Source: Streptomyces sp. Act143
Lineage (GTDB): Bacteria > Actinomycetota > Actinomycetes > Streptomycetales > Streptomycetaceae
DNA: 64,000 bases
Reading direction: 5' to 3'
Assembly (NCBI RefSeq): GCF_003143935.1
Contig: NZ_QFRX01000001.1
Location: 223,129-287,128 of the forward strand
Shown here: piece after piece, positions 1-64,000 of the stretch
Layout of the letters: each line of letters opens with the position of its first letter
How positions within the stretch are numbered: the first letter of the stretch is position 1
Translations under genes and position numbers: made by a program
Notes under the pieces: model-generated
Database searches by the model: none
Seen by the model: the letters and a program-made list of their open reading frames with translations, nothing else
What the model was told of the DNA's origin: nothing

Positions 1-1
1 A

Positions 2-97
2 CGCTTCAACGCGGCCGTGAACGCCCTGGCCGACAAGGGCGCTGCGGAACTGGCCGAGGACCGCGCGTTCCTGGAACAGACCGACCTCGTCGGCTGA
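2..97 (+). CDS. C-terminal end of an upstream protein (partial)
   Basis: An open frame enters from outside the window and ends at a TGA at 95-97. The 31 visible residues are Ala/Glu/Asp rich and amphipathic (RFNAAVNALADKG then AAELAEDRAFLEQTDLVG). They look like the terminal helix of a larger protein, but are too few to assign a family. The last eleven codons are repeated in the same frame immediately after the stop (see the repeat at 64-139). Confidence 0.5.
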   Translation, partial: RFNAAVNALADKGAAELAEDRAFLEQTDLVG

Positions 98-139
98 CCA
101 CGCGCCTTCGTGGAACAGGCCGACCTCGTCGGCTGACCA
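64..139 (+). repeat. Tandem duplication of a gene's last codons
   Basis: Two adjacent imperfect copies (64-100 and 101-139) each encode RAF(L/V)EQ(T/A)DLVG followed by TGA. Both copies are in the same frame, separated by stop plus one codon. The second copy differs at several bases yet keeps most of the peptide. Confidence 0.75.
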
Positions 140-291
140 CCGACCGCCGATTGCTGGAGGCGTGGGAGGGCGGGTCGCGGAGGCCGGCGGTAGTCCTGAA
201 TCAGTGGTCGCCGACAGGTTGCCGACAGTTGCGTCGCATAGCCTCGTGTCCGGAGTGGTCGGTTGCCGTGGGCTCACCTGGGGAGGCGTCG

Positions 292-1128
292 GTGTTCGGA
301 AGGGGAGCGCGGCTGTACGCGAGCGCGATGATCGTGGTCTGCGTACTGCTTCTCGGCCCCAGCGCGCCGGGCGACGCCCTCGTCGGCAGGCCGCTGCCCG
401 CCGGTGCGGCCCGGGACGTGGTGCCGAACCGGGTCATCACGTGGAACCTCTGCAACCCCTGCGGGAAGAGCAATGCCGACCGGGCGGCTGAGATCGCCAC
501 GTACGCGCCTCAGGTGATCGGGCTCCAGGAGTCGTGCACCGGTGATGTGAAACGGATCAGGGACCTCCTGGAGAGCCTGTACGGGCTGGTGTACCACGTC
601 GAGTACGGGACGGTGCTCCAGAACTGGGGCCGCTGCGGGGGAGTGCCCTGGAGCCCGGGAGGCTACGGCCAGGCGCTCCTCTCGGCGGCGCCGATGACCG
701 ACCGGGTCGTGGTGGAGTATCCCGACGGCGGTTCTGAGGACCGCGGGTATCTGGCCGTCACCACCACCGTGGACGACAAGCCGGTCCGGGTCTTCAACAC
801 CCACCTCGCCCAGCGACAGCAGGAAGACGTCCGTACCGAGCAGGTGCGCGTGCTCGGCGCGGCGGTCGGCGAGTACGACCGCGCGATCGTGCTCGGCGAC
901 TTCAACGCCACGCCGGACACCCCCGAACTTGCCCCGATGTGGACACTGGCCACCGACACCGACCCCCAGTGCCGGCCGTCGGCCTCCGGCACCTGCGACA
1001 CGACCACCGACTGGTACAGCAAGTTCGACTACGTCTTCCTGCGCGGCATCACCTCACTCCGGCACCAGGTGCACCCCACCGCGTACTCGGACCACGACCT
1101 GCTGCAAGCGGACCTGGATCTGACCTAG
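292..1128 (+). CDS. Secreted endonuclease/exonuclease/phosphatase-family protein
   Basis: This is predicted to be an exported metal-dependent phosphoesterase of the EEP fold, the family of DNase I, exonuclease III and sphingomyelinases. After an N-terminal hydrophobic segment (MIVVCVLLLG, about residues 13-22) the domain opens with VITWNLCNPC. It carries the metal-binding Glu in VIGLQES, the Asp/Asn pair in VLGDFNATPDTPE, and the closing Asp-His in YSDHDLL. I chose GTG 292 because GGGAGG at 281-286 is well placed; an ATG at 151 is in frame but has no ribosome site and would bury the signal peptide. The protein is 278 aa, normal for a single EEP domain. Substrate (nucleic acid, phospholipid or other) cannot be told from sequence. 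It is a monocistronic gene facing a convergent neighbour 16 bp away. Confidence 0.8.
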   Translation: MFGRGARLYASAMIVVCVLLLGPSAPGDALVGRPLPAGAARDVVPNRVITWNLCNPCGKSNADRAAEIATYAPQVIGLQESCTGDVKRIRDLLESLYGLVYHVEYGTVLQNWGRCGGVPWSPGGYGQALLSAAPMTDRVVVEYPDGGSEDRGYLAVTTTVDDKPVRVFNTHLAQRQQEDVRTEQVRVLGAAVGEYDRAIVLGDFNATPDTPELAPMWTLATDTDPQCRPSASGTCDTTTDWYSKFDYVFLRGITSLRHQVHPTAYSDHDLLQADLDLT

Positions 1129-1144
1129 TGGCTGGTGCGGGCGG

Positions 1145-1531
1145 TCAGGGAACCAGCGTGAAACTCGCCCGGTAGACATAGCCCGGCATGACGGGGGTCC
1201 ACGCGAAGCCGTGGCCCATGGTGAGGGTGCCGGTCTGGCCGTCGGGATGGTCCCGGTCGTTCATGACGTAGCTGATGGAGTACTCGACGGTGGCCGGAGT
1301 CGAGCCCGACCACTCGTAGCAGGTGAGGTACACCGGGTGCTCGTCGAAGTCCCGCACGGCCGTGGGGTTGTCCGGGCTGAGGTAGATGTGGCGGATGTAC
1401 TGCGGAGCCCAGGACCAGTCCTGGCAGACGACCTCGGTGATCCCCGTGTCGGCCGAGGCGGTGGGCAGGGGGGCCGTCAACGGGAGGCCGAGGGCGGCGG
1501 CAACGGCCAGCAGAACAGCGGGTCTACGCAT
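1145..1531 (-). CDS. Small secreted protein of unknown function
   Basis: The 128-aa product starts with a clean Sec signal peptide (MRRPAVLLAVAAALGLPLTA, likely cleaved after TASA near residue 28). The mature part of about 100 aa has one pair of cysteines (in VVCQDW and LTCYEW), which could form a disulfide, and many aromatic and beta-branched residues, suggesting a small beta-sandwich. The ATG at 1531 is preceded by GGAGCT; an ATG further upstream (1591) would place the signal peptide internally. I do not recognise the family. It could be an extracellular inhibitor-like or cell-wall-associated protein, but nothing in the neighbourhood supports one choice. Confidence 0.65.
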   Translation of the reverse strand: MRRPAVLLAVAAALGLPLTAPLPTASADTGITEVVCQDWSWAPQYIRHIYLSPDNPTAVRDFDEHPVYLTCYEWSGSTPATVEYSISYVMNDRDHPDGQTGTLTMGHGFAWTPVMPGYVYRASFTLVP

Positions 1532-1708
1532 GGGCAGCTCCGTGGATGCGGCGACGGGGCCTTCATTCTGGCAACGGCGGCCGTCCTCCACAGGGCGGAA
1601 TCGAGCCCCTCCCCGACCTGATGCCTCGTCAATGTGTGGACGTACAAGGCGTGTTGGGCGCGTGCCGCCCCGACCGTCGGGCGCTCGGACGGCCGGGGCG
1701 GCGCGGGC

Positions 1709-2449
1709 TCAGCTCAAGTGCCGGGAGAAGAACCGTGCCGCGGCGTCCCCCGCGGACTGCGGGACGCCGGTGTGTCCGCCCATGTGGGCGTGCAGGGACT
1801 TCTCCTCGGAGCCGAAGGCGTCGAACAGGTCCAGGGCGGCCTGCCGGTCGTTTCCTTCGTCGTCCCACTGCAACAGGACGTGCAGCGGAATGGTGACCCG
1901 GCGGGCCTCCTCGAAGATGGCGCGCGGCACGAGGCTGCCCGCGAACAGACCGGCGGCCACGATGCGCGGCTCGACCACCGCGAGGCGGACACCGACGGAG
2001 ATCACCCCGCCCGAGTACCCGACCGGGCCGCCGATCTCCGGCAGGGCCAGGAGAGCGTCGAGGGCGGCCTGCCACTCGGGGACCGCCCTGTCGACGAGGG
2101 GGAGGACGAGGGCGTCGACGATCTCGTCGCCGACCGGCTCGCCCGCTTGCATCGCCCGCCGCAGCTCGGCGCGGGCCTCCTCGACGGCGGCCCAGCGCGG
2201 CCGGTCACCGCTGCCGGGGAGCTCGATGGTGGCCGAGGCGAAGCCGTCCGCGGCGGCCTGCGCGGCCCGCGCCACCAACCGGGGGTACATCTTGCGCAGT
2301 CCGAGCGGAGGGTGGCCGAGCAGGATCAGCGGCACCGGTGCGGGAGCGGACGCGGGCGTCCACAGGATGCCGGGGATCTCACCGAGGGTGAATGTGCGTT
2401 CGAGGACGTCGTCGTCGAGGCGCTGTTCGGACGTGAAGCGAAGGGCCAT
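1709..2449 (-). CDS. Alpha/beta hydrolase (dienelactone-hydrolase-like)
   Basis: A cytoplasmic 246-aa hydrolase with the nucleophile elbow GYSGG (Ser about residue 145) after a strand, a preceding oxyanion-type region ILLGHPPLG, an acidic residue in LLQWDDEG (about 215) and a C-terminal His in HMGGHTG (about 228). The order Ser-Asp-His and the short cap match the dienelactone-hydrolase/BAAT group of serine hydrolases. No signal peptide is present. It is transcribed alone, and its upstream neighbour is a pseudogene remnant. Substrate is unknown; an ester, lactone or carboxylic thioester is possible. Confidence 0.75.
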   Translation of the reverse strand: MALRFTSEQRLDDDVLERTFTLGEIPGILWTPASAPAPVPLILLGHPPLGLRKMYPRLVARAAQAAADGFASATIELPGSGDRPRWAAVEEARAELRRAMQAGEPVGDEIVDALVLPLVDRAVPEWQAALDALLALPEIGGPVGYSGGVISVGVRLAVVEPRIVAAGLFAGSLVPRAIFEEARRVTIPLHVLLQWDDEGNDRQAALDLFDAFGSEEKSLHAHMGGHTGVPQSAGDAAARFFSRHLS

Positions 2450-2634
2450 GGTCGTGCCTTTCGGGAGTGCGTGAGAACGGCGCTCCCGGACGACCTATCG
2501 CCCGACCGCGACCCCTGAGGGGAGCACCCATGTCGATACGTTCACGGGTACCACCTCCTCGGTCTCTCGCACGGCCTCCGGGACCGTAGCAGTGGCCACG
2601 ACGTTCCACCAACGGGTTTTCGCGAAGGCGCGAC

Positions 2635-2893
2635 GTCCAGGGCGTCCTCCTCGTCGGCGGCGAGAAAGCGCGCGTTGCCGGTCACGGCGTTGCTGGTGCG
2701 GGCGCCGCCCAACTCCTCGGCGCCCGTGCGGTCGCCGGTGACCGCCTCGATGACGTCGGGGCCGGTGACGAACATGTGCGAGGCGCCGGCAGGCGGCCCG
2801 GCCCGCGCAGGGCCTCAGCAGCACCGAGATCCGCGGAATCACCCCCGACGCCTGGACGTTGCGGCGCACCAGTGCGGCCAGCCGTTCGGTCCG
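2635..2893 (-). pseudogene. Remnant of acyl-CoA carboxylase carboxyltransferase subunit
   Basis: Two pieces in different frames match consecutive parts of the carboxyltransferase (PccB/AccD-type) beta subunit of actinobacterial acyl-CoA carboxylases. At about 2893-2801 the minus strand reads RRNVQASGVIPRISVLL then PCAG. At 2775-2635 it reads MFVTGPDVIEAVTG, EELGG and NARFLAADEEDALD. In intact enzymes these are linked by about 17 residues; here the gap is too short and the frame changes, so there is an internal deletion with a frameshift. Only about 80 of the usual 500 or more residues are recognisable, with no intact start or end. It is a decaying fragment next to the gap gene. Confidence 0.75.
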
Positions 2894-3011
2894 CCCAGGC
2901 CCCGAACCGCCCACGCCTGCGCGCCCCGCCGGGCGCCGGCGCCCGCTCGCGGCGGTGGGCCAGGTCACCGCGTTCCACGGTGCTGCGGGGCGCGTACGCA
3001 ACCGCGTGCGG

Positions 3012-4010
3012 TCAGCGAGCGGCGAGGAGCTGGAGCGTGTCGATCACACGGTTGGAGAAGCCCCACTCGTTGTCGTACCAGGCGACGACCTTGACGTGGC
3101 GGCCGTCGACGCGCGTGAGCGCCGAGTCGAAGATCGACGACGCGGGGTTGCCCACGATGTCGGACGACACGAGCGCGTCCTCCGAGTACTCGAGGACCCC
3201 GGCCAGCGGCCCCTCCGCCGCGGCGCGGTACGCCGCCAGCACCTCGTCGCGCGTCACGTCACGGGCGACGGTCGTGTTGAGCTCCACGATCGAACCCACC
3301 GGCACCGGCACCCGGATCGAGTCACCCGACAGCTTGCCGTCGAGGTTCGGCAGCACCAGCCCGATCGCCTTGGCGGCACCGGTCGTGGTCGGCACGATGT
3401 TGACTCCGGCGGCCCGGGCACGACGGGCGTCGCGGTGCGGACCGTCCTGGAGGTTCTGTTCCTGCGTATAGGCGTGCACCGTCGTCATGAACCCGTGCTC
3501 GATACCGGCGAGTTCGTCCAGGACCGCGGCCAGCGGCGCGAGCGCGTTGGTGGTGCAGGAGGCGTTCGAGACGATGGTGTGCACGGCCGGGTCGTAGGTG
3601 TCGGTGTTGACGCCGTACGCGAGGGTGACGTCGGCACCGTCGGACGGCGCGCTGACCAGCACCTTCTTCGCGCCCGCGTCGAGGTGGGCGCGGGCGGCCT
3701 TCGCCGAGGTGAAGCGACCGGTGGCCTCCAGGACGATGTCGACGCCGAGCTCGGCCCACGGCAGGTCGGCCGGTTCGCGCTCGGCGAGTACGCGGATACG
3801 GCGGCCGTCGACGACGAGGGTGTCCCCGTCGACGGTGACCGGGCGCCCGAGCCGGCCGGCCGTGCTGTCGAAGGCGAGCAGCCGGGCAAGCGTGGCGGGC
3901 TCCGTCAGGTCGTTGACGGCGACGACCTCGAGGTCGCTGTCGCGCTCCAGCAGCGCGCGCAGCACATTGCGTCCGATGCGGCCGAATCCATTGATGGCGA
4001 TGCGAGTCAT
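3012..4010 (-). CDS. gap: Glyceraldehyde-3-phosphate dehydrogenase
   Basis: Converts glyceraldehyde 3-phosphate, NAD+ and phosphate to 1,3-bisphosphoglycerate in central glycolysis. The 332-aa product begins with the Rossmann motif INGFGRIGRN (residues 6-15). It has Asp34 in AVNDLTEP, which favours NAD over NADP, the catalytic cysteine C152 in NASCTTN, and the C-terminal WYDNEWGFSNR. ATG 4008-4010 gives the canonical N terminus, with a GGGAAGG element upstream. Length is standard for type I GAPDH. It is probably one of several GAPDH paralogues, because it sits alone, away from pgk/tpi. A GlxA-family regulator gene lies upstream on the same strand, 118 bp away. Confidence 0.95.
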   Translation of the reverse strand: MTRIAINGFGRIGRNVLRALLERDSDLEVVAVNDLTEPATLARLLAFDSTAGRLGRPVTVDGDTLVVDGRRIRVLAEREPADLPWAELGVDIVLEATGRFTSAKAARAHLDAGAKKVLVSAPSDGADVTLAYGVNTDTYDPAVHTIVSNASCTTNALAPLAAVLDELAGIEHGFMTTVHAYTQEQNLQDGPHRDARRARAAGVNIVPTTTGAAKAIGLVLPNLDGKLSGDSIRVPVPVGSIVELNTTVARDVTRDEVLAAYRAAAEGPLAGVLEYSEDALVSSDIVGNPASSIFDSALTRVDGRHVKVVAWYDNEWGFSNRVIDTLQLLAAR

Positions 4011-4128
4011 GAGTGGTGTCCCTTCCCTTCGCCACCAGGCTCGCTCGTGACGGGCGCCGGTGACAGTGGCGGGATCGCCATGGTTCAAAAGGATCCCGCC
4101 ACGCGTCGGCCTGCCGGGTGGCGCGGGC

Positions 4129-5085
4129 TCACTCGCCCAGGGTGAACGTGCGCCGGTACTCGCTCGGAGTGGTGCCGAGGATGCGCTGGAAGTGCATCCG
4201 CAGATTCGCGCCGGTGCCGAGACCGACGTCGGCGGCGATCTGCTCGACGCTCCGCTGCGACCGCTCCAGCAGCTCACGGGCCACGTCGATGCGGGCCCGC
4301 ATCACCCACTGCATGGGCGTGTAGCCGGTCTCCTCGACGAAACGCCGGGAGAACGTGCGCGCCGAGACCCCCGCCTGTCGCGCCAGTATGTCCAGGGTGA
4401 GGTCCTCGTCGAGCCGGTGCAGCGCCCACTCGCGGGTGGCGGCGAACCGCTCGCCGAGCGGCTCGGGGACGCTGCGGGGCACGTACTGGGCCTGCCCGCC
4501 GCTGCGATAGGGGGCCGCGACCAGCCGCCGGGCCGCGTGGTTGGAGGCGGCGACCCCGAGGTCGCCGCGCAGGATGTGCAGGCACAGGTCGATCCCCGAG
4601 GCGGCACCGGCCGAGGTGAGCACACTGCCCTCGTCGACGAACAGCACGTTCTCGTCGATCCGGACGAGCGGATGTCTGGCCGCGAGGGCCCGCGTGTAGT
4701 GCCAGTGCGTCGTGGCGCGCCTGCCGTCGAGCAGGCCCGTGGCGGCGAGCGCGAAGGCGCCCGTGGAGATGGCGGCGAGCCGCGCGCCCCGCTCGTGGGC
4801 GGCGATCAGCGCGTCGACCACGGCCCGCGGCGGGTCGTCGCGGTCCGGGAACCGGTAGCCGGGGACGAAGACGATGTCGGCCCAGGCAAGGGCGTCCAGG
4901 CCGTGGGCGACGTAGTACGCCAGGCCGTCACCGCCGGTCACCAGCCCGGGCGTCGCCCCGCACACCCGCACCTCGTACGGCATGCTCGCGCGGGTCGTGA
5001 AGACCTGGGCGGGAATTCCGACATCGAGCGGCTTCGCGCCCTCCAGCACGAGAACGGCGACGCGATGCAGACGGGAGGCTGGCAC
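4129..5085 (-). CDS. GlxA-family AraC transcriptional regulator
   Basis: A two-domain regulator of 318 aa. Residues 1 to about 180 form a DJ-1/PfpI glutamine-amidotransferase-like sensor domain (VAVLVLEGAKPLDVG at the start, then the ISTGAFALAATGLLDGR elbow). The usual catalytic Cys of the elbow is replaced by Thr, as in GlxA regulators that only bind ligands. Residues about 210-318 hold two helix-turn-helix motifs of AraC type (LARQAGVSARTFSRRF and IAADVGLGTGANLRMHFQ). It probably controls a nearby gene, possibly itself or gap; the ligand is unknown. Confidence 0.85.
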   Translation of the reverse strand: MPASRLHRVAVLVLEGAKPLDVGIPAQVFTTRASMPYEVRVCGATPGLVTGGDGLAYYVAHGLDALAWADIVFVPGYRFPDRDDPPRAVVDALIAAHERGARLAAISTGAFALAATGLLDGRRATTHWHYTRALAARHPLVRIDENVLFVDEGSVLTSAGAASGIDLCLHILRGDLGVAASNHAARRLVAAPYRSGGQAQYVPRSVPEPLGERFAATREWALHRLDEDLTLDILARQAGVSARTFSRRFVEETGYTPMQWVMRARIDVARELLERSQRSVEQIAADVGLGTGANLRMHFQRILGTTPSEYRRTFTLGE

Positions 5086-5367
5086 AGGGAGAGGGTACGT
5101 GGGGCGTGACCTCGACGCCTTCGCCCACCGGTCGGCCGGTGTCGAAAACCGCTGAGCAACGTGACCTGCGAGGGGGGACCACTGCGATGGATCAGGTACG
5201 AGAGGCCTTGGCGCTGGTGGGCGGCATGCTGGGCAACTGCCTCCACGGCTCCTCCGTCCTGGGCAGCCTGAGACCGGCCGGCCACGGCACGTGTTTTCGC
5301 GCGTCGCGATGAGTTCTGGGGCGTCGGACGGTCGTACTGTCGAACCTGTCTCCCAGGAGGATTACTG

Positions 5368-5946
5368 ATGCGCAGCGTGACGTATTCGATGAGCGTCTCA
5401 CTTGACGGCTACATCGTCGGACCGGACGGCAACTTCGCCTGGTCGGAGCCGAACGACGAGGTCTTCCGCTTCTGGATCGACGACATCCGTCAGGTCGACG
5501 TCCACCTGATGGGGCGACGGCTGTACGAGACGATGCTGTACTGGGAGACCGCCGACCAGGATCCGGCGCTCGACGACGCGCAGCGCGAGTGGATCTCGCT
5601 GTGGAACCCGCTCCCGAAGGTCGTCTTCTCCACCACCCTGTCATCGGTGCAGGGCAACGCCCGTCTGGCCGCCGGAAGCCTGGCGGAGGAGATCGGGCGG
5701 TTGCGGGCCGAGCCGGGGGAGGGCGAGATCGCGATCGGTGGCGCGGCGCTCGCCGCGGAGGCGTCCGCACTGGGGCTGATCGACGAGTACCGCGTCGTCG
5801 TCTACCCGGTGCTGGTCGGCGGCGGCACCCCGTTCTTCGCCCGTGCCGAACAACGGGTGGACCTCGAACTGGTCGAGACCCGCACCTTCAAGTCGCACGT
5901 CGCCTACCTCCGCTACCGCGTGGTGCGCGGCGCCGTGTCGTCGTAG
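5368..5946 (+). CDS. RibD C-terminal/dihydrofolate reductase-like protein
   Basis: A 192-aa NADPH-binding reductase-fold protein of the DHFR/RibD-C superfamily. It begins with MSVSLDGYIVGPDGN (the DHFR-like first strand), carries LMGRRLYETM and the glycine-rich IAIGGAALAAEA nucleotide loop, and ends with a typical VYPVLVGGGTPFF strand. An excellent AGGAGG (5356-5361 region) precedes ATG 5368. Members are commonly annotated as deaminase/reductases without proven substrate. It is a single gene, convergent with the next one and 4 bp from it. Confidence 0.85.
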   Translation: MRSVTYSMSVSLDGYIVGPDGNFAWSEPNDEVFRFWIDDIRQVDVHLMGRRLYETMLYWETADQDPALDDAQREWISLWNPLPKVVFSTTLSSVQGNARLAAGSLAEEIGRLRAEPGEGEIAIGGAALAAEASALGLIDEYRVVVYPVLVGGGTPFFARAEQRVDLELVETRTFKSHVAYLRYRVVRGAVSS

Positions 5947-5950
5947 CACG

Positions 5951-6337
5951 TCACGCGGGCAGGAAACCCGGCCACCAGGGCGGCACGTTGCCCGGGCACA
6001 CCGGGGCGGGGTAGGAGTCCGGCATGCCGAGCCACGTCACCAGGAACCAGGCCAGCCACAGGGTGATGACAAGCCCCGCGGCCCAGGCCGCTGTGCGGTG
6101 ACGTCTCCCGAGGGTGCTGTGCACGGCGATCCACGGGACCGCGGCGGCCACCCAGAGGAGAGGGGCGAGGAACAGCAGCGTCATGCCGTTGGCGGCGGCA
6201 CCGATTCCGGTGTCGCAGGCGGCCCAGGCCCTCCCGATCGCCGTGACGGTCACCACTGCGGTCAACCCGCCCACGAGGACACCGACACCGATGCCGCTGA
6301 GCCGGGGGCGCGAAGAATCTGCCCGTCCAACGTCCAT
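5951..6337 (-). CDS. Small membrane protein of unknown function
   Basis: The 128-aa product has three predicted membrane segments: GIGVGVLVGGLTAVVTVTAI, MTLLFLAPLLWVAAAVPWIAV and AAWAAGLVITLWLAWFLVTW. It ends in a short proline/tryptophan-rich tail (CPGNVPPWWPGF). I placed the start at ATG 6337 because GGGGGAGG lies just upstream; a longer version from 6409 would add a non-conserved leader. No family is recognised and the neighbours give no functional hint. Confidence 0.65.
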   Translation of the reverse strand: MDVGRADSSRPRLSGIGVGVLVGGLTAVVTVTAIGRAWAACDTGIGAAANGMTLLFLAPLLWVAAAVPWIAVHSTLGRRHRTAAWAAGLVITLWLAWFLVTWLGMPDSYPAPVCPGNVPPWWPGFLPA

Positions 6338-6413
6338 GCCTGCCTCCCCCGTTCGGCCGTGATCCGGAGAGTACCAGCGCCCCGGCGCGGCTTCCTGCGG
6401 CCCTGGCATGCCC

Positions 6414-7181
6414 TCATGTCGTCGGTGCCTGAGCCAAGGCCGTCGCCCCGGCGGCCGCCGAGAGAGCCTCGGACGTCGCCGGGTCCGCCGGGAGGAATGC
6501 CTCCAGTTTCAACTCGGCCAGCGTCACGTCGACGGCGGTGGCGAAGGTCGTCACGGTCGTCATCAGACGCAGCTCGCCGTACGCGGACCGCAGGTGCAGC
6601 GGGACCGCGAACCCCAACTGGCCTGCGCCCGGCTCCAGGTCGGGGACGTAGCGGGTCAACTCGGCGCGCAGTTCCTCCAGATGGCCGACGCGGGCCAGGA
6701 TGTGGCGGGCCCATTCGGCGAGGTTGAGGATGCGGGGCGCCAGGCCGTCAGGATGCAGGGCCAGGCGGTAGACGTTCGTGCCCGGGCCCACCAGTTCGGC
6801 CGCCGCACCCTCGGTGATCAGGTCGAACGCGGTGTTCGCGGCGACCAGATCACCTCTGCGGTCCACCACCAGCGCCGGGTAGGGCAGATGCCCGCGCAGA
6901 ATGTGGTCGATCGCCGTGCGGACGGGGGCCAGCGCCGGATCGTCGAGCGAGCTCTCGGGGTAGGCGGGTGCGTAACCGGCGGCCAGCAACAGCTCGTTGC
7001 GCTCCCGCAGGGACAGTTCCAGCGACTCGGCCAGCCGTACGACCATGTTCCGGCCCGGCACGGACCGGCCGGACTCGATGAAGCTCAGGTGCCGCTGGGT
7101 GGTACCCGCCCGCAACGCCAGGTCGAGCTGGCTGAGATGACGGCGGGCACGACAGGCGCGAAGCGTACGAGGGAAGTCCAC
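6414..7181 (-). CDS. XRE-family regulator with MmyB-like ligand domain
   Basis: The first 60 or so residues are a Cro/C1 helix-turn-helix (LSQLDLALRAGTTQRHLSFIESGRS). They are followed by a MmyB-type PAS-like domain of about 170 aa with the signature YPALVVDRRGDLVAANTAFD. Such regulators often control a divergent oxidoreductase and bind fatty acids or similar ligands. Here the divergent neighbour, 86 bp away, is a flavin/F420 oxidoreductase, which fits. The start could be GTG 7181 (chosen, immediately before the helix-turn-helix) or an ATG at 7241; the latter would run into the divergent promoter. Confidence 0.85.
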   Translation of the reverse strand: MDFPRTLRACRARRHLSQLDLALRAGTTQRHLSFIESGRSVPGRNMVVRLAESLELSLRERNELLLAAGYAPAYPESSLDDPALAPVRTAIDHILRGHLPYPALVVDRRGDLVAANTAFDLITEGAAAELVGPGTNVYRLALHPDGLAPRILNLAEWARHILARVGHLEELRAELTRYVPDLEPGAGQLGFAVPLHLRSAYGELRLMTTVTTFATAVDVTLAELKLEAFLPADPATSEALSAAAGATALAQAPTT

Positions 7182-7267
7182 CCGCCTGTTGTAGCGGGGG
7201 CGGAAGGCGCCAGGCCATTCCCCGCAGGGAATTGCCGCCACTCCCGCCGCACTTGAGCATGGCTGCC

Positions 7268-8245
7268 ATGGACATCGGCGTACTCCTTCCGACCGGAACC
7301 GCCCAGTGGGGCCCTGCGGACGACCCTCGCGAGCTGGTGGCCTTCGGCCGTCATGCCGAACGCTCGGGCTTCACCTCGCTCTTCGTCAACGATTCCCTGA
7401 TCAGCCCACGCATCGAGGCGCTCACGATGCTGGCCGCGCTCGCGCCGGTCACCGAGACCGTGACGCTCGGCACGGCCGCCCTGATGCCGTTCCTGCGCCG
7501 GCCGGTCCAGGCCGCGCAGTCCCTCGCGTCGATCGACCTGCTGTCCGGCGGCCGGCTCGCCGTGACCGTCGGCGCCGGCTTTCCCGGCCGCTTCGGACGC
7601 CCCCTCTACACGCTCTCCGAGCTGCCGTGGGAGAGACGCTTCGCCCGCCTGGACGAGACCGTCGCGCTGTGGCGGGCCCTGTGGGACGGCGCTGACGCCT
7701 TCCACGGGGAGATCCTCCGCTTCACCGACATCCCGCCCACGACCAGGCCGTTCCGCGCCGGCGGCCCGCCCGTCTGGCTCGGCGGTGCGACCCCCGCGGC
7801 CCTGGCCCGCACGGGCCGTCTGTACGACGGATGGCTGCCCTACCCACCCGAACCCGCCGCCTACGCGTCCGGCCTCCTCGACATCCACAAGGCGGCGGCC
7901 GGCGCCGGACGTGCGGCCGAGGAGATCACGCCCGCGCTGTTCGTCTCCGTACGGATCGACGACGACGCCGAGAGCGCCCGCCACTCGATGGACGCCTACG
8001 CACGGGCCACGTACGGCCTGCCGCTGGAGGAGTTGGAGAGCATCCAGGCGGTCGTCACCGGGACCGCCGATCAAGTACTGCACCGTCTGGGAGAGTTCGT
8101 CGCCGCGGGCGCTCGTCATCTCGTCGTGCGCCTTGCGGGCCAGGACCTGCGTACCCAGCGTGACCAGCTCGAACAGGCTGCGGACCTGATCCCCGCCCTC
8201 GGACGGCAGGCGGCGGATCAGGGGGAGCCCAGGCACGTAACCTGA
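7268..8245 (+). CDS. Luciferase-like (LLM class) F420/flavin oxidoreductase
   Basis: A TIM-barrel oxidoreductase of the bacterial luciferase/F420-dependent superfamily, about 325 aa. The first strand is MDIGVLLPTG. Family features include GFTSLFVNDSL, TLGTAALMPFLRRPVQAAQSLASIDLLSGGRL (the conserved mid-barrel region) and GGPPVWLGGATPAALARTGR. Substrate and cofactor (F420 or FMN) are not decidable here. ATG 7259 and 7268 are both possible; I use 7268 because strand one begins there. It is divergent from an MmyB-type regulator that probably controls it. Confidence 0.85.
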   Translation: MDIGVLLPTGTAQWGPADDPRELVAFGRHAERSGFTSLFVNDSLISPRIEALTMLAALAPVTETVTLGTAALMPFLRRPVQAAQSLASIDLLSGGRLAVTVGAGFPGRFGRPLYTLSELPWERRFARLDETVALWRALWDGADAFHGEILRFTDIPPTTRPFRAGGPPVWLGGATPAALARTGRLYDGWLPYPPEPAAYASGLLDIHKAAAGAGRAAEEITPALFVSVRIDDDAESARHSMDAYARATYGLPLEELESIQAVVTGTADQVLHRLGEFVAAGARHLVVRLAGQDLRTQRDQLEQAADLIPALGRQAADQGEPRHVT

Positions 8246-8281
8246 GGGCCCCTCAGGACCCGGAACCGCGGAAAGAACCGT

Positions 8282-8852
8282 ATGTGGCGCGTGCTCTTCT
8301 GCATCACCCCGGCGACAGTGGCGGCCTTCGCCCTGGTCATGCTCGCGCTGTCATGGGCCGGCGGGTGGTGGTACCGGCGCGATCCCGCTCGGGCAGGTCG
8401 CGCCGCCCGCGTCCTGCTGGCAGCCTGGGGCGCGTTGATCCTGACCGCGACGCTCGCCCCCTCCCAGGCGCCCGGAACGTCGGGATACGACGTCTTCTGG
8501 ATCCCGGGCGAGGGCCTGTGGGGTGTGAACCCAGGCGGCCTCTTTCCTGCGGAACGCGCCATGATCGTGCGTCTGCAGCTTGCGAACGCGGCGATGTTCG
8601 TGCCGTTCGGGTCCCTGTTGTCGTTCACCTTCCGCCCCGCCCGCAAGGCTGTGCCCGCACGGGCGACGTGCGTGTGCCTGGGGTTCAGCGTGCTCATCGA
8701 AGGCGTCCAGTTCGTCATGGCGGCCGGTCGGACGGTGGACGTGGACGACGTGCTGTTCAACACCCTCGGGGGTCTTCTGGGGGCCGGGGTGGCGGTGGCT
8801 GGCGTGCAGGTGTTCGCGCGCGCTCGCCGCGGGAACGGGCGAGGGCGGTACG

Positions 8853-8875
<23 letters not shown>
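8282..8875 (+). CDS. VanZ-like membrane protein
   Basis: A 197-aa membrane protein with about four hydrophobic segments and the VanZ-type arrangement: an early membrane pair, then ANAAMFVPFGSLLSF and the conserved C-terminal SVLIEGVQFVMAAGRTVDVDDVLFNTLGGLLGAGV split over two segments. VanZ itself confers low-level teicoplanin resistance, but most family members have unknown roles in envelope biology. Its 3' end overlaps the convergent sigma-factor gene by 23 bp. Confidence 0.8.
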
Positions 8876-10006
<1,131 letters not shown>

Positions 10007-10010
<4 letters not shown>

Positions 10011-10414
10011 TCCGTGACGGTGCAGTGCGCGGCCATGATCGGCCGCACTTCCAGCCACTCGTGGATCGGCTTTCCTCCCGCCCCCGGCGCGGCGGAGAGT
10101 TCCGCGGCCAGTTCGAGGGCCCGCTCGTGGCTGTCGACGTCGATGATCGTCCAGCCGGCGATGAGGTCCTTGGTCTCGGCGAAGGGGCCGTCGGTGACCG
10201 GCGGGCGCCCCTCACCGCCGTAGCGGACCCACGAGCCCTCGGGGGCGAGCGCCTGGCCGTCGACGTACTCGCCGGTCTTCTCCAGCCGCGCCGCGAAGTC
10301 GTTCATGTACTGCACGTGCGCCGAGATCTCCTCCGGCGTCCACTGGTCCATCGGTACGTCGTTCACGGGCGCGGGAGCGCCGCGGTAGTGCTTCAGCAGC
10401 AGGTACTTGGCCAT
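10007..10414 (-). CDS. YciI/DGPF-domain protein
   Basis: A 135-aa ferredoxin-like-fold protein starting MAKYLLLKHYRG and carrying the family signature VTDGPFAETKDLIAGW (the DGPF motif). It is the first gene of a two-gene operon with the ECF42-type sigma factor. In this conserved arrangement the DGPF protein is thought to be the target or modulator of the sigma factor. GAGGAGA lies upstream of ATG 10414. Confidence 0.9.
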
Positions 10415-10777
10415 GTCGGTTCTCCTCGGTGCCGGTGCGCCCATTGTGGCCGCGTCCACCCCTGGGACGGAGCCGGACGCGGGTTCTCGACATGGTCGGC
10501 CGACTCAATTCGTGCAGACGCCGTCGCCGAGCGGGGTGAGTCCGGGCATTTGCTGCCACCGGTGACTGACCGGCAGCGCGTCGAGGGAGCGAGGCAGGGG
10601 CGGGGGCCGCCTGGGTGTCCTTGGCGGGGGCGAGTGCGAGCAGCGACCCGCCGCTGACCGCCTCGGCCGCGACCGGACCCCGGGTGTCGGCAGTCTGAGG
10701 TGAGCAGCGTCGGAACGGCCGAACGCTCGGCCGGGGTAGCCCGGCCGAGCGTTCGGAGCGAACCGTTCAGGGGCTGA
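10415..10777. other. Intergenic region, no gene seen
   Basis: Holds the promoter side of the YciI-sigma operon at its left end and the transcription terminator of the galactanase gene at its right end. No open frame with plausible codon use or ribosome site was found between them. Confidence 0.6.
10719..10756 (-). terminator. Perfect hairpin terminator of the galactan operon
   Basis: The arms CCGAACGCTCGGCCGGG and CCCGGCCGAGCGTTCGG are exact complements (17 bp) around a four-base loop. The hairpin lies about 20 bp past the stop of the last gene of the minus-strand operon. It lacks a clear U-tract, as is usual in Streptomyces. Confidence 0.8.
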
Positions 10778-12817
10778 TCAGCTCACCTCGGTGATCCGCC
10801 ACCGCTGGTTGGCGCCGGAGTTGGCCTGCCACGTCGTGACGGCCGCGCCCTCGCCGGTCGCCTGGCCGCCGACCTCCAGCAGCCGGCCCGTCGCCGCGTT
10901 CACCAGCGTCCACGTGCCGTCGCCCGTGGTCGACAGGATCCACTCGGTCGCCGGGTCCCGGTCGCCCGTGTCGGGCTCGATCACCGGCACGTCGTCCCGC
11001 ACGGCGAGCCGCTTGCCCTCGGCCGGGTTGGCGAAGACGTAGCGGGCGCGGTTGCTGCCCTTCTTGCCGTACTTCGCCTCCAGCCGCCACTCCTGCGCGA
11101 CCGTGCCGGCGGCCGAGTTGATGACGAGGTTCGTGCCGTTGGCGCCGACGGTGACCGCCTTGCCGCTCTGCACGCCGGTCAGGGTGTAGGACGCGCCCTT
11201 GCTGAACAGGCTCGCGTCCTTCGCCACGCCCGAGACGCCCTCGACGGCGAACGAGGTCACGGACTGCGCGGGGACGGTGAACGTCGCCTTGCCGTCGACG
11301 ACCGCGACCGGCGCCTGCTCCACCAGCTTGCCGGCGGCGTCGGTGACGGTCGGGGTGACCGTCGCGTCCCGCTTGATCTTCCCGAACTTCGACAGGTCGA
11401 TCGTCACCGTGCGCGGCGCGGTCGTGGAGTTGACGTGGACGACGGAGGCACCCTTGCCGTCCTTCGTGACCGCGGCGGCGCTGGAGGTGTCGTTCACCTT
11501 GACCAGGCTGTCGCCCGGCTTGATGAAGTGCGTGAAGTTGCGGGCCGTGTCGAACTTCGTGTTCGTGTGGATCGGGCAGGTCTGGAGGGTGTCCGTCGAC
11601 GTGCAGCTGAACGGCAGCTGCACGGAACCCCAGTTGCCGCCCTTGGCGGACTCGCCGCCCGGCTTCATGTTGTCGTAGTCCTCGACCGGCTGCCAGAACA
11701 CCCAGGCCGTGGGCTCCAGTTCACGCAGGTCGTTCACCATCTGCTGGGCCAGCCCGAGGCCGGGGCGCATGTCGGTGAAGCTCTGCCCGTCGCCCCAGTC
11801 GCCCTCCACCTCGCTCATCCACAGCGGCTTGTCGGCCGCCTTGGCCAGGTCGCGGACCGTGGTGCGCTGACCGGTGCCGTAGGTGTGGACGTTCATCTGG
11901 CCGACGAGGTCCTTGGACGCCTGTGAGTAGGAGTTCCAGTTGGTCGCGAACAGACCGGGGTTGGTCTCGTCCATCGCCGATATGTCGGCCTTGACCTTGG
12001 CCTTCTTCAGGGCCGGTGCCAGGGCGGCCAGCACCTTCTCCTGCATCGCGGGCCCGATGTGCGCGCCCTCCTGACGGCCGCCCACCGGCTCGCCGTCGGC
12101 GCCCAGACGGGTGCCCCAGTAGCCGGTGTTCGGCTCGTTGAACGGGTCGACGGTGTCGACCTTGATGCCCTCGGACTTCTCCAGCCGCTTCGTCGCACCG
12201 GCGAGGTAGGCGGCGAAGTCACCGACCGAACTCTCCTTCAGCTGCTCGGCGTTGGCGTTGAAGCCGCCCGAGACGTAACCGCTCTCGGTCATGAACCACG
12301 GCGGGGAGTTGGAGAACGTCTCCCAGTGGTCGATGTCGTTCTTGATGCGGTCGACCCACCAGCGCTGGGTGGCGTCGGCCTTGTCGTTCCAGTCGGCGGG
12401 ATCGTCGGCGCTCCACCAGTCGGTGTCGGTACGGGTGGTGCCCTCCGGCGCCTGCCACCAGCCCTCGACCGCGCCACCGGCGCGCAAGTAGTCCTTCACA
12501 TCCGGGGCGTTGCCGCCGCCGATGTTGTAGCGCGCGATGTTCAGCGCCAGACCGTCGTCACCGAAGAGCAGATCGGCGAGCTTCTCGCGGATCTCCTTCG
12601 GGTAGTCGCCGGTGGCGTTCGCGAACCAGACCAGGCTGGTGCCCCAGCCCTCGAACGGTGCCTGCTTGTACGACGGATCGGGCTGCACGGTGACCGACGC
12701 GGTGGCCGTGTCGGCCTGCGCGAGCGGCGCGGGGACGGAGAGCAGTGCCGCTCCGGTCGCCAGCGCGGTCATCGACGCGGCGGTGAGGAGCCGTCTGCTG
12801 CGGGTGAGTCCTGCCAT
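10778..12817 (-). CDS. Secreted GH30 beta-1,6-galactanase-like glycosidase with lectin-like tail
   Basis: A 679-aa extracellular glycosidase. A Sec signal peptide (to about residue 36, PLAQA) is followed by a GH30 catalytic barrel with PFEGWGTSL, then SNSPPWFMTESG and the acid/base E228 in VDPFNEPNTGYWG. The nucleophile E336 lies in PLWMSEVEGDWG, and a beta-sandwich side domain ends near residue 520. The last 150 residues resemble a ricin-B/CBM13-like sugar-binding domain (EWRLEAKYG, ATGRLLEVGGQATGEGAAVTTWQANSGANQRWRI in pieces). The motif set fits GH30 subfamily 5, endo-beta-1,6-galactanases acting on arabinogalactan side chains. It is the last gene of the operon with GH42 and an ABC importer, so it probably releases galacto-oligosaccharides outside the cell. 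Confidence 0.9.
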   Translation of the reverse strand: MAGLTRSRRLLTAASMTALATGAALLSVPAPLAQADTATASVTVQPDPSYKQAPFEGWGTSLVWFANATGDYPKEIREKLADLLFGDDGLALNIARYNIGGGNAPDVKDYLRAGGAVEGWWQAPEGTTRTDTDWWSADDPADWNDKADATQRWWVDRIKNDIDHWETFSNSPPWFMTESGYVSGGFNANAEQLKESSVGDFAAYLAGATKRLEKSEGIKVDTVDPFNEPNTGYWGTRLGADGEPVGGRQEGAHIGPAMQEKVLAALAPALKKAKVKADISAMDETNPGLFATNWNSYSQASKDLVGQMNVHTYGTGQRTTVRDLAKAADKPLWMSEVEGDWGDGQSFTDMRPGLGLAQQMVNDLRELEPTAWVFWQPVEDYDNMKPGGESAKGGNWGSVQLPFSCTSTDTLQTCPIHTNTKFDTARNFTHFIKPGDSLVKVNDTSSAAAVTKDGKGASVVHVNSTTAPRTVTIDLSKFGKIKRDATVTPTVTDAAGKLVEQAPVAVVDGKATFTVPAQSVTSFAVEGVSGVAKDASLFSKGASYTLTGVQSGKAVTVGANGTNLVINSAAGTVAQEWRLEAKYGKKGSNRARYVFANPAEGKRLAVRDDVPVIEPDTGDRDPATEWILSTTGDGTWTLVNAATGRLLEVGGQATGEGAAVTTWQANSGANQRWRITEVS

Positions 12818-12930
12818 CGTGTGCTCCCAGCTTCATAGGTGGAAACGCTGCGGTGGTCCCTCCCGCCGGACGTACGGGGAGGGGAGGTGCCCCCGGGCGG
12901 GTCAGGTGCCGCCCGGGGAGACAGATGAGG

Positions 12931-14970
12931 TCAGACGGCCGGCCGGCGCACCACGGCGACCTCGCGCGGCCCGAGGACGAGCCCGCCGTCGCCGGCCGTG
13001 CCGTACAGCACGTCACCGGCGAACCCGGGCATCGGCACCGTGTCGTCGGTGCGGTTGACCAGGAACAGGAACTGCTCCTCGGCGCTCCTGCGGACCGTCA
13101 GCTCGACGCGTCCGCGCGCCTCGGCCGGGAGTTCGCTCGCCACGCCGGCCGGCTCCAGCAGACGCGGCAGCAGCGCGGTGAGCCCCGGGACGCCGAGGCG
13201 GGTGGAGACGTACGACGCCGAACCGGCGGCCGCCGCACGGCGGGTCACGGCCGGTCGCCCGGCCTGGTCGCCGGAGTCGTAGCGGGCGAGAACCTCGGTG
13301 CGGTCGTCGGCCAGGGTGATCCGGTCGGTCCACAGGGTGCCGGTCGAGCCGTCGTCCAGGGACACCGACTCGTCGGCGAGCAGCGGACCGAACTCCTCGA
13401 CCCGGATGCCGAGCAGGTCACGCAGCGCACCGGGGTAGCCGCCCAGCCAGACATGGTCGTTCTGGTCGACGACGCCCGAGAAGTAGGTCGTCACCAGGTG
13501 GCCGCCCTGCTCGGCGTAGCGGGTCAGCTCCTTGCCGAGTTCCGCCGGGACGACGTGCAGGACCGGCGCGATCAGCACGTCGTAGCGCGCGAAGTCGCTC
13601 TTGGTGGTGATCAGGTCGGCGCGCACGCCGAGCGCGAGGAGCGCCGAGTACCAGTCCAGGCCCTCCTGGCGGTAGTTGAGCAGCGAGGTGGGGTGGGAGT
13701 CCTGTTCGCTGGCCCACCAGGAGTCCCAGTCGAAGACGATGCCGACCTTCGCGCTGTCCCGCGTCGAACCGGCCACCGGGGCCAGCGTCTTGAGGGTGGC
13801 GCCGAGTTCGGCCACCGCGCGGAACAGCTCGCTGTCGGGACCGGCGTGCGGGACCATCGCCGAGTGGTACTTCTCGGCGCCGGCCGCCGACTGCCGCCAC
13901 TGGAAGAAGCAGACGGCGTCCGCGCCGTGCGCCACGTGCAGCAGGGAGTCCCGGGCCAGCTCGCCCGGCCGCTTGGCCACGTTGACCGGCTGCCAGTTGA
14001 CGGCGCTGGTGGAGTGCTCCATCAGGAACCACGGGCGGCCGCCCGCGATGCCGCTGGTGAGGTTGGCGGAGAAGGACAGCTCGTCGCGGGACTGCGGGCC
14101 GGGGTGGACGTAGTGGTCGTTGGAGACGAAGTCGATCTCCTCGGCCCAGTCCGCGTAGTTCATGCCCTTCGTCTCGCCCATCACCATGAAGTTGGTGGTG
14201 ACCGGGACGTCCGGGGTGATCTCCTTCAGCAGGTCCCGCTCGGCGCGCAGGTAGTCCTTCAGGGCGTCGGAGGAGAAGCGCTTGAAGTCCAGCTGCTGGG
14301 TCGGGTTGGGGTGCGAGGCCGCCAGGCGCGGCGGCAGGATCTGCTGCCAGTCGGTGTAGCGCTGCGACCAGAACGCCGTGCCCCAGGCGTGGTTGAGGGC
14401 GTCCAGGGTGCCGTAGTGGGCGCGCAGCCAGTCGCGGAAGGCGCGGGCCGCGTCGTCGGAGTAGTCGTAGACGTTGTGGCAGCCCAGCTCGTTGGAGACG
14501 TGCCAGGCGACGAGCGCGGGGTGGTCGGCGTAGCGGGTCGCCATCTCGCGGACCAGGCGCAGGGCGTGCTCGCGGAAGACGGGGGAGGTGGGCCGCCAGT
14601 GCTGACGGGCGCCCGGCCACAGGGTCTCGCCGGTCGCGGTGACGGGGAGGATCTCGGGGTGGGCCGTGGTCAGCCACGGCGGCGGGGAGGCGGTGGCGGT
14701 CGCCAGGTCGACGCCTATGCCGCCGGCGTGCAGCAGGTCCATGACCTCGTCGAGCCAGCCGAAGTCCCAGGCGTCGGCGGCCGGTTGGAGCCGGGCCCAG
14801 GAGAAGATCGCCACCGAGACGACGGTGACACCGGCCTCCCGCATCAGCCTGACGTCCTCCTCCCACACCTCCCGGGGCCACTGCTCGGGGTTGTAGTCGG
14901 CGCCGAAGGCGAGACGCGGGGTGGGGTCACCGTCCGCTCCGCGGCGGCGGGAGTGGAGGGTGGAGATCAT
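12931..14970 (-). CDS. GH42 beta-galactosidase
   Basis: Intracellular beta-galactosidase of glycoside hydrolase family 42, 679 aa and full length. It opens with AFGADYNPEQWP and has acid/base E161 in AWHVSNELGCH and nucleophile E318 in WFLMEHSTSAVNW. The trimerisation (residues about 400-610) and C-terminal beta domains follow. No signal peptide is present, so it should hydrolyse imported beta-galactosides, complementing the secreted GH30. ATG 14970 follows GGAAGGACC. It lies 81 bp after the binding-protein gene and 113 bp before GH30. Confidence 0.93.
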   Translation of the reverse strand: MISTLHSRRRGADGDPTPRLAFGADYNPEQWPREVWEEDVRLMREAGVTVVSVAIFSWARLQPAADAWDFGWLDEVMDLLHAGGIGVDLATATASPPPWLTTAHPEILPVTATGETLWPGARQHWRPTSPVFREHALRLVREMATRYADHPALVAWHVSNELGCHNVYDYSDDAARAFRDWLRAHYGTLDALNHAWGTAFWSQRYTDWQQILPPRLAASHPNPTQQLDFKRFSSDALKDYLRAERDLLKEITPDVPVTTNFMVMGETKGMNYADWAEEIDFVSNDHYVHPGPQSRDELSFSANLTSGIAGGRPWFLMEHSTSAVNWQPVNVAKRPGELARDSLLHVAHGADAVCFFQWRQSAAGAEKYHSAMVPHAGPDSELFRAVAELGATLKTLAPVAGSTRDSAKVGIVFDWDSWWASEQDSHPTSLLNYRQEGLDWYSALLALGVRADLITTKSDFARYDVLIAPVLHVVPAELGKELTRYAEQGGHLVTTYFSGVVDQNDHVWLGGYPGALRDLLGIRVEEFGPLLADESVSLDDGSTGTLWTDRITLADDRTEVLARYDSGDQAGRPAVTRRAAAAGSASYVSTRLGVPGLTALLPRLLEPAGVASELPAEARGRVELTVRRSAEEQFLFLVNRTDDTVPMPGFAGDVLYGTAGDGGLVLGPREVAVVRRPAV

Positions 14971-15051
14971 GGCGGTCCTTCCGAAGGGGTGGTGCACGGG
15001 GCGGCGCGGCCCGCAGGCCGCGCCGCCCGGTGTTCGTTGCTTCCGCGAGAA

Positions 15052-16389
15052 CTACTTCTCGATGGTGAAGCCCTGCTCCTCGCCGTACTTGACGGACGCG
15101 TCCTGCCAGGCCTTCAGCCCCTCCGCCAGCGTGGTGCCGGAGACGTAGGCCTTGCCGACGGTGTCGTTGAAGATCGAGTTGGCGTACGGCTGGAAGGGCA
15201 GGTAGGACCAGTCGCTCGCCACGTTGGCCGCGGACTCGGCGAAGATCTTGTTGGCTTCCTGGCCGTCGAAGTAGTCGAACTTCTTGCTCTGGAACGCCGG
15301 GTCCTCCAGCTGCGCCTTGGTGGCGGGGAAGGCTCCCTCGGAGACACGGGTGGCGACACCGTCGCCGGAGTTGGCGTACTCCGTGAAGGCGTAGGCGAGT
15401 TCCTTGTTCTTGGCGAGGGCCGGGACGGTCAGCGAGGAACCGCCGTTCTCCGCGCTCGCCTTGTCGCCCTTGGTCCAGGCCGGCAGCGCGGCGGCACGCC
15501 ACTGACCCTTGGCGCCCGGGACACCGGTCTCGAAGTTGGCGGGCATCCAGGCACCGCTGGCCAGGGTGGCGATGCTGCCGTCGCCCAGGCCCTTGTACCA
15601 GTCGTCGGTCCAGCCGTTGATCGGGGCGAGCAGCTTCTCGTCGATCAGCTTCTGCCAGACCGTCTCGAACTTCTTGGCGCCCGCGTCGTCGAAGTTGATG
15701 CCGACCTTGGTGCCGTCGACCTTGTACGGGCGCGAACCGGCCTGCCACAGCATGGAGGTGGTGAAGCCCGCGTCACCGGCGTCGTTGGCGATGTAGACCT
15801 TCGGGTCGGCCTTGTGGAGCTTGCGGGCCGCGTCGAGGTACTCGTCCCAGGTGGTCGGGACGGCGATCTTGTACTTGTCGAAGACCGTCTTGTTGTAGAA
15901 CAGCGCCATCGGGCCCGAGTCCATCGGCAGGCCGTAGACCTTGTCGCCGTCGCTGACCGCGTTCCACGGGCCGGCCGTGTACTTCGAGGCGAGCTTGTCG
16001 GCGCCGTACGGCGCGAGGTCGGTCAGGCCCTTGGTGAGGGAGTACTGGCCGAGCGCGAAGTACTCGACCTGGGCGACGTCCGGGACGCCCTTGCCGGCCG
16101 AGATCGCGTTGGACAGCGCGGTGTAGTGCTTGTCGCCGGAGCGCTCGCTGACCAGGTTGACCTTGACCTTCGGGTACTTCTTCTGGAAGTCGGCGGCCAC
16201 CGTCTTCAGCGTGGGCTCCCAGGCCCAGACCGTGATGGAACCACCCTTGTCCAGCGCCGCCTTGATGTCGCCGGCGGACACGGCCTTGGTGTCGGAGTCG
16301 TCGTCGGAGCCGCCGCAGGCGGTGACGCCGAGGGCGAGGGTGGAGACGAGGGCGATGCCGCGCAGGATGCGGCTCGTTGTTCTGCGCAT
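15052..16389 (-). CDS. Sugar ABC transporter substrate-binding lipoprotein
   Basis: A 445-aa extracellular solute-binding protein of family 1 (MalE-like). The signal peptide ends in a lipobox (LGVTAC, Cys25), so the mature protein is anchored to the outer face of the membrane. Mature features include SITVWAWEPTLKTVAADFQKK, YDLP-type hinge region GLPMDSGPMALFYNKTVF and the GAWMPANFE tract common in galacto-oligosaccharide binders. It is expected to capture galactobiose-like oligosaccharides and hand them to the two permeases encoded just upstream. Confidence 0.92.
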   Translation of the reverse strand: MRRTTSRILRGIALVSTLALGVTACGGSDDDSDTKAVSAGDIKAALDKGGSITVWAWEPTLKTVAADFQKKYPKVKVNLVSERSGDKHYTALSNAISAGKGVPDVAQVEYFALGQYSLTKGLTDLAPYGADKLASKYTAGPWNAVSDGDKVYGLPMDSGPMALFYNKTVFDKYKIAVPTTWDEYLDAARKLHKADPKVYIANDAGDAGFTTSMLWQAGSRPYKVDGTKVGINFDDAGAKKFETVWQKLIDEKLLAPINGWTDDWYKGLGDGSIATLASGAWMPANFETGVPGAKGQWRAAALPAWTKGDKASAENGGSSLTVPALAKNKELAYAFTEYANSGDGVATRVSEGAFPATKAQLEDPAFQSKKFDYFDGQEANKIFAESAANVASDWSYLPFQPYANSIFNDTVGKAYVSGTTLAEGLKAWQDASVKYGEEQGFTIEK

Positions 16390-16437
16390 GGAGGTGCTTC
16401 CACTTCTTCGTGGGTGGGACAGGTGAGGGTGGGGGAG

Positions 16438-16500
16438 CTTCAGGGGTTCTTCAGGGTGGTTCAGGGGTGGTTCAGGGGTTCTTCGGGGATGGTTCAGCGG
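16438..16500. repeat. Short degenerate repeats between permease and binding-protein genes
   Basis: About five copies of a 10-12 bp element around GGTTCAGGGG, alternating with TTCTTC, fill half of the 136-bp gap. They lie in the transcript between the permease stop and the binding-protein start. Confidence 0.6.
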
Positions 16501-16525
16501 TGCTGCATTGGGGGGCTTGGGGGCG

Positions 16526-17449
16526 TCACTCCTTGACGCTTCCGGCGGCGAGGCCGGACTGCCAGTACTTCTGGAGGAACAGGAAGGCGGCGATCAGGGG
16601 GATGATCGTGAGCAGGGAGCCGGTGATCACCAGGTTGAAGATGACCTCTCCGCCGATGGTCTGTGCCTGCGAGCTCCAGGCACTCAGACCCAGGGTCAGC
16701 GGATACCAGTCGGGGTCCTTGAGCATGATCAGCGGCAGGAAGTAGTTGTTCCAGGTGGCGACCGTGGTGAACAGCAGCACGGTCACGATCCCCGGGGCCA
16801 GCAGCGGCAGCGCGACCTGGAAGAAGGTCCGCACCTCGCTCGCCCCGTCCATCCGGGCCGCCTCCAGCAGCTCGGTCGGGATGGCCTCGGCGGCGAACAC
16901 CCACATCAGGTAGAGGCCGAACGGCGAGACCAGCGACGGGATGATCACCGCCCAGGGGGTGTCGGTGAGCCCCATCTTGCTGAACATCAGGAAGGTCGGC
17001 ACCGCGAGCGCCGTACCCGGCACGGCCACCGCGCCGATGACGACGGCGAAGATGCCGCGCTTGCCGGGGAAGTCGAACTTGGCCAGCGCGTACCCGCCCA
17101 GCACCGCCAGCAGGGTCGCGCCGCCCGCCCCGAGCACCACGTACAGCAGGGTGTTCAGCAGCCAGCGGCCGAAGATGCCGTCGTGGTAGGTGAAGGTGTC
17201 CCGGATGTTGTCCCACAGGGCGAAGTCGTGGGCGAACCACAGTCCGTTGGAGTCGCCCAGACCCGCCTGGGTCTTGGTGGAGTTGATGACCAGCCAGATC
17301 AGCGGCACCACGGTGTAGAGGACCATCAGGGCCATCAGCACCGTCAGCAGCACACTGCGCCGCGGCTTGCCGGGGGTGTGCGGCTTGCGGGGCGTCCGCA
17401 GCCTGGGGGCGGCCTTCTTCGCGGGGGGAGCGGTGACAGAGGTGCTCAT
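16526..17449 (-). CDS. Sugar ABC transporter permease (MalG type)
   Basis: A 307-aa inner-membrane permease with six membrane segments and the EAA loop that contacts the ATPase (AIPTELLEAARMDGASEVRTFFQVALPLLAPG, around residues 196-228). The Lys/Arg/Pro-rich cytoplasmic leader (KKAAPRLRTPRKPHTPGKPRR) is common in Streptomyces MalG proteins. It follows the MalF-type gene with a 4-bp gap. No ATPase gene is in the operon, as expected where a shared MsiK-type ATPase energises many importers. Confidence 0.93.
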   Translation of the reverse strand: MSTSVTAPPAKKAAPRLRTPRKPHTPGKPRRSVLLTVLMALMVLYTVVPLIWLVINSTKTQAGLGDSNGLWFAHDFALWDNIRDTFTYHDGIFGRWLLNTLLYVVLGAGGATLLAVLGGYALAKFDFPGKRGIFAVVIGAVAVPGTALAVPTFLMFSKMGLTDTPWAVIIPSLVSPFGLYLMWVFAAEAIPTELLEAARMDGASEVRTFFQVALPLLAPGIVTVLLFTTVATWNNYFLPLIMLKDPDWYPLTLGLSAWSSQAQTIGGEVIFNLVITGSLLTIIPLIAAFLFLQKYWQSGLAAGSVKE

Positions 17450-17453
17450 CGGG

Positions 17454-18380
17454 TCACGCTCCCTTGCGCATGCCGCGCAGCTGGACGGCGTAGGCGACGA
17501 TCATCGTGATGACGCCCATGATGATGGCCACCGTCGCGGAGTAGTTGTGCTGCTGGCCGTTGAAGGACAGCGAGTAGGTGTAGAAGTTCGGCGTGTAGTC
17601 CGTGGTGATGGAGTTCAGCGCCAGCGGACGCAGGATGCTCGGCTCGTTGAAGAGCTGGAAGCTGCCGATGATCGAGAAGATCGTGGCGATGACGATCGCG
17701 CCCCGGATCGCGGGCAGCTTGATCGAGCTGATGACCCGCCACTGACCCGCGCCGTCGATCTCCGCCGCCTCGTACAGCGAGGTCGGGATGACGCGCAGCG
17801 CGGAGTAGAAGATCAGCATGTTGTAGCCGACGAACTCCCAGGTCACGATGTTGCCGATGGAGGCGAGCACCCAGTCGGGGGAGAGCAGGTCGGGCAGCGA
17901 GGTGCCGAACGCGTCGTTGATGTCGCCGACCAGGCCGTACTTGGTGCCGTACATGAAGCCCCACATCAGGGTGGCGACCACGGCGGGCACCGCGTACGGC
18001 AGGAAGATCGTGATCCGGAAGAAGCTCTTGCCGTAGAGCCGGCCGCTGTCCAGCGCCAGTGCCACCAGCAGGGCGATGCCGAGCATGATCGGCACCTGGA
18101 TCGCCAGGAAGAGCCCCACCCGGCCGACGGCGGCCCAGAACTGGTCGTCCTTGAGGGCCTGTGTGTAGTTGTCCAGGCCGACGAACTGGTTGCCGCCGAT
18201 CAGCTGGTTGCGGAAGAGGCTCAGGTAGATCGAGTACGCGATGGGGGCGAGGAAGACCAGTGCGAAGACCGCCACGAACGGGCCGATGAAACCCCATCCG
18301 GTCCACGAGCGCCGGTCCCGTTTCGCCGGAGGCGGTGCCGGGCGCGGCTCGGCGGCGGCCGGCGGTTGCAACGTTTTCAT
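17454..18380 (-). CDS. Sugar ABC transporter permease (MalF type)
   Basis: First gene of the galactan operon, 308 aa. It has an N-terminal membrane segment after a Pro/Arg-rich leader (WGFIGPFVAVFALVFLAPI) and five more. The EAA loop is SLYEAAEIDGAGQWRVISSIKLPAIRG, ending in the usual PAI/LP stretch. GAGGAA precedes ATG 18380. Its promoter region, shared with the divergent LacI gene, has two identical operators, so the whole operon should be induced by the imported sugar. Confidence 0.93.
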   Translation of the reverse strand: MKTLQPPAAAEPRPAPPPAKRDRRSWTGWGFIGPFVAVFALVFLAPIAYSIYLSLFRNQLIGGNQFVGLDNYTQALKDDQFWAAVGRVGLFLAIQVPIMLGIALLVALALDSGRLYGKSFFRITIFLPYAVPAVVATLMWGFMYGTKYGLVGDINDAFGTSLPDLLSPDWVLASIGNIVTWEFVGYNMLIFYSALRVIPTSLYEAAEIDGAGQWRVISSIKLPAIRGAIVIATIFSIIGSFQLFNEPSILRPLALNSITTDYTPNFYTYSLSFNGQQHNYSATVAIIMGVITMIVAYAVQLRGMRKGA

Positions 18381-18449
18381 GATCGTTCCTCGCTCGTTCA
18401 CTCATGGAACCCGCCGCCCCGCAGGGGATTCCCCGTGCGGCACGGCCGC

Positions 18450-18467
18450 GATGTTTACGTAAACATC
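18450..18467. promoter_or_regulatory. LacI-type operator 1
   Basis: A perfect 18-bp palindrome, GATGTTTACGTAAACATC, with the central CG typical of LacI-family sites. It sits 70 bp upstream of the permease start, in the divergent intergenic region. Confidence 0.85.
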
Positions 18468-18496
18468 AGCCAGCAGAAAAAATGACTTGAGCTGTT

Positions 18497-18512
18497 ATGT
18501 TTACGTAAACAT
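18497..18512. promoter_or_regulatory. LacI-type operator 2
   Basis: A second exact copy of the 16-bp core ATGTTTACGTAAACAT, centred 46 bp from the first and about 100 bp before the LacI gene. Two identical copies between divergent genes strongly suggest autoregulation and operon control by the same repressor. Confidence 0.85.
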
Positions 18513-18611
18513 CCGATGGCGGCATGTCTACACTCCTCCGATGACACCGGTCAAGGGTCTCCCCGGAGGATCGTGATCAAAGCGATGCAGGGAGAGGCAG
18601 GGGGTAGGAAA

Positions 18612-19694
18612 ATGGACGCGACGCACGACTCGCCGCCAGCGGCGCGCGCGGCGGCGGCGCCCGGCGGACGGCGCTCGTCGGGGCCGGGCCGCTCCTCGGT
18701 CTCGATGGCCGACGTGGCACGGCTGGCGGGGGTGTCCTCGCAGACCGTCTCGCGCGTGTCGAACGGCTACGCGGGCGTCAACGAGGAGACCCGCCGCCAG
18801 GTCCTCGCCGCCATGCGTGAACTGGGCTACCGCCCCAACAGCGCCGCCCGCGCCCTCAAGCGCGGCGAGTTCCGCACCCTGGGCGTGATCACCTTCTCGC
18901 TCTCCAAGACCGGCAACGTCCGCACCCTGGAGGCGATCGCCACCGCCGCGGCCGCCGAGGGGTACGCCGTGACCCTGCTGCCGGTCGCCGTCCCCACCCA
19001 GGACGAGGTGCGCGGCGCCTTCTCCCGGCTCCAGGAACTCGCCGTCGACGCGGTGATCGTCATCATGGAGGTGCACCTCCTGGACGCCGCCACCGTCCAC
19101 CTCCCGCCGCACGTCCAGGTGGTCGTCGCCGACTCCGACGCGGGGGAGCGGTACACGGTCGTCGACACCGACCAGATGGGCGGCACCCGCACCGCCGTCG
19201 AGCACCTCCTCGGGCTCGGCCACCACACGGTCTGGCATCTCGCCGGTCCCGAGGACTCCTACGCCGCCCAGCGCCGCACCGACGCCTGGCAGACCACGCT
19301 CCGCGAGGCGGGCCGCGAGGTGCCGCCGCTGGTGCGCGGCGACTGGTCCGCGGAGTCGGGCTACCGGGCGGGCCTGGAGCTGGCCGCGCGCGAGGACTGC
19401 ACGGCCGTCTTCACCGCCAACGACCAGATGGCCCTGGGCCTGCTGCGCGCCCTGCACGAACGCGGTCGCCGCGTGCCCGAGGACGTCAGCGTCATCGGCT
19501 TCGACGACATCGCCGAGGCATCGTCCTTCCTGCCGCCCCTGACCACCGTCCACCAGGACTTCGCCGAGGTCGGCCGCCTCTGCGTCCAGGCGGTCCTGCG
19601 CAAGATACGCCACGACGACGCGCCGCACGGGACCACGCTCGTGCCGACCCGACTCATCGTCCGCAAGAGCACGGCACCGCCGCGCGCACAGTGA
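18612..19694 (+). CDS. LacI-family repressor of the galactan operon
   Basis: A 360-aa regulator. After a 30-residue Ala/Gly/Ser-rich leader comes the LacI helix-turn-helix (SMADVARLAGVSSQTVSRV, residues 31-49) and hinge helix (PNSAARALKRG). A periplasmic-binding-protein-like effector domain follows (VDTDQMGGTRTAVEHLLGLGH, TAVFTANDQMALGLLRALHERG, VIGFDDIAEASSFLPPLTTV). I chose ATG 18612, which retains GGGGTAGGAA upstream; an ATG-less longer version would overlap operator 2. It very likely binds the two palindromes and releases them with a galactose-containing ligand. Confidence 0.93.
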   Translation: MDATHDSPPAARAAAAPGGRRSSGPGRSSVSMADVARLAGVSSQTVSRVSNGYAGVNEETRRQVLAAMRELGYRPNSAARALKRGEFRTLGVITFSLSKTGNVRTLEAIATAAAAEGYAVTLLPVAVPTQDEVRGAFSRLQELAVDAVIVIMEVHLLDAATVHLPPHVQVVVADSDAGERYTVVDTDQMGGTRTAVEHLLGLGHHTVWHLAGPEDSYAAQRRTDAWQTTLREAGREVPPLVRGDWSAESGYRAGLELAAREDCTAVFTANDQMALGLLRALHERGRRVPEDVSVIGFDDIAEASSFLPPLTTVHQDFAEVGRLCVQAVLRKIRHDDAPHGTTLVPTRLIVRKSTAPPRAQ

Positions 19695-19891
19695 CGGCAC
19701 GCGCCGCGGAGCGCGGGGGCGTCGGGCCGTCGCGGTGGGCGCCCGACGACCGACGCGCGGCGACTGACAGCCCCCGGCCCCCGCGCGCTCCCCTGAGGGA
19801 CACCCCCTGCCGCACCCGGGGGCATCCCCCACCCGAGGACGGCGGCCACCCCGAGTGACCCCGCCGCACCGCGAACCTAGCGTTGTGGCGT

Positions 19892-21115
19892 ATGGCATCC
19901 ACCCGTACGACCTCGACACTGGGCAGACGTGCAGGGGTGGCGGCCTTGCTGGCGGCCCTCCTCGTGCCCGTCGCGCCGGCCGCCGCGCGGCCCGCCGCCG
20001 CACCGCGGCACACCGGGTGCGCACCCCACGACGAACTTCGCCGGGCGCTGCGCACACTCATCGATCGCGACCGGATCACCGGCGCGGCGGTCCTGGTGAC
20101 CGAGCACGCCGCGGGCGCGCCCTGCGGAAGCCGGGCCGAGACCGCGGGGACGGCCGACCTCCGCACGGGCCGCGCCATGAACGCCACCGACCGGCTGCGC
20201 GCCGGCAGTGTCACCAAGACGTTCACCGCGACCGTCGTGCTCCAACTCGCCGCCGAGCACCGGATCGTGCTCGACGCCCCCGTCGACCGCTATCTGCCCG
20301 GCCTGATCCGGCGCAACGGCCACGACGGCCGGCGGATCACCGTGCGGCAACTGCTGCAGCACACCAGCGGGTTGCCCGACTACCTCGACGCCCCCGAGTG
20401 GGAGCACCCCGAAAGCGTCCGGTACCGCCACTTCGAGCCGCGCGAGCTCGTGGCCCGCGCCCTCGACCTGCCGCGCCCGACGAGCAGGTGGCACTACGCG
20501 ACCACCAACTACCTCCTCGCGGGCCTGATCATCCGCGAGGTCACCGGCCACTCTCCCGAGAAGGAGGTCACCCGCCGGGTGATCCGGCCGCTCGGCTTGC
20601 GTGACACGTACTGGCCCGGCGACGACACGCGCCTCCACGGCCCGCACTCGCACAGCTACTTCACCGCCGAGGACGGCCGTCTCACCGACGGCACCGCCTG
20701 GAACACGACCTTCGGCGGGGTCGGCGGCGCCCTCGTCTCCACGCCCGCCGACCTCACCCGGTTCGTCACCGCACTCCTCGACGGCCGGCTGCTGCCCGCG
20801 GAGCAACTGGCCGCCATGCGGCGGACGGTGGCCGCCGACCCCGACCGGCTGTGGCCCGGCGCCCGCTACGGGCTCGGCCTGATCGCCTCCCCGCTGCGCT
20901 GCGGCGGCCAGTGGTGGGGCCATGCGGGGACCGTGCCGGGCGGCCACCGGGCGCTGACCGCCGTGGGCCCCGGCGGGCGTGCCGTCGCCGTCGCGCTCAA
21001 CAAGGTGCCGGACTCCCTCCAGGCCGAACAGGACTTCCTCGCCACGGTCGAGACCGCCTTCTGCGCAGGACGGCCGTCCCGAGGAACGGAACCGACAGAA
21101 GGGGAACACCAGTGA
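19892..21115 (+). CDS. Secreted serine hydrolase (class C beta-lactamase/DD-peptidase family)
   Basis: A 407-aa exported penicillin-recognising enzyme of the S12 family. The signal peptide (GVAALLAALLVPVAPAAA) is followed by the SxxK motif S106-V-T-K109 in RAGSVTKTF. Next comes a YAT tripeptide (HYATTNY) where the family usually has Y-x-N, and a C-terminal HAG in WWGHAGTVPGG. GTG 19883 and ATG 19892 are both in frame with little ribosome-site sequence; transcription may start very close. Overlap with the next gene by GTGA indicates an operon. Role: a D-alanyl peptidase, esterase or similar; the Y-x-N change lowers confidence in a classic DD-peptidase. Confidence 0.88.
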   Translation: MASTRTTSTLGRRAGVAALLAALLVPVAPAAARPAAAPRHTGCAPHDELRRALRTLIDRDRITGAAVLVTEHAAGAPCGSRAETAGTADLRTGRAMNATDRLRAGSVTKTFTATVVLQLAAEHRIVLDAPVDRYLPGLIRRNGHDGRRITVRQLLQHTSGLPDYLDAPEWEHPESVRYRHFEPRELVARALDLPRPTSRWHYATTNYLLAGLIIREVTGHSPEKEVTRRVIRPLGLRDTYWPGDDTRLHGPHSHSYFTAEDGRLTDGTAWNTTFGGVGGALVSTPADLTRFVTALLDGRLLPAEQLAAMRRTVAADPDRLWPGARYGLGLIASPLRCGGQWWGHAGTVPGGHRALTAVGPGGRAVAVALNKVPDSLQAEQDFLATVETAFCAGRPSRGTEPTEGEHQ

Positions 21116-22704
21116 TCCGCTTGGCCCGCCCCCCGCGGGGTGCTTCCGGTACGACGAGTCGGGGTGCTTCCGGTACGACGAGAAAGGCCGCCCTCGGACT
21201 GGCCGCCACCGCCCTCGGCCTCACCGCGCTGCCCGCCACCGCCCTTCCGGCCCACGCGGCCTCCGACCCCCTCGCCCGCTACCACCACCAGCGCCTCGAC
21301 TGGAAGAGCTGCGTGCTCGGACCGGACGACACGACCGGCAAGGAGCTGGACCAGGCGGGCGCCCGATGCGCCGACGTGACCGTGCCGCTGGACTACCGCG
21401 ATCCCGACGGCCGCACCATCACCGTGGCGATCTCCCGCATCCGCGCCACCGACACCGCGCACCGCGTCGGCCCGCTGCTGCTCAACGGCGGTGGCCCCGG
21501 CGGGCAGACCCTCGGCGACCCGCCGTGGGTGCGCCAGGCGATGAAGGACGTCGGCGCACGCTACGACGTCGTGGGCGTGGACCCGCGCTTCGTCGGCCGC
21601 AGCACCCCGCTGGACTGCCACTGGCCGACCGGCGCCGCGTTCCGCGGAGCGGGCCACGACCGCGCCGGCTTCGACCGCACGGCGGCCTTCTCCGAGGACC
21701 TCGCCCAGCGCTGCCGCCGGCACGCCGGGGACGTGCTGCCGTACGTCACCACCCGCAACACCGCGCGCGACATGGACGTCGTCCGCGCCGCCCTCGGCGA
21801 CCGGCGGATCTCCTACCTCGGCTACTCGTACGGCAGTTACCTCGGCGAGGTGTACGCGACGATGTTCCCCGGCCGCACCGACCGAGTCGTCCTCGACGGG
21901 GTCATAGACCCGGACCGGTACGGCCCCCGGCTGCTGCGCGGCACCGAGAAGGCCAACCGTCACGCGCTGGAGGGCTGGGCCTCCTGGGCCGCCGCCCGGA
22001 ACGCGACGTACGGCCTGGGCCGCACCCGCGGCGCGGTGCTGGCGGCCGTGGACCGCGTCCGGACGGCCGCCGCCCGCACACCGCTGCGGGTCGGGGACCA
22101 CCGGGTGGACGAGCACATCGTCCCCCTGGTCGTCCTCGACGGCCTCTCCCAGGACAACGACAGCGCCTACGGGGACTTCGCGCAGGGCATGCGGGACCTG
22201 CTGCGGGCGACGGACGGGCAGCGGGTCACCCCGTCCCCGTGGCTCGCCGACACCCTGAAGTTCATGCTGACCGGCGCCGACTCCCACTACGGCAGCGTCC
22301 AGACGGCGATCCTGTGCGGTGACATCGCCGCCCCGCGTGATCCGGAGATCTACTGGCGCGACGTCCAGAACTCCCGGGAACGGGAACCGCTGTTCGGCCC
22401 CGTCGCGAACAACCTGAACGCCTGCGCCTTCTGGGACCCGCCCCGCGAACGCCCCACCACCATCAGGGACGACCTCCCCGCGCTGCTCGTCAACGCCACC
22501 GGCGACCCGCGCACCACCTACGAGGGCGCCACCGAGGTACGCCGGGCCTGGCCCTCCTCCCGCCTGATCACCCTGCGCGGCGCCGACCAGCACGCGGTGT
22601 ACGGCGTCTACGGCACCCCGTGCGTGGACACCGCCGTCAACGCCTACCTCGCCACCGGCCGCCTCCCGGCCGCGGACCTCACCTGCCGCGCGCACGCCCG
22701 GTGA
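21112..22704 (+). CDS. Secreted alpha/beta hydrolase, tripeptidyl-aminopeptidase type
   Basis: A 530-aa exported proline-iminopeptidase/TAP-like hydrolase. The signal region spans about residues 25-50 (ALGLAATALGLTALPATALP, AHA). The mature enzyme has the oxyanion loop NGGGPGG and the nucleophile S239 in GYSYGSYLG. The TAP C-terminal domain follows, with the acid in VNATGDPRTTYEGA and His in GADQHAVYG, plus paired cysteines. The GTG start overlaps the upstream TGA (GTGA), with AAGGGGA before it. Likely substrates are short peptides outside the cell. A 24-bp tandem duplication sits in its N-terminal leader. Confidence 0.9.
   Translation: MIRLARPPRGASGTTSRGASGTTRKAALGLAATALGLTALPATALPAHAASDPLARYHHQRLDWKSCVLGPDDTTGKELDQAGARCADVTVPLDYRDPDGRTITVAISRIRATDTAHRVGPLLLNGGGPGGQTLGDPPWVRQAMKDVGARYDVVGVDPRFVGRSTPLDCHWPTGAAFRGAGHDRAGFDRTAAFSEDLAQRCRRHAGDVLPYVTTRNTARDMDVVRAALGDRRISYLGYSYGSYLGEVYATMFPGRTDRVVLDGVIDPDRYGPRLLRGTEKANRHALEGWASWAAARNATYGLGRTRGAVLAAVDRVRTAAARTPLRVGDHRVDEHIVPLVVLDGLSQDNDSAYGDFAQGMRDLLRATDGQRVTPSPWLADTLKFMLTGADSHYGSVQTAILCGDIAAPRDPEIYWRDVQNSREREPLFGPVANNLNACAFWDPPRERPTTIRDDLPALLVNATGDPRTTYEGATEVRRAWPSSRLITLRGADQHAVYGVYGTPCVDTAVNAYLATGRLPAADLTCRAHAR
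21136..21182 (+). repeat. 24-bp in-frame tandem duplication in a signal-peptide leader
   Basis: Two 23-bp identical stretches (21136-21158 and 21160-21182), period 24, encode GASGTTSR then GASGTTRK at residues 10-25 of the secreted hydrolase. The duplication lengthens the n-region only. Confidence 0.85.
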
Positions 22705-22753
22705 GCGCCGGGCGCCGGCCGAGGGCACCGCTCGCCCGCGACCGGCGGCCCTG

Positions 22754-23770
22754 GTGACCGATCACTCACACCTCCTGGAGGAAACGGCTGGACCCGCCCC
22801 CGCGCCGGGGGTGATCGTGGGAGACGTGAACGATCACCCTCCGGCGCCCGGCAGCCGCACCAGCCCGGAAGGCGCGACGAGCGATGTGTCCTTGGTGGCG
22901 GAAGCCGGTGAGATCCGCCGTTTCCGGGAGCGGCTCGGTCTTGCGGGACTGGTCGACGTCCACACGCACTTCATGCCCGAGCGCGTGCTGCGCAAGGTCT
23001 GGGAGTACTTCGACGCGCAGGGGCCGCTGACCGGCGGGTTGGAGTGGCCGATCACGTATCGGCGGCAGGAGGCCGAACGAGCGGCTGTACTGCGCGCGTT
23101 CGGGGTGCGGGCGTTCACCTCGATGCTCTACCCGCACAAGCCCGGCATGGCCCGGTGGCTGAACGGCTGGGCCGCCGAATTCGCCCGCCGGACCCCGGAC
23201 TGCCTGCACACCGCCACCCTGTTCCCCGAGCCGGATGTGGAGGCGTACGTGCGCGAGGCCGTCGAAGCGGGCGCGCGCGTGTTCAAGGCGCACGTGCAGG
23301 TCGGTGCCTACGACCCGGCCGACGAACTCCTCCGGCCGGCGTGGGGGCTGCTGGCCGAGGCACGGGTGCCCGTGGTGATCCACTGCGGTTCCGGGCCCGC
23401 GCCCGGCAAGCACACCGGTCCCGAGCCGATCGCGCGGGTGCTGGCGCGGCACCCGGGGCTGCGGCTGATCGTCGCGCACATGGGGATGCCCGAGTACGAG
23501 GACTTCCTCGGCCTCGCCGAGCGGCACGGGCAGGTCCGGCTGGACACCACCATGGCGTTCACCGACTTCAGCGAGAGCTTCATGCCGTTCCCCCGCCGTG
23601 CCCTGCCCCGGCTCGCCGCGCTCGGCGACCGTGTCCTGCTCGGCTCCGACTTCCCCAACATCCCCTACCCGTACGTGCATCAGCTGCACGCGCTGGAGCG
23701 GCTGGGCCTGGGAGCGCGGTGGCTGCGAGCCGTGTGCCACGACAACGCGGCGGCACTGTTCGGGCTGTGA
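22754..23770 (+). CDS. Amidohydrolase-family metal-dependent hydrolase
   Basis: A TIM-barrel hydrolase of the amidohydrolase-2 group. It has HxH metal motif in LVDVHTHFMPE, Lys/His strands in FKAHVQVG, VPVVIHCGSGP and LIVAHMGMPEYED, and the terminal Asp in VLLGSDFPNIPYP. These are the expected barrel ligands, so the enzyme should be active, perhaps as a decarboxylase or lactonase. The true start is uncertain: GTG 22754 gives 338 aa, while GTG 22826 would drop a Pro-rich leader with no known role. It lies 49 bp after the TAP-like hydrolase and may be co-transcribed. Confidence 0.85.
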   Translation: MTDHSHLLEETAGPAPAPGVIVGDVNDHPPAPGSRTSPEGATSDVSLVAEAGEIRRFRERLGLAGLVDVHTHFMPERVLRKVWEYFDAQGPLTGGLEWPITYRRQEAERAAVLRAFGVRAFTSMLYPHKPGMARWLNGWAAEFARRTPDCLHTATLFPEPDVEAYVREAVEAGARVFKAHVQVGAYDPADELLRPAWGLLAEARVPVVIHCGSGPAPGKHTGPEPIARVLARHPGLRLIVAHMGMPEYEDFLGLAERHGQVRLDTTMAFTDFSESFMPFPRRALPRLAALGDRVLLGSDFPNIPYPYVHQLHALERLGLGARWLRAVCHDNAAALFGL

Positions 23771-23810
23771 GCCACAGCCGGCGCCACAGCCGGCGTCGGC
23801 GGCCCCGGCC

Positions 23811-25151
23811 TCAGCGGCCCTTGCGCACCCGGGCCGCCGCACGGGCCTCCGCGATCTTGCGGGCCTCGGCGGTCTTGCGGGACTCCTTCGCGGGGCGGCC
23901 CGCGCGGGAGCCGAGGCCGCGGAAGGGGGCGTTGCCGCCGGTGTTCTTCGTCCCGACCGGCGGGCGCCGCGCGCCGGTGAGGGCGGTCAGCTGCGCCTCG
24001 CCGGACCGTACCTGGGTGACCGTCGGGCGGATGCCGGCCTCGGACAGCATCCGGTTCACCTCGCGCCGCTGGTTGGGGGTGACCAGGGTGACCACGGTCC
24101 CGGACTCCCCGGCGCGTGCCGTACGTCCGCCACGGTGCAGATAGTCCTTGGCGTCGGCCGGCGGGTCGACGTTGACGACGAGGTCGAGCGTGTCGATGTG
24201 AATGCCCCGGGCGGCCACGTTGGTGGCCACCAGTACGGTGATCGCACCGTCCTTGAACTGGCCGAGGGTGTGGGTGCGCTGCGGCTGCGACTTCCCGCTG
24301 TGCAGGGCGCCGGCACGGATGCCGCTGGCCCGCAGATGGCGGGTGAACTGGTCCACGGCGGCCTTGGTGTCGAGGAACATCAGGACCCGGCCGTCGCGCG
24401 CGGCGATCTCGGTCGCGGTCGCGTACTTGTCGGCGCCGTGGATGTTCAGCACGTGGTGTTCCATCGTGGTGACCGCACCCGCCGCCGGGTCGACCGACGC
24501 GAGCACCGGATCGTGCAGGTGGTCGCGCACCAGCCGCTCGACATCGCGGTCGAGCGTGGCGGAGAACAGCAGCCGCTGCCCGTCGGGGCGCACCTGCTCC
24601 AGGATGGCCGTCACCTGCGGCAGGAACCCCAGGTCGCACATCTGGTCCGCCTCGTCCAGCACGGTGATCCGCACCTGGTCCAGGTGGCAGTCCCGGCGCT
24701 CCACGAGGTCGGTCAGCCGGCCCGGGGTCGCGATGAGCACGTCGACCCCGGCCCGCAGGGCCGCCTGCTGCCGGTTGATCGACAATCCGCCGACCACGGT
24801 CGCCAGCCGTACCTTCAGCGTCTGCGCGTACGGGGTCAGCGCTTCGCTCACCTGCTGGGCGAGCTCGCGCGTCGGTACCAGGACCAGGGCGAGCGGCCGC
24901 TTGGCATCCGCCCGCCGGCCTGCGGTCCGGGCGAGGAGCGGCAGCCCGAAAGCCAGCGTCTTGCCCGAGCCGGTCCGCGCCCGGCCGAGGACATCGCGGC
25001 CGGCCAGGGCGTCGGGCAGGGTGGCGGCCTGGATCGGGAAGGGCTCGGTGACGCCGAGGTCGCTCATGGTCCCGAGCAGCTCCGGCGGCAGGTCGAGCGC
25101 GGCGAAGGACGCGGCCGGAGGCAGCCCAGGGGTCGACGGCTTCGTGTTCAT
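23811..25151 (-). CDS. DEAD-box ATP-dependent RNA helicase
   Basis: A 446-aa RNA helicase with all core motifs: Q motif (FPIQAATLP, Gln41), Walker A ARTGSGKT (58-65), PTRELA (93-98), GG and TPGR, DEAD (166-169), SAT (197-199) and, in the second RecA domain, ARGIHIDTLDLV and HRGGRTARAG. A short basic tail rich in Arg/Ala/Lys (SRAGRPAKESRKTAEARK) likely binds RNA. It resembles the cold-shock/ribosome-assembly helicases. The 5' leader contains a strong hairpin at 25189-25214. Confidence 0.95.
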   Translation of the reverse strand: MNTKPSTPGLPPAASFAALDLPPELLGTMSDLGVTEPFPIQAATLPDALAGRDVLGRARTGSGKTLAFGLPLLARTAGRRADAKRPLALVLVPTRELAQQVSEALTPYAQTLKVRLATVVGGLSINRQQAALRAGVDVLIATPGRLTDLVERRDCHLDQVRITVLDEADQMCDLGFLPQVTAILEQVRPDGQRLLFSATLDRDVERLVRDHLHDPVLASVDPAAGAVTTMEHHVLNIHGADKYATATEIAARDGRVLMFLDTKAAVDQFTRHLRASGIRAGALHSGKSQPQRTHTLGQFKDGAITVLVATNVAARGIHIDTLDLVVNVDPPADAKDYLHRGGRTARAGESGTVVTLVTPNQRREVNRMLSEAGIRPTVTQVRSGEAQLTALTGARRPPVGTKNTGGNAPFRGLGSRAGRPAKESRKTAEARKIAEARAAARVRKGR

Positions 25152-25188
25152 GGGGAACCTTCCTGATCTGGCGCCCCGGAACGGACCA

Positions 25189-25214
25189 GGGCCCGTACCC
25201 CTCGGTACGGGCCC
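25189..25214 (-). promoter_or_regulatory. Leader hairpin upstream of the helicase gene
   Basis: Arms GGGCCCGTACC and GGTACGGGCCC pair perfectly over 11 bp with a 4-base loop, 38 bp upstream of the helicase start. No gene ends nearby on either strand to need a terminator, so a role in the helicase 5' leader is plausible. Confidence 0.55.
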
Positions 25215-25419
25215 CGGCGCAAGTCGAAGCGTGTCGACATTTTACCAGTGGGAACACCTGCGCCCGCTGCTCGGGCCGCAGCGAGGTCTCCTCATCGACG
25301 GGCAGGACAGCCGATCCACTCCCGCCCGGCGCGCACTGGGTAAGGTGCCCGTGCCGCTGCCGACGGCCGCGCACCCCCTCCGCGCCACCGCCTCGCCTAC
25401 CTCTGGACGGTCGACCCAC

Positions 25420-26298
25420 GTGCCCACACGCCCCGCGGGACTGTTCGTCGGACTGTGCACGTTCGACGTCGTCCAGCTCGTCGATCATGTGCCGGGCGCG
25501 GACGAGAAGGTGACGGCCCGTCGGCAGACGGTGGCGGCCGGTGGCCCGGCGGCCAACGCGGCCGCGGCCTTCGCGCACCTCGGCGGGGCGGCCACGCTGC
25601 TCACGTCGATCGGCTGCCATCCGCTGGGCGTCGCCGCCGCGGCGGACCTGAGGGGGCTCGGCGTCACGGTCCGGGACCTGTCGCCCGAGTCGGCCGAGCC
25701 GCCGTCCGTGTCCTCGATCCTGGTGACCGCGGCCAGTGGTGACCGGGCCGTGGCGTCGACCAACACGGTGGGGCGCCGGATCGGCCTGCCCGACGACCTG
25801 GCCGCTGTGGTGGCCGGCTTCGACGTCGTCGAGTTCGACGGCCATCACATGGACCTGGCGGTGGCCGTCGCGCGGGCCGCACGCGCCGCCGGGCGCCGGA
25901 CCCTTCTGGACGGCGGCAGTTGGAAGCCGGGAACGGAACAGCTGCTGCCGTCGATCGACGTGGCCGTCTGCTCCGACGCCTTCCGCCCGCCCGGCACTAC
26001 CTGCGCCGAGGACGTGCTGCGATTCCTGCGGGCCCACCGGGTCCCGTGGGCGGCGGTCAGCCGGGGCGGGCGGCCCCTCGTGTGGGAGGGGCCGGACGGT
26101 GCCGGCACGGTGGACGTCCCGGACGTGCGGGTGGTGGACACGCTGGGCGCGGGTGACGTACTGCACGGGACACTCGCTCACCGGGTGGCGTCGGCGGGGC
26201 AGTTGACCGTGCCCGGGTTCGTCGGTGCGCTGGGTGAGGCAGCCGCTTGGGCGTCACGGGCCTGCGCCTCGTTCGGCACGCGGGAGTGGATGGGGTAG
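25420..26298 (+). CDS. PfkB-family carbohydrate kinase
   Basis: A 292-aa ribokinase-like sugar kinase. It has an N-terminal GLFVGLCTFDVV strand, the substrate region TVAAGGPAANAAAAFAHLGG (PfkB signature 1) and the C-terminal DTLGAGDVLHGTLAHRV (signature 2, with the catalytic Asp of GAGD). GTG 25420 sets the N terminus directly before the first strand. Sugar specificity is not clear. It is separated from the divergent helicase by about 270 bp. Confidence 0.88.
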   Translation: MPTRPAGLFVGLCTFDVVQLVDHVPGADEKVTARRQTVAAGGPAANAAAAFAHLGGAATLLTSIGCHPLGVAAAADLRGLGVTVRDLSPESAEPPSVSSILVTAASGDRAVASTNTVGRRIGLPDDLAAVVAGFDVVEFDGHHMDLAVAVARAARAAGRRTLLDGGSWKPGTEQLLPSIDVAVCSDAFRPPGTTCAEDVLRFLRAHRVPWAAVSRGGRPLVWEGPDGAGTVDVPDVRVVDTLGAGDVLHGTLAHRVASAGQLTVPGFVGALGEAAAWASRACASFGTREWMG

Positions 26299-26310
26299 GC
26301 ACCGGTGGGC

Positions 26311-26393
26311 CGGCCGATTGCGCTCGCCGTCCGCGGGGCGGCCGATTGCACTCGCCGTCCGCGGGCCGGCCGAATTCATTCGCAGTCCGCGGC
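26311..26393. repeat. Three imperfect 28-bp tandem repeats
   Basis: Copies at 26311-26338, 26339-26366 and 26367-26393 share CGGCCGATTGC..TCGCCGTCCGCGG, the third being the most diverged. They lie between convergent genes, just after the kinase stop. Confidence 0.8.
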
Positions 26394-26404
26394 CGACCAA
26401 CCGG

Positions 26405-26424
26405 CCGGCCCCGGCTCGGGCCGG
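26405..26424. terminator. Possible terminator between convergent genes
   Basis: CCGGCCC and GGGCCGG form a 7-bp stem with a 6-base loop between the kinase and the TetR gene. It is GC-rich but short. Confidence 0.4.
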
Positions 26425-26557
26425 GCGCTGACGCGGTGCCCGAGCGAGGCGGCTCCGGGCTGCGCGGGCCGGTCGCCGACGGAACAGGGAACGCGGGGTG
26501 CGGTGAGCCGATGACGGGCGACGCCCTGCTCCTCCAGTCATCGCTGCGGGAACGGGC

Positions 26558-27157
26558 TCAGGGACGATCCCGGCCGTCGCGCGCGGCGGCGTCGAGCAGG
26601 GGGGCCAGTTCCCGCGCCGCGGTCGTCAGGGCGCGGACGTTCCGTTCGGCCCGGGCCATGAGGAGCGCGCCCTCCAGGGTGCTGATCATGAGCGTGGCCA
26701 GCGCGCCGGCCCGTTCCTCCGGCACGCCCATGTCCGTCAGCGCTTCGGCCACCGCCCCGGTCCAGGCGGCGAACGCGGCGGCGGACGCCTCCCGCGTGGA
26801 CGCGGTGGACTCCGCACAGTCCACTGTGGCGGCGGCCACGGGGCAGCCGCCCGCGAAGCCGGCCTGTTCGTACTCGTCGGTCCACTGACGCACCATCTCG
26901 GCGAACAGCCCCCCGGGCGTGGGCCGCGGCAGCGCGGCGAGGAAGCGGGCGACGCGCCGGGCCGCGTACCGCCCCGCCCAGCTCACCGCCTCGTTGACCA
27001 GCTGCTCCTTGCCGCCGGGGAAGTAGTGCTGCAACGAACCGCGCGGCGCCCCGGCGTGGGCGGCGACCTCGCGCATGCCCGTGGAGGCCACCCCGTCGCG
27101 CCGGATGAGCTGGGCCGCACTGAAGACCATCCGCTCGCGCGGACCTCGCTCGGACAT
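26558..27157 (-). CDS. TetR-family repressor (LmrA/YxaF type)
   Basis: A 199-aa TetR repressor. The helix-turn-helix is [20 protein letters not shown], followed by [12 protein letters not shown]. The C-terminal domain contains [11 protein letters not shown], typical of the LmrA/YxaF subgroup. ATG 27157 has GGGAGG upstream; ATGs at 27205 and 27214 are less likely and would approach operator 1. Two palindromes in the intergenic region next to the divergent dehydrogenase gene are its probable targets. Confidence 0.9.
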
Positions 27158-27215
27158 CCCCGGCCTCCCTCTCCGTTCCCGCTTCGCCGTGCCTGTACCG
27201 GCCATTGCGCACATC

Positions 27216-27233
27216 CTATGACCGCCGTCATAG
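27216..27233. promoter_or_regulatory. TetR operator 1
   Basis: CTATGAC-CGCC-GTCATAG, a perfect 7-bp inverted repeat with 4-bp spacer, between the divergent TetR and dehydrogenase genes. Confidence 0.8.
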
Positions 27234-27243
27234 AAGCTCGGCT

Positions 27244-27263
27244 ACTATGACCGCTGTCATAGT
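27244..27263. promoter_or_regulatory. TetR operator 2
   Basis: ACTATGAC-CGCT-GTCATAGT repeats operator 1 with one extra pair, centred 29 bp away. Near-identical tandem operators suggest co-operative binding of two dimers. Confidence 0.8.
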
Positions 27264-27324
27264 CGGTGAACCAGGTCCGGTCCATGGTTCGCTGTCCGTC
27301 GCCGACCGTTGGTGGTGGTGCCTC

Positions 27325-28206
27325 GTGTACGTCGGTTTCGTCGGCCTCGGAGTCATGGGCCGGCCCATGGCGCTCAACCTGGCCCGCGCCGGAACGCCCC
27401 TCGTCGTCTGGAACCGCACACCGCACCGGTGCGATCCCGTGCGCGCCGCCGGAGCCGAGGTCGCGGCAAGCCCCGCCGAAGTCTTCGCCCGGGCCCGGAC
27501 CGTGATCCTCATGCTGGCCGACGAGAGCGCCATGGACGAGGTGCTCGGGCGCGGCACCGCGGCCTTCGCCACCCGCGTCGCCGACCGCACCCTCGTCCAC
27601 ATGGGCACCACCTCACCCGAGTACTCGGCCGGCTTGGAGGACGCCGTTCGCCGTGCGGGCGGACGCTATGTCGAGGCTCCGGTCTCCGGCTCCCGACTCC
27701 CGGCGGAAAAGGGGGAGTTGGTCGGCATGCTGGCCGGCGACCAGGAGGCCGTGGCGGCCGTACGGCCCCTGCTCGCGCCCCTGTGCCGGGAGACGTTCGA
27801 CTGCGGGACGGTACCGGGCGCACTGCTGATGAAGTTCTCCGTGAACCTCTTCCTGATCACTCTCGTGACCGGGCTGGCCGAGGCGTTCCACTTCGCCGGC
27901 CGGCACGGCCTCGACCAGCGGCTGCTGCGGGACGTGCTGGACGCCGGCCCGATGGCCAGCGCCGTCTCCCGGGTGAAGGCGGCCAAGCTGGTGGCCCGCG
28001 ACTTCGATGTCCAGGCGGGTGCCGCGGACGTCCTGAAGAACAACCGCCTGATCGCGCAGGCCGCCCGCAAGGCGGATCTCGCCTCTCCGCTTCTCGACGT
28101 CTGCCACGCCCTCTACGAGGAGACCGTGGCACGCGGGTACGGAGGCGAGGACATGGTGGCCGTGGTGCGTGCGCTGCAGGCCCGGACGGAGCGGGCGGGG
28201 TCGTGA
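27325..28206 (+). CDS. NAD(P)-dependent beta-hydroxyacid dehydrogenase family
   Basis: A 293-aa enzyme of the 3-hydroxyisobutyrate/6-phosphogluconate dehydrogenase family. The N-terminal nucleotide loop is [20 protein letters not shown]. It has the substrate-binding [19 protein letters not shown] and the catalytic Lys region [12 protein letters not shown], with an all-helical C-terminal domain ending near residue 290. GTG 27325 fits the family N terminus. Its product and substrate are unknown (a reductive or oxidative beta-hydroxyacid step). The twin TetR operators just upstream make it the likely controlled gene. Confidence 0.88.
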
Positions 28207-28624
28207 CGACGGGCCCTCCGGGATGACCGCCGCCGACAGCTGCCGACTGTTGCGTGGCACAGGAGCCCTCCAGAGCTGCTCCGGCGGCAAAACAACCCAC
28301 GATGCGGATCACATTGGCGCCGGGGCACTTGACGACTGGCACCGGTACCGGTGGTGGCGGCGCCGACCTGGACGACATGGACATGGGCGGCGGCAGACAT
28401 GGAGGGGATCGGTGACGGGCGCGGAATGTGAGCCGTCCTTGCCGCACCGGTCGCCGTGCGGGAGGGTGGCTCCGAACGGCTCGTCGACATCGCGGACTTG
28501 ACGGCCGGTCAGGACGCTCGCCGTGGTGGTCCGGCCGGGCAGCGTCCCTGGAAGTTGAGCGTGCCCCCTGTGGATTGCGTATCCCTCCCTGACCAGCGAT
28601 GCCCGGATGCGAGGATGAGGCGTC
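28207..28624. other. 418-bp intergenic stretch without a supported gene
   Basis: Open frames exist on the minus strand across this stretch, but they continue through the dehydrogenase gene as antisense and have no start or ribosome site of their own. No repeats, inverted repeats or recognisable boxes were found. Confidence 0.5.
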
Positions 28625-29335
28625 ATGACAGCAGGGTGGTGTTCTCGCACGGTACGGGCCGCGGTGTTCGCGGCCGTCTGTGTGCTGCTCGCCGCCCTGG
28701 GGCACGTCCTGATGTCGGGCGGCCACGTGCCCGCCTGGGCGCTGACGGCCGGTGCGGTCGGCACGGGCGGGGCCGGCTGGTGCCTTGCCGGGCGTGAGCG
28801 CGGCCTGCCGCTGATCGTGACGGTCGTGGTCATCGCCCAGACGGCACTTCACCAGGCGTTCTCGCTCGCGCAGCAGGCGCCGGGGGAGCCGGCCTCCCTG
28901 CCCGTGAACACGGGTGCGATGCAGACGGGCTCCATGGACATGGGCGTGGGCATGGACATGGGCGTGGGCATGATGCACACGCACTCCATGGGCATCGGCC
29001 ACCTGGCGATGCGTCACATGCGCATGGATCACATGGGGCAGGTCATCGACGGCGGGGCCGGCTCGTCGTCGTACGGCATGTTCGCCGCGCACCTGCTCGC
29101 CGCGGTCCTGACCGGCCTGTGGCTGGCGTACGGCGAGAAGGCGGCCTTCCGCATCCTGCGGGCCGTCGCCGCACGGCTGGCGGCGCCGCTCCGGCTGCTG
29201 CTGGCTCTGCCGGTGCCGGGCGACCGCCCTCGGATCCGCCGCGGGCGCCCTCGCTCGGACCGGGCACCGGCGCTGCGTCTCCTCGTCCACGCGATCACCT
29301 CCCGGGGGCCTCCGGCGGGGACGGCTGTCGTCTGA
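28625..29335 (+). CDS. Met/His-rich membrane protein, putative copper-related
   Basis: A 236-aa membrane protein with about four hydrophobic segments (VRAAVFAAVCVLLAALGHVLM, AWALTAGAVGTGGAGWCLAG, LIVTVVVIAQTALHQAFSLA and FAAHLLAAVLTGLWLAYG). Between the third and fourth lies an extracytoplasmic loop that repeats Met-x-Met and His: MQTGSMDMGVGMDMGVGMM, then HTHSMGIGHLAMRHMRMDHM. Such loops bind copper(I) or silver. Similar proteins often lie next to copper-homeostasis genes. It precedes an ECF sigma factor by about 200 bp. Function is inferred only from the loop. Confidence 0.75.
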   Translation: MTAGWCSRTVRAAVFAAVCVLLAALGHVLMSGGHVPAWALTAGAVGTGGAGWCLAGRERGLPLIVTVVVIAQTALHQAFSLAQQAPGEPASLPVNTGAMQTGSMDMGVGMDMGVGMMHTHSMGIGHLAMRHMRMDHMGQVIDGGAGSSSYGMFAAHLLAAVLTGLWLAYGEKAAFRILRAVAARLAAPLRLLLALPVPGDRPRIRRGRPRSDRAPALRLLVHAITSRGPPAGTAVV

Positions 29336-29533
29336 CGACAGCTGGTTCCCCGAGGCCGCGGCCACGCGCCTCGGGCCACGGCTGTACGCCCGCGCCGACG
29401 CCATGGCGCCGTGACTCATGACGCCATGAGCGGTGCATCGGCGGCGCGTGCCGTGGGGCCGTCTCCTCGCTCACCGGACCCCGGGCCTGCTGTGCGCCCC
29501 GGTCCGGATCACGGATTCCGAGAAGGACACCAG

Positions 29534-30166
29534 GTGATCACCTCTGCCCTGCTTGACCCGCCCTCCGAAACGGACGGCACGTCCCGCACGTCGGCCGCGG
29601 CCGACGCGTCGACAACCGCCTGGGCGCTGGCCGCCCGCGGCGGTGACCCGGCCGCCGTGGAACGGTTCGTGCGCGCGCTCCAGCGCGACGTCCAGCGGTA
29701 CGTCGCCCATCTGTGCGGCGACCCCCAGGCTGTCGACGACCTCGCCCAGGACACCTTCCTGCGGGCGCTCGGCAGCCTGCACCGCTTCGAAGGGCGCTCC
29801 TCGGCCCGCGCGTGGCTGCTGTCGATCGCCCGGCGGGCCGTCATCGACAGCTACCGGAACGCGGCCGCACGGCCCCGCCTGTCCGACGTACCGGACTGGC
29901 AGCTGGCCGTCGAGTGCGCCCAGCCGCTGGGCCTGCCCGGTTTCGACGACGGCATTGTCCTGCTGGACCTGCTGGCCGCGCTGCCCGACGAGCGCCGGGA
30001 GGCGTTCGTCCTCACCCAGCTGGCCGGGCTGCCGTACGCGGAGGTCGCCGCGGCCAGTGACTGCCCGATCGGCACGGTCCGCTCCCGCGTGGCCCGTGCG
30101 CGGGCGAACCTGCTGGATCTGCTGGCCGAGCCGGAGGAGCCCGCCGCCGCGCTCGCGGCGGTCTGA
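29534..30166 (+). CDS. ECF RNA polymerase sigma factor
   Basis: A 210-aa sigma-70 family (ECF) factor with region 2 (AVDDLAQDTFLRALGSLHRF, ARAWLLSIARRAVID) and region 4 (LPDERREAFVLTQLAGLPYAEVAAASDCPIGTVRSRVARAR, in pieces). GTG 29534 follows GAAGGACACCAG; upstream in-frame ATGs at 29411 and 29426 lack one. No anti-sigma gene is adjacent. The Met/His-rich membrane protein upstream could be the sensor or a target; a role in metal or redox stress is a guess. Confidence 0.88.
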   Translation: MITSALLDPPSETDGTSRTSAAADASTTAWALAARGGDPAAVERFVRALQRDVQRYVAHLCGDPQAVDDLAQDTFLRALGSLHRFEGRSSARAWLLSIARRAVIDSYRNAAARPRLSDVPDWQLAVECAQPLGLPGFDDGIVLLDLLAALPDERREAFVLTQLAGLPYAEVAAASDCPIGTVRSRVARARANLLDLLAEPEEPAAALAAV

Positions 30167-30189
30167 GCCCTGCACGGCGTGCGCGCGAA

Positions 30190-30218
30190 GCCCGGCCTCC
30201 GAAGCGCGGAGGCCGGGC
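30190..30218. terminator. Bidirectional terminator
   Basis: GCCCGGCCTCCG and CGGAGGCCGGGC form a perfect 12-bp stem with a 5-base loop, exactly between the convergent sigma-factor and MFS genes. Confidence 0.85.
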
Positions 30219-30232
30219 GGGCACCGAGGTGA

Positions 30233-31492
30233 TCAGTGGGTGTGCGCGCGGCGGCCGGACAGGGCGACCACGGCGAGCAGGGCGAGGAGGATGCCGGCGA
30301 ACCAGGTCATCACCGTGACGGAGGAGAAGCCGAGGGTGGCCACTCCGATGCCGATCGCCGGCAGCGTCAGTCCGAGGTAGGCGATGAGAAACAGGCCGGC
30401 CAGCGCCTCGCTGCGGTGGTCCGGCACGGCCAGGGCGGCGACGGTGCCGAGGGCGGCCTTGAACAGGACGCCCGCCCCGATGCCGGCGACCACGCCGCCC
30501 GCGAGGAAGACGGGCAGGTCGGCCGTGTGCATGCCGGTGACGAGTGTCACCACGCCGATCGCCTGCGCGGACTGGCCGAGCCGCCGCTTCGCCGCGGTGG
30601 ACAGGCGGGCGGTCAGGCTCTGCGCGGTGGCGGCACCGCCGAAGACCACGAAGACGATCGCTCCGGCCAGAACCCGGGAGGGGTGGTGCAGGGTGCCGGC
30701 CACGAAGCCGGGGGCGACGGAGGTGAACAGGCCGAACACCGCGAAGGACGCGAACGCTCCCGCGGCGGCGGTGAGATAGCCGGCCCGGTCGCCGTGGTCG
30801 AGGCTGATGCGCTGCGGCCGGTAGGCGGGCCGGACGAACTGTTCCTCGACCGTCTCCGGGGCCAGGGCCACGGCGACCAGCGCGAGCGCCAGCAGGACGG
30901 CGAAGACCAGGTAGGGGGTGTGCAGGGGCACGGCGACCCACTGGGCCAGGAATCCGGCGACCAGGGCGCCGACGCCGAGGCCGCCGATGTTCGCGCCGGT
31001 CGACACCAGCTCGAAGCGGTGGGTCGACGCCTGCGGGCGGTGCGCGGCGTGCAGTTCCTGGAGGTGGGCGGTGGCGGTGGCGGTGATCATGCCGACCCCC
31101 AGACCGGTGACGAACCGGGCGGCCAGCAGCACCGGGAGCGCGGTGCCGGTGAGGAACAGGATCGCGGCGAGGAGTTCCAGCGAGAGCGCCGGCAGGAGGA
31201 TCTTCTTGCGGCCGACCCAGTCGGAGACATGGCCGGCGAGCAGCAGGCTGACGACGACGCCGACCGCGTAGACGGCGAACACGACGGTGACCATGAAGGT
31301 GGAGAAGCCGTCGCGCGCCATGTACAGCGGATACAGCGGGGTCGGAACGGTGGAGAACGCCATCGCGGTGAGAAAGGCGAAGGCGACGAGGGCGAAGCCG
31401 ACGCCGTGCCGCCGGGCCCCGGCGTCGGACCGCACGGCGGTCCGGCGGCCCGGGGCGGCGGTCGCGCGCGGGGTGGACGCCATGTGAGTCAT
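30233..31492 (-). CDS. MFS transporter
   Basis: A 419-aa major facilitator with 12 predicted membrane segments. The conserved loop between segments 2 and 3 is GHVSDWVGRKKILLP, and segments 4-5 contain ARFVTGLGVGMITATATAHLQELH. It looks like the proton-coupled drug or solute efflux (YfcJ/Bcr-like) group. ATG 31492 follows GGAGG. It diverges from a LysR-family gene, which likely controls it. Confidence 0.88.
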   Translation of the reverse strand: MTHMASTPRATAAPGRRTAVRSDAGARRHGVGFALVAFAFLTAMAFSTVPTPLYPLYMARDGFSTFMVTVVFAVYAVGVVVSLLLAGHVSDWVGRKKILLPALSLELLAAILFLTGTALPVLLAARFVTGLGVGMITATATAHLQELHAAHRPQASTHRFELVSTGANIGGLGVGALVAGFLAQWVAVPLHTPYLVFAVLLALALVAVALAPETVEEQFVRPAYRPQRISLDHGDRAGYLTAAAGAFASFAVFGLFTSVAPGFVAGTLHHPSRVLAGAIVFVVFGGAATAQSLTARLSTAAKRRLGQSAQAIGVVTLVTGMHTADLPVFLAGGVVAGIGAGVLFKAALGTVAALAVPDHRSEALAGLFLIAYLGLTLPAIGIGVATLGFSSVTVMTWFAGILLALLAVVALSGRRAHTH

Positions 31493-31584
31493 GGGAAGTG
31501 CCTCCGACCGAGGAAGGTGGGTGAACGTTGAACAGTGTTGCTCGGTCCGATCATCGCGTCCAACGCAAGTAGAAGACAGTGACC

Positions 31585-31599
31585 ATCTCTGTGAGAGAT
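31585..31599. promoter_or_regulatory. LysR-type inverted repeat
   Basis: ATCTCT-GTG-AGAGAT, a palindrome containing the T-N11-A core, 10 bp before the LysR start and about 100 bp from the MFS start. Confidence 0.6.
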
Positions 31600-31609
31600 A
31601 GTTACGCTC

Positions 31610-32494
31610 ATGGAACTGCGTCAGCTCGAATACTTCGTCGCCGTCGCCGAGGAGAAGAACTTCACCCGCGCCGCCGCCCGGCTGCACATCGTGCAGTCCG
31701 CGGTCTCCGCCACCATCAAGGCCCTGGAACGGGAACTGGGCGCCCCCCTGCTGGACCGCAACTCCAAGCGGGTGCTGCTCACCGACGCCGGCGCCGCCCT
31801 GCTGCCGCGGGCCCGCGCCACCCTGGACGCCGCTCGCGAGGCCGCCGAATCCGTCGCCGAGGTCAGCGCGGGACTGCGGGGCACGCTCCGGGTGGGCACC
31901 CTGACGTCCGTCCGCCTCATCGACCTCCCCGCCCTGCTCGGCGAGTTCCACCGCCGTCACCCCGGCGTGCTGCTCCAGACCTCCGCGGCCCGCTCCGGCT
32001 CCCAGGGCCTGGTCGACGCCCTGCTCGACGGCCGCCTGGACCTCGCCTTCGTCTCCCTGCCCGGCCCGCCGCCGCCCGGCCTCACCCTGATCGACCTCGC
32101 CTCCTCGGTGCTCGACCTCGTCGTCCCGGTCGGCCACCCCCTGGCGGAGCGCGACAGCGTGCAGCTCACCGACCTGGCCGGCCTGGACTTCGTCGACTCC
32201 CCGGTGGGATACGGCAACCGGGCGGTGGTGGACCGCGCCTTCGCCGCCGCCTCCCTGGCCCGCCGCGTGGCCGTCGAGATCACCGACATCGGCACCGGAG
32301 CCGACTTCGTCCGCAACGGCCTGGGCGTCGCCCTGCTGCCCCGCTTCATCCTGACCGACGCTCCCGGCGTCGCCACGCTGACCGTCGACGACGCCGACCT
32401 GGAATGGCCGCTGTCCCTCGCCGCCGCGGCCGACCGCCGACCCGGAGCAGCGGCCCGCGCGATGATCGCGCTGGCCCGCGAACACGTCGCCTGA
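31610..32494 (+). CDS. LysR-family transcriptional regulator
   Basis: A 294-aa LysR-type regulator with the N-terminal winged helix (MELRQLEYFVAVAEEKNFTR, AAARLHIVQSAVSATIKALE) and a two-lobe effector domain (LRGTLRVGTLTSVRLIDLP onwards). Typical LysR control would be of the divergent MFS gene and of itself, through the palindrome at 31585-31599. Inducer unknown. Confidence 0.92.
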   Translation: MELRQLEYFVAVAEEKNFTRAAARLHIVQSAVSATIKALERELGAPLLDRNSKRVLLTDAGAALLPRARATLDAAREAAESVAEVSAGLRGTLRVGTLTSVRLIDLPALLGEFHRRHPGVLLQTSAARSGSQGLVDALLDGRLDLAFVSLPGPPPPGLTLIDLASSVLDLVVPVGHPLAERDSVQLTDLAGLDFVDSPVGYGNRAVVDRAFAAASLARRVAVEITDIGTGADFVRNGLGVALLPRFILTDAPGVATLTVDDADLEWPLSLAAAADRRPGAAARAMIALAREHVA

Positions 32495-32606
32495 CCGACG
32501 CCGGCACACTCGCCCGTCAGCCGACGGATCCCGCCGGCAGCCGGCCCAGGACACGGCGCCGACCCGGTCGGAGCACCGAACTCCATCCTCACGAGGCCCT
32601 GATGAC

Positions 32607-32620
32607 GGGACGTTCGGCCC
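32607..32620. promoter_or_regulatory. DevR/OsdR-like box (USP gene)
   Basis: GGGACGTTCGGCCC, 99 bp upstream of the universal stress protein start. It fits GGG(A/C)C-N4-G(G/T)CCC exactly. Confidence 0.6.
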
Positions 32621-32718
32621 CCGTCCCCGACCCGGGCGGCCCCTGCGGACACCGCCACCCCACCGGCATCGTGGGCAGCGCACCACACAGTCCCCGATCA
32701 GCTTCGTTGAGGAGAATC

Positions 32719-33633
32719 GTGTCCGGCACCGTTGTCGTGGGCCTGGACGGCTCACGTGAGAGCCAGGCGGCCGCCGCGTGGGCGGCCCGCGAGGCCGTCC
32801 TCCGCGACGCCGACCTGCGTCTCGTGCACGCCTGGCAGCCGCGGCCCGTCGCGTCCGCGGCCTTCGCCGGGGTCTCGCTGTCGTCGCTGTACACAGATCT
32901 GCAAGGGTGGTCGAGCCGCCTGCTGCGTGAGACGCAGGCGGACCTCGCGCGCCGCCACCCCGGACTGGATGTCCACACCGAGCAGCACCCCGAGCAGGCG
33001 GTACCGGCCCTGCTCGCGGCATCCGAGCAGGGCGAGTTGCTGGTACTGGGCTCCCGAGGTCTGGGCGGGGTCGCCGGCTTCCTGCTCGGCTCGGTCGCGC
33101 TCACCGTCGTGGCCCGGGTCCGACGGCCCCTGGTCCTCGTGCGCGGCGGCGAGTACGCCGAGAACGCGCACCTGCCGGACGCCTCCGGCGCCACCAGCGC
33201 GACCACCCCGTACCGCGATGTGGTCCTCGGTCTCGACCTGCACGAACCGCACGACGCCGTGACCGGGTTCGCGTTCGACGCCGCGGCCCGCCGTGCGGCG
33301 GGGCTGCGCGTCGTCTACGGCTGGAACCCGCCCGCCCTCGCCGACCACGGTGCCTTCGACGCCGTACTGCGAGCGGAGCTGAACGGCAGCATGCGCGGCG
33401 CGCTGGACGAGATGCTGGAGCCGTGGCGGCAGAAGTACCCCGGCGTGGACGTGACGGCGCAGGCCGTGATCGGCAAGCCGGGTTCCCACCTCGTCGAGGC
33501 ATCACGGGACGCGTCGTTGGTGGTGGTGGGCCGGGCGGCGAGCCATACGGCGGTCGGCGCCCGTGTCGGCCCGGTCGCCCATGCCGTCCTGCACCACGCC
33601 ACCGCGCCCGTCGCCGTCGTACCCCACCTCTGA
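32719..33633 (+). CDS. Universal stress protein, tandem-domain
   Basis: A 304-aa protein with two USP domains. Domain 1 (1 to about 145) has VVVGLDGSRESQAAAAWA and the ATP-loop GSRGLGGVAGFLLGSVA. Domain 2 (about 155-304) has VVLGLDLHEPHDAV and VVVGRAASHTAVGARVGPVAHAVL, with a less perfect ATP-loop. GTG 32719 follows GAGGAGAA. Tandem USPs are among the hallmark genes of the mycobacterial DosR regulon, and this one has a matching box upstream. Confidence 0.9.
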   Translation: MSGTVVVGLDGSRESQAAAAWAAREAVLRDADLRLVHAWQPRPVASAAFAGVSLSSLYTDLQGWSSRLLRETQADLARRHPGLDVHTEQHPEQAVPALLAASEQGELLVLGSRGLGGVAGFLLGSVALTVVARVRRPLVLVRGGEYAENAHLPDASGATSATTPYRDVVLGLDLHEPHDAVTGFAFDAAARRAAGLRVVYGWNPPALADHGAFDAVLRAELNGSMRGALDEMLEPWRQKYPGVDVTAQAVIGKPGSHLVEASRDASLVVVGRAASHTAVGARVGPVAHAVLHHATAPVAVVPHL

Positions 33634-33640
33634 CCGACCT

Positions 33641-33660
33641 GCCGGCCGCGGGTGGCCGGC
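33641..33660 (+). terminator. Possible USP-gene terminator
   Basis: GCCGGCC and GGCCGGC pair around a 6-base loop eight bases after the USP stop, with a further GACCG/CGGTC pairing outside (33632-33671). Confidence 0.5.
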
Positions 33661-33705
33661 CGCGGGCGGTCGGGCCCGGAGCGCTCCTCCGAACGCCCGA
33701 GGTGG

Positions 33706-33873
33706 TGCGGCCCGTTTGTCCTCCTAGGCCCTTCCGGTTGCGGCCTGTTCGTCCTCCCAGGCCCTTCCGGTTGCGGCCCGTTCGTCCTCCGAACGCCCCT
33801 GCGGCTGCGGTCTGTTCGTCCTCCCGAGGCCGTTGCGGTTGCGGTCCGTTCGTCCTCGGAAGAGGACCGAAGG
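33706..33873. repeat. Five 33-34-bp tandem repeats
   Basis: Copies begin at 33706, 33739, 33772, 33806 and 33840. Each starts TGCGG(C/T)C(C/T)GTT(C/T)GTCCTCC and ends in a GC-rich segment. Copies 1 and 2 are nearly identical and later copies diverge. They are contiguous with no spacers. The array fills the gap before the Stealth gene. Confidence 0.85.
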
Positions 33874-33944
33874 GCTCAAGAGAATCTCCTCCGCCGGAGA
33901 GAAGGTGATCACGCGGCGACGTGATGCCGGAGGAGGGGATCGAC

Positions 33945-35759
33945 GTGAACGCCTCAGCATCCCGGACAGCCCGTGCCCGACGGCCGCGGCCATCGGCGTC
34001 CCGGGCCCGCGGCGACCCCGAGACCTCCCGGCTGGTGCGCCTGTACCGGCGCGCCGTGCCCGCGCGCCTCAGACGAGCCGTCCTGGCCGCGACGACCCCG
34101 CAGGCCCGCGCGCGAGTCAAGCAGCGGTTCGCGAACCCGCCGTCGCCACGTCGTCTGCTGGGCCGGTTGCACGCGGCCTGGCTGGTACACCGCCACCCCG
34201 GCCTGACGGCCCGGCAGGACCGGGAGATCAGGCTGGTGCGCGAGGTGCCCAAGGTCGTCCTCGTACGCCCCGGCCTCTCGCCGCTGGCGGCACGCCATGC
34301 CAACGCCGCCGCGGTCCGCGCGGCCCTCGACGAGGCGGGGCTCGACTATTTCTGCGTCCGAGCGCGCAGCAATACCTCCGCGGTCGTCGCCCTCGCCTCC
34401 CAGCACCGCCCCGCCGCCCTGCGCGCTCTGGAGCGGGCCTGCCAGGACCGGCCCGGCTACGTCCGCGCCGCCGACGGCTCCCGGCGCACGGGGCGTACGA
34501 CGCGGCCCGGGTTCCGGCACCGTACCTGGCGGCGACTGGCCCGGGCCGAAGCGCTGCGCATGACCTGGTACCAGGGCGATGTGAGCGGAGAGCTGACGTT
34601 CGGGCCCATGTACGGCTGCGACGTCGAGTTCTGGACGCCGGACACCGAGACGGGGGAGCTGCTGCTGGCTCCGCGCCGCAACCGGGTCTGCGAGCAGGTG
34701 CCGTGTCACGACACCCCGGTACACGCCTCCGACTCCCTCTTCACCGCGCTCGCCCCCGCCGGCCGTCCGCTGCCGCCGGTGCGCACCCGGAGGGAGTTCG
34801 CCCGGCCGGCCCCCGAGGACGTGCGGTTCCCCGTCGACGCCGTCTACACCTGGGTCGACGGGCACGATCCGGCATGGCGGCAGCGCCGCGCGGCCTGTGC
34901 GGGACAGGCGTACCACGAGGAGGCGGACAACGCGGCGCGCTACCTCAACCGCGACGAACTGCGTTACTCGCTGCGCGCGTTGAGCCAGTACGCGCCATGG
35001 GTGCGCACGGTTCACCTGATCACCGACGACCAGGTGCCCGCCTGGCTGGACACGGGCGCGGCCGGTCTCCACGTCGTCGGCCACAAGGAGATCTTCAGCG
35101 ATCCGAGCCTGCTGCCCACGTTCAACTCGCACGCCATCGAGAGCCAGTTGCACCACATCGACGGCTTGTCCGAGCACTTCCTCTACTTCAACAACGATGT
35201 CTTCCTGGGCCGTTGCGTCGTCCCGCAGGACTTCTTCCTCGCCAACGGCCTGACCAGGTTCTTCCCGTCCTCGGTCCTCATCCCGCCGGGCGAGCCGAAC
35301 CCGCTCGACGTGCCGGTGGCAGCCGCGGGCAAGAACAACCGTGCCCTGATCGAGGCCGCCTTCGGCACGGTCGTCAACCAGAAGATGAAGCACACCCCGC
35401 ACGCGCTGCGGCGCAGCGTCCTGTACGAGATGGAAGCGCGGTTCCCGGAAGAGCACCACGCCACCGCCGGCCACCGCTTCCGCAGCCTCGACGACGTCTC
35501 CTTCGTCTCCTCGCTGCACCACTACTACGCCTTCCACACCGCCCGGGCCGTCCCCGGCCACCTGCGCTACGCCTACCTCGACGTGTCGCACCCGGCACTG
35601 GCCACCCGGCTCGCGGCCCTGCTGGCCCGGCGGGACCGGCAGGTGTTCTGTCTGAACGACACGGTCTCGGGCGAGCAGGAACAGGACGCCCGAAGTGACC
35701 TGATCACGGACTTTCTGGAGGCCTACTTCCCGATCCCCGGCCCCTACGAGATCAACTGA
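33945..35759 (+). CDS. Stealth-family sugar-phosphate transferase
   Basis: A 604-aa protein of the Stealth family, enzymes that transfer hexose-1-phosphate units in capsule or teichoic-like polymer synthesis. All conserved regions are seen: CR1 VDAVYTWVDGHDPAW (about 297-311), CR2 DNAARYLNRDELRYSLRAL and TVHLITDDQVPAWL (about 328-368), CR3 HAIESQLHHIDGLSEHFLYF then NNDVFLG (about 395-422), and CR4 near the C terminus (FLEAYFPIPGPYE). The N-terminal 290 aa are an actinobacterial extension. GTG 33945 follows AGGAGGGG. It sits inside the dormancy-like gene island, and may remodel the cell surface under stress. Confidence 0.9.
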   Translation: MNASASRTARARRPRPSASRARGDPETSRLVRLYRRAVPARLRRAVLAATTPQARARVKQRFANPPSPRRLLGRLHAAWLVHRHPGLTARQDREIRLVREVPKVVLVRPGLSPLAARHANAAAVRAALDEAGLDYFCVRARSNTSAVVALASQHRPAALRALERACQDRPGYVRAADGSRRTGRTTRPGFRHRTWRRLARAEALRMTWYQGDVSGELTFGPMYGCDVEFWTPDTETGELLLAPRRNRVCEQVPCHDTPVHASDSLFTALAPAGRPLPPVRTRREFARPAPEDVRFPVDAVYTWVDGHDPAWRQRRAACAGQAYHEEADNAARYLNRDELRYSLRALSQYAPWVRTVHLITDDQVPAWLDTGAAGLHVVGHKEIFSDPSLLPTFNSHAIESQLHHIDGLSEHFLYFNNDVFLGRCVVPQDFFLANGLTRFFPSSVLIPPGEPNPLDVPVAAAGKNNRALIEAAFGTVVNQKMKHTPHALRRSVLYEMEARFPEEHHATAGHRFRSLDDVSFVSSLHHYYAFHTARAVPGHLRYAYLDVSHPALATRLAALLARRDRQVFCLNDTVSGEQEQDARSDLITDFLEAYFPIPGPYEIN

Positions 35760-35787
35760 GCGGGAACGGGAAGAACGGGAAGAGCGT

Positions 35788-35824
35788 GAAGGGCGCGTCC
35801 GCCGTGGGGGCCGACGTGCCCTTC
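35788..35824. terminator. Bidirectional terminator
   Basis: GAAGGGCGCGTC and GACGTGCCCTTC form a 12-bp stem (one G-T pair) between the convergent Stealth and adhE genes. Confidence 0.7.
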
Positions 35825-35847
35825 CCGTCCCTCGCACTCGCTGGTTC

Positions 35848-38529
35848 CTAGACGTCAGCGGCCCCTGCCCGCCCGTAGTAGGCCGCGCGCATGAGGTCCT
35901 GCATGTCGTCCAGCATCGGCATCCGGGGGTTCGCCGGTGCGCACTGGTCCTCGTACGCGTTGAGGGCCTGCTGGGGGAGGGCGTCGAGGAACGCCTTCTC
36001 CGCGACGCCGAGGGAGCGGAACGACGGTTCGATGCCGACGGCGTCGCGCAGGCGCTCCACGGCCGAGGCGAGGGACTCGACGCCCTCGGCGGGGGTCGCG
36101 GCCGGCAGGCCGAGGGTGCGGGCGATGTCCTGGAAGCGCTCGGGCGCCCGGTAGTTCTCGTACTTGGGCCAGCCGGTCAGCTTCGTGGGGACCGTGCCGT
36201 TGTAGCGGATGACGTGCGGCAGCAGCACCGCGTTGGTGCGGCCGTGCGCGATGTGGAAGCCGGCGCCGAGGGTGTGCGACATGGCGTGGACGATGCCGAG
36301 GAAGGCGTTGCCGAAGGCCATGCCCGCGATGGTGCCCGCGTTGTGCATCTTCTCCCTGGCCTCGGGGACACAGCCGGTGACCGACGCCTCGATGTTGTCG
36401 AAGATCAGGCGGATCGCGTGCAGGGCGAGACCGTCGGTGAAGTCGTTGGCGTAGACCGACACATAGGCCTCTATGGCGTGGGTGAGGGCGTCGAAGCCGC
36501 TGTCGGCCGCCAGCGCGGCGGGCAGCTCGGTGGTGAGGAGCGGGTCGACGATGGCCACGCTGGGGGTGAGCGCATAGTCGGCCAGCGGGTACTTCTTGCC
36601 CGTCGTGGGGTCGGAGATCACCGCGAAGGGCGTGACCTCGGCGCCGGTGCCGGAGGTGGTGGGCACACAGACCAGGCGGGCGCGGGCACCGAGCACCGGG
36701 AAGCGGAAGGCGCGCTTGCGGATGTCGGAGAACTTCTGCCGCATGTCCGCGAAGTCGACGTCCGGGTGCTCGTACAGCAGCCACATCACCTTCGCCGCGT
36801 CCATCGGCGAGCCGCCGCCCAGCGCGATGATGGTGTCCGGGCCGAACTCCCGCATGAGGTCGGCGCCGTGGCGCACGGAGTCGATGCTCGGCTCGGGTTC
36901 GACGTTGTCGATGATCTGGAGGGTGACCGGCTCAGGCCGGCGTTGCAGGACGCGGCTCACCCGGTCGACGAAGCCGAGGCGGGTCATGGTGGTGTCGGTG
37001 ACGATCGTGACGCGCCGGACGTCCGGCATCGAGGAGAGGTAGCGGATGGCCTGCGGCTCGAAGTAGATCTTCGGCGGCACCTTGAACCACTGGAGGTTGT
37101 TGCGGCGGCTGGAGACCCGCTTGACATTCAGCAACTGGACCGCGGAGACGTTGTTGGACACCGAGGTGCTGCCCCAGGAGCCGCAGCCGAGGGTGAGCGA
37201 GGGCAGCAGGCCGTTGTAGATGCCGCCGATGGCACCCTGCGAGGAGGGGGCGTTGACGATGATCCGTACCGTCTTCATGCGCCTGCCGTACGCCTCCGCG
37301 AGTTCCCGGTCCTCGGTGTGGATGACGGCGCTGTGGCCCTGGCCGTGGAAGGCGACCATGTCGGCGGCCAGGTCGAAGCCCTGCGGTGCGGAACCGGCGC
37401 GCAGCACGGCGAGCACCGGGCAGAGCTTCTCGCGGGTCAGCGGCTCGTGCGGGCCGACCCGCTCGGCCTCGACGAGGATGACAGAGGTGTCGGCGGGCAC
37501 GGTGAAGCCGGCCTGTTCGGCGATCCACGCCGGACTCTGCCCGACGGCCGCGGAGTTGACCTTGGGTTCGCAGCCGCTGCCCGCGGCCCGGTTGGCCGGG
37601 AACAGGAAGGTCTCCAGCTTCGCCTTCTCCTCGGCCGTCGCCAAGTAGGCGTGCAGAGTGCGGAATTCGGCCAGGGCGGCGTCGTAGATCTCCTCGTCGA
37701 GGATGACGGCCTGCTCCGAGGCGCAGATCATGCCGTTGTCGAACGACTTCGAGAGGACCAGGTCGTTGACGGCGCGGCGCAGCTTCGCGCTCTTGTGCAC
37801 ATACGCGGGTACGTTGCCGGCGCCGACGCCGAGGGCGGGCTTGCCCGCCGAATACGCGGCCCGGACCATGCCGTTGCCGCCGGTGGCGAGGATGAGCGAG
37901 ATGCCCGGGTGCCGCATCAGCGCGCCGGTGGCCTCGACCGACGGGGTCTCGATCCACTGGACGCAGTGCTCGGGGGCGCCCGCGGCCACGGCGGCGTCCC
38001 GGACGACCCGGGCGGCCTCGGCGCTGCACCGCTGGGCGGAGGGGTGGAAGGCGAAGACCACCGGGTTACGGGTCTTCAGCGCCATCAGCGCCTTGAAAAT
38101 GGTGGTGGAGGTCGGGTTGGTGACGGGCGTGATGGCGGCCACCACACCTACCGGCTCGGCGATCTCGACCATGTCGTCGATGTCGTCCCGGGCGATCACA
38201 CCGACGGTCTTCATCCGGCCCATGCTGTGGGTCACGTGTTCGCAGGCGAACATGTTCTTGGCCGCCTTGTCCTCGAACACCCCCCGCCCGGTCTCGTCCA
38301 CCGCCAGCCGGGCCAGCGCGGTGTGCCGGTCCAGGGCGGCGACCGACGCCTTCTTCACGATGTGGTCGACCCGCTCCTGGTCCAGGGCGTCGTAGTCGGC
38401 CAGTGCCTTCAGCCCGTTCGTGACCAGCCGGTCGACGGCGACGTCGATGTCCGACGGCGCCTCCGCCAGTGCCTCCGACGGCGCCTCGGTCGGGGCGGCG
38501 GTCGCGGTCCGGTCGTCGTGGCGGGTCAT
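35848..38529 (-). CDS. adhE: Bifunctional acetaldehyde-CoA/alcohol dehydrogenase AdhE
   Basis: An 893-aa fusion enzyme that reduces acetyl-CoA to acetaldehyde and then ethanol, oxidising two NADH, a fermentative outlet when oxygen is short. The N-terminal aldehyde dehydrogenase half has the catalytic C269 in KSFDNGMICASEQAV and the nucleotide-binding VGVGAGNVPAYV. The C-terminal half, from about residue 470, is an iron-dependent alcohol dehydrogenase with GGGSPMDAAKVMW, the metal ligands in FDALTHAIEAYVS and HAMSHTLGAGFHIAHGRTNA. Length is normal for AdhE. ATG 38529 follows GGAGG. A 14-bp hairpin and a DevR-like box lie upstream. Such an enzyme is unusual in an obligately aerobic Streptomyces and fits a hypoxia role. 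Confidence 0.95.
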   Translation of the reverse strand: MTRHDDRTATAAPTEAPSEALAEAPSDIDVAVDRLVTNGLKALADYDALDQERVDHIVKKASVAALDRHTALARLAVDETGRGVFEDKAAKNMFACEHVTHSMGRMKTVGVIARDDIDDMVEIAEPVGVVAAITPVTNPTSTTIFKALMALKTRNPVVFAFHPSAQRCSAEAARVVRDAAVAAGAPEHCVQWIETPSVEATGALMRHPGISLILATGGNGMVRAAYSAGKPALGVGAGNVPAYVHKSAKLRRAVNDLVLSKSFDNGMICASEQAVILDEEIYDAALAEFRTLHAYLATAEEKAKLETFLFPANRAAGSGCEPKVNSAAVGQSPAWIAEQAGFTVPADTSVILVEAERVGPHEPLTREKLCPVLAVLRAGSAPQGFDLAADMVAFHGQGHSAVIHTEDRELAEAYGRRMKTVRIIVNAPSSQGAIGGIYNGLLPSLTLGCGSWGSTSVSNNVSAVQLLNVKRVSSRRNNLQWFKVPPKIYFEPQAIRYLSSMPDVRRVTIVTDTTMTRLGFVDRVSRVLQRRPEPVTLQIIDNVEPEPSIDSVRHGADLMREFGPDTIIALGGGSPMDAAKVMWLLYEHPDVDFADMRQKFSDIRKRAFRFPVLGARARLVCVPTTSGTGAEVTPFAVISDPTTGKKYPLADYALTPSVAIVDPLLTTELPAALAADSGFDALTHAIEAYVSVYANDFTDGLALHAIRLIFDNIEASVTGCVPEAREKMHNAGTIAGMAFGNAFLGIVHAMSHTLGAGFHIAHGRTNAVLLPHVIRYNGTVPTKLTGWPKYENYRAPERFQDIARTLGLPAATPAEGVESLASAVERLRDAVGIEPSFRSLGVAEKAFLDALPQQALNAYEDQCAPANPRMPMLDDMQDLMRAAYYGRAGAADV

Positions 38530-38581
38530 GGGTGTGCCTCCGTCGTCAAATGGTGTGCCGGCGTGGCCGGCGGGCCCGTGA

Positions 38582-38617
38582 GGTGAGCGGCGCCGCGAGG
38601 GACCGGCGCCGCTCACC
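38582..38617 (-). promoter_or_regulatory. Perfect 14-bp hairpin in the adhE leader
   Basis: GGTGAGCGGCGCCG pairs exactly with CGGCGCCGCTCACC over an 8-base loop, 53 bp upstream of adhE. It can be the terminator of the upstream cupin gene or a leader structure of adhE. Confidence 0.6.
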
Positions 38618-38695
38618 ACCCACCCTCCCTCCGGCACCGCGGCGCCACGCAGGTCCGCCCGGTCCGTGATCGTCGTCCGACCGGCCCCCGAACAC

Positions 38696-38709
38696 CGGGC
38701 CGGACGTCC
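38696..38709. promoter_or_regulatory. DevR/OsdR-like box (adhE)
   Basis: GGGCCGGACGTCCC, 167 bp upstream of adhE and beyond the hairpin. Reads as GGGAC-N4-GGCCC on the adhE strand. Confidence 0.55.
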
Positions 38710-38740
38710 CGATCGCCCCTCACCCCGCGCACCACGCCGG

Positions 38741-39115
38741 TCATGTCGCGGAGGGCTCTGCGGGGGCGGCCGGCCCGGGGGCGGGCAGCATGGTCAGCAG
38801 CATGACGCTGGGCTCGATGGCGCGCACGGTGTGCGGCAGTCGCGCCGGCAGGTGGATCCAACTGCCGGGCGTCGCCTCGGTCTTCTCATCGCCCAGGACG
38901 AGGTCGAGCCGGCCCTGGACGACCTGGATGACGACCGGCAGGGCCGAGGTGTGTTCGGTGAGTTCCTGACCGGCGGCGAAGGCGAAGCCGACCACGCGCA
39001 GCCGGTCGTCACGGTGCAGGACACGGCTGAGGGTGCCGTCCTCGGGCACGGGCAGTTCGGCGGCCAGGTCGGTGATGACGACGGCGGACAGGGGTGTGGG
39101 CGTCTGCGGGGACAT
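38741..39115 (-). CDS. Small cupin-domain protein
   Basis: A 124-aa single cupin. Motif 1 is degenerate (VGFAFAAGQELTEHTSALPVVIQVVQGRLDLVL; one His plus Glu retained in TEHTS), and motif 2 is PGSWIHLPARLPHTVRA. Metal binding is therefore possible but not full. It follows the methyltransferase gene by 14 bp and is probably co-transcribed. Substrate or ligand unknown. Confidence 0.85.
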   Translation of the reverse strand: MSPQTPTPLSAVVITDLAAELPVPEDGTLSRVLHRDDRLRVVGFAFAAGQELTEHTSALPVVIQVVQGRLDLVLGDEKTEATPGSWIHLPARLPHTVRAIEPSVMLLTMLPAPGPAAPAEPSAT

Positions 39116-39129
39116 GTGGATCGCTCTCC

Positions 39130-40035
39130 TCAGGGTGTCGATGCGTCAGATGTCGATGCGTCAGGTGTCGATGCGTTCGGTGTCGAAGTGTTCGGTGTCG
39201 ATGCGGTAGGGGTTGCGACGAGACTGATCGCGCCCAGATGTGCGCGGTGACGACGGAAGACACGGCGCATCTGAAGGACGCGGCGCCGGGCCGCGGGGTC
39301 GAGCAGGGCACGACCGGCGATGCGGGCGGCCTGGGCGAGCCCTTCGTCGGCGACGAGGCGGCGTGGTTCCAGCAGCGCCATCGGGCTGCGCCGCCGGGCG
39401 GTGACGGTGAAACCCTCGTCGGCGAGCAGAGCCACCCAGGCGGACGGCTTGAGCGGACGGACCCCGACGTGGATGGCCTCGCTCAGGTCCCTGGTGATCG
39501 CCTCGGTGTGTACCTCGTCGAGGTCCTCGGGCAGCAGACACAGCTCGTGCAGGGCGTAGCGGCCCCCGGTAGCGGCGAGCAGTCGATGTGCCTCGCGCAT
39601 GATGCGGCGCTTGGCCGGCTCCGGCTGCATGCTCAGCATGGCCTCCCCGTACACGACGGTGGCGCTGCCGGAAGGCAGACCGGTGTCCGCGGCGTCCGCC
39701 CTGACGGCGGCCGTCTCGGTCGGGCCGGAGGCGACGAGGGTGCCCAGTCGTGCCACGGCGGCGGGGTCGCGGTCCACGGCGGTGTAGGCGCCCGGGACGC
39801 GCTCGAGGGTGAGCCGGGCGGTGGCGCCGAGTCCCGCGGCGAGTTCCACCACGCGGTCGTCGGGGCGGATGTCCAGGGCGTCGAGCATCCACCGCGTCAG
39901 CTCCGCCCCGCCGGGCCGGAGCACCCGCTTGCCGAGCCGGGCCAGCAACCAGTGGCCCGGCATACGGCCGGCATCCAGGCCGTCGCCGGGTGCGGGCAGG
40001 CCCTGATGCAGGGCCTGGGGGTCCGTCGGTGCCAT
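39130..40035 (-). CDS. Class I SAM-dependent methyltransferase
   Basis: A 301-aa methyltransferase with motif I VVELAAGLGATARLTL (about residues 62-77), an acidic residue after strand 2 (AVDRDPAAVARL) and motif IV-like ATVVYGEAMLSMQPE. The chemistry may act on a small molecule or quinone-like substrate. The last 25 residues are a repetitive Thr/Ser/Pro/Ala/Asn tail encoded by five 15-bp repeats. It starts an operon with a cupin and has an iron-box-like sequence 36 bp upstream of its start. Confidence 0.88.
   Translation of the reverse strand: MAPTDPQALHQGLPAPGDGLDAGRMPGHWLLARLGKRVLRPGGAELTRWMLDALDIRPDDRVVELAAGLGATARLTLERVPGAYTAVDRDPAAVARLGTLVASGPTETAAVRADAADTGLPSGSATVVYGEAMLSMQPEPAKRRIMREAHRLLAATGGRYALHELCLLPEDLDEVHTEAITRDLSEAIHVGVRPLKPSAWVALLADEGFTVTARRRSPMALLEPRRLVADEGLAQAARIAGRALLDPAARRRVLQMRRVFRRHRAHLGAISLVATPTASTPNTSTPNASTPDASTSDASTP
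39136..39210 (-). repeat. Five 15-bp tandem repeats encoding a methyltransferase tail
   Basis: Units beginning TGTCGATGCGT at 39136, 39151, 39166, 39181 and 39196 encode repeated (T/S)(P/S)(N/D)(A/T)S-like pentapeptides at the very C terminus. They are the sort of sequence that changes length by slippage. Confidence 0.85.
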
Positions 40036-40070
40036 GTGTGTGCCTCGCTCTCTGCCCGCAACGGAACTAC

Positions 40071-40089
40071 TTAGGTGAACCTAACTCGC
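40071..40089. promoter_or_regulatory. Putative DmdR/IdeR iron box
   Basis: TTAGGTGAACCTAAC matches the first fifteen bases of the reverse complement of the Streptomyces iron-box consensus TTAGGTTAGGCTCACCTAA at fourteen positions; the last four bases do not match. It contains TTAGGT-GA-ACCTAA as a palindrome. Position 36 bp before the methyltransferase start suits repression by an iron-loaded regulator. Confidence 0.6.
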
Positions 40090-40106
40090 AGTGATGGGGG
40101 AGGCGG

Positions 40107-40120
40107 GGGCCGAAAGTCCC
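40107..40120. promoter_or_regulatory. DevR/OsdR-like box
   Basis: GGGCCGAAAGTCCC in the middle of the divergent region; 72 bp from the methyltransferase start and 460 bp from the hemerythrin start. The closest copy to the GGGACTTTAGTCCC style of the mycobacterial box. Confidence 0.6.
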
Positions 40121-40201
40121 GAGCCGAGGGCCCGGTGGGCCGTTCACAGTGTGGCGCCGCTGATCACTGTGCCGGTGGTGCGGAGGTGCTGATCGCAACA
40201 G

Positions 40202-40215
40202 GGGCCGATGGTCCC
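40202..40215. promoter_or_regulatory. DevR/OsdR-like box
   Basis: GGGCCGATGGTCCC, centred 95 bp from the previous copy, in the same divergent region. It could serve the hemerythrin/DUF2249 gene through a long leader. Confidence 0.55.
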
Positions 40216-40382
40216 GGTGCTGGGGCCCGGCCGGCCGGGGAAGCGGGTGGCAGCGGCGGCGCATGCTGGGGAACGACCGAGCCGTGGATGTCCCACCCGC
40301 ACCACGTGGCTCTGCGTGCCTGCCGGGCGGCCGCTTATCCCGCGTCCGGCCACCGCAGGTACGGCGCGCAAGGCACGCGCGG

Positions 40383-40436
40383 CGCGTACGGCGCGTACGG
40401 CGCGTACGGCGTGTTCGCAGCGTACGGCGCGTACGG
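40383..40436. repeat. 9-bp microsatellite CGCGTACGG
   Basis: Three perfect consecutive copies at 40383-40409, and another at 40428-40436 after an interrupted copy. Non-coding. Confidence 0.8.
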
Positions 40437-40579
40437 CGTGTGGCGGCGGCTCGGTCCTGTGTCCGGCCGCCGCCCCGCGGCCGGACGCAGGAGCCTCCCC
40501 GCCCGGCGCCGACATCCCGAACGCCCGGCCCACCCGCACCGGTCGGCAGAGCCGGCCGTGACCTGCTGGAGACACCTTC

Positions 40580-41425
40580 ATGAGCGTGCTGACCCTTGCC
40601 TCGGACCCCGAGGACGCCTCGGCCCTGCAGAGCGCCGAGGCGCATCATGCCCGCCTCGCCGGGGAGTTGGCGGGGCGCGTGAAGATGCTGTTCACCGCTG
40701 TGGACCGCGATCCGATCGCTGCTGAGAAGATCCACGCCGGGCTGGTGGCCTTCTGCGACGGCTCGCTGCTGCCGCACGCGGCCGCTGAGGAGGCGGTGCT
40801 CTACCCCGCCGCCCGTGACATGCCCGAGGCCCGCCTGCTCGTCGAGAGTCTCGTCGGCGAGCACCGTTGTTTCGGCGCGCTCGTCGACGCACTGCGCACG
40901 GCACCCGGTCCGGCGGCGGCGGTCGCGGACGCCCGGGCCCTCGAGGTCCTTTTCGAGGAACACGTGGCCAAGGAGAACGGACTCGTGCTGCCGCTGCTCG
41001 CGATGGCGTCGGAGGTGTCCTTGGCTGCCCTTCTGTCGGACATGCATAGCCGGCTCGCGAACGAGCCGGGCAGCGGAAGCGACCAGGACGCCCAAGGCGG
41101 CCAGGACGGCCAGGACGGCCAGGACGGCCAGGACGGCCAGGACGGCCAGAGCGACGGTTGCGGCGGCCAGTGCGGCTGTGGTGGCGCGGCAGAAGAGACG
41201 GCCGAGCCCGAACTGGACGTACGAGAGGTCCCGCACTCGCTCCGCCACGCCACGGTCTTCGGCGCACTCGACGCCGTCCCGGCGGGCACCGCCATGGTGC
41301 TGGTCGCCCCGCACGACCCGGTCCCGTTGCTCACGCAGATCGAAGAGCGCAACCCGGGTGTCTTCGTCGCGGAGTACCTGGAACGCGGCCCCGAGACCTG
41401 GCGGCTGCGGCTCAGCAGGCGTTGA
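40580..41425 (+). CDS. Hemerythrin-like (HHE) plus DUF2249 protein
   Basis: A 281-aa protein with two domains. Residues 1 to about 145 form a hemerythrin-like four-helix bundle with the iron ligands HH at 22-23, H66 and E70 (PHAAAEEAVLYP), H95 (GEHRCF) and H128/E132 (EEHVAKENGLVLP). Residues about 208-281 are a DUF2249 domain (ELDVREVPHSLRHATVFGAL, then EYLERGPETWRLRL). A Gly-Gln-Asp repeat and a Cys-rich patch (DGCGGQCGCGG) link them. HHE-DUF2249 proteins occur beside nitrite/NO genes and may handle oxygen or nitric oxide. It begins the cluster leading to nirK. Confidence 0.88.
   Translation: MSVLTLASDPEDASALQSAEAHHARLAGELAGRVKMLFTAVDRDPIAAEKIHAGLVAFCDGSLLPHAAAEEAVLYPAARDMPEARLLVESLVGEHRCFGALVDALRTAPGPAAAVADARALEVLFEEHVAKENGLVLPLLAMASEVSLAALLSDMHSRLANEPGSGSDQDAQGGQDGQDGQDGQDGQDGQSDGCGGQCGCGGAAEETAEPELDVREVPHSLRHATVFGALDAVPAGTAMVLVAPHDPVPLLTQIEERNPGVFVAEYLERGPETWRLRLSRR
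41099..41143 (+). repeat. 9-bp coding repeat (GQD) in the HHE-DUF2249 linker
   Basis: Five exact copies of GGCCAGGAC plus a degenerate sixth, encoding Gly-Gln-Asp. Repeat number is likely to vary between strains. Confidence 0.9.
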
Positions 41426-41521
41426 CCGCGAGGCCCGACCCTCACGCACCCACGCACCCACACCCACTCACGCCCCTACAGCGCTGCCCCTGCGCAGACA
41501 AGGAAAGAAGGACAACACGAC

Positions 41522-42022
41522 ATGGACGGATCGCACCGTCGTGCCGGCGCCCTGCTCGGGACCGTCGGCGCAGCCCTGGCCATCGCCGGACCGGTCATGG
41601 TGCTGCGCGGTCGCAGCGGCCGGAAGGAGATCCGCACCGAGCTGACCGCCCAGAAGATCACCTTCCCCCACCACGGGCTGCCCGACGAACTCGCCGACCA
41701 CGCCGGCCGGCGCGTGGAGAACGGCCCCGAGGCATACGCCTACGCCGAGTTCATCAAGGGCAACCTCGCGCACGCCACCGGCGGCCGTACGTACGCCGAG
41801 ATCACGGCGGAGTTGCACGCCGGCGGCGGTGCCGACGAGAAGCTGGCCGAGCTGCGCCGGACCGCGTTCATGGGTCAGTCCCTGCGCGCCTCGCTGATGT
41901 CCGCCTACCAGGCTTGGCACCTCACGACCCTGGTCACCGGCCTGGGCGCGGCACTGACCGGCCTGGGTGTGGCCCTGGTGGCGACGGCGGACGCTCTGCG
42001 GTCCTGCCCGCCGGATCAGTGA
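41522..42022 (+). CDS. Small membrane protein of unknown function
   Basis: A 166-aa product with an N-terminal membrane segment (GALLGTVGAALAIAGPVMVL) and a C-terminal one (HLTTLVTGLGAALTGLGVAL). The 90-residue soluble part between is Ala/Glu/His rich (ITFPHHGLPDELADHAGRRV). Family not recognised. The gene lies 96 bp after the HHE-DUF2249 gene, so the two may be one transcript. AAGGAC elements precede the ATG. Confidence 0.75.
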   Translation: MDGSHRRAGALLGTVGAALAIAGPVMVLRGRSGRKEIRTELTAQKITFPHHGLPDELADHAGRRVENGPEAYAYAEFIKGNLAHATGGRTYAEITAELHAGGGADEKLAELRRTAFMGQSLRASLMSAYQAWHLTTLVTGLGAALTGLGVALVATADALRSCPPDQ

Positions 42023-42036
42023 GGGACCTTCGGCCC
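42023..42036. promoter_or_regulatory. DevR/OsdR-like box (radical SAM/nirK operon)
   Basis: GGGACCTTCGGCCC immediately after the stop of the membrane protein gene and 241 bp before the radical SAM gene. Confidence 0.6.
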
Positions 42037-42276
42037 TGCGTATCAAGACCATCGGCCGCCGCGCCGGCCACCACCGCCGGTGGAAGCTGGCGGCGACCGC
42101 TTCCGGAGGTATCCCGTGCACGACCACATCGACCGCCCTCAAGGCCGATTCCACCGCCGTCACTCGCGGTGGACGCCGCGCACGGTCCGGCCCGGTCACC
42201 GTCCGGCCGCCCGACTCGTCTGCCCTGACTCCAGGGCGGCCGGACACAGCCTCGGGGCACTGGACAGGGCCGCCCG

Positions 42277-43695
42277 ATGAACACCGCCGAATCCGGCGAA
42301 GCGATGAACTCGGGCGGTGCCGCCGATGCGACGGCTTCGGCCGGTCCCGCCGACGCGGAGTTGTCCGTCCCCACCGCGGCGAGCCCGCCCACCCCCGCCA
42401 ACGCCCCCCACTCGCCCACCCACCCCGGCGCGCCCACCCCGTCCCCCCACGCCATCCGACGTCAGCGGCACGACGTAGCGGAGCGGCCCTTCATCGTCAT
42501 CTGGGAGTCCACCCGGGCCTGCCCGCTGGCCTGTCTGCACTGTCGTGCCGAGGCCGTGCCCGGTCGTGATCCGCGCGAGTTGGACACCGCCGCCGCCCAG
42601 GACCTGCTGCGGCAGGTAGCCGCCTTCGGGCAGCCCGCGCCGCTGTTCGTCATCACCGGCGGCGACCCCTTCCAGCGCCCCGATCTGGCCGAACTCATCG
42701 CCTACGGCCGGGAGATCGGGGTCCGCGTCGCCGTCTCACCGTCCGGCACCCCGACCCTCACCGCGGAACGACTGGGGGAGCTGCACGCGGCGGGCGCGGT
42801 CGGGCTGTCGCTGAGCCTGGACGGGTCGACGGCCGACATCCACGACACGTTCCGCGGTGTCCCCGGGGTGTTCCGCTGGACCCTGGACGCCTGGGACGCC
42901 GCCCGCGCCCTCGGCATGAAGGCGCAGATCAACACCACGGTCACCCGGCGCAATCTGCACGACCTGCCCGACATCGTCCGCCTCGTCGCCGACCACGGGG
43001 CGATGCTGTGGAGCGCCTTCTTCCTGGTGCCCACCGGCCGTGGCCGCGCCCTCGGTGCCCTCACCCCCGCCGAGGTGGAGGACGTACTGAACTTCGTCCA
43101 CGACGTGGGTCTGACGGTGCCCGCCAAGACCACCGAGGCCCACCACTTCCGTCGCGTCGCCTTGCAGCGCCAGGTCCTCGCCGCCACCGGCGACGACCAC
43201 GTGGCGGTCCTCGGACTGGGCCCGCTGTACCGCGAGTTGCGGGCGAGGGCCGCCGAACTGGGCCTGGACGCGGGGGAGCGGCGGGCCCGGCGGCCGCCCC
43301 TGGACGTCAACGCGGGGCGCGGTTTCGTGTTCGTCTCGCACACCGGCACCGTCCACCCCAGCGGGTTCCTGCCGCTCGGTGCGGGCAGCGTCCGCGCGAC
43401 ACCCCTGACGTCGATCTACCGCACCTCACCGCTGTTCACCGCGCTGCGGGATCCGGACATGCTCGGCGGCCGGTGCGGCGCCTGCGAGTTCCGCGCGGTC
43501 TGCGGCGGCTCGCGGTCCAGGGCGTACGGCGTCACCGGCGACCCGTACGCCGAGGAGCCGTGGTGCGGTTACGTCCCCGGTTCGTTCCCCCACCAGCGGG
43601 AGCTGGCCGCGCTCCTGAGCGCCCGACCACCCCTACGTCCCCGCCCGGGCAACGCCCGGGCCGGCAAGGAGCAGCGTGTCCGGCACGATCGATGA
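42277..43695 (+). CDS. Radical SAM enzyme with C-terminal SPASM-like cysteines
   Basis: A 472-aa radical SAM protein. After a poorly conserved 60-residue leader the core begins FIVIWESTRACPLACLHC (in two parts), containing the CxxxCxxC that binds the SAM-reducing 4Fe-4S cluster. GGDPFQRPDL is the GGxP motif. The C-terminal cysteines CGACEFRAVC and a final Cys (EEPWCGY) suggest an auxiliary cluster. The layout is that of the NirJ/AhbD group (haem precursor maturation) and of peptide-modifying SPASM enzymes. Its gene overlaps nirK by 20 bp, so a role in a haem or copper cofactor for nitrite reduction is a reasonable inference, not proven. The start is uncertain (ATG 42277 or 42304). Confidence 0.88.
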   Translation: MNTAESGEAMNSGGAADATASAGPADAELSVPTAASPPTPANAPHSPTHPGAPTPSPHAIRRQRHDVAERPFIVIWESTRACPLACLHCRAEAVPGRDPRELDTAAAQDLLRQVAAFGQPAPLFVITGGDPFQRPDLAELIAYGREIGVRVAVSPSGTPTLTAERLGELHAAGAVGLSLSLDGSTADIHDTFRGVPGVFRWTLDAWDAARALGMKAQINTTVTRRNLHDLPDIVRLVADHGAMLWSAFFLVPTGRGRALGALTPAEVEDVLNFVHDVGLTVPAKTTEAHHFRRVALQRQVLAATGDDHVAVLGLGPLYRELRARAAELGLDAGERRARRPPLDVNAGRGFVFVSHTGTVHPSGFLPLGAGSVRATPLTSIYRTSPLFTALRDPDMLGGRCGACEFRAVCGGSRSRAYGVTGDPYAEEPWCGYVPGSFPHQRELAALLSARPPLRPRPGNARAGKEQRVRHDR

Positions 43696-46297
43696 CCCAG
43701 CCGTCGGCGGCGGGCGCCCGGCCGGCAGGTTCAAGGAGTCCAGCCTGCGGGGCCGGCACCTGGCCGCCCATGTCGTGGTCGCGGCCTGGGCCGTGCTCGC
43801 GCTGCTGGCGGCGAGCGCGCAGCAGACGCTGCCCGTGGCCCGCTGGCTGGCCATCCACCTGTTCCTGCTCGGCGCCGCCACCACCGCCATCGTGGTGTGG
43901 AGCGAACACTTCGCCGTCGCCCTGCTCCACGCCCCACGACCCGACCGGCGGTGGAGCGATGCCCGCCTGACCGGCGTCAACAGCGGTGTCGTCGGCGTCC
44001 TCGCCGGGGTGTGGGCCGACCTGCCCGTGCTCACCGGCGCAGGGTGCGCGCTGCTGATCACCGCCGTCACCGCGCACCTGGTGGTGCTCGTCCGGATGGG
44101 CCGCGGCGCGGTGGGCGGCCGGCTCGCGCCGCTCGCCGACTACTACCGGGCCGCCGCGGCGGCCCTGGTGGTCGGTGCGGTGCTGGGCTGGCTGCTGGCC
44201 ACCGGCAGGGCCGGGCCGCGGCACTTCGCCGGTCTGAAGCTGGCCCATGTGCACGTGACCCTGCTCGGCTGGATCGGACTGCCCGTCCTGGGCACGCTGT
44301 TCATGCTCTGGCCGACCGTGCTGGGGGTGCGGATGGCCGAGCGCACGACCCGGCTGGCGCGCCGGGTGCTGGTGCTGACCGGGGGCGGGCTCGCCGTCGC
44401 GGTCGCCGGACTGTCCGTCGGCGGGCGCCCGCTCGCCGTGCTGGGCGTCGCGGGGTACGCGGCCGGCGTCGGCATGGCGGTGCAGGTGTTCGCCCGTACG
44501 GTGCGCCGCCGGCCGGCGATCTCGGCGGCGGCCGCGTGGAGTCTGGCCGCCGCTGTGGGATGGCTGACCGTCGGCGTGGTCGCCGACCTGGTGCTGCTGG
44601 CCTTCCAGCGGCCGGCCGACGTCCAGGACGACATCGGCTCCCTGGTCCCGGTCCTGCTCACCGGCCTGGTCGCCCAGGTCCTCATCGGCGCCCTCACCTA
44701 CCTGCTGCCCATCGTGCTGGCCGCCGGCCCCAAGGAGCGGGCCGCGCTGCGGGCGGTCCTCGAACGGGGCTGGGTGCCACGGCTCGCCGTCCTCAACACC
44801 GGCGTCGCCCTGCTCGCCCTTCCGCTGCCCGACCCCAGCGGCGTCATCAGCACGCTGCTGATCGGGGCGGGCGGCGGCACGTTCCTCGCGCTGACGGCGG
44901 CGGTGCTGATCCGCAGCCGGCGGGCGGCCGGCCGGAACCCGGGTGGAACCGGCGGCGGGTCCCGGCGCCCCGCCCTGTGGGGCACCGCCGCAGGCGTGAC
45001 GGCGATCGTGCTGGCCGTGCTCATGGCCAACAGCGGCGGGACCACGAACGACGAGGCGAGCGGCGCCAAAGCGGCGAGCTCGGGCAACGGCACCGCCCGC
45101 ACGGTCGCCGTCACCCTGGCCGACATGCGCATCAGCCCGGCCCGCGTCGAGGTCGCCGCAGGCACCACGGTGCGGCTGAAGGTCACCAACACCGATGTCC
45201 AACGCCACGACCTCAAGGTCGAGGACGGCCCCGCCACCCCGCTGCTCGCCAAGGGCGACACCCGTGAACTCGACCTCGGACCGGTCACCGAGAGCCGTGA
45301 GGCGTGGTGCACCCTGCCGGGCCACCGGGCGGCCGGGATGACCATGGACATCGTGGTGAAGGATGGCGACTCGGCGGCCGGCACCGACGGGCACGCGGGA
45401 CACACCGCCGCCGCGGACGGCCCGGGTCCGGATCTCTCCGGCGACTTCTCCACCGGCTGGCGGGCCCGCGACGCGTCCCTCGCTCCCGCGTCCGGCGGCA
45501 CGCTCCACAAGGCCGAACTCCACGCCGCCCGCACCACGGTGGAGGTGGCCCCGGGCGTCACTCAGCAGATGTGGACCTTCGGCGGCACCGCACCCGGCCC
45601 CACCCTGCACGGCAAGGTCGGCGACGTCTTCGAGATCACCCTCGTCAACGACGACGGGGACATGGGCCACGGCATCGACTTCCACGCCGGCTCCCTCGCC
45701 CCCGACAAGCCCATGCGCACCATCGGGCCCGGCGAGCGGCTGGTCTACCGCTTCCGCGCCGAGAAGGCCGGCGCCTGGCTGTACCACTGCAGCACGTCAC
45801 CGATGCTCCAGCACCTGGGCAACGGCATGTACGGCGCCGTCGTCATCGACCCGCCGGACCTGGCCGAGGTGGACCACGAGTACGTGCTGGTGTCGTCCGA
45901 GCTCTTCCTCGGCACGCCCGGCAGCACGGCCCAGGTGACGAAGATGCGTCAGGACACCCCGGACGCCTGGGTGTTCAACGGCGTCGCCGACCAGTACGCC
46001 CGGCAGCCGCTGAAGGCGAAGGCCGGCGAACGGGCCCGGTTCTGGGTGGTCGCCGCCGGGCCCAGTGACGGCGTCGCCTTCCACGTCGTGGGCAGCGTCT
46101 TCGACACCGTGTACAAGGAAGGCGCCTACCTGCTGAAGTCCGGCGACCAGGGCGGTGCGCAGGTGCTGGATCTGGCGCCCGCGCAGGGCGGGTTCGTCGA
46201 GACGACGTTCCCCGCGGCCGGGCACTACGCCTTCGTCGACCACGACATGCGCCACGCCGAGGCCGGTGCGCACGGCATGGTGGAGGTGGGCGGCTGA
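43676..46297 (+). CDS. nirK: Membrane-anchored copper nitrite reductase fused to a cupredoxin
   Basis: An 873-aa three-part protein that should reduce nitrite to nitric oxide outside the membrane. Residues 1 to about 450 form a multi-span membrane domain (around ten to twelve segments) with histidines in WLAIHLFLLG and KLAHVHVTLLGWIG. Residues about 475-562 are a plastocyanin-like domain with type-1 copper ligands H511, C545, H550 and M555 (WCTLPGHRAAGM). Residues about 605-873 are a two-domain copper nitrite reductase: type-1 ligands H665, C705, H713, M718; type-2 ligands H670, H704 and H856; catalytic D668 (HGIDFH) and H803 (AFHVVG). All expected ligands are present. GTG 43676 follows CAAGGAG and overlaps the radical SAM gene. 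The fused cupredoxin probably passes electrons from the membrane part to the reductase. Confidence 0.92.
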   Translation: MSGTIDDPAVGGGRPAGRFKESSLRGRHLAAHVVVAAWAVLALLAASAQQTLPVARWLAIHLFLLGAATTAIVVWSEHFAVALLHAPRPDRRWSDARLTGVNSGVVGVLAGVWADLPVLTGAGCALLITAVTAHLVVLVRMGRGAVGGRLAPLADYYRAAAAALVVGAVLGWLLATGRAGPRHFAGLKLAHVHVTLLGWIGLPVLGTLFMLWPTVLGVRMAERTTRLARRVLVLTGGGLAVAVAGLSVGGRPLAVLGVAGYAAGVGMAVQVFARTVRRRPAISAAAAWSLAAAVGWLTVGVVADLVLLAFQRPADVQDDIGSLVPVLLTGLVAQVLIGALTYLLPIVLAAGPKERAALRAVLERGWVPRLAVLNTGVALLALPLPDPSGVISTLLIGAGGGTFLALTAAVLIRSRRAAGRNPGGTGGGSRRPALWGTAAGVTAIVLAVLMANSGGTTNDEASGAKAASSGNGTARTVAVTLADMRISPARVEVAAGTTVRLKVTNTDVQRHDLKVEDGPATPLLAKGDTRELDLGPVTESREAWCTLPGHRAAGMTMDIVVKDGDSAAGTDGHAGHTAAADGPGPDLSGDFSTGWRARDASLAPASGGTLHKAELHAARTTVEVAPGVTQQMWTFGGTAPGPTLHGKVGDVFEITLVNDDGDMGHGIDFHAGSLAPDKPMRTIGPGERLVYRFRAEKAGAWLYHCSTSPMLQHLGNGMYGAVVIDPPDLAEVDHEYVLVSSELFLGTPGSTAQVTKMRQDTPDAWVFNGVADQYARQPLKAKAGERARFWVVAAGPSDGVAFHVVGSVFDTVYKEGAYLLKSGDQGGAQVLDLAPAQGGFVETTFPAAGHYAFVDHDMRHAEAGAHGMVEVGG

Positions 46298-46743
46298 TGG
46301 ACACCGTCGGCTGGTGGTCCCTGGTGCGCTTCGCGCACGTCGCGGGCGCCGCCCTGTGGGTCGGCGGTCAGCTGGCCCTTTCCCTGGTGGTCCTGCCGCT
46401 GGCCCGCCGTCTGCTCGCCCCGGAGGCCAGGGACGACTTCGCGGCGGCCGCCGGGCGCCGCTTCGGCATGCTGACCGGGGCGGTGTTCCTGCCCGTGCAA
46501 CTGGCCACCGGCTGGGCCATGGCCCGGCACAAGGGCGTCACCTGGGCCGCCCTCGCCGAACCCGGCTACGGGCGCACCCTGGCGGCCAAACTCGCCCTGT
46601 TCGTGGTGGTGATGCTCGCGGCGGCCGGCCACGGCATCGCCCATTCCCGAGGCCGCGCCGACCTGGCCCGGGCGCTGGCCGTCGTCTCCCTGGTCGGCTC
46701 GCTCGGCGTCGTCCTGCTCGCCACCGCCCTGCCCGCCACATGA
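46297..46743 (+). CDS. CopD-like membrane protein
   Basis: A 148-aa integral membrane protein with four predicted segments and a His in the first helix (VRFAHVAGAALWVGGQLAL). It also has GWAMARHKGVTW. It resembles the CopD/DUF4149 copper-export or haem-associated family. Its ATG overlaps the nirK stop by one base (TGATG), so it is translated with nirK. It may help load copper into the reductase or anchor electron transfer. Confidence 0.75.
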   Translation: MDTVGWWSLVRFAHVAGAALWVGGQLALSLVVLPLARRLLAPEARDDFAAAAGRRFGMLTGAVFLPVQLATGWAMARHKGVTWAALAEPGYGRTLAAKLALFVVVMLAAAGHGIAHSRGRADLARALAVVSLVGSLGVVLLATALPAT

Positions 46744-46791
46744 CGGAGGGCCGAGGAGAAGCAGTCACGCGAAGAAGAAGGAGCAGGCATC

Positions 46792-47778
46792 ATGCGCACG
46801 CAAGCCCCACTGGACGCGGTCACCGTGGAAACACTCCTGGCGGCAGCCGTGGCAGCACCCTCGATCCACAACACGCAGCCCTGGCACTTCCGCCTGGACC
46901 CCGGCGGCCAGGTACTGGAGGTCCACGCCGTGCCGGAGCGCACCCTGCCGCTGGCCGACCCCACGCACCGCGCCCAGTACCTGTCCGTCGGCGCGGCGGT
47001 GTTCAACCTCCGGGTCGCCGCCGTCCACCAGGGCCGCCGGCCGGAGGTGCGGCTGCTGCCGGACCCGCGCCGCCCCGGTCTGCTGGCCGCCGTACGACTG
47101 GCCGATCCGCTCGGTGCGGACGACCGGTTGGCGGACCCGGGTCTCTACGAGGCCGTCGCCCGTCGGCACACGAGCCGGATGCCGTTCACCGGACGTCCGG
47201 TGCCCGAGCCGATCGTGGCGGAGATGACCTCGGCCGCGTACGCCGCGGGAGCGCGCCTGCACCTACCCGACATCTCCGGCACACGACGGCTGCTGCGCCT
47301 GACCGCCGCGGCCGAGGCACGCAACCGGGCCCACCCGGGACGCAGCGCCGAGACCCTCGCCTGGATCACGGCCCCGGGATCGCAGAGCCCCTACGGTGTC
47401 CCCCTCACCGCCCTCGGCCCGCAGGACGCGGCCGAGCGGATGCCGATGAGGGACTTCACCAGCTCCGTCCCCGCCCTGCGCCGGCCCGGCCTGTGGTTCG
47501 AGCGTCACGTCCAGACGGCGCTGTTGTGGACGCCCCAGGACCGCCGCGAGGACTGGCTGCGGGCCGGCCAGGCGCTGCAGTACGTGCTGCTCACCGCGAC
47601 CGCCCACGGGCTGCGCACCTCGCTCCTGCACCAGGCCATGGAGTGGCCGGACCTGCGCGCCGAGGCCGCCGTCCCGCGCCACAAGCGATGCCATGCCCAC
47701 CTGCTGATCCGCTTCGGCTACGGCCCCGACGGCACCGGCACACCGCGGCAGTCCGCGCGGGCCGGTACGGCCGGATGA
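46792..47778 (+). CDS. Acg-family FMN-binding nitroreductase-like protein 1
   Basis: A 328-aa double-domain nitroreductase-like protein, opening APSIHNTQPWHFRLD (the first NTR strand) and ending SLLHQAMEWPDLR then a LIRFGYGPDG strand. Such proteins resemble mycobacterial Acg (Rv2032), a DosR-regulon member. Acg-type proteins have lost canonical NTR activity and may store or sense flavin. AGCAGGCATC precedes ATG 46792. It follows the CopD-like gene by 48 bp, so co-transcription with the nirK operon is likely. A paralogue lies at 54382-55389. Confidence 0.88.
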   Translation: MRTQAPLDAVTVETLLAAAVAAPSIHNTQPWHFRLDPGGQVLEVHAVPERTLPLADPTHRAQYLSVGAAVFNLRVAAVHQGRRPEVRLLPDPRRPGLLAAVRLADPLGADDRLADPGLYEAVARRHTSRMPFTGRPVPEPIVAEMTSAAYAAGARLHLPDISGTRRLLRLTAAAEARNRAHPGRSAETLAWITAPGSQSPYGVPLTALGPQDAAERMPMRDFTSSVPALRRPGLWFERHVQTALLWTPQDRREDWLRAGQALQYVLLTATAHGLRTSLLHQAMEWPDLRAEAAVPRHKRCHAHLLIRFGYGPDGTGTPRQSARAGTAG

Positions 47779-47786
47779 CGTGCGTG

Positions 47787-48209
47787 TCACCAGACGCTGC
47801 GGGTTCCCCTCAGCTCGCGACCGGTGACCAGTTCCGACTCGATCCGTACGAACACCGCGTCCCGCACGGGCATCCAGGAGACGGGGCCTTCCTGCGACAG
47901 CCGCTCGTGCTCGGCGGGATCGGTCACCACCGTGGCCCGTCCGGTGACGACCACGCTCCAGCCGGAGCGGGTCGCCGCGTCGAACTCGTCGCCCTCGAAG
48001 CCGACCACGACACCGTCGATGGCACGTACGAGATCCGAGTCCGGCGACGTGCGCAGCACGACCGAAGTGTCCGCGTCCAGGGAGAAGTTGACGGGCAGGA
48101 CCGCGGGCAGCGCCTGCCGGGTGTAGACCACCCGGCCGACCGGCACCTTGGCCAGCAGGCGCAAGCACTCCTGCCGGTCGAGGGCGCGAAAGGCATCGTT
48201 CTTGAACAT
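47787..48209 (-). CDS. Pyridoxamine 5'-phosphate oxidase-fold protein
   Basis: A 140-aa split-barrel flavin-binding protein. Family features are LDRQECLRLLAKVPVGRVVYTRQ and VVGFEGDEFDAATRSGWSVVVTGRA. Such proteins bind FMN, F420 or haem and are known in Streptomyces and mycobacterial stress regulons. ATG 48209 has GAGGAA 11 bases upstream. It is convergent with Acg-like protein 1 (8-bp gap). Its upstream side has a large hairpin that encloses a DevR-like box. Confidence 0.85.
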   Translation of the reverse strand: MFKNDAFRALDRQECLRLLAKVPVGRVVYTRQALPAVLPVNFSLDADTSVVLRTSPDSDLVRAIDGVVVGFEGDEFDAATRSGWSVVVTGRATVVTDPAEHERLSQEGPVSWMPVRDAVFVRIESELVTGRELRGTRSVW

Positions 48210-48234
48210 CTGTCCATCGTTCCTCTGACCGTGA

Positions 48235-48268
48235 CCGGGTGGTAGGGCCGACCGGCCCCACCACCCGG
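48235..48268. promoter_or_regulatory. Large inverted repeat enclosing a DevR/OsdR-like box
   Basis: CCGGGTGGTAGGGCCG and CGGCCCCACCACCCGG pair over 16 bp with one mismatch around AC. It encloses the box GGGCCGACCGGCCC (48245-48258), 36 bp upstream of the oxidase-fold gene. It could act as DNA operator or RNA hairpin. Confidence 0.6.
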
Positions 48269-48362
48269 GCGCCACGGGGCCGGCGACCGTGCACGGGCGG
48301 ATCTTCGCGGAGCGGGCGGAGGGACGGTCGGGTCGTCCGCCGGGACCGTCTGCCGACCGCCA

Positions 48363-48376
48363 GGGACCCATGGCCC
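48363..48376. promoter_or_regulatory. DevR/OsdR-like box (narK)
   Basis: GGGACCCATGGCCC, 129 bp upstream of the narK start. Confidence 0.6.
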
Positions 48377-48504
48377 ATCCCTCCTGGGTCCGCTGTTGCC
48401 AACAGTGGTGGCGGGAAGCAGTCCCGCGGGCAAGGGGCCCGCGGTGCGTGCGTTCCCGGTGGCGCAGTTCCACGGACAACAGGAACAGGAAAGGGACGGA
48501 CGAC

Positions 48505-49788
48505 ATGGTCCAGCCGTTGAAGTCGCAGGGCGACAGCTCACCCACGGGCACCCCGGTGCCCCGCCGCGCATGGCTGACGCTGGCCCTGGCCACGGTCGGT
48601 TTCGCGGTGAACTTCTGGGCGTGGGCGCTGCTCAGCCCGCTCGGCCCGCGTTTCAAGGACAGCCTCGACCTGTCGTCGTTCCAGCAGTCGCTGCTGGTGG
48701 CGGTGCCCGTCGTGGTCGGCTCACTGGGCCGCATCCCGGTCGGCGCGCTGACCGACCGGTTCGGCGGCCGGGTGATGTTCCCGATCGTGTCGGCGGCCAC
48801 CATCGTGCCGGTGCTCTATCTGGGGCTGGCCGGCCATGACTCCCTGGCCGCCCTGCTGGCCGGCGGGTTCTTCCTCGGCATCGGCGGCACCGCGTTCGCC
48901 GTCGGCGTGCCGCTGGTCAACGCCTGGTTCCCGCCCGAGCGGCGCGGCCTGGCCATCGGACTGTTCGGCGCCGGCATGGGCGGCACCGCCATCAGCGCCC
49001 TGACCACGGTGAAGCTGGTCGACGCGCACCGCATGTCCACTCCCTTCCTGATCACCGCCGCGGTCCTGGCCGTGTACGCGGTGACCGCCGCGCTGCTGCT
49101 GCGCGATGCCCCCGGACGCACTGTGCCGACCGAGTCGCCCGCCCGCCGGCTGGCCGCCGTCCTCCGGCTGCCCATCACCTGGCAGGCATCCGCCCTGTAC
49201 GCGGTCGCCTTCGGCGGCTACGTGGCCTTCTCCGTGTACCTGCCCACCTACCTCAAGACCGGCTACGACCTGTCCCAGGCCGACGCCGCCAACCGCATGG
49301 CCGGGTTCGTCCTCCTCGCCGTCGCGATGCGTCCGGTGGGCGGCTGGCTGTCCGACCGGACGGGCCCGGTCCGGGTCCTGGCGGGCGCGCTGGCCGTGGT
49401 CGTCGCCGGTGCCGTGATGCAGTCCTTCACCCTCCCCCTGGCCCCGGTCGGCACAGTCGCCTTCCTGTCCATGGCCGCCGCGCTCGGCGCGGGCAGCGGG
49501 GCGACCTTCGCCCTGGTCGCCCGGCGGACCCCGGCCGACCAGGTCGGCTCCGTCACCGGCGTGGTCGGCGCCGCGGGCGGACTGGGCGGCTTCCTTCCCC
49601 CGCTGGTGATGGGCTCGCTGTACGGCGAGTACGGCACGTACGCGGCCGGCCTCGTCCTGCTCGCGATCGTGGCCGCCGCCGCGCTGACCTTCACCCTCAC
49701 CGGGGTGCGCACCGCGCCGGACGGCGGCGACCGCGAACCCCGCACCGGTGGCCGCGGCGGCCACCGGCCCGCGCGCTCCGCGGCGTGA
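48505..49788 (+). CDS. narK: Nitrate/nitrite MFS transporter NarK
   Basis: A 427-aa major facilitator with 12 segments in the nitrate/nitrite porter family. It opens FAVNFWAWALLSPLGPRF and has VPVVVGSLGRIPVGALTDRFGGR. The nitrate signatures lie in FFLGIGGTAFAVGVPLVNAWFP (segment 4-5) and GAAGGLGGFLPPLVMG (segment 10-11). It probably exchanges nitrate and nitrite, and could supply nitrite to NirK. GAAAGGGACGG precedes ATG 48505. No nitrate reductase genes (narGHJI) lie in the window. NarK2 is a DosR target in mycobacteria, and a matching box sits upstream here. Confidence 0.92.
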   Translation: MVQPLKSQGDSSPTGTPVPRRAWLTLALATVGFAVNFWAWALLSPLGPRFKDSLDLSSFQQSLLVAVPVVVGSLGRIPVGALTDRFGGRVMFPIVSAATIVPVLYLGLAGHDSLAALLAGGFFLGIGGTAFAVGVPLVNAWFPPERRGLAIGLFGAGMGGTAISALTTVKLVDAHRMSTPFLITAAVLAVYAVTAALLLRDAPGRTVPTESPARRLAAVLRLPITWQASALYAVAFGGYVAFSVYLPTYLKTGYDLSQADAANRMAGFVLLAVAMRPVGGWLSDRTGPVRVLAGALAVVVAGAVMQSFTLPLAPVGTVAFLSMAAALGAGSGATFALVARRTPADQVGSVTGVVGAAGGLGGFLPPLVMGSLYGEYGTYAAGLVLLAIVAAAALTFTLTGVRTAPDGGDREPRTGGRGGHRPARSAA

Positions 49789-49833
49789 GGGCGAGCGGAC
49801 AGAACTGCCGGCAGCGAACCGAGGAGAAGTCCG

Positions 49834-50319
49834 GTGTGCGAGTACTGCGGTTGCCAGGCCCTGGAGACGATCGACGAGCTCACGCAGGAACATGACGAGG
49901 TGGTGCGCCTGATCAGCCATCTCCGCGACGCCCACCGGCACGGCGGTGTGACGCGGATGGCGGAACTCGCCCGGGAGATCGCGCGGGTGCTCGGCCCGCA
50001 CACCCGGGTCGAGGAGCACGGTCTGTTCCCCGCCCTGGCCGGGGACTTCCCCGACCAGATCGCCGCGCTGGAGGCCGAGCACCGCCGCATCGAGGCGGTG
50101 CTGGCCGAGGCGAGCGGCGCGTTCCTGACCGATCCGACCTGGCCGGGCCGGCTCATGGAGGCGATGGCGGTCCTGCGGGACCACATCCTCAAGGAGCAGG
50201 ACGGCGTCTTCCCGGCGGCACTGGCCAACCTCAGCATCGAGCAGTGGGAAGCGGTCGAGGCGGCGCGCCTGGCGGCGGGCAGCACCCTGTCCCGTCCCGG
50301 CCGCCTGACGTCCCGCTGA
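49834..50319 (+). CDS. Hemerythrin-like HHE protein with N-terminal Cys motif
   Basis: A 161-aa hemerythrin-fold protein. The first residues CEYCGC form a Cys motif that could bind metal or redox-sense. Iron ligands expected are in LTQEHDEV (H20), GPHTRVEEHGLFP (H56, E60, H62) and LRDHILKEQDGVFP. It has no DUF2249 tail. It follows narK by 45 bp and shares its transcript probably. GAGGAGAAG precedes GTG 49834. It could bind oxygen or nitric oxide. A 10-bp hairpin follows its stop. Confidence 0.88.
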   Translation: MCEYCGCQALETIDELTQEHDEVVRLISHLRDAHRHGGVTRMAELAREIARVLGPHTRVEEHGLFPALAGDFPDQIAALEAEHRRIEAVLAEASGAFLTDPTWPGRLMEAMAVLRDHILKEQDGVFPAALANLSIEQWEAVEAARLAAGSTLSRPGRLTSR

Positions 50320-50333
50320 GCCAAGTTCCAAGT

Positions 50334-50368
50334 CCCGTACGCCTGTTCACCCCGAGCGGGCGTACGGG
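50334..50368 (+). terminator. Terminator after narK-hemerythrin
   Basis: CCCGTACGCC and GGCGTACGGG pair perfectly with a 15-base loop just after the hemerythrin stop. Confidence 0.75.
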
Positions 50369-50409
50369 GCTCTCACCGTCCGGCCGTCGGCCTCATGACC
50401 GGTCCGCGG

Positions 50410-50423
50410 GGGCCGTTCGGCCC
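50410..50423. promoter_or_regulatory. DevR/OsdR-like box
   Basis: GGGCCGTTCGGCCC, 116 bp upstream of the 50539 gene. Confidence 0.6.
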
Positions 50424-50538
50424 TTGTCGCCCCTCGGCCGCCCGGACTTCACTGATCAAGCGCCCGCCGGCAGGGCGGGGGCGGGCGAGGACCGACAGGA
50501 GTGCGCGAGCGTCGCACTGCGGGGAGGTGAGCGGGGAG

Positions 50539-51057
50539 ATGATCGCGACGGTCGGGCACGCCGACCTGACCCCGGAGGCGCTGAAGCTGGTGGAGGCCGA
50601 ACTCGGGCCGCTGCTGGAGCGGTTGCCCCGGCGGATGCCGGTGGTGGTGCGGGCGGGCGCGGGGGCGCCGGTGGCCTTCGGACGGGCCGTGCGCGCCGGG
50701 GGCCGGCAACTCGTCGTGGTGACGCCCGCGCAGGGAAAGGTGCCCGCGTTGCCACCGGCCCGCGACCGCACGGCAGTCGGTGAAGTGCTGTGCCTCGCCG
50801 AGCAGGTGCGCCTGCTGGCGTACGACCCGGCCGACCGCGACGCGTGCGTCGTCGCGGACGAGCGAATGATCGCGGGGTGCCGGCGGCTGCTGGCCGTCTG
50901 GGACGGCTCACCGTCCGACGGCCGCGACGCCACGGCCCACTTGGTGGCGTACGCCCGGGCCCGGGGCGTTCCGGTCGAGGTGCTGTGGCCCGAGGGAGCC
51001 GCGCGCGAGGCGATACCCGGCACGCCGTGCACGGCACGGCGGCTGCCGACCGCTTGA
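50539..51057 (+). CDS. Rossmann-like, possibly SLOG-family, protein of unknown function
   Basis: A 172-aa soluble protein. It opens with the strand IATVGHADLTPEALKLVEAEL, has RAGAGAPVAFGRAVRAGGRQLVVV in the middle and ends VWDGSPSDGRDATAHLVAYARA then a VLWPEGA strand. The order of Gly-rich loop, mid strand and C-terminal GRDAT hint at a nucleotide-binding Rossmann fold such as the SLOG group, but I am not certain. GTG 50527 and ATG 50539 are both possible starts. It is next to a DevR-like box and so probably part of the stress island. Confidence 0.7.
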   Translation: MIATVGHADLTPEALKLVEAELGPLLERLPRRMPVVVRAGAGAPVAFGRAVRAGGRQLVVVTPAQGKVPALPPARDRTAVGEVLCLAEQVRLLAYDPADRDACVVADERMIAGCRRLLAVWDGSPSDGRDATAHLVAYARARGVPVEVLWPEGAAREAIPGTPCTARRLPTA

Positions 51058-51124
51058 CGTCCCCCACCCATCGCCGGCATGGGCCCGCGGCCCATCCGGA
51101 CACCATCGAGGCGGAACCATACCG

Positions 51125-51793
51125 ATGACCAGCAGCACCAAGCCCACCGCGCACCACCTCAACCCCCTGGCCCGGCACGGCGGACGGCGAACCGGGCTCG
51201 CCCCGCAGACCACCGTCGGCGCCTCCCGCTCGCTGGCCTGGCTCCTGATCGTCACCGGCGCCCTCGGCAGCCTGGCATCCTTCGTGATCACCATCGACAA
51301 GTTCAGGCTCCTCCAGGACCCGGCCTTCGCGCCCTCCTGCAACCTCAGTCCGGTGCTGTCCTGCGCGAACGTGATGGGCAGTGACCAGGCAGGGGTGTTC
51401 GGGTTCCCCAACCCGCTGCTGGGCCTGCTCACCTACCCGGTCGTCGCCGCCGTCGGGCTCGCCCTGCTGGCCGGGGCGCGGTTCCGGCGCTGGTTCTGGC
51501 TCGGGCTGAACGCCGGCACGTTGCTCGGCGCGGGCTTCTGCATGTGGCTGATGACGCAGGCGCTGTACGAGATCGGCGCACTGTGCCTGTGGTGCTGCCT
51601 GGCCTGGGCGGCCACCATCGCGATGTTCTGGTACCTCACCGTGCACAATCTCCGGCACGGTGTCATCCGGGCCCCTCGCGTCCTGGTCGCCGGAGTGCGG
51701 GAGTTCCACTGGGCGGTGCCGACCGCCTGGTACCTGAGCATCGTCATGCTGATCGCCACCCGCTGGTGGGACTACTGGCGGACCCTGCTCTGA
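51125..51793 (+). CDS. VKOR-like membrane oxidoreductase
   Basis: A 222-aa protein with four to five membrane segments and the paired cysteines of bacterial vitamin K epoxide reductase homologues: C72 and C80 ([10 protein letters not shown]) outside the membrane, and the active CLWC at 154-157. VKOR homologues reoxidise DsbA-like partners and so make disulfide bonds in exported proteins, using quinone. It could support folding of the copper enzymes encoded nearby. It lies 67 bp after the 50539 gene. Confidence 0.88.
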
Positions 51794-51844
51794 ACCGCTC
51801 CCGCGCGCGTGCGGCACGTCGCAGCGAAGCCGGGTGCGAAGAGA

Positions 51845-51858
51845 GGGCCGTTGGGCCC
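51845..51858. promoter_or_regulatory. DevR/OsdR-like box (ctaD, distal)
   Basis: GGGCCGTTGGGCCC, 156 bp upstream of ctaD. Confidence 0.6.
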
Positions 51859-51876
51859 TGAACACGGTCCCCGCAG

Positions 51877-51890
51877 GGGCTGTTCGGCCC
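51877..51890. promoter_or_regulatory. DevR/OsdR-like box (ctaD, proximal)
   Basis: GGGCTGTTCGGCCC, one mismatch from the box, 124 bp upstream of ctaD and 32 bp from the distal copy. Confidence 0.55.
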
Positions 51891-52013
51891 TATCCGCACC
51901 CCCCGCCCCACCGTCGATCATGGGGCGGCGGCCGGGAGGGCCGAGTCCGTTCCCGCATCCACGGCACTTCCCGGCGCGTCGACCACACGCGCAGATCGGG
52001 AGGACACCGTCCG

Positions 52014-53702
52014 GTGGACGAGGCACAGACACAGCAGGTGGAGACCGTACGGCCGAGAGCCGACGTCACCGCGACGCCAGGGCAGACCGGGCGGGCCACC
52101 CGGCCGGCGTGGACGGAGTGGCTGACGACCACCGACCACAAGAAGATCGGGACGATGTACCTGGTCTCCGCGTTCGCGTTCTTCGTCGTCGGCGGCGTGA
52201 TGGCCCTGATGATGCGCGCCGAACTGGCCCGGCCCGGCCTCCAGATCATGTCCGCCGAGCAGTTCAACCAGGCGTTCACGATGCACGGCTCGATCATGCT
52301 GCTGATGTTCGCGATGCCGCTGTTCACCGGGTTCGCCAACTGGATCATGCCGCTCCAGATCGGCGCCCCGGACGTCGCCTTCCCCCGCCTGAACATGCTG
52401 GCCTACTGGCTGTTCCTGTTCGGCTCGTCGATCGCGGCGTTCGGTTTCCTCACCCCGGGCGGGGCCGCCGACTTCGGCTGGTTCCTGTACGCGCCGCTGT
52501 CGGACGCCGTGCACTCACCGGGGCTCGGCGCCGACCTGTGGATCATGGGCGTGGCCCTGTCCGGCTTCGGGTCGATCCTCGGCGCCGTCAACTTCATCAC
52601 CACGATCATCTGCATGCGGGCGCCGGGCATGACCATGTTCCGGATGCCGATCTTCACCTGGAACGTGCTGCTGACCGCGCTCCTGGTCCTGATCGTCTTC
52701 CCGGTCCTGGCCGCGGCGCTGTTCGCGCTGGAGTGCGACCGCAAGTTCGGCAGCCATGTCTTCGACGCGGCCAACGGCGGCGCGCTGCTGTGGCAGCACC
52801 TCTTCTGGTTCTTCGGGCATCCCGAGGTGTACATCCTGGCCCTGCCGTTCTTCGGGATCGTCTCCGAGGTGATCCCGGTCTTCGCCCGCAAGCCGATGTT
52901 CGGCTACATGGGCCTGATCGGCGCCACCATCGCCATCGCGGGCCTGTCGGTGACGGTGTGGGCGCACCACATGTACGTCACCGGCGGTGTGCTCCTGCCG
53001 TTCTTCTCCTTCATGACGTTCCTCATCGCGGTGCCGACCGGGGTGAAGTTCTTCAACTGGATCGGCACGATGTGGAAGGGCAGTCTGTCCTTCGAGACGC
53101 CGATGCTGTGGACCACGGGCTTCCTGATCACCTTCCTGTTCGGCGGCCTGACCGGGGTGATCCTGGCGTCCCCGCCGATGGACTTCCACCTCTCCGACTC
53201 GTACTTCGTCGTCGCGCACTTCCACTACACGGTGTTCGGCACGGTCGTGTACGCGATGTTCGCCGGATTCCACTTCTGGTGGCCCAAGTTCACCGGCAAG
53301 ATGCTCGACGAACGCCTCGGGAAGATCACCTTCTGGACGCTCACGGCCGGCTTCCACCTCACCTTCCTCGTCCAGCACTGGCTGGGCGCCGAGGGCATGC
53401 CCCGCCGCTACGCCGACTACCTGGCCGCCGACGGCTTCACGGCCCTCAACTCCCTCTCCACGATCGGGGCGTTCCTGCTGGGCCTGTCGATCCTGCCGTT
53501 CCTCTACAACGTCTGGAAGACCGCCAAGTACGGCAAGAAGATCGAGGTCGACGACCCGTGGGGCTACGGCCGCTCGCTGGAGTGGGCCACCTCCTGCCCG
53601 CCGCCCCGCCACAACTTCCGCACCCTGCCCCGTATCCGCTCCGAGTCCCCGGCGTTCGACCTGCACCACCCCGAGATCGCCGAACTCGACACGGTGGGCT
53701 GA
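52014..53702 (+). CDS. ctaD: Cytochrome c oxidase subunit I (CtaD)
   Basis: A 562-aa haem-copper oxidase catalytic subunit with 12 segments. Ligands are present: H91 and H404 for low-spin haem a; H402 for haem a3; H269, H318 and H319 for CuB; cross-link Tyr273; plus the proton-channel residues E271 (GHPEVY) and K345. It is a canonical A-type subunit I. It stands alone: no subunit II, III or haem A genes are in the window, so it must assemble with subunits encoded elsewhere. GTG 52014 follows GGGAGGAC. Two DevR-like boxes upstream suggest use at low oxygen. Confidence 0.95.
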
Positions 53703-53705
53703 ACC

Positions 53706-54338
53706 GTGTCCCGCGTACTGGGGCTGGGCATCGCACTGGTGACGGCCTCCGGCTGCGTCTGGTACCTGCCCGCCCTCATCGACCTGCGCGCGGGAGCCGA
53801 CCGCCCCGTATCCCGTCGTACGGCGGCCATGGCGTGCCTGACGGGCTGGAGCGCGGCAGGGAGCGTGGCGCTGCTGTTCCTCGCCGGTGCGCGGTGGCCG
53901 GTGCCGTGCGCGGCGGCCGTGGCGGGCGCCGCGGGCACCACCGTGCTGCGCCTCCGCGCCAGGGCGCAGCACCGGTGCGAGGCGCGGGAGGTCGCCCGGC
54001 ACTGGGCGGCGCTGGAACCCGTTCCGCCCCGGCACGGCCGGCCGCGGGGCCGTCCCGAGCGGGCGTTCGCCGCGCTGGTCGCCTGCGGGGTGGCTGTCGC
54101 CCTGCTCGCCGAGGCTCTTCTCATGGTCGCCGGGCCGGACGAGGGGTGGGGGAGGCCCGCGGTCACCGTGGTCCCCGCCGCGGTGCTCGGAGTCTTCCTC
54201 CTCCTCGCCGCGACGTACGCCCACGGGCGCCCGCGCCGGGCACGGCCGGACGCCGTACCGGGCCCATCGGGCCCGAGCGGACCCCAGGCAGGGACCACAG
54301 GCCCCTCCCCGCGGGGCCCCCGTGCTCCAACCCTCTAA
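53706..54338 (+). CDS. Membrane protein of unknown function
   Basis: A 210-aa protein starting 3 bp after ctaD. It has about four hydrophobic segments (VLGLGIALVTASGCVWYLPAL, WSAAGSVALLFLAGA, ALVACGVAVALLAEALLMVAG and VTVVPAAVLGVFLLLAATYA) and a Pro/Gly/Arg-rich tail. The close spacing suggests co-translation with ctaD, so it may be an oxidase-associated factor, though I do not recognise the family. A DevR-like box lies in its 3' end. Confidence 0.7.
   Translation: MSRVLGLGIALVTASGCVWYLPALIDLRAGADRPVSRRTAAMACLTGWSAAGSVALLFLAGARWPVPCAAAVAGAAGTTVLRLRARAQHRCEAREVARHWAALEPVPPRHGRPRGRPERAFAALVACGVAVALLAEALLMVAGPDEGWGRPAVTVVPAAVLGVFLLLAATYAHGRPRRARPDAVPGPSGPSGPQAGTTGPSPRGPRAPTL
54291..54304. promoter_or_regulatory. 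DevR/OsdR-like box (Acg-like 2)
   Basis: GGGACCACAGGCCC, 78 bp upstream of the second Acg-like gene, inside the preceding coding sequence. Confidence 0.5.
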
Positions 54339-54381
54339 GGAGGGGCACTGTTGCGCACCGCGGACCCGTGAGGAGGACGCC

Positions 54382-55389
54382 ATGCAATCCGCGACCCTTG
54401 ACGCCTCGACCCTGGAAGCCTGCATCGCGGCCGCGGTCGCGGCACCCTCCATCTTCAACACCCAGCCGTGGCGCTACCGGCTGGACCCCGTGACCGTCAC
54501 GCTCCAGGTCCGCGCGGCCCCGGAGCGGGGACTGCGCCACGCCGACCCCACGGGCCGAGCCCTGCATCTCTCGGTGGGGGCGTCGGTGTTCAACCTCCGT
54601 GTCGCGGTGGCCCACTTCGGCTGGTGCCCGGTCACCCGCCTGCTGCCCACACCGGACGACCCACGCTTGCTCGCCACGGTCCGTCCGACGGGAACGGCCT
54701 CCCGCTCGGCGACGGGGCACCGGGACGGCCTCTACGAGGCGATCCACCGCAGGCGCAGCAGTCGGCTCCCCTTCTCCGGAAGGCCGCTGCCGCGACAGGT
54801 GCGTGCCGAACTCGCCGAGGCCGCACGCCGGGAGGGTGCCCTTCTCACCTTCCCGGCGGCCGACGAGAGGGACCGTCTGCTCCGCCTGACCGCCGAGGCC
54901 GAACGCCGCAACCGGGTCGATCCGGACCGCAGTGCCGAGAGCCGCCGCTGGGTGCACCGCGACGGGGACGAGCCCGCCGACATCGGACTCCCGCAAGCGG
55001 CCCTCGGCCCCCAGGACTCCCACGAACGCCTGCCCATGCGGGACTTCACCGCGCAACGGCATGTCGGGCGGCTGCTGTCCCAGCCGTTCGAGACCGACCC
55101 GGTCATCGCCCTGCTGACCACCGAACACGACCGCCGCACCGACTGGCTGCGGGCCGGACAGGCGCTCGAACACGTCCTCCTGGCCGCCACGGTCCACGGC
55201 GTGCGCACGTCCCTGCTGCACCAGCCGCTGGAGTGGTCGGACCTGCGGGAGCTCCTGAGCCCGACGCCCGGCCGCGACGGGCATGCCCAGATGCTCATCC
55301 GCCTCGGCTACGGTCCGGAGGGCCCCGCCACGCCACGGCAGACACCACAGGGTCTGTCCGACCCGCCGGAGGAGCGGCAGGACGGCTGA
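54382..55389 (+). CDS. Acg-family FMN-binding nitroreductase-like protein 2
   Basis: A 335-aa paralogue of the protein at 46792-47778. It shares AAAVAAPSIFNTQPWRYRLD, the LSVGASVFNLRVAV strand, QAALGPQDSHERLPMRDFT and the C-terminal LRAGQALEHVLLAATVHGVRTSLLHQPLEWSDLR (in pieces). ATG 54382 follows GAGGAGG. Two copies in one island argue for a real role in redox dormancy, perhaps flavin storage or NO-linked. It ends near a strong terminator shared with the convergent DUF4389 gene. Confidence 0.88.
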   Translation: MQSATLDASTLEACIAAAVAAPSIFNTQPWRYRLDPVTVTLQVRAAPERGLRHADPTGRALHLSVGASVFNLRVAVAHFGWCPVTRLLPTPDDPRLLATVRPTGTASRSATGHRDGLYEAIHRRRSSRLPFSGRPLPRQVRAELAEAARREGALLTFPAADERDRLLRLTAEAERRNRVDPDRSAESRRWVHRDGDEPADIGLPQAALGPQDSHERLPMRDFTAQRHVGRLLSQPFETDPVIALLTTEHDRRTDWLRAGQALEHVLLAATVHGVRTSLLHQPLEWSDLRELLSPTPGRDGHAQMLIRLGYGPEGPATPRQTPQGLSDPPEERQDG

Positions 55390-55403
55390 ACAGGCCGGGA
55401 ACG

Positions 55404-55452
55404 CGCTGCCCCGCGGTGCACCGACGCAGCGGACGGTCACCGCGGGGCAGCG
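55404..55452. terminator. Bidirectional terminator
   Basis: CGCTGCCCCGCGGTG and CACCGCGGGGCAGCG pair over 15 bp with a 19-base loop, between the convergent Acg-like 2 and DUF4389 genes. Confidence 0.8.
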
Positions 55453-55465
55453 ACGCGAGGGTCGG

Positions 55466-56131
55466 TCACAGGTGCTTCTCCGCCCCCGCTGGTTCGGAGC
55501 CGCCCATGTCCAGCCGGAACGGCGGATACGTGTCCGTCATGAGCGCCACGTAGGCGGCGACCCGCAGCACCCACCGGTTCAGGCCCAGGATCAGGTCGAA
55601 CAGGCTCCGGGGGTACCTCGCGGTGACGGCCAGCGTCACACCGGCGATGACCGTCAGCACGCCGACGAGTCCGGTGGACCACCAGCCGAAGTGGAACCCG
55701 CCGATGAGGAAGCCGATGACGATGTAGTGCGGGATCGCCAGCAGCCACCACTTCACCAGCACCAGGCCCCGGGAGAGGTGCTCCGGGTAGGCGATGTCCA
55801 GCCGGGCGGGGTACTCCGGCTCCGCACCCAGGCTGAACGGCGGGTAGCGGTCGGTTCCCAGGGCGCCGTACGAGTAGTAGGCGACCCGCCAACTCCAGCG
55901 CAGCACACCCAGGTTGAAGTCGAACAGTGCGCGTGGGTAGCGCCCGGTGAACAGGATGGCGAAGAACGCGATCACGCTCACCACGGCGAAGCCGGTCCAG
56001 AGGAAGAACAGCACCAGGTAGTGCGGAATGACCAGGACCCACTTCACCAGCCACAGCCATCGCGACAGTGGTGCGTCGAGCACCGCGTCGACCCGGACCG
56101 GACGATCCGGGAAACCTGCCAAGGTCGTCAT
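55466..56131 (-). CDS. DUF4389 tandem-domain membrane protein
   Basis: A 221-aa membrane protein made of two similar halves, each with two hydrophobic segments and a conserved pattern: (V)KW.L.IPHY..LFFL..GF and [22 protein letters not shown]; then [20 protein letters not shown] and [22 protein letters not shown]. This is the DUF4389 repeat. Function is unknown. AAGGAGC precedes ATG 56131. Two DevR-like boxes, carried on a 42-bp tandem duplication, lie upstream. Confidence 0.85.
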
Positions 56132-56237
56132 GGCGATCAGCTCCTTCACCTCAGGGCCACCGCCCCGCGGGCAGGGCCCGTAACCAGCGTGCGTACGGAG
56201 CGGACGCCGCCGCGAGGGCTGACCGGGGTGGGACCCG

Positions 56238-56251
56238 GGGCCATCGGTCCC
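56238..56251. promoter_or_regulatory. DevR/OsdR-like box (DUF4389, proximal)
   Basis: GGGCCATCGGTCCC, 107 bp upstream of the DUF4389 start. Confidence 0.6.
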
Positions 56252-56322
56252 GAGTCGGGCGCGTCCCTCAGGAACGGCCCGGCCATCGGTCCCGAGTCGG
56301 GCGCGTCCCTCAGGAACGGCCG
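56239..56322. repeat. 42-bp tandem duplication carrying DevR-like boxes
   Basis: Units 56239-56280 and 56281-56322 are nearly identical, each beginning GGCCATCGGTCCCGAGTCGG. The second unit runs into the end of the cyclic-nucleotide-binding gene. Duplication copied the box. Confidence 0.9.
56280..56293. promoter_or_regulatory. DevR/OsdR-like box (DUF4389, distal)
   Basis: CGGCCATCGGTCCC, the duplicated copy with one mismatch, 149 bp upstream. Confidence 0.5.
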
Positions 56323-56768
56323 GCGCTGCCCTCGGGAACGTGCGGATCGAGCAGCCGGGTGCGGGCCGCGTGCAGCCGGTGGGCGACCACCCGGGCGACC
56401 CAGACCGCGACCGCGCGGCCGAACTCGGGGTCGGCCGCGCACATCTCCCGCACGGCGACCGCGTCGAACTCCCAGGCCCGCACCGTATGGGTGACCTCGG
56501 CGCCGAACTGCCAGCGGTGCGGCGGGAAGTGCCAGGACCAGCCGACCAGTTCGCCGTGCCCCAGCGACTCGATGACCTGTGGCCGGCGGCCGGGCATGCG
56601 CAGGTCGAGGGCGACGACACCGGTCCGCACGATCCAGAACCGGTCGGCTCGCCCGCCCTCCTCGAACAGGCGGGTGCCCACGTCGAAGGAGACCTCGCGG
56701 GCGAGGTCCATCAGCCGCTCCCGCTGCTCGGCCGGGAGGATCGCGTCCATGAGCGTGATAGCCGTCAT
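56310..56768 (-). CDS. Cyclic-nucleotide-binding-domain protein without HTH
   Basis: A 152-aa protein formed by one cNMP-binding beta-roll ([49 protein letters not shown]) with an N-terminal helix and a short C-terminal helix ([17 protein letters not shown]). It stops before any helix-turn-helix, so it cannot be a CRP/FNR regulator by itself. It could be a ligand-binding modulator that partners another protein. ATG 56768 follows GGGGAAGAG. A DevR-like box is 119 bp upstream. Confidence 0.85.
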
Positions 56769-56886
56769 CGTTTCTCTTCCCCTCGCTCGTGTCCGCTCCG
56801 ACCGGTTCGGCAAGCCGTCGGGAGTGCTGCTCTCACCATGGGCGCGGAACCGGGAGGGCACCACGGACCGCCCGGTCCCGACGCAT

Positions 56887-56900
56887 GGGCCGTTCGGCCC
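56887..56900. promoter_or_regulatory. DevR/OsdR-like box (cNMP-binding gene)
   Basis: GGGCCGTTCGGCCC, 119 bp upstream of the cyclic-nucleotide-binding gene. Confidence 0.6.
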
Positions 56901-56957
56901 GCTGGACCAGGCGTACCGAGCCGCAGGTCCCCGCGAGCTCCGGCCCGGGCGCCGCGA

Positions 56958-58076
56958 TCAGACGGGTGCCTGGTCGGCCGGAACGCGCTCTCCCGTCCTC
57001 GCCGAGAAGAGGTGGACGTCATCCGGGCGGACGGTCACCCGTAGCTCCTCGCCCTTGCCGTGCACCTGCCGTCCCGACGTCCGGACGACGACCTGCGCGG
57101 TCTCCGCGCCGACCTTGGCGGTGGTGTGGAGATAGCTGACGGCGCCGGTGTCCTCGACGGCGTCCACCACGAGCTCCAGCCCTGGTGTCTCCCGGTTCTC
57201 CTGGGACAGGATCTCGAACTGCTCGGGCCGCACGCCCAGGACGATCTCCGCGGATTCCTCGGCACGCGCGGCGCGCAGGGCCGTCCGCGGCAACGGCACG
57301 AGCAGCCCGCCCAGTTCGGTCCCGGCGGTGGTCAGCGGGACACGGAAGAGGTTCATCGCGGGCGAGCCGATGAAACCGCCGACGAAGGCGTTGGCGGGGT
57401 ACCGGAACACGTCCTTGGGCGTCCCGACCTGCTGGAGCACGCCGTCCTTGAGTATCGCCACACGATCTCCCATGGTCAGGGCCTCGACCTGGTCGTGGGT
57501 GACGTACACGGTGGTGGTGCCCAGGCGCCGTTGCAGGGAGGCGATCTGGGTACGGGTCTGGACCCGCAGCTTGGCGTCCAGGTTGGACAGCGGCTCGTCC
57601 ATGAGGAACACCTGCGGCTCACGGACGATGGCGCGCCCCATGGCGACCCGCTGCCGCTGACCGCCGGACAGCGACTTCGGCTTGCGGTCGAGATAGTCCC
57701 CGAGGTCGAGGATGCCGGCCGCCTCGGCGACCCGGCGCCGCCGATCCTCCTTCTGCACTTTCGCGATCTTCAGGGCGAAGCCCATGTTGTCCGCCGTCGT
57801 CATGTGCGGATAGAGGGCGTAGTTCTGGAACACCATCGCGATGTCGCGGTCCTTGGGCGGCAGATGGGTCACGTCCCGGTCACCGATGCGGATGGCGCCG
57901 GAATCGATGTCCTCGAGCCCGGCGAGCATCCGCAGCGTGGTGGACTTGCCGCAGCCGGAGGGACCCACCAGGACCATGAACTCGCCGTCGGCGATCTCGA
58001 GGTCCAGAGCGTCGACGGCCGGGTGGTCCATCTTGGTGAAGCACCGCGTCGCCTTGTCGAAGGTGACAGACGCCAT
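56958..58076 (-). CDS. MsiK/UgpC-type sugar ABC transporter ATPase
   Basis: A 372-aa importer ATPase with Walker A GPSGCGKST (38-46), Q-loop FQNYALYPHM, signature LSGGQRQRVAMGRA, Walker B VFLMDEPLSNLDAK, H-loop VTHDQVEAL, and a C-terminal regulatory MOP/TOBE domain (about 240-372). It closely resembles the ATPases, such as MsiK, that energise many carbohydrate importers. No permease or binding protein is adjacent. It is not in the galactan operon either, although that operon lacks an ATPase. A DevR-like box lies 135 bp upstream. Confidence 0.92.
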   Translation of the reverse strand: MASVTFDKATRCFTKMDHPAVDALDLEIADGEFMVLVGPSGCGKSTTLRMLAGLEDIDSGAIRIGDRDVTHLPPKDRDIAMVFQNYALYPHMTTADNMGFALKIAKVQKEDRRRRVAEAAGILDLGDYLDRKPKSLSGGQRQRVAMGRAIVREPQVFLMDEPLSNLDAKLRVQTRTQIASLQRRLGTTTVYVTHDQVEALTMGDRVAILKDGVLQQVGTPKDVFRYPANAFVGGFIGSPAMNLFRVPLTTAGTELGGLLVPLPRTALRAARAEESAEIVLGVRPEQFEILSQENRETPGLELVVDAVEDTGAVSYLHTTAKVGAETAQVVVRTSGRQVHGKGEELRVTVRPDDVHLFSARTGERVPADQAPV

Positions 58077-58210
58077 GATCTTTCCCCTCCCTGGTGCCCC
58101 TCGCGAGCGCCCCGGCGCGGGCGCACGGAACGAGAGGTGCGACTGAGCGCCGCACCTTCAGGCTCGAACAGGACACAGCGGCCCGGCAGGTCCTCTCCGT
58201 CCCCGCCGAT

Positions 58211-58224
58211 GGGCCGGTCGGCCC
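58211..58224. promoter_or_regulatory. DevR/OsdR-like box (ABC ATPase)
   Basis: GGGCCGGTCGGCCC, 135 bp upstream of the ABC ATPase gene; also just downstream of the DUF1254 gene. Confidence 0.6.
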
Positions 58225-58291
58225 TGCGCCACTGCCGGGACAGGATCACCGGCTGCCGGACCTTGGAAGTCAACTCCTCGTGGAAGGACTG

Positions 58292-59602
58292 TCATGCCTT
58301 GGTGAGCGGCGGCGGGTTCCAGGTGCCGTCGAGTACTTCCGGCTTGGGCGCGTAGAGCCGCATGGTGATTCCCAGCGGTCCGGACGGGGCGGGCAGCCAG
58401 TTGGCCTCCCGGTCCGGACCGGGGTTGTGCCGTGAGATGTAGAGGGTGAGCGAGCCGTCCTGCTGGTCGTGGACCAGGTCGTCGCGGTCGCCCAGGGCGA
58501 AGCGGTTGATCTCGTTCGCGACCTGGAAGCCCTCGGCGTCGTACATGGTGATCGACCAGAAGGCGCCGGCCGGGGGCATCGCGTCGGCATCGAACCGGAG
58601 GAGGTAGTCGTTGTCGCCGTTGACCGGTTCGCCGTCGGCGTCGGCGGCCAGGACGGGGTAGACGGCGTCCTCGGGAGGATTGGCGCCGAGGCCGCCCGCG
58701 GCGACCCCGGCGCGCTTGAAGTAGCTGTTGCCGTAGACGCCCATGGTGTCGAGGGAGGTCCGCCAGCCGTTGGCGGCGACGCCGAAGCTCGCCAGCGAAC
58801 CGAGGATCTCCGTACGTGCCTCCCGGGCGCCGGCGTCGATCTCGGCGAGATCGGCCTCGGTGAACCGGCCGGGGTCGAACCCCCGGCCCGGCACGATGCC
58901 GAGGTTGGCGATCCGGGCCAGAACGGAGAAGTCCCCGATGTGCGGCGGGTTGACCGCCAGCGCCTCGGCGGCCCGGCTGAAGAAGTCGACCGTGCTGAGC
59001 CCGTTCACCAGGGCGAGCGCGTCGGTCGTGATGTCGATGTCGCTGTCCACGCTGTCGTACCGGCGCGGAGGCACCGCGGTGAGGGTGTAGCCGTCCTGGA
59101 CCTTCCGGACGGCCTCGTAGTCGGCCGGGCCGTTGGTCTGCGTCCGGCCGATGATCCACACATAGGGCGTCGGTGCCCGCAGCACCGTCAGACCGTCCCG
59201 GGGAGTGCCGTCGTGTCCGGGGCCGACGATGAGGTAGTCCTGGTCGCCGGTGCCGGTGGTGCGCTGGCCGATGGTGGCGAACACGTCGGTCCACATGTCC
59301 ATCAGCGGGAGCATGAAGTACCGGTCGGCGGTGTCGTTCACGTGCAGCTCCACCGGGCCGCCCGTCAGGTCCAGCCAGGCGGTGGAATACAACGTGTCGA
59401 AGTTCGGCCGCACCACGGCGCGGAACTCCGCCGGGGGGAATTCGCGCAGGTGGTGGAACTCGTTCGGCATGCCGTGGCCCGGCCGGTCCGCCGCGAGGGG
59501 CGAGGTGGCCTGGCGGCGGGTGACGTCCATCATGACCAGCGGGTAGAGGTAGGTGTACGCCTCACGGGCCAGGGACCGCGGATCAGCCGACAGCATGCTC
59601 AT
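58292..59602 (-). CDS. DUF1254/DUF1214 domain protein
   Basis: A 436-aa soluble protein with an N-terminal DUF1254 (VRPNFDTLYSTAWLDLTGGP, RYFMLPLMDMWTDVFATIG) and C-terminal DUF1214 (GAFWSITMYDAEGFQV, DGSLTLYISRHNPG, ANWLPAPSGPLGITMRLYAPK). The two-domain type is found in many bacteria; function is unknown. No export signal was seen. GGAAGGATGAGG precedes ATG 59602. No DevR-like box was seen upstream, so it may not belong to the island regulon. Confidence 0.88.
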   Translation of the reverse strand: MSMLSADPRSLAREAYTYLYPLVMMDVTRRQATSPLAADRPGHGMPNEFHHLREFPPAEFRAVVRPNFDTLYSTAWLDLTGGPVELHVNDTADRYFMLPLMDMWTDVFATIGQRTTGTGDQDYLIVGPGHDGTPRDGLTVLRAPTPYVWIIGRTQTNGPADYEAVRKVQDGYTLTAVPPRRYDSVDSDIDITTDALALVNGLSTVDFFSRAAEALAVNPPHIGDFSVLARIANLGIVPGRGFDPGRFTEADLAEIDAGAREARTEILGSLASFGVAANGWRTSLDTMGVYGNSYFKRAGVAAGGLGANPPEDAVYPVLAADADGEPVNGDNDYLLRFDADAMPPAGAFWSITMYDAEGFQVANEINRFALGDRDDLVHDQQDGSLTLYISRHNPGPDREANWLPAPSGPLGITMRLYAPKPEVLDGTWNPPPLTKA

Positions 59603-60052
59603 GCCCTCATCCTTCCGTGGTGCGACCAGTCGTTCACGACCAGCCGGACACAGCCTGTCGCTGCATGATCCACCCTGCCGGAACGCCCCGCGAGTCGGCG
59701 CCGCTGCACCGTCGGGAAGGCGCGAGCAGGTGCTGGGCGCCTGCGTAACCGCTCTGCCGGCCGACGAGGTGGCCGACCGTCAGGGGGCTCGAAGGCGTCG
59801 CCGGGGGCCGGGCGGCGCACGGAGCCGATGTCGGCACGTATGCCTTCGTCACCCGCATCGACTCATCCGCCTGGCGCCGCGCTCCCCGGTCACGGCGGCA
59901 AGCCCGGCAATCACCGGCCCACCGAGACTGCCGGTGCACGGCAGTGCGCCGAGCGTGCGGGAGGGGGCAGGATGACCGTCGTGCTGCTCTCGTCCTGCCC
60001 GCTCGGGCGAGAGGTAGCTTGGTGGAGAAGGCCTTCGAAGGAGGGCGATGGG
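59603..60052. other. 450-bp divergent intergenic stretch
   Basis: Separates the DUF1254 gene from the NfeD-SPFH pair and must hold both promoters. No DevR-like box, operator-like palindrome or supported gene was found. Short open frames lack ribosome sites. Confidence 0.55.
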
Positions 60053-60490
60053 ATGCCATGGTTCGTATGGCTGCTCCTTGCCGCGACGCTGGGCGTCGCG
60101 GAGTTCTTCACCCTGACACTGGTGCTGGGCCTGTTCGCGGGCGCGGCGCTGGTCGCGGCCGTGGTCGCCGGTGTGGGCGTCGGAACGCTCGGACAGCTCG
60201 TGGCGCTCGGCGTGACGGCCGCGGCGGGCCTGCTCATCGCCCGCCCGGTCGCGCTGCGGTACATGGCGCAGCCGCCGCTGATGCGTGACGGCAGCGACGC
60301 GCTGATCGGCAGACGCGCCGAGGTCGTGCAGGAGGTCACCGCGACCCGCGGCCTGATCAAACTGGGCGGCGAGGAGTGGACCGCTCGGGCCCTGGACGAG
60401 AGTCATGTCATCCCGGTGGGGACACTCGTGGACGTCATGGAGATCGAGGGCGCCACCGCGGTCGTCTACCCCCGTGAGCTTCTTCCATGA
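60053..60490 (+). CDS. NfeD-family membrane protein
   Basis: A 145-aa NfeD-like protein. Three membrane segments (MPWFVWLLLAATLGVAEFFT, LTLVLGLFAGAALVAAVVAG, LGQLVALGVTAAAGLLIARP) are followed by a C-terminal OB-fold (DALIGRRAEVVQEVTATRGLIKLGGEEWTARA split over strands). NfeD proteins partner SPFH proteins, encoded next, in membrane microdomains. GAAGGAGGG precedes ATG 60053. Confidence 0.9.
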   Translation: MPWFVWLLLAATLGVAEFFTLTLVLGLFAGAALVAAVVAGVGVGTLGQLVALGVTAAAGLLIARPVALRYMAQPPLMRDGSDALIGRRAEVVQEVTATRGLIKLGGEEWTARALDESHVIPVGTLVDVMEIEGATAVVYPRELLP

Positions 60491-60519
60491 GCGGCTGAAC
60501 GCAGAGCTATGGAGGCACT

Positions 60520-61611
60520 GTGGAACCAGTTGTCATCGCCATCGTCGTGGCGGTCATCGTCATCGTCTTCCTTGTCGCCTCCACGGTGCGGATCGTTCCG
60601 CAGGCGCGCCGTTACAACATCGAACGGTTCGGCCGGTACCGCCGCACGCTGCAACCGGGGCTGAACCTGGTGCTGCCGGTGGCGGACCGCATCAACACCA
60701 AGCTCGACGTGCGGGAACAGGTCTATTCGTCCGACCCCCGACCGGTGATCACCGAGGACAACCTCGTGGTGAACATCGACACCGTCCTCTACTACCAGAT
60801 CACGGATCCGCGGGCCGCGGCCTACGAGGTCGCCGACTACCTCCAGGCGATCGATCAGCTGACCGTGACCACACTGCGCAATGTCATCGGCAGCATGGAC
60901 CTGGAGGAGACCCTCACCTCGCGCGAGGAGATCAACTCCCGGCTGCGGGCAGTCCTCGACGACGCCACCGGCAAGTGGGGCATCCGGGTCAACCGCGTGG
61001 AGATCAAGGCCATCGACCCGCCGAACACCATCAAGGAGGCGATGGAGAAGCAGATGAGGGCCGAGCGGGACAAGCGCGCGGCCATCCTGCACGCCGAAGG
61101 CGAACGGCAGGCCAAGATCCTCACGGCGGAGGGGACGAAGCAGAAGGACATCCTGGAGGCGCAGGGCACGCAGCAGGCCATGATCCTGCGCGCGGACGGC
61201 GAGGCGAAGGCGGTGGAACTCGTCTTCCAGGCCGTCCACCGCAACAACGCCGATCCGAAGGTCCTGGCCTACAAATACCTGGAGACGCTGCCGCACCTGG
61301 CGGGCAGTGACAACAACACGTTCTGGGTGATCCCCGGCGAGCTGACGGAGGCGGTCCGGACCGTCACCCGGGCGTTCGGCGACCAGACGGCGGCCCCCGC
61401 CGCCCCCGCGCAACCCGAGGAGCAGGCGTCCGACGGGGCCGGCGCGGCGCCCGCCGACGCCCGCAGCCCCCAACTCGAAGCAGGCTCAACAGTGTTGCTC
61501 GACGCGGCCACGGCCGCCGACGAGGCCGAGAAGCAGGCCGCCGCGGCGGTGAGCGACGCCAAGGCGGAGGCCGAGGCCGCGCAGTCGCCGCAGGTACCGC
61601 GCCGGTCGTAG
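60520..61611 (+). CDS. SPFH/Band-7 (flotillin/stomatin-like) protein
   Basis: A 363-aa membrane-anchored SPFH protein. The N-terminal segment VVIAIVVAVIVIVFLVAST is followed by the SPFH domain (VRIVPQARRYNIERFGRYRR, LDVREQVYSSDPRPVITEDN) and a long coiled-coil with many Glu/Arg repeats (MEKQMRAERDKRAAILHAEGERQAK). An Ala/Glu-rich tail ends the protein. It is expected to form oligomers that organise membrane domains with NfeD. The GTG start lies 29 bp after nfeD and follows GGAGG. Confidence 0.92.
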   Translation: MEPVVIAIVVAVIVIVFLVASTVRIVPQARRYNIERFGRYRRTLQPGLNLVLPVADRINTKLDVREQVYSSDPRPVITEDNLVVNIDTVLYYQITDPRAAAYEVADYLQAIDQLTVTTLRNVIGSMDLEETLTSREEINSRLRAVLDDATGKWGIRVNRVEIKAIDPPNTIKEAMEKQMRAERDKRAAILHAEGERQAKILTAEGTKQKDILEAQGTQQAMILRADGEAKAVELVFQAVHRNNADPKVLAYKYLETLPHLAGSDNNTFWVIPGELTEAVRTVTRAFGDQTAAPAAPAQPEEQASDGAGAAPADARSPQLEAGSTVLLDAATAADEAEKQAAAAVSDAKAEAEAAQSPQVPRRS

Positions 61612-61692
61612 AAGTCTGGACGCGCCCGCGGAAACCCGCACGACACAGCGATGCTGCTGCACTACCGTCGCCCCGAAAAGGGGGACGTGAAC

Positions 61693-62040
61693 ATGGCGCT
61701 GGTGAAGAAGGGGTCGCGGCACATCACCGTCGACGGCACCACGTACCGATGGAGGCTGCGCGGACGACCCACCTACTGCCAGGGATTGGTCTGGTCGCCC
61801 CTTACCTACGCGGTCGAGCACGCGGAAACCCCCGGTACCACGCTGGTGGTCATCACCGGCCGGCCGCACCCGGACAACTGGCTCGGCGCACCGGTCGACC
61901 CCGTCCTGCCCTCCGGCGTCGCCGACAGCATTCGTGCGGCTCTCGCCGGCGGCTGGACACCCGAGAAGCCCGGTCCTCCTCACCTTCTCGACCGGTCGGA
62001 GGGCTTCGTCGCCCGCCGCGGACCCGCCCCCGGCTCCTGA
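61693..62040 (+). CDS. Small protein of unknown function
   Basis: A 115-aa soluble protein. It starts MALVKKGSRHITVDGTTYRW and is rich in Arg, Thr and Pro, with a strand LVVITGRPHPDNWLG in the middle and a disordered tail. The first part looks like a short beta domain. No family is recognised. ATG 61693 follows AAAGGGGG. It is 81 bp after the SPFH gene and may be co-transcribed with it. Confidence 0.65.
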   Translation: MALVKKGSRHITVDGTTYRWRLRGRPTYCQGLVWSPLTYAVEHAETPGTTLVVITGRPHPDNWLGAPVDPVLPSGVADSIRAALAGGWTPEKPGPPHLLDRSEGFVARRGPAPGS

Positions 62041-62209
62041 CCCGTTCGACGCAGATCACAGGGCAGTCGTACTCTGAGGCGACGAGGTCGGGATGTGGAC
62101 ACGTGTGCGCCGGGATGACCGTTGGCGGTGTGCGGCGCCTGCGGTGACACGGTGAGCATCGGCTCCCGGCCTTCGGCCTTCGGTACCGCGGCTTGGAGAC
62201 AGCAGCTCG

Positions 62210-64000
62210 ATGAACGACCTGGACCCCTCGTCCCGCCCGGCTTCCGGGCGGTTGATCGGACGGGACGAGGACCTGGAGTTCGTACGGTCCCACTTCGGCG
62301 GCTCCGGCCACGGCGCGGCCCTGCTGCTGTCGGGCGAGGCCGGCATCGGGAAGACCGCGGTCCTCGACGCCGTCGCGGCGCAGGCAGCGGCGAACGGCGT
62401 GCGCGTGCTGCGGGCCAGCGGCGTGGAGTTCGAGACGGACATCAGCTACGCCGGCCTCAACCAGTTGCTCGTCCCGCTCTTCGAATCGTTCGACCTGCTG
62501 GACCCGGGTCACCGCGACGCGCTCAGGATCGCGGTCGGCATCGGCAGCGGTCCGCCCCCCAACCGCCTGCTGACCGCCACCGCGGCCTTGCTGCTGCTGC
62601 GCCGGATCGCCCACGACACTCCCCTCCTGATCGTCGTCGACGACCTCCCGTGGCTGGACCGGCCCACCACCTTCGTCCTCGGCTTCATCGCGCGTCGGCT
62701 CGTCGGCAGCCGGGTGAGTTTCCTGGCCGCCTCGCGCGTCACCTCCGACGGCTTCTTCGAGGCGAGCGGGCTGACCGAGCACCACCTCCAGCCGCTGGAC
62801 GACGCGTCGTCCGCCGAACTCCTCGCCCAGGCGCATCCGGGGCTGTCCCACGAGATACGACGGCGTATCGCCGCGGAGGCGAACGGCAATCCGCTCGCGC
62901 TGGTGGAGCTGCCGACCGCCCTGAACCGTGAGCAGCGCACGGCGCCGGCGGCGGTCCCCTCGATCCTGCCCCTCAGCGAACGTCTCCAGGCCCTGTTCGC
63001 CTCCCGCGTGGCCGATCTGCCCGGCCCTTGCCGCGAAGTGCTGTTGATCGCGGCACTGGAAGGCACCGGTGACCTCGCGGTCATCGAGGCGGCCGCAGGC
63101 GGCCGAGACGCCGTGGACCTGCTCGAACCCGCGGAACGCGAACGGCTGGTGGCGGTCTCGGCAGGCTCCCGGAGCATGTCCTTCCGGCACCCCTTGATGG
63201 GTTCCGCGGTGGTGGCCCAGGCCGGTGCCGCCGACCGCCGCAGGGCACACCGGGCGCTCGCCGCGGTCCTCGTCGACCAGCCCGAGCGCAGGGCCGGCCA
63301 TCTGGGCGAAGCGACGACCGGCCGGGACGAGACCGTCGCCGAACTGCTGGAGCAGGCCGCCCGCCTGCGCCTCGGGCGTGGTGACGCGCTGGGGGCGGTG
63401 GCGGCCCTCACCCGTGCCGCGGGGCTCAGCCCGTCGCCGGCCGACGAGAGCCGCCGGTTGGCGGAGGCCGCCTACATCGGCACCGACGCCGGTGGCGACC
63501 TGGCGGACGCCTCGCGCCTGCTGGTCGGCGCCCGCCGCGCCGACCCGGCCGTCCGGGAGGGGTCCCTGCACGCCGCTGCGGCCTCCGCACTGCTGCTCAT
63601 CAACCAGGACGGGGACGTCAACACCGCCCACAAGCTGCTGGTCGGCGCGATCGAGGCCGGCGCTCACGGCTACGATGCCTCGGACGAGGCTCTCGTCGAA
63701 GCCCTGTTCACGCTGATCACCCTGTGCTGGTACAGCGGTGACCCGCAGAAGTGGGCGCCCTTGTTCCGGGCCCTGGACCGGATGACACCCGCGCCGCCCG
63801 ATCTGCTGTGGGCGTGCGCCCAGACCTTCGCCGACCCCGCCCGCACGGGCTACCGTGCGCTGGACGTCCTCGACGAACAGCTCGCCGACCTCGGCGACGC
63901 GACACACGTCGTGCGCGTGAGCACCTGTGCCGTCTACCCGGATCGGCTGGCGGACGTACGGGAGGCGTCCCTGCGCCTGGTCGAGCAGGCCCGGGCGGGC
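62210..64000 (+). CDS. LuxR-family large ATPase regulator (partial at window end)
   Basis: The first 597 residues of a large STAND-type regulator (LAL type). After a short leader comes the AAA/NB-ARC ATPase: Walker A GEAGIGKT (42-49), a Walker-B-like DLPWLD preceded by LLIVVD, then LPLSERLQALFASRVADLP and helical repeats. No stop occurs before the window ends. The C-terminal LuxR helix-turn-helix expected near residue 900 lies outside. Such regulators sense metabolites and activate secondary or carbon metabolism. ATG 62210 is the likely start. Confidence 0.88.
   Translation, partial: MNDLDPSSRPASGRLIGRDEDLEFVRSHFGGSGHGAALLLSGEAGIGKTAVLDAVAAQAAANGVRVLRASGVEFETDISYAGLNQLLVPLFESFDLLDPGHRDALRIAVGIGSGPPPNRLLTATAALLLLRRIAHDTPLLIVVDDLPWLDRPTTFVLGFIARRLVGSRVSFLAASRVTSDGFFEASGLTEHHLQPLDDASSAELLAQAHPGLSHEIRRRIAAEANGNPLALVELPTALNREQRTAPAAVPSILPLSERLQALFASRVADLPGPCREVLLIAALEGTGDLAVIEAAAGGRDAVDLLEPAERERLVAVSAGSRSMSFRHPLMGSAVVAQAGAADRRRAHRALAAVLVDQPERRAGHLGEATTGRDETVAELLEQAARLRLGRGDALGAVAALTRAAGLSPSPADESRRLAEAAYIGTDAGGDLADASRLLVGARRADPAVREGSLHAAAASALLLINQDGDVNTAHKLLVGAIEAGAHGYDASDEALVEALFTLITLCWYSGDPQKWAPLFRALDRMTPAPPDLLWACAQTFADPARTGYRALDVLDEQLADLGDATHVVRVSTCAVYPDRLADVREASLRLVEQARAG

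Follow-up and report, generated by a model that had tools for sequence, protein, structure and literature searches.

A Streptomyces copper nitrite reductase fused to a cupredoxin and to a membrane domain with a predicted heme-copper oxidase fold

Results

The fusion gene and its neighborhood

The window, a 64,000-nucleotide stretch of the genome of the soil actinomycete Streptomyces sp. Act143, carries a gene that joins a multi-span membrane part, a cupredoxin, and a copper nitrite reductase (NirK). It lies among the following genes (basis of assignment in parentheses):

40580..41425, + strand: hemerythrin HHE plus DUF2249 protein (Pfam)
42277..43695, + strand: radical SAM/SPASM gene of TIGR04053, overlapping the fusion start (NCBIfam)
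43676..46297, + strand: fusion gene, 873 aa (ORF, Pfam, NCBIfam, phmmer, model)
46297..46743, + strand: CopD-like membrane protein, 148 aa, overlapping the fusion stop (Pfam, NCBIfam)
46792..47778, + strand: Acg/Rv3131-family FMN oxidoreductase (NCBIfam)
48289..49788, + strand: NarK-like MFS transporter for nitrate/nitrite, with an uncertain start codon (TIGR00886, 207 bits against a cut-off of 312)
49834..50319, + strand: hemerythrin HHE protein (Pfam)

The fusion is a single ORF of 873 residues with the coordinates, length, and three-part composition described by a first-pass annotation of this DNA. It starts with GTG, preceded by AAGGAG four bases upstream, and its codon-position GC content (0.76/0.54/0.95) has the pattern of a real high-GC gene. 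A chance ORF was ruled out: full-length fusions occur in 9 of the 61 genomes searched (a count that includes the window's own genome), and 77 of 80 named loci contain the three parts in the same order and in one frame.

The radical SAM/SPASM gene is directly upstream of the fusion in 39 of 40 Streptomyces loci and in 1 of 40 others. The CopD-like gene is directly downstream in 39/40 Streptomyces and 17/40 other loci (56/80 in total); His14 and His112 of its product are conserved in at least 95% of rows, and the CopD matches of the 148-residue protein fall below the curated cut-offs. Scanning near the genes for the DosR/DevR operator gave no matches, and a second scan gave 65 against 118 expected, with no enrichment. 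Viral contigs yielded no relative (12 pattern matches, none confirmed).

The cupredoxin and NirK domains retain their copper ligands

45095..45361, + strand: cupredoxin, residues 474-562, CX4HX4M motif, ligands H511, C545, H550, M555 (Pfam, conservation)
45488..46297, + strand: NirK domain, residues 605-873; type-1 (T1) H665, C705, H713, M718; type-2 (T2) H670, H704, H856; catalytic D668, H803 (NCBIfam, phmmer, conservation, Foldseek)

Two alignments of fused loci were made, taking 63 and 59 of the 80 named loci, each plus the window. In the latter, of 60 proteins, the four cupredoxin ligands are identical in every row, as are NirK residues His665, Asp668, His670, His704, Cys705, His713, Met718, and His803; His856 is kept in 59 rows, the remaining row being a gap. 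The claim that all four cupredoxin ligands and every T1, T2, and catalytic residue of NirK are intact was thus confirmed, and the NirK domain contains the complete copper nitrite reductase set of T1 His, Cys, His, and Met, three T2 His, and the catalytic Asp/His pair. Its T1 ligands align with those of 2dv6 and 4kns (phmmer), and the two-cupredoxin fold is present in the model (2.4 Å from 4kns and 2.0 Å from 3wia by Foldseek). Both NirK and cupredoxin were recognized from sequence and from fold (best 2dv6, E 2.6e-29). An incomplete catalytic site, with the His lost in the HVVGSVFD stretch, was ruled out by the alignment of His803 with the His of the motif in the Hyphomicrobium denitrificans enzyme (HdNiR).

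The membrane domain resembles heme-copper oxidases

43730..44935, + strand: 12-TM domain, predicted heme-copper oxidase (HCO) fold without CuB-site His, residues 19-420 (model, fold matches, profile homology)
43856..43858, + strand: H61, TM helix II near the outer face, invariant, candidate heme ligand (36/36 distinct members; depth)
43907..43909, + strand: H78, TM helix II near the inner face, common but not invariant (conservation counts)
44075..44077, + strand: H134, inner half of TM helix IV, His in every fused member and in none of the separate-gene members examined (conservation counts)
44246..44248, + strand: H191, TM helix VI near the outer face, invariant, candidate heme ligand (36/36 distinct members; profile alignments)
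44969..45031, + strand: likely 13th TM helix, residues 432-452, taking the chain outside (hydropathy; model, pLDDT about 43-48; positive-inside count)

The AlphaFold model of the membrane domain (pLDDT 88.9, pTM 0.87) contains 12 helices. At E<=0.001 Foldseek gave six matches, every one an HCO, at moderate TM-scores (TMq 0.45-0.64). Structural alignment gave Z 32.2 both for the cbb3 oxidase chain 9g6b_A (396 aligned, 3.1 Å) and for the NO reductase (NorB) chain 4xyd_A (374 aligned, 3.1 Å), and the sequential alignment covers all 12 helices in order. Profile-profile comparison of the membrane domain (41 rows of a wide set plus 34 of the 64 rows of a fused-locus alignment) with an HCO set (19 rows, 18 distinct) gave E 4.4e-6, against 1.8e-3 for reversed HCO and 0.24 for an MFS control; TM V-VIII alone matched HCO IX-XII at 4.7e-7 (reversed control 5.7e-4). 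The hhalign probability was 12% when the HCO side held only five sequences. Pfam returned no match for the TM region of the window's own protein, and among 31 members of the family ccoN matched five and COX1 two, all weakly (best COX1 E 0.0012). A search of PDB sequences with the TM profile found no HCO, just two SemiSWEET matches at chance level. The profile comparison supports homology of the membrane domain with the HCO superfamily.

In the best whole-profile alignment TM V-X fall on HCO I-VI, and in the second TM V-VIII fall on HCO IX-XII. Alignments to re-ordered HCO profiles, whose cut boundaries we chose ourselves and whose reversed controls gave 6.7e-4 to 0.76, score better than unpermuted ones (local E 1.1e-7 and 1.4e-7 versus 4.4e-6; global E 3.5e-9 and 5.9e-11 versus 5.1e-6). 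No HCO block is significantly similar to TM I-IV alone, the lowest E being 0.039. Pseudo-symmetry can imitate a register shift of this kind.

The conserved His residues noted at first pass in the membrane part correspond to His61, His78, His134, and His191, all identical in 60/60 fused proteins. Only His61 and His191 hold throughout a wider set of 36 distinct members (14 fused and 22 encoded by separate genes, down to 25% identity), which supersedes a 41-row count in which five genes stood twice. His134 is His in 14/14 fused and 0/22 separate-gene members; the figures for His78 are 12/14 and 11/22, and all 11 of these separate-gene members have His78 without His134. One profile alignment pairs His191 with the helix II His of HCOs and another with the His-x-His of helix X. 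No Cys or Met in the TM domain reaches 90% conservation among the 36 members. The canonical HCO set consists of six His, including the CuB His on helices VI/VII and the His on helix X. This set is absent from the membrane domain, as are the FeB histidines of NorB/qNOR, despite a fold match to 4xyd_A of Z 32.2. Beyond residue 193 the domain has no His at all; the CuB/oxygen site is therefore missing, and a canonical oxidase or NO reductase was ruled out on this ground. Gln334, which is Gln in 36/36 of the wider set and His in 1/60 of the closer fusions, had been considered as standing at a His position; it was dropped because Gln334 and His191 lie at different helix depths.

In the full-length model (pTM 0.58) the linkers are unstructured and the 13th helix is of low confidence, so the model does not fix how the domains sit relative to one another. 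In the alignment of fused proteins the linkers measure 12-33 and 30-72 residues. With a 13-helix layout the positive-inside count is 27 in and 7 out, and the cupredoxin and NirK domains are predicted to lie outside the membrane, in line with the earlier proposal that a NirK joined to its own cupredoxin is held in the membrane and could make NO at the cell surface.

The membrane module also occurs as a separate gene

In other actinobacteria the membrane module is encoded by a separate gene, which stands beside a NirK-like gene in 7 of the 20 fetched loci; two loci (L048 and L053) have a small cupredoxin gene there as well. Seventeen of the 20 were aligned, L045, L049, and L057 being broken, partial, or at a contig edge. 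A NirK-like gene was found in 35/40 genomes with a separate TM gene versus 48/348 genomes without TM, a count that scored the two best NirK-like candidates per genome, included multicopper-oxidase-like or partial matches, and ignored phylogeny. Rrf2-type regulators lie near four separate TM genes, the four having been scanned because of an Rrf2-like look, and a UbiA-family gene, CtaB-like by our reading, lies near the separate TM gene of L050.

The tree comprised 50 rows after removal of three duplicate contigs and of NirK stretches that fell short of about 200 residues or had an E above 1e-15; the filter cost L041, and 12 of 13 named loci hand-picked for spread passed it (L112 failed). All 26 fused rows fall in one clade (100/99). 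Inside this clade is one protein (L017) without the membrane domain, and the available portions of Decleyre et al. 2016 (PMC4770552) likewise describe part of the actinobacterial NirKs as having none; the membrane domain is thus not required for the enzyme.

Discussion

We propose, at what we consider an even chance of being right, that a heme-type membrane module feeds electrons through a tethered cupredoxin to an outward-facing, membrane-tethered NirK, with heme, quinol, electron path, trimer, activity, and topology all putative. NirK would act as the usual trimer, converting nitrite to NO at the T2 copper with electrons from its own T1 copper. The membrane domain would be an HCO descendant that has given up its CuB site along with the two His of helix VII, has retained His61 and His191, which sit on two of the three pseudo-symmetric helices around the heme pocket of oxidases, and binds a b-type heme near the outer face. 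Menaquinol may be its electron source, or else a small membrane partner such as the CopD-like product of the next gene; the electrons may then pass to the flexibly tethered cupredoxin and on to the T1 copper of the same or a neighboring subunit. The HCO-like fold and the two invariant His make electron input from the membrane plausible. The first-pass annotation, in which electrons could come from the quinone pool or the membrane domain, may thus point the right way, with heme and quinol presumptive.

A more specific version, which we hold tentatively and think rather doubtful, is that an HCO fold became an electron-input module through CuB loss and circular permutation, the helix order being shifted by one four-helix repeat and a bis-His b heme on helices II/VI being kept or rebuilt. 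Its fusion to a cupredoxin and NirK would have created a menaquinol:nitrite oxidoreductase in one chain, which would form NO on the outer side of the membrane and bypass the bc complex. Among fused members His134, accompanied by His78 in most of them, may add a second cofactor and render the route transmembrane. A His78/His134 cofactor site is speculation, and the weakest step, because His78 is missing in 2/14 fused members and present without His134 in 11/22 separate-gene members.

The main rival is that a degenerate oxidase-like scaffold simply holds NirK at the membrane, with a structural or vestigial cupredoxin and with electrons arriving from separate donors, either another cupredoxin or a cytochrome c of the bcc-aa3 branch. 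NirK-plus-cupredoxin proteins without a membrane domain (PMC4770552, in the portions available; L017 in the tree), the unstructured linkers, and the distant N-terminal copper of HdNiR, whose mutation is reported in available text to raise activity, are consistent with this reading; we nevertheless judge it unlikely, since a single helix suffices for an anchor, His61 and His191 are invariant down to 25% identity, the cupredoxin ligands are invariant in 60/60 proteins, and the module also occurs as a separate gene beside NirK, where covalent anchoring is impossible. A role for the membrane domain in binding, sensing, or removing NirK-made NO, as an NnrS-like protein or NorB remnant that delivers no electrons, appears more improbable. 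The fold resembles both NorB and cbb3 oxidase, the COX1-family matches in the genome are CtaD-like with none NorB-like, hemerythrin genes are nearby, and Rrf2-type regulators occur near the four separate TM genes chosen for that look; against this, a domain without FeB/CuB His should not reduce NO in the manner of NorB, and NnrS (PF05940) is absent from the ten families listed for 31 membrane-domain members at E<=1.

We give still less credence to the idea that the membrane domain and its CopD-like neighbor load NirK by moving copper or heme through the membrane. In its favor, the name CopD points to copper, the gene directly follows in 56/80 loci, and there is the UbiA-family gene, CtaB-like by our reading, near L050; yet the CopD matches are below curated cut-offs, the TM domain has no Cys or Met conserved at 90%, and His61 and His191 lie within helices, as in cofactor sites. 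Least probable is a catalytic domain that belongs to a two-domain multicopper oxidase or to an inactive NirK. Its TIGR02376 score of 148 bits is below the curated cut-off of 296, which is a naming rule rather than a biochemical feature, whereas the complete, family-wide set of NirK residues and the nitrite reductases that head the sequence and structure matches argue for NirK.

As a whole, then, the first-pass interpretation of an electron-fed membrane nitrite reductase is partly supported. It overstated the novelty of the fusion, since the order membrane domain-cupredoxin-NirK was already published in 2016 (available portions of PMC4770552); what is new is the model- and sequence-based assignment of the ~400-residue membrane domain to the HCO fold, with two family-wide His. 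The cupredoxin it named as donor is present, and the donor role itself is uncertain given the ~24 Å copper separation in HdNiR and the mutation reported to raise activity (PMC7201279 and PMC4770552, in the text available). Its view of the host as usually thought strictly aerobic was only partly fair: available parts of PMC10999283 describe actinobacterial (Clade 3) NirK as prevalent in nearly all biomes and rarely accompanied by N2O reductase, and those of PMC6349771 report that Intrasporangium calvum denitrifies to N2O with NirK. The HCO placement, the two candidate heme ligands, and the separate-gene versions make the question of electron supply testable with a few point mutants. If the proposal is true, the membrane domain would be an example of an oxidase fold put to new use with no oxygen site.

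Comparison with known systems

HCO subunit I (CcoN, NorB, CtaD) shares with the membrane domain the 12-TM fold (Z 32), detectable profile homology, and a His-x-His helix motif; the window's domain differs in lacking the helix VII His pair, any His after residue 193, and a CuB/FeB site, and in a profile register shifted by four helices. Among solved chains phmmer ranks the Nitrosomonas europaea NirK (4kns) first (E 8.3e-44), but that chain (285 aa) has no cupredoxin fusion or TM domain. The heme domain of the four-domain enzyme 6the is soluble and not a 12-TM fold. This CuNiR of Bradyrhizobium sp. ORS 375 is, by the title of its entry, like our proposal in combining heme, cupredoxin, and NirK in one chain. 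The three-domain CuNiR of H. denitrificans (2dv6, 6tfd, 6tfo) also has an N-terminal cupredoxin fused to NirK, matches window residues 483-873 in sequence, and provides the best Foldseek matches of the full model; unlike the window protein it has no membrane domain, and its two-domain placement differs from our model by 12 Å rmsd. Available text describes HdNiR as a hexamer with its N-terminal copper ~24 Å from the core copper (PMC7201279). Closest by published description is the NirK of Propionibacterium (Cutibacterium) acnes, one of the actinobacterial NirKs of about 900 residues in which a 400-residue transmembrane domain "of unknown function" and a CX4HX4M cupredoxin precede the reductase (Decleyre et al. 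2016, PMC4770552, in the portions available). The window's protein shows the same layout, with a predicted HCO fold and two family-wide His in its membrane domain.

Organization of the fusion gene

The fusion is encoded by a single open frame of 873 codons that begins with GTG and shares a 20-base overlap with its upstream neighbour gene. The three adjoining genes lie in the window as follows.

42277-43695, radical SAM/SPASM protein of family TIGR04053, overlapping the start of the fusion
43676-46297 (+), fusion gene (membrane, cupredoxin and NirK domains)
46297-46743, CopD-like membrane protein of 148 residues

Pfam searches placed a cupredoxin at residues 471-562 of the fusion, by two models, and a multicopper-oxidase/NirK domain at residues 619-727; the NCBIfam model Cu_nitrite_red matched residues 612-873 (E 3.5e-43) with 148 bits, below its 296-bit cut-off. 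The top matches among solved proteins were Nitrosomonas europaea NirK (4kns, E 8.3e-44) and the three-domain nitrite reductase of Hyphomicrobium denitrificans (HdNiR, 2dv6), the latter spanning residues 483-873. Only a faint NCBIfam match, to ccoN (residues 183-250, E 0.0031), was obtained for the membrane part. The copper ligands and both catalytic residues were retained in all 60 aligned fusions, except for H856, which was present in 59 and fell in a gap in one. The frame, the domain matches and this conservation bear out the first-pass annotation, which had described one 873-residue chain joining a membrane part, a cupredoxin and a NirK with every copper and catalytic residue intact. Reduction of nitrite to NO at the NirK domain is judged very likely and forms the firmest part of the proposed mechanism.

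Predicted fold of the membrane domain

The membrane (TM) domain, residues 19-420, was modelled with AlphaFold together with 63 relatives, giving twelve long helices and one short one (pLDDT 88.9, pTM 0.87). Foldseek returned six matches at E<=0.001, every one a heme-copper oxidase (HCO). VIA-align superimposed the model on the cbb3 oxidase chain 9g6b_A (396 residues, 3.1 A) and on the NO reductase chain 4xyd_A (374 residues, 3.1 A), each with Z 32.2, far higher than the caution level of about 13 for helical bundles. The membrane domain very probably has an oxidase-superfamily fold.

At the sequence level, 5 of 31 family members matched ccoN weakly and 2 of 31 matched COX1. Against just five HCO sequences hhalign gave a weak result (probability 12%), and a search of PDB sequences with the TM profile found no HCO. 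When the widened TM family was aligned with 19 HCO rows (18 distinct), hhalign gave E 4.4e-6 and a probability of 87%; reversed HCO scored 1.8e-3 and an MFS control 0.24. These values are consistent with a homology that is weak but present.

The register of this alignment was examined by helix blocks. The best whole-profile alignment set the HCO helix II histidine opposite H191, and the second set the helix X His-x-His opposite H191-x-H193. The best partner of TM helices V-VIII was HCO IX-XII (E 4.7e-7, reversed 5.7e-4), followed by HCO I-IV (8.1e-5, reversed 0.32). Because HCO profiles re-ordered by four-helix blocks (1.1e-7 and 1.4e-7) scored better than the native order (4.4e-6), the alignments suggest, short of proof, that the TM domain is circularly permuted relative to HCO.

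Conserved histidines and a candidate haem site

The conservation analysis covered 36 distinct members of the family (14 fused and 22 separate, the latter encoding the TM module as its own gene) with 25-80% identity to the domain in the window. Only H61 in helix II and H191 in helix VI were invariant histidine positions. H134 was histidine in all 14 fused and none of the 22 separate members, H78 in 12 and 11, and H193 in 9 and 10, respectively. A true oxidase has CuB ligands, a histidine pair on helix VII and haem ligands on helix X; with no histidine from residue 194 to its end, the domain lacks all of these in native order.

On our reading of HCO anatomy, any pair among helices II, VI and X of an HCO flanks one haem pocket. 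Whichever of the three possible registers is taken, TM helices II and VI correspond to two of these three HCO helices, which leads us to propose that a single bis-His haem would lie near the outer face, with H61 and H191 as candidate ligands. That the membrane domain binds haem is probable. H61 and H191 are predicted near the outer ends of their own helices; the predicted positions of H78 and H134 are closer to the inner face. With 13 helices counted, the N terminus is predicted to be inside (27 Arg/Lys in inner versus 7 in outer segments). Residues 432-452, counted as the 13th helix, are clearly hydrophobic but were modelled at a pLDDT of just 43-48; the outward placement is accordingly based on hydropathy and charge.

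Separate-gene forms and their association with NirK

The TM module also exists as a separate gene, and 20 loci were fetched on a reported separate TM match. A NirK-like gene stood beside the TM gene in seven of them (L040, L041, L043, L048, L053, L056 and L059), divergent in L041 (27% identity) and L043 (32% identity); the other 13 had no adjoining NirK-like gene. At L048 and L053 a small cupredoxin gene, identified by Pfam, lies between the TM and NirK-like genes, so the three modules also exist as three adjacent genes.

In a sample of 396 genomes, 40 carried a separate TM gene without the fusion, and a NirK-like match was present in 35 of these 40 versus 48 of 348 TM-less genomes (Fisher 1e-21, with no correction for phylogeny or for how loosely NirK-like was defined). 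In a 50-row tree of NirK domains, all 26 fused rows formed one clade (100/99) and six separate-gene forms fell outside it, for which a single fusion event would be the simplest account. That clade includes L017, a locus nested within it that has no TM domain, which we read as loss of the domain.

Other genes were noted at the separate-gene loci. Rrf2-type regulators, a class that includes NsrR and IscR, occur near the TM gene in L049, L051, L053 and L059, directly adjoining it in all of these except L051. A 401-codon frame without a Pfam match adjoins the TM gene at L050:4860-6065, with a UbiA-family gene close by, and a 450-codon frame adjoins it at L052:3237-4589.

Distribution of the fusion

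The same architecture, which the first-pass annotation had proposed seeking in other genomes, was found full-length in 9 of 61 genomes (its own and 60 relatives). Within Streptomyces it is patchy (3 of 37 genomes, own included), and an even sample of the phylum contained rows spanning the TM to the NirK part in 8 of 396 genomes. A passage in PMC4766573 reports S. coelicolor to be without a gene for an NO-forming nitrite reductase. A scan of species genomes kept the best 80 of 143 relatives, comprising 40 Streptomyces loci and 40 others that include Actinomadura, Nonomuraea, Microbispora, Amycolatopsis and Mycobacterium/Mycolicibacter. Among these best 80, the three parts were in one frame in 77; L124 and L132 had no NirK match in the same frame as the TM part, and L111, cut at a contig edge, had the TM part alone. 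One of the 40 non-Streptomyces loci, L099, carries the complete fusion with 47% identity over the TM part on a contig labelled as an Acidobacteria MAG, reflecting either transfer or mis-binning.

Gene neighbourhood

The order radical SAM-fusion-CopD-like is nearly fixed in Streptomyces, each partner being directly adjacent in 39 of 40 loci. At the 40 non-Streptomyces loci, the CopD-like gene was directly downstream in 17 and the radical SAM gene directly upstream in one. The TIGR04053 protein also scored with the AhbD and NirJ haem-enzyme models, and modification of haem or of a peptide is possible. In the CopD-like protein, H14 and H112 are kept in 95% or more of 59 rows. Possibly this is a small haem protein; a role as a haem or copper partner in the membrane is a guess.

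Further neighbours encode an Acg-type FMN oxidoreductase, a NarK-like transporter and hemerythrins. Three NarG matches above cut-off in the genome are possible sources of nitrite. The COX1-family matches of the genome were CtaD-like, with no NorB-like protein among them. The neighbours would suit a role in the use of nitrite under hypoxia or in NO signalling, but no DosR-type operator was found near the genes. Intrasporangium calvum on nitrate is reported to raise nirK transcripts with nitrite production (PMC6349771), its NirK not necessarily being of the fusion type.

At 51125-53702, some 5 kb downstream from the fusion, a VKOR-family gene is followed by one for an aa3-type CtaD (subunit I); the genome has four full-length COX1 matches, of which this is one. 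About 5 kb upstream, on the opposite strand (35848-38637), lies a gene for a fermentation-type, AdhE-type bifunctional acetaldehyde-CoA/alcohol dehydrogenase.

Electron route and comparison with known nitrite reductases

Whether electrons enter through the membrane domain is about an even call, and the cupredoxin step is uncertain. In the HdNiR crystal the N-terminal copper is about 24 A from the core copper, and pulse radiolysis is nevertheless reported to show it accepting the electron first and handing it on to the core of the adjacent monomer (PMC7201279); in a PELDOR study the distances were hard to assign (PMC9358711). The full-length model of the fusion had a pTM of 0.58, with pLDDT below 50 in segments 422-443, 445-472 and 564-583, and fitted 2dv6 over both domains at 12 A rmsd, compared with 2.0-2.4 A for single NirK chains; the placement of the domains in the model is therefore provisional.

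The fusion matches the actinobacterial NirK described in the available text of Decleyre et al. (2016; PMC4770552), of about 900 residues with a cupredoxin and a 400-residue transmembrane domain "of unknown function", including identical CX4HX4M spacing (C545, H550, M555), and as such it is therefore not new. The architecture is already in print and, taken alone, is a further case of a known type. The titles, abstracts and passages covered contained no statement naming the TM domain oxidase-like. What the present analysis adds to the known type is a membrane half that is very probably an oxidase-superfamily domain stripped of its oxygen site, with H61 and H191 as its candidate haem ligands and with separately encoded relatives that link it to NirK.
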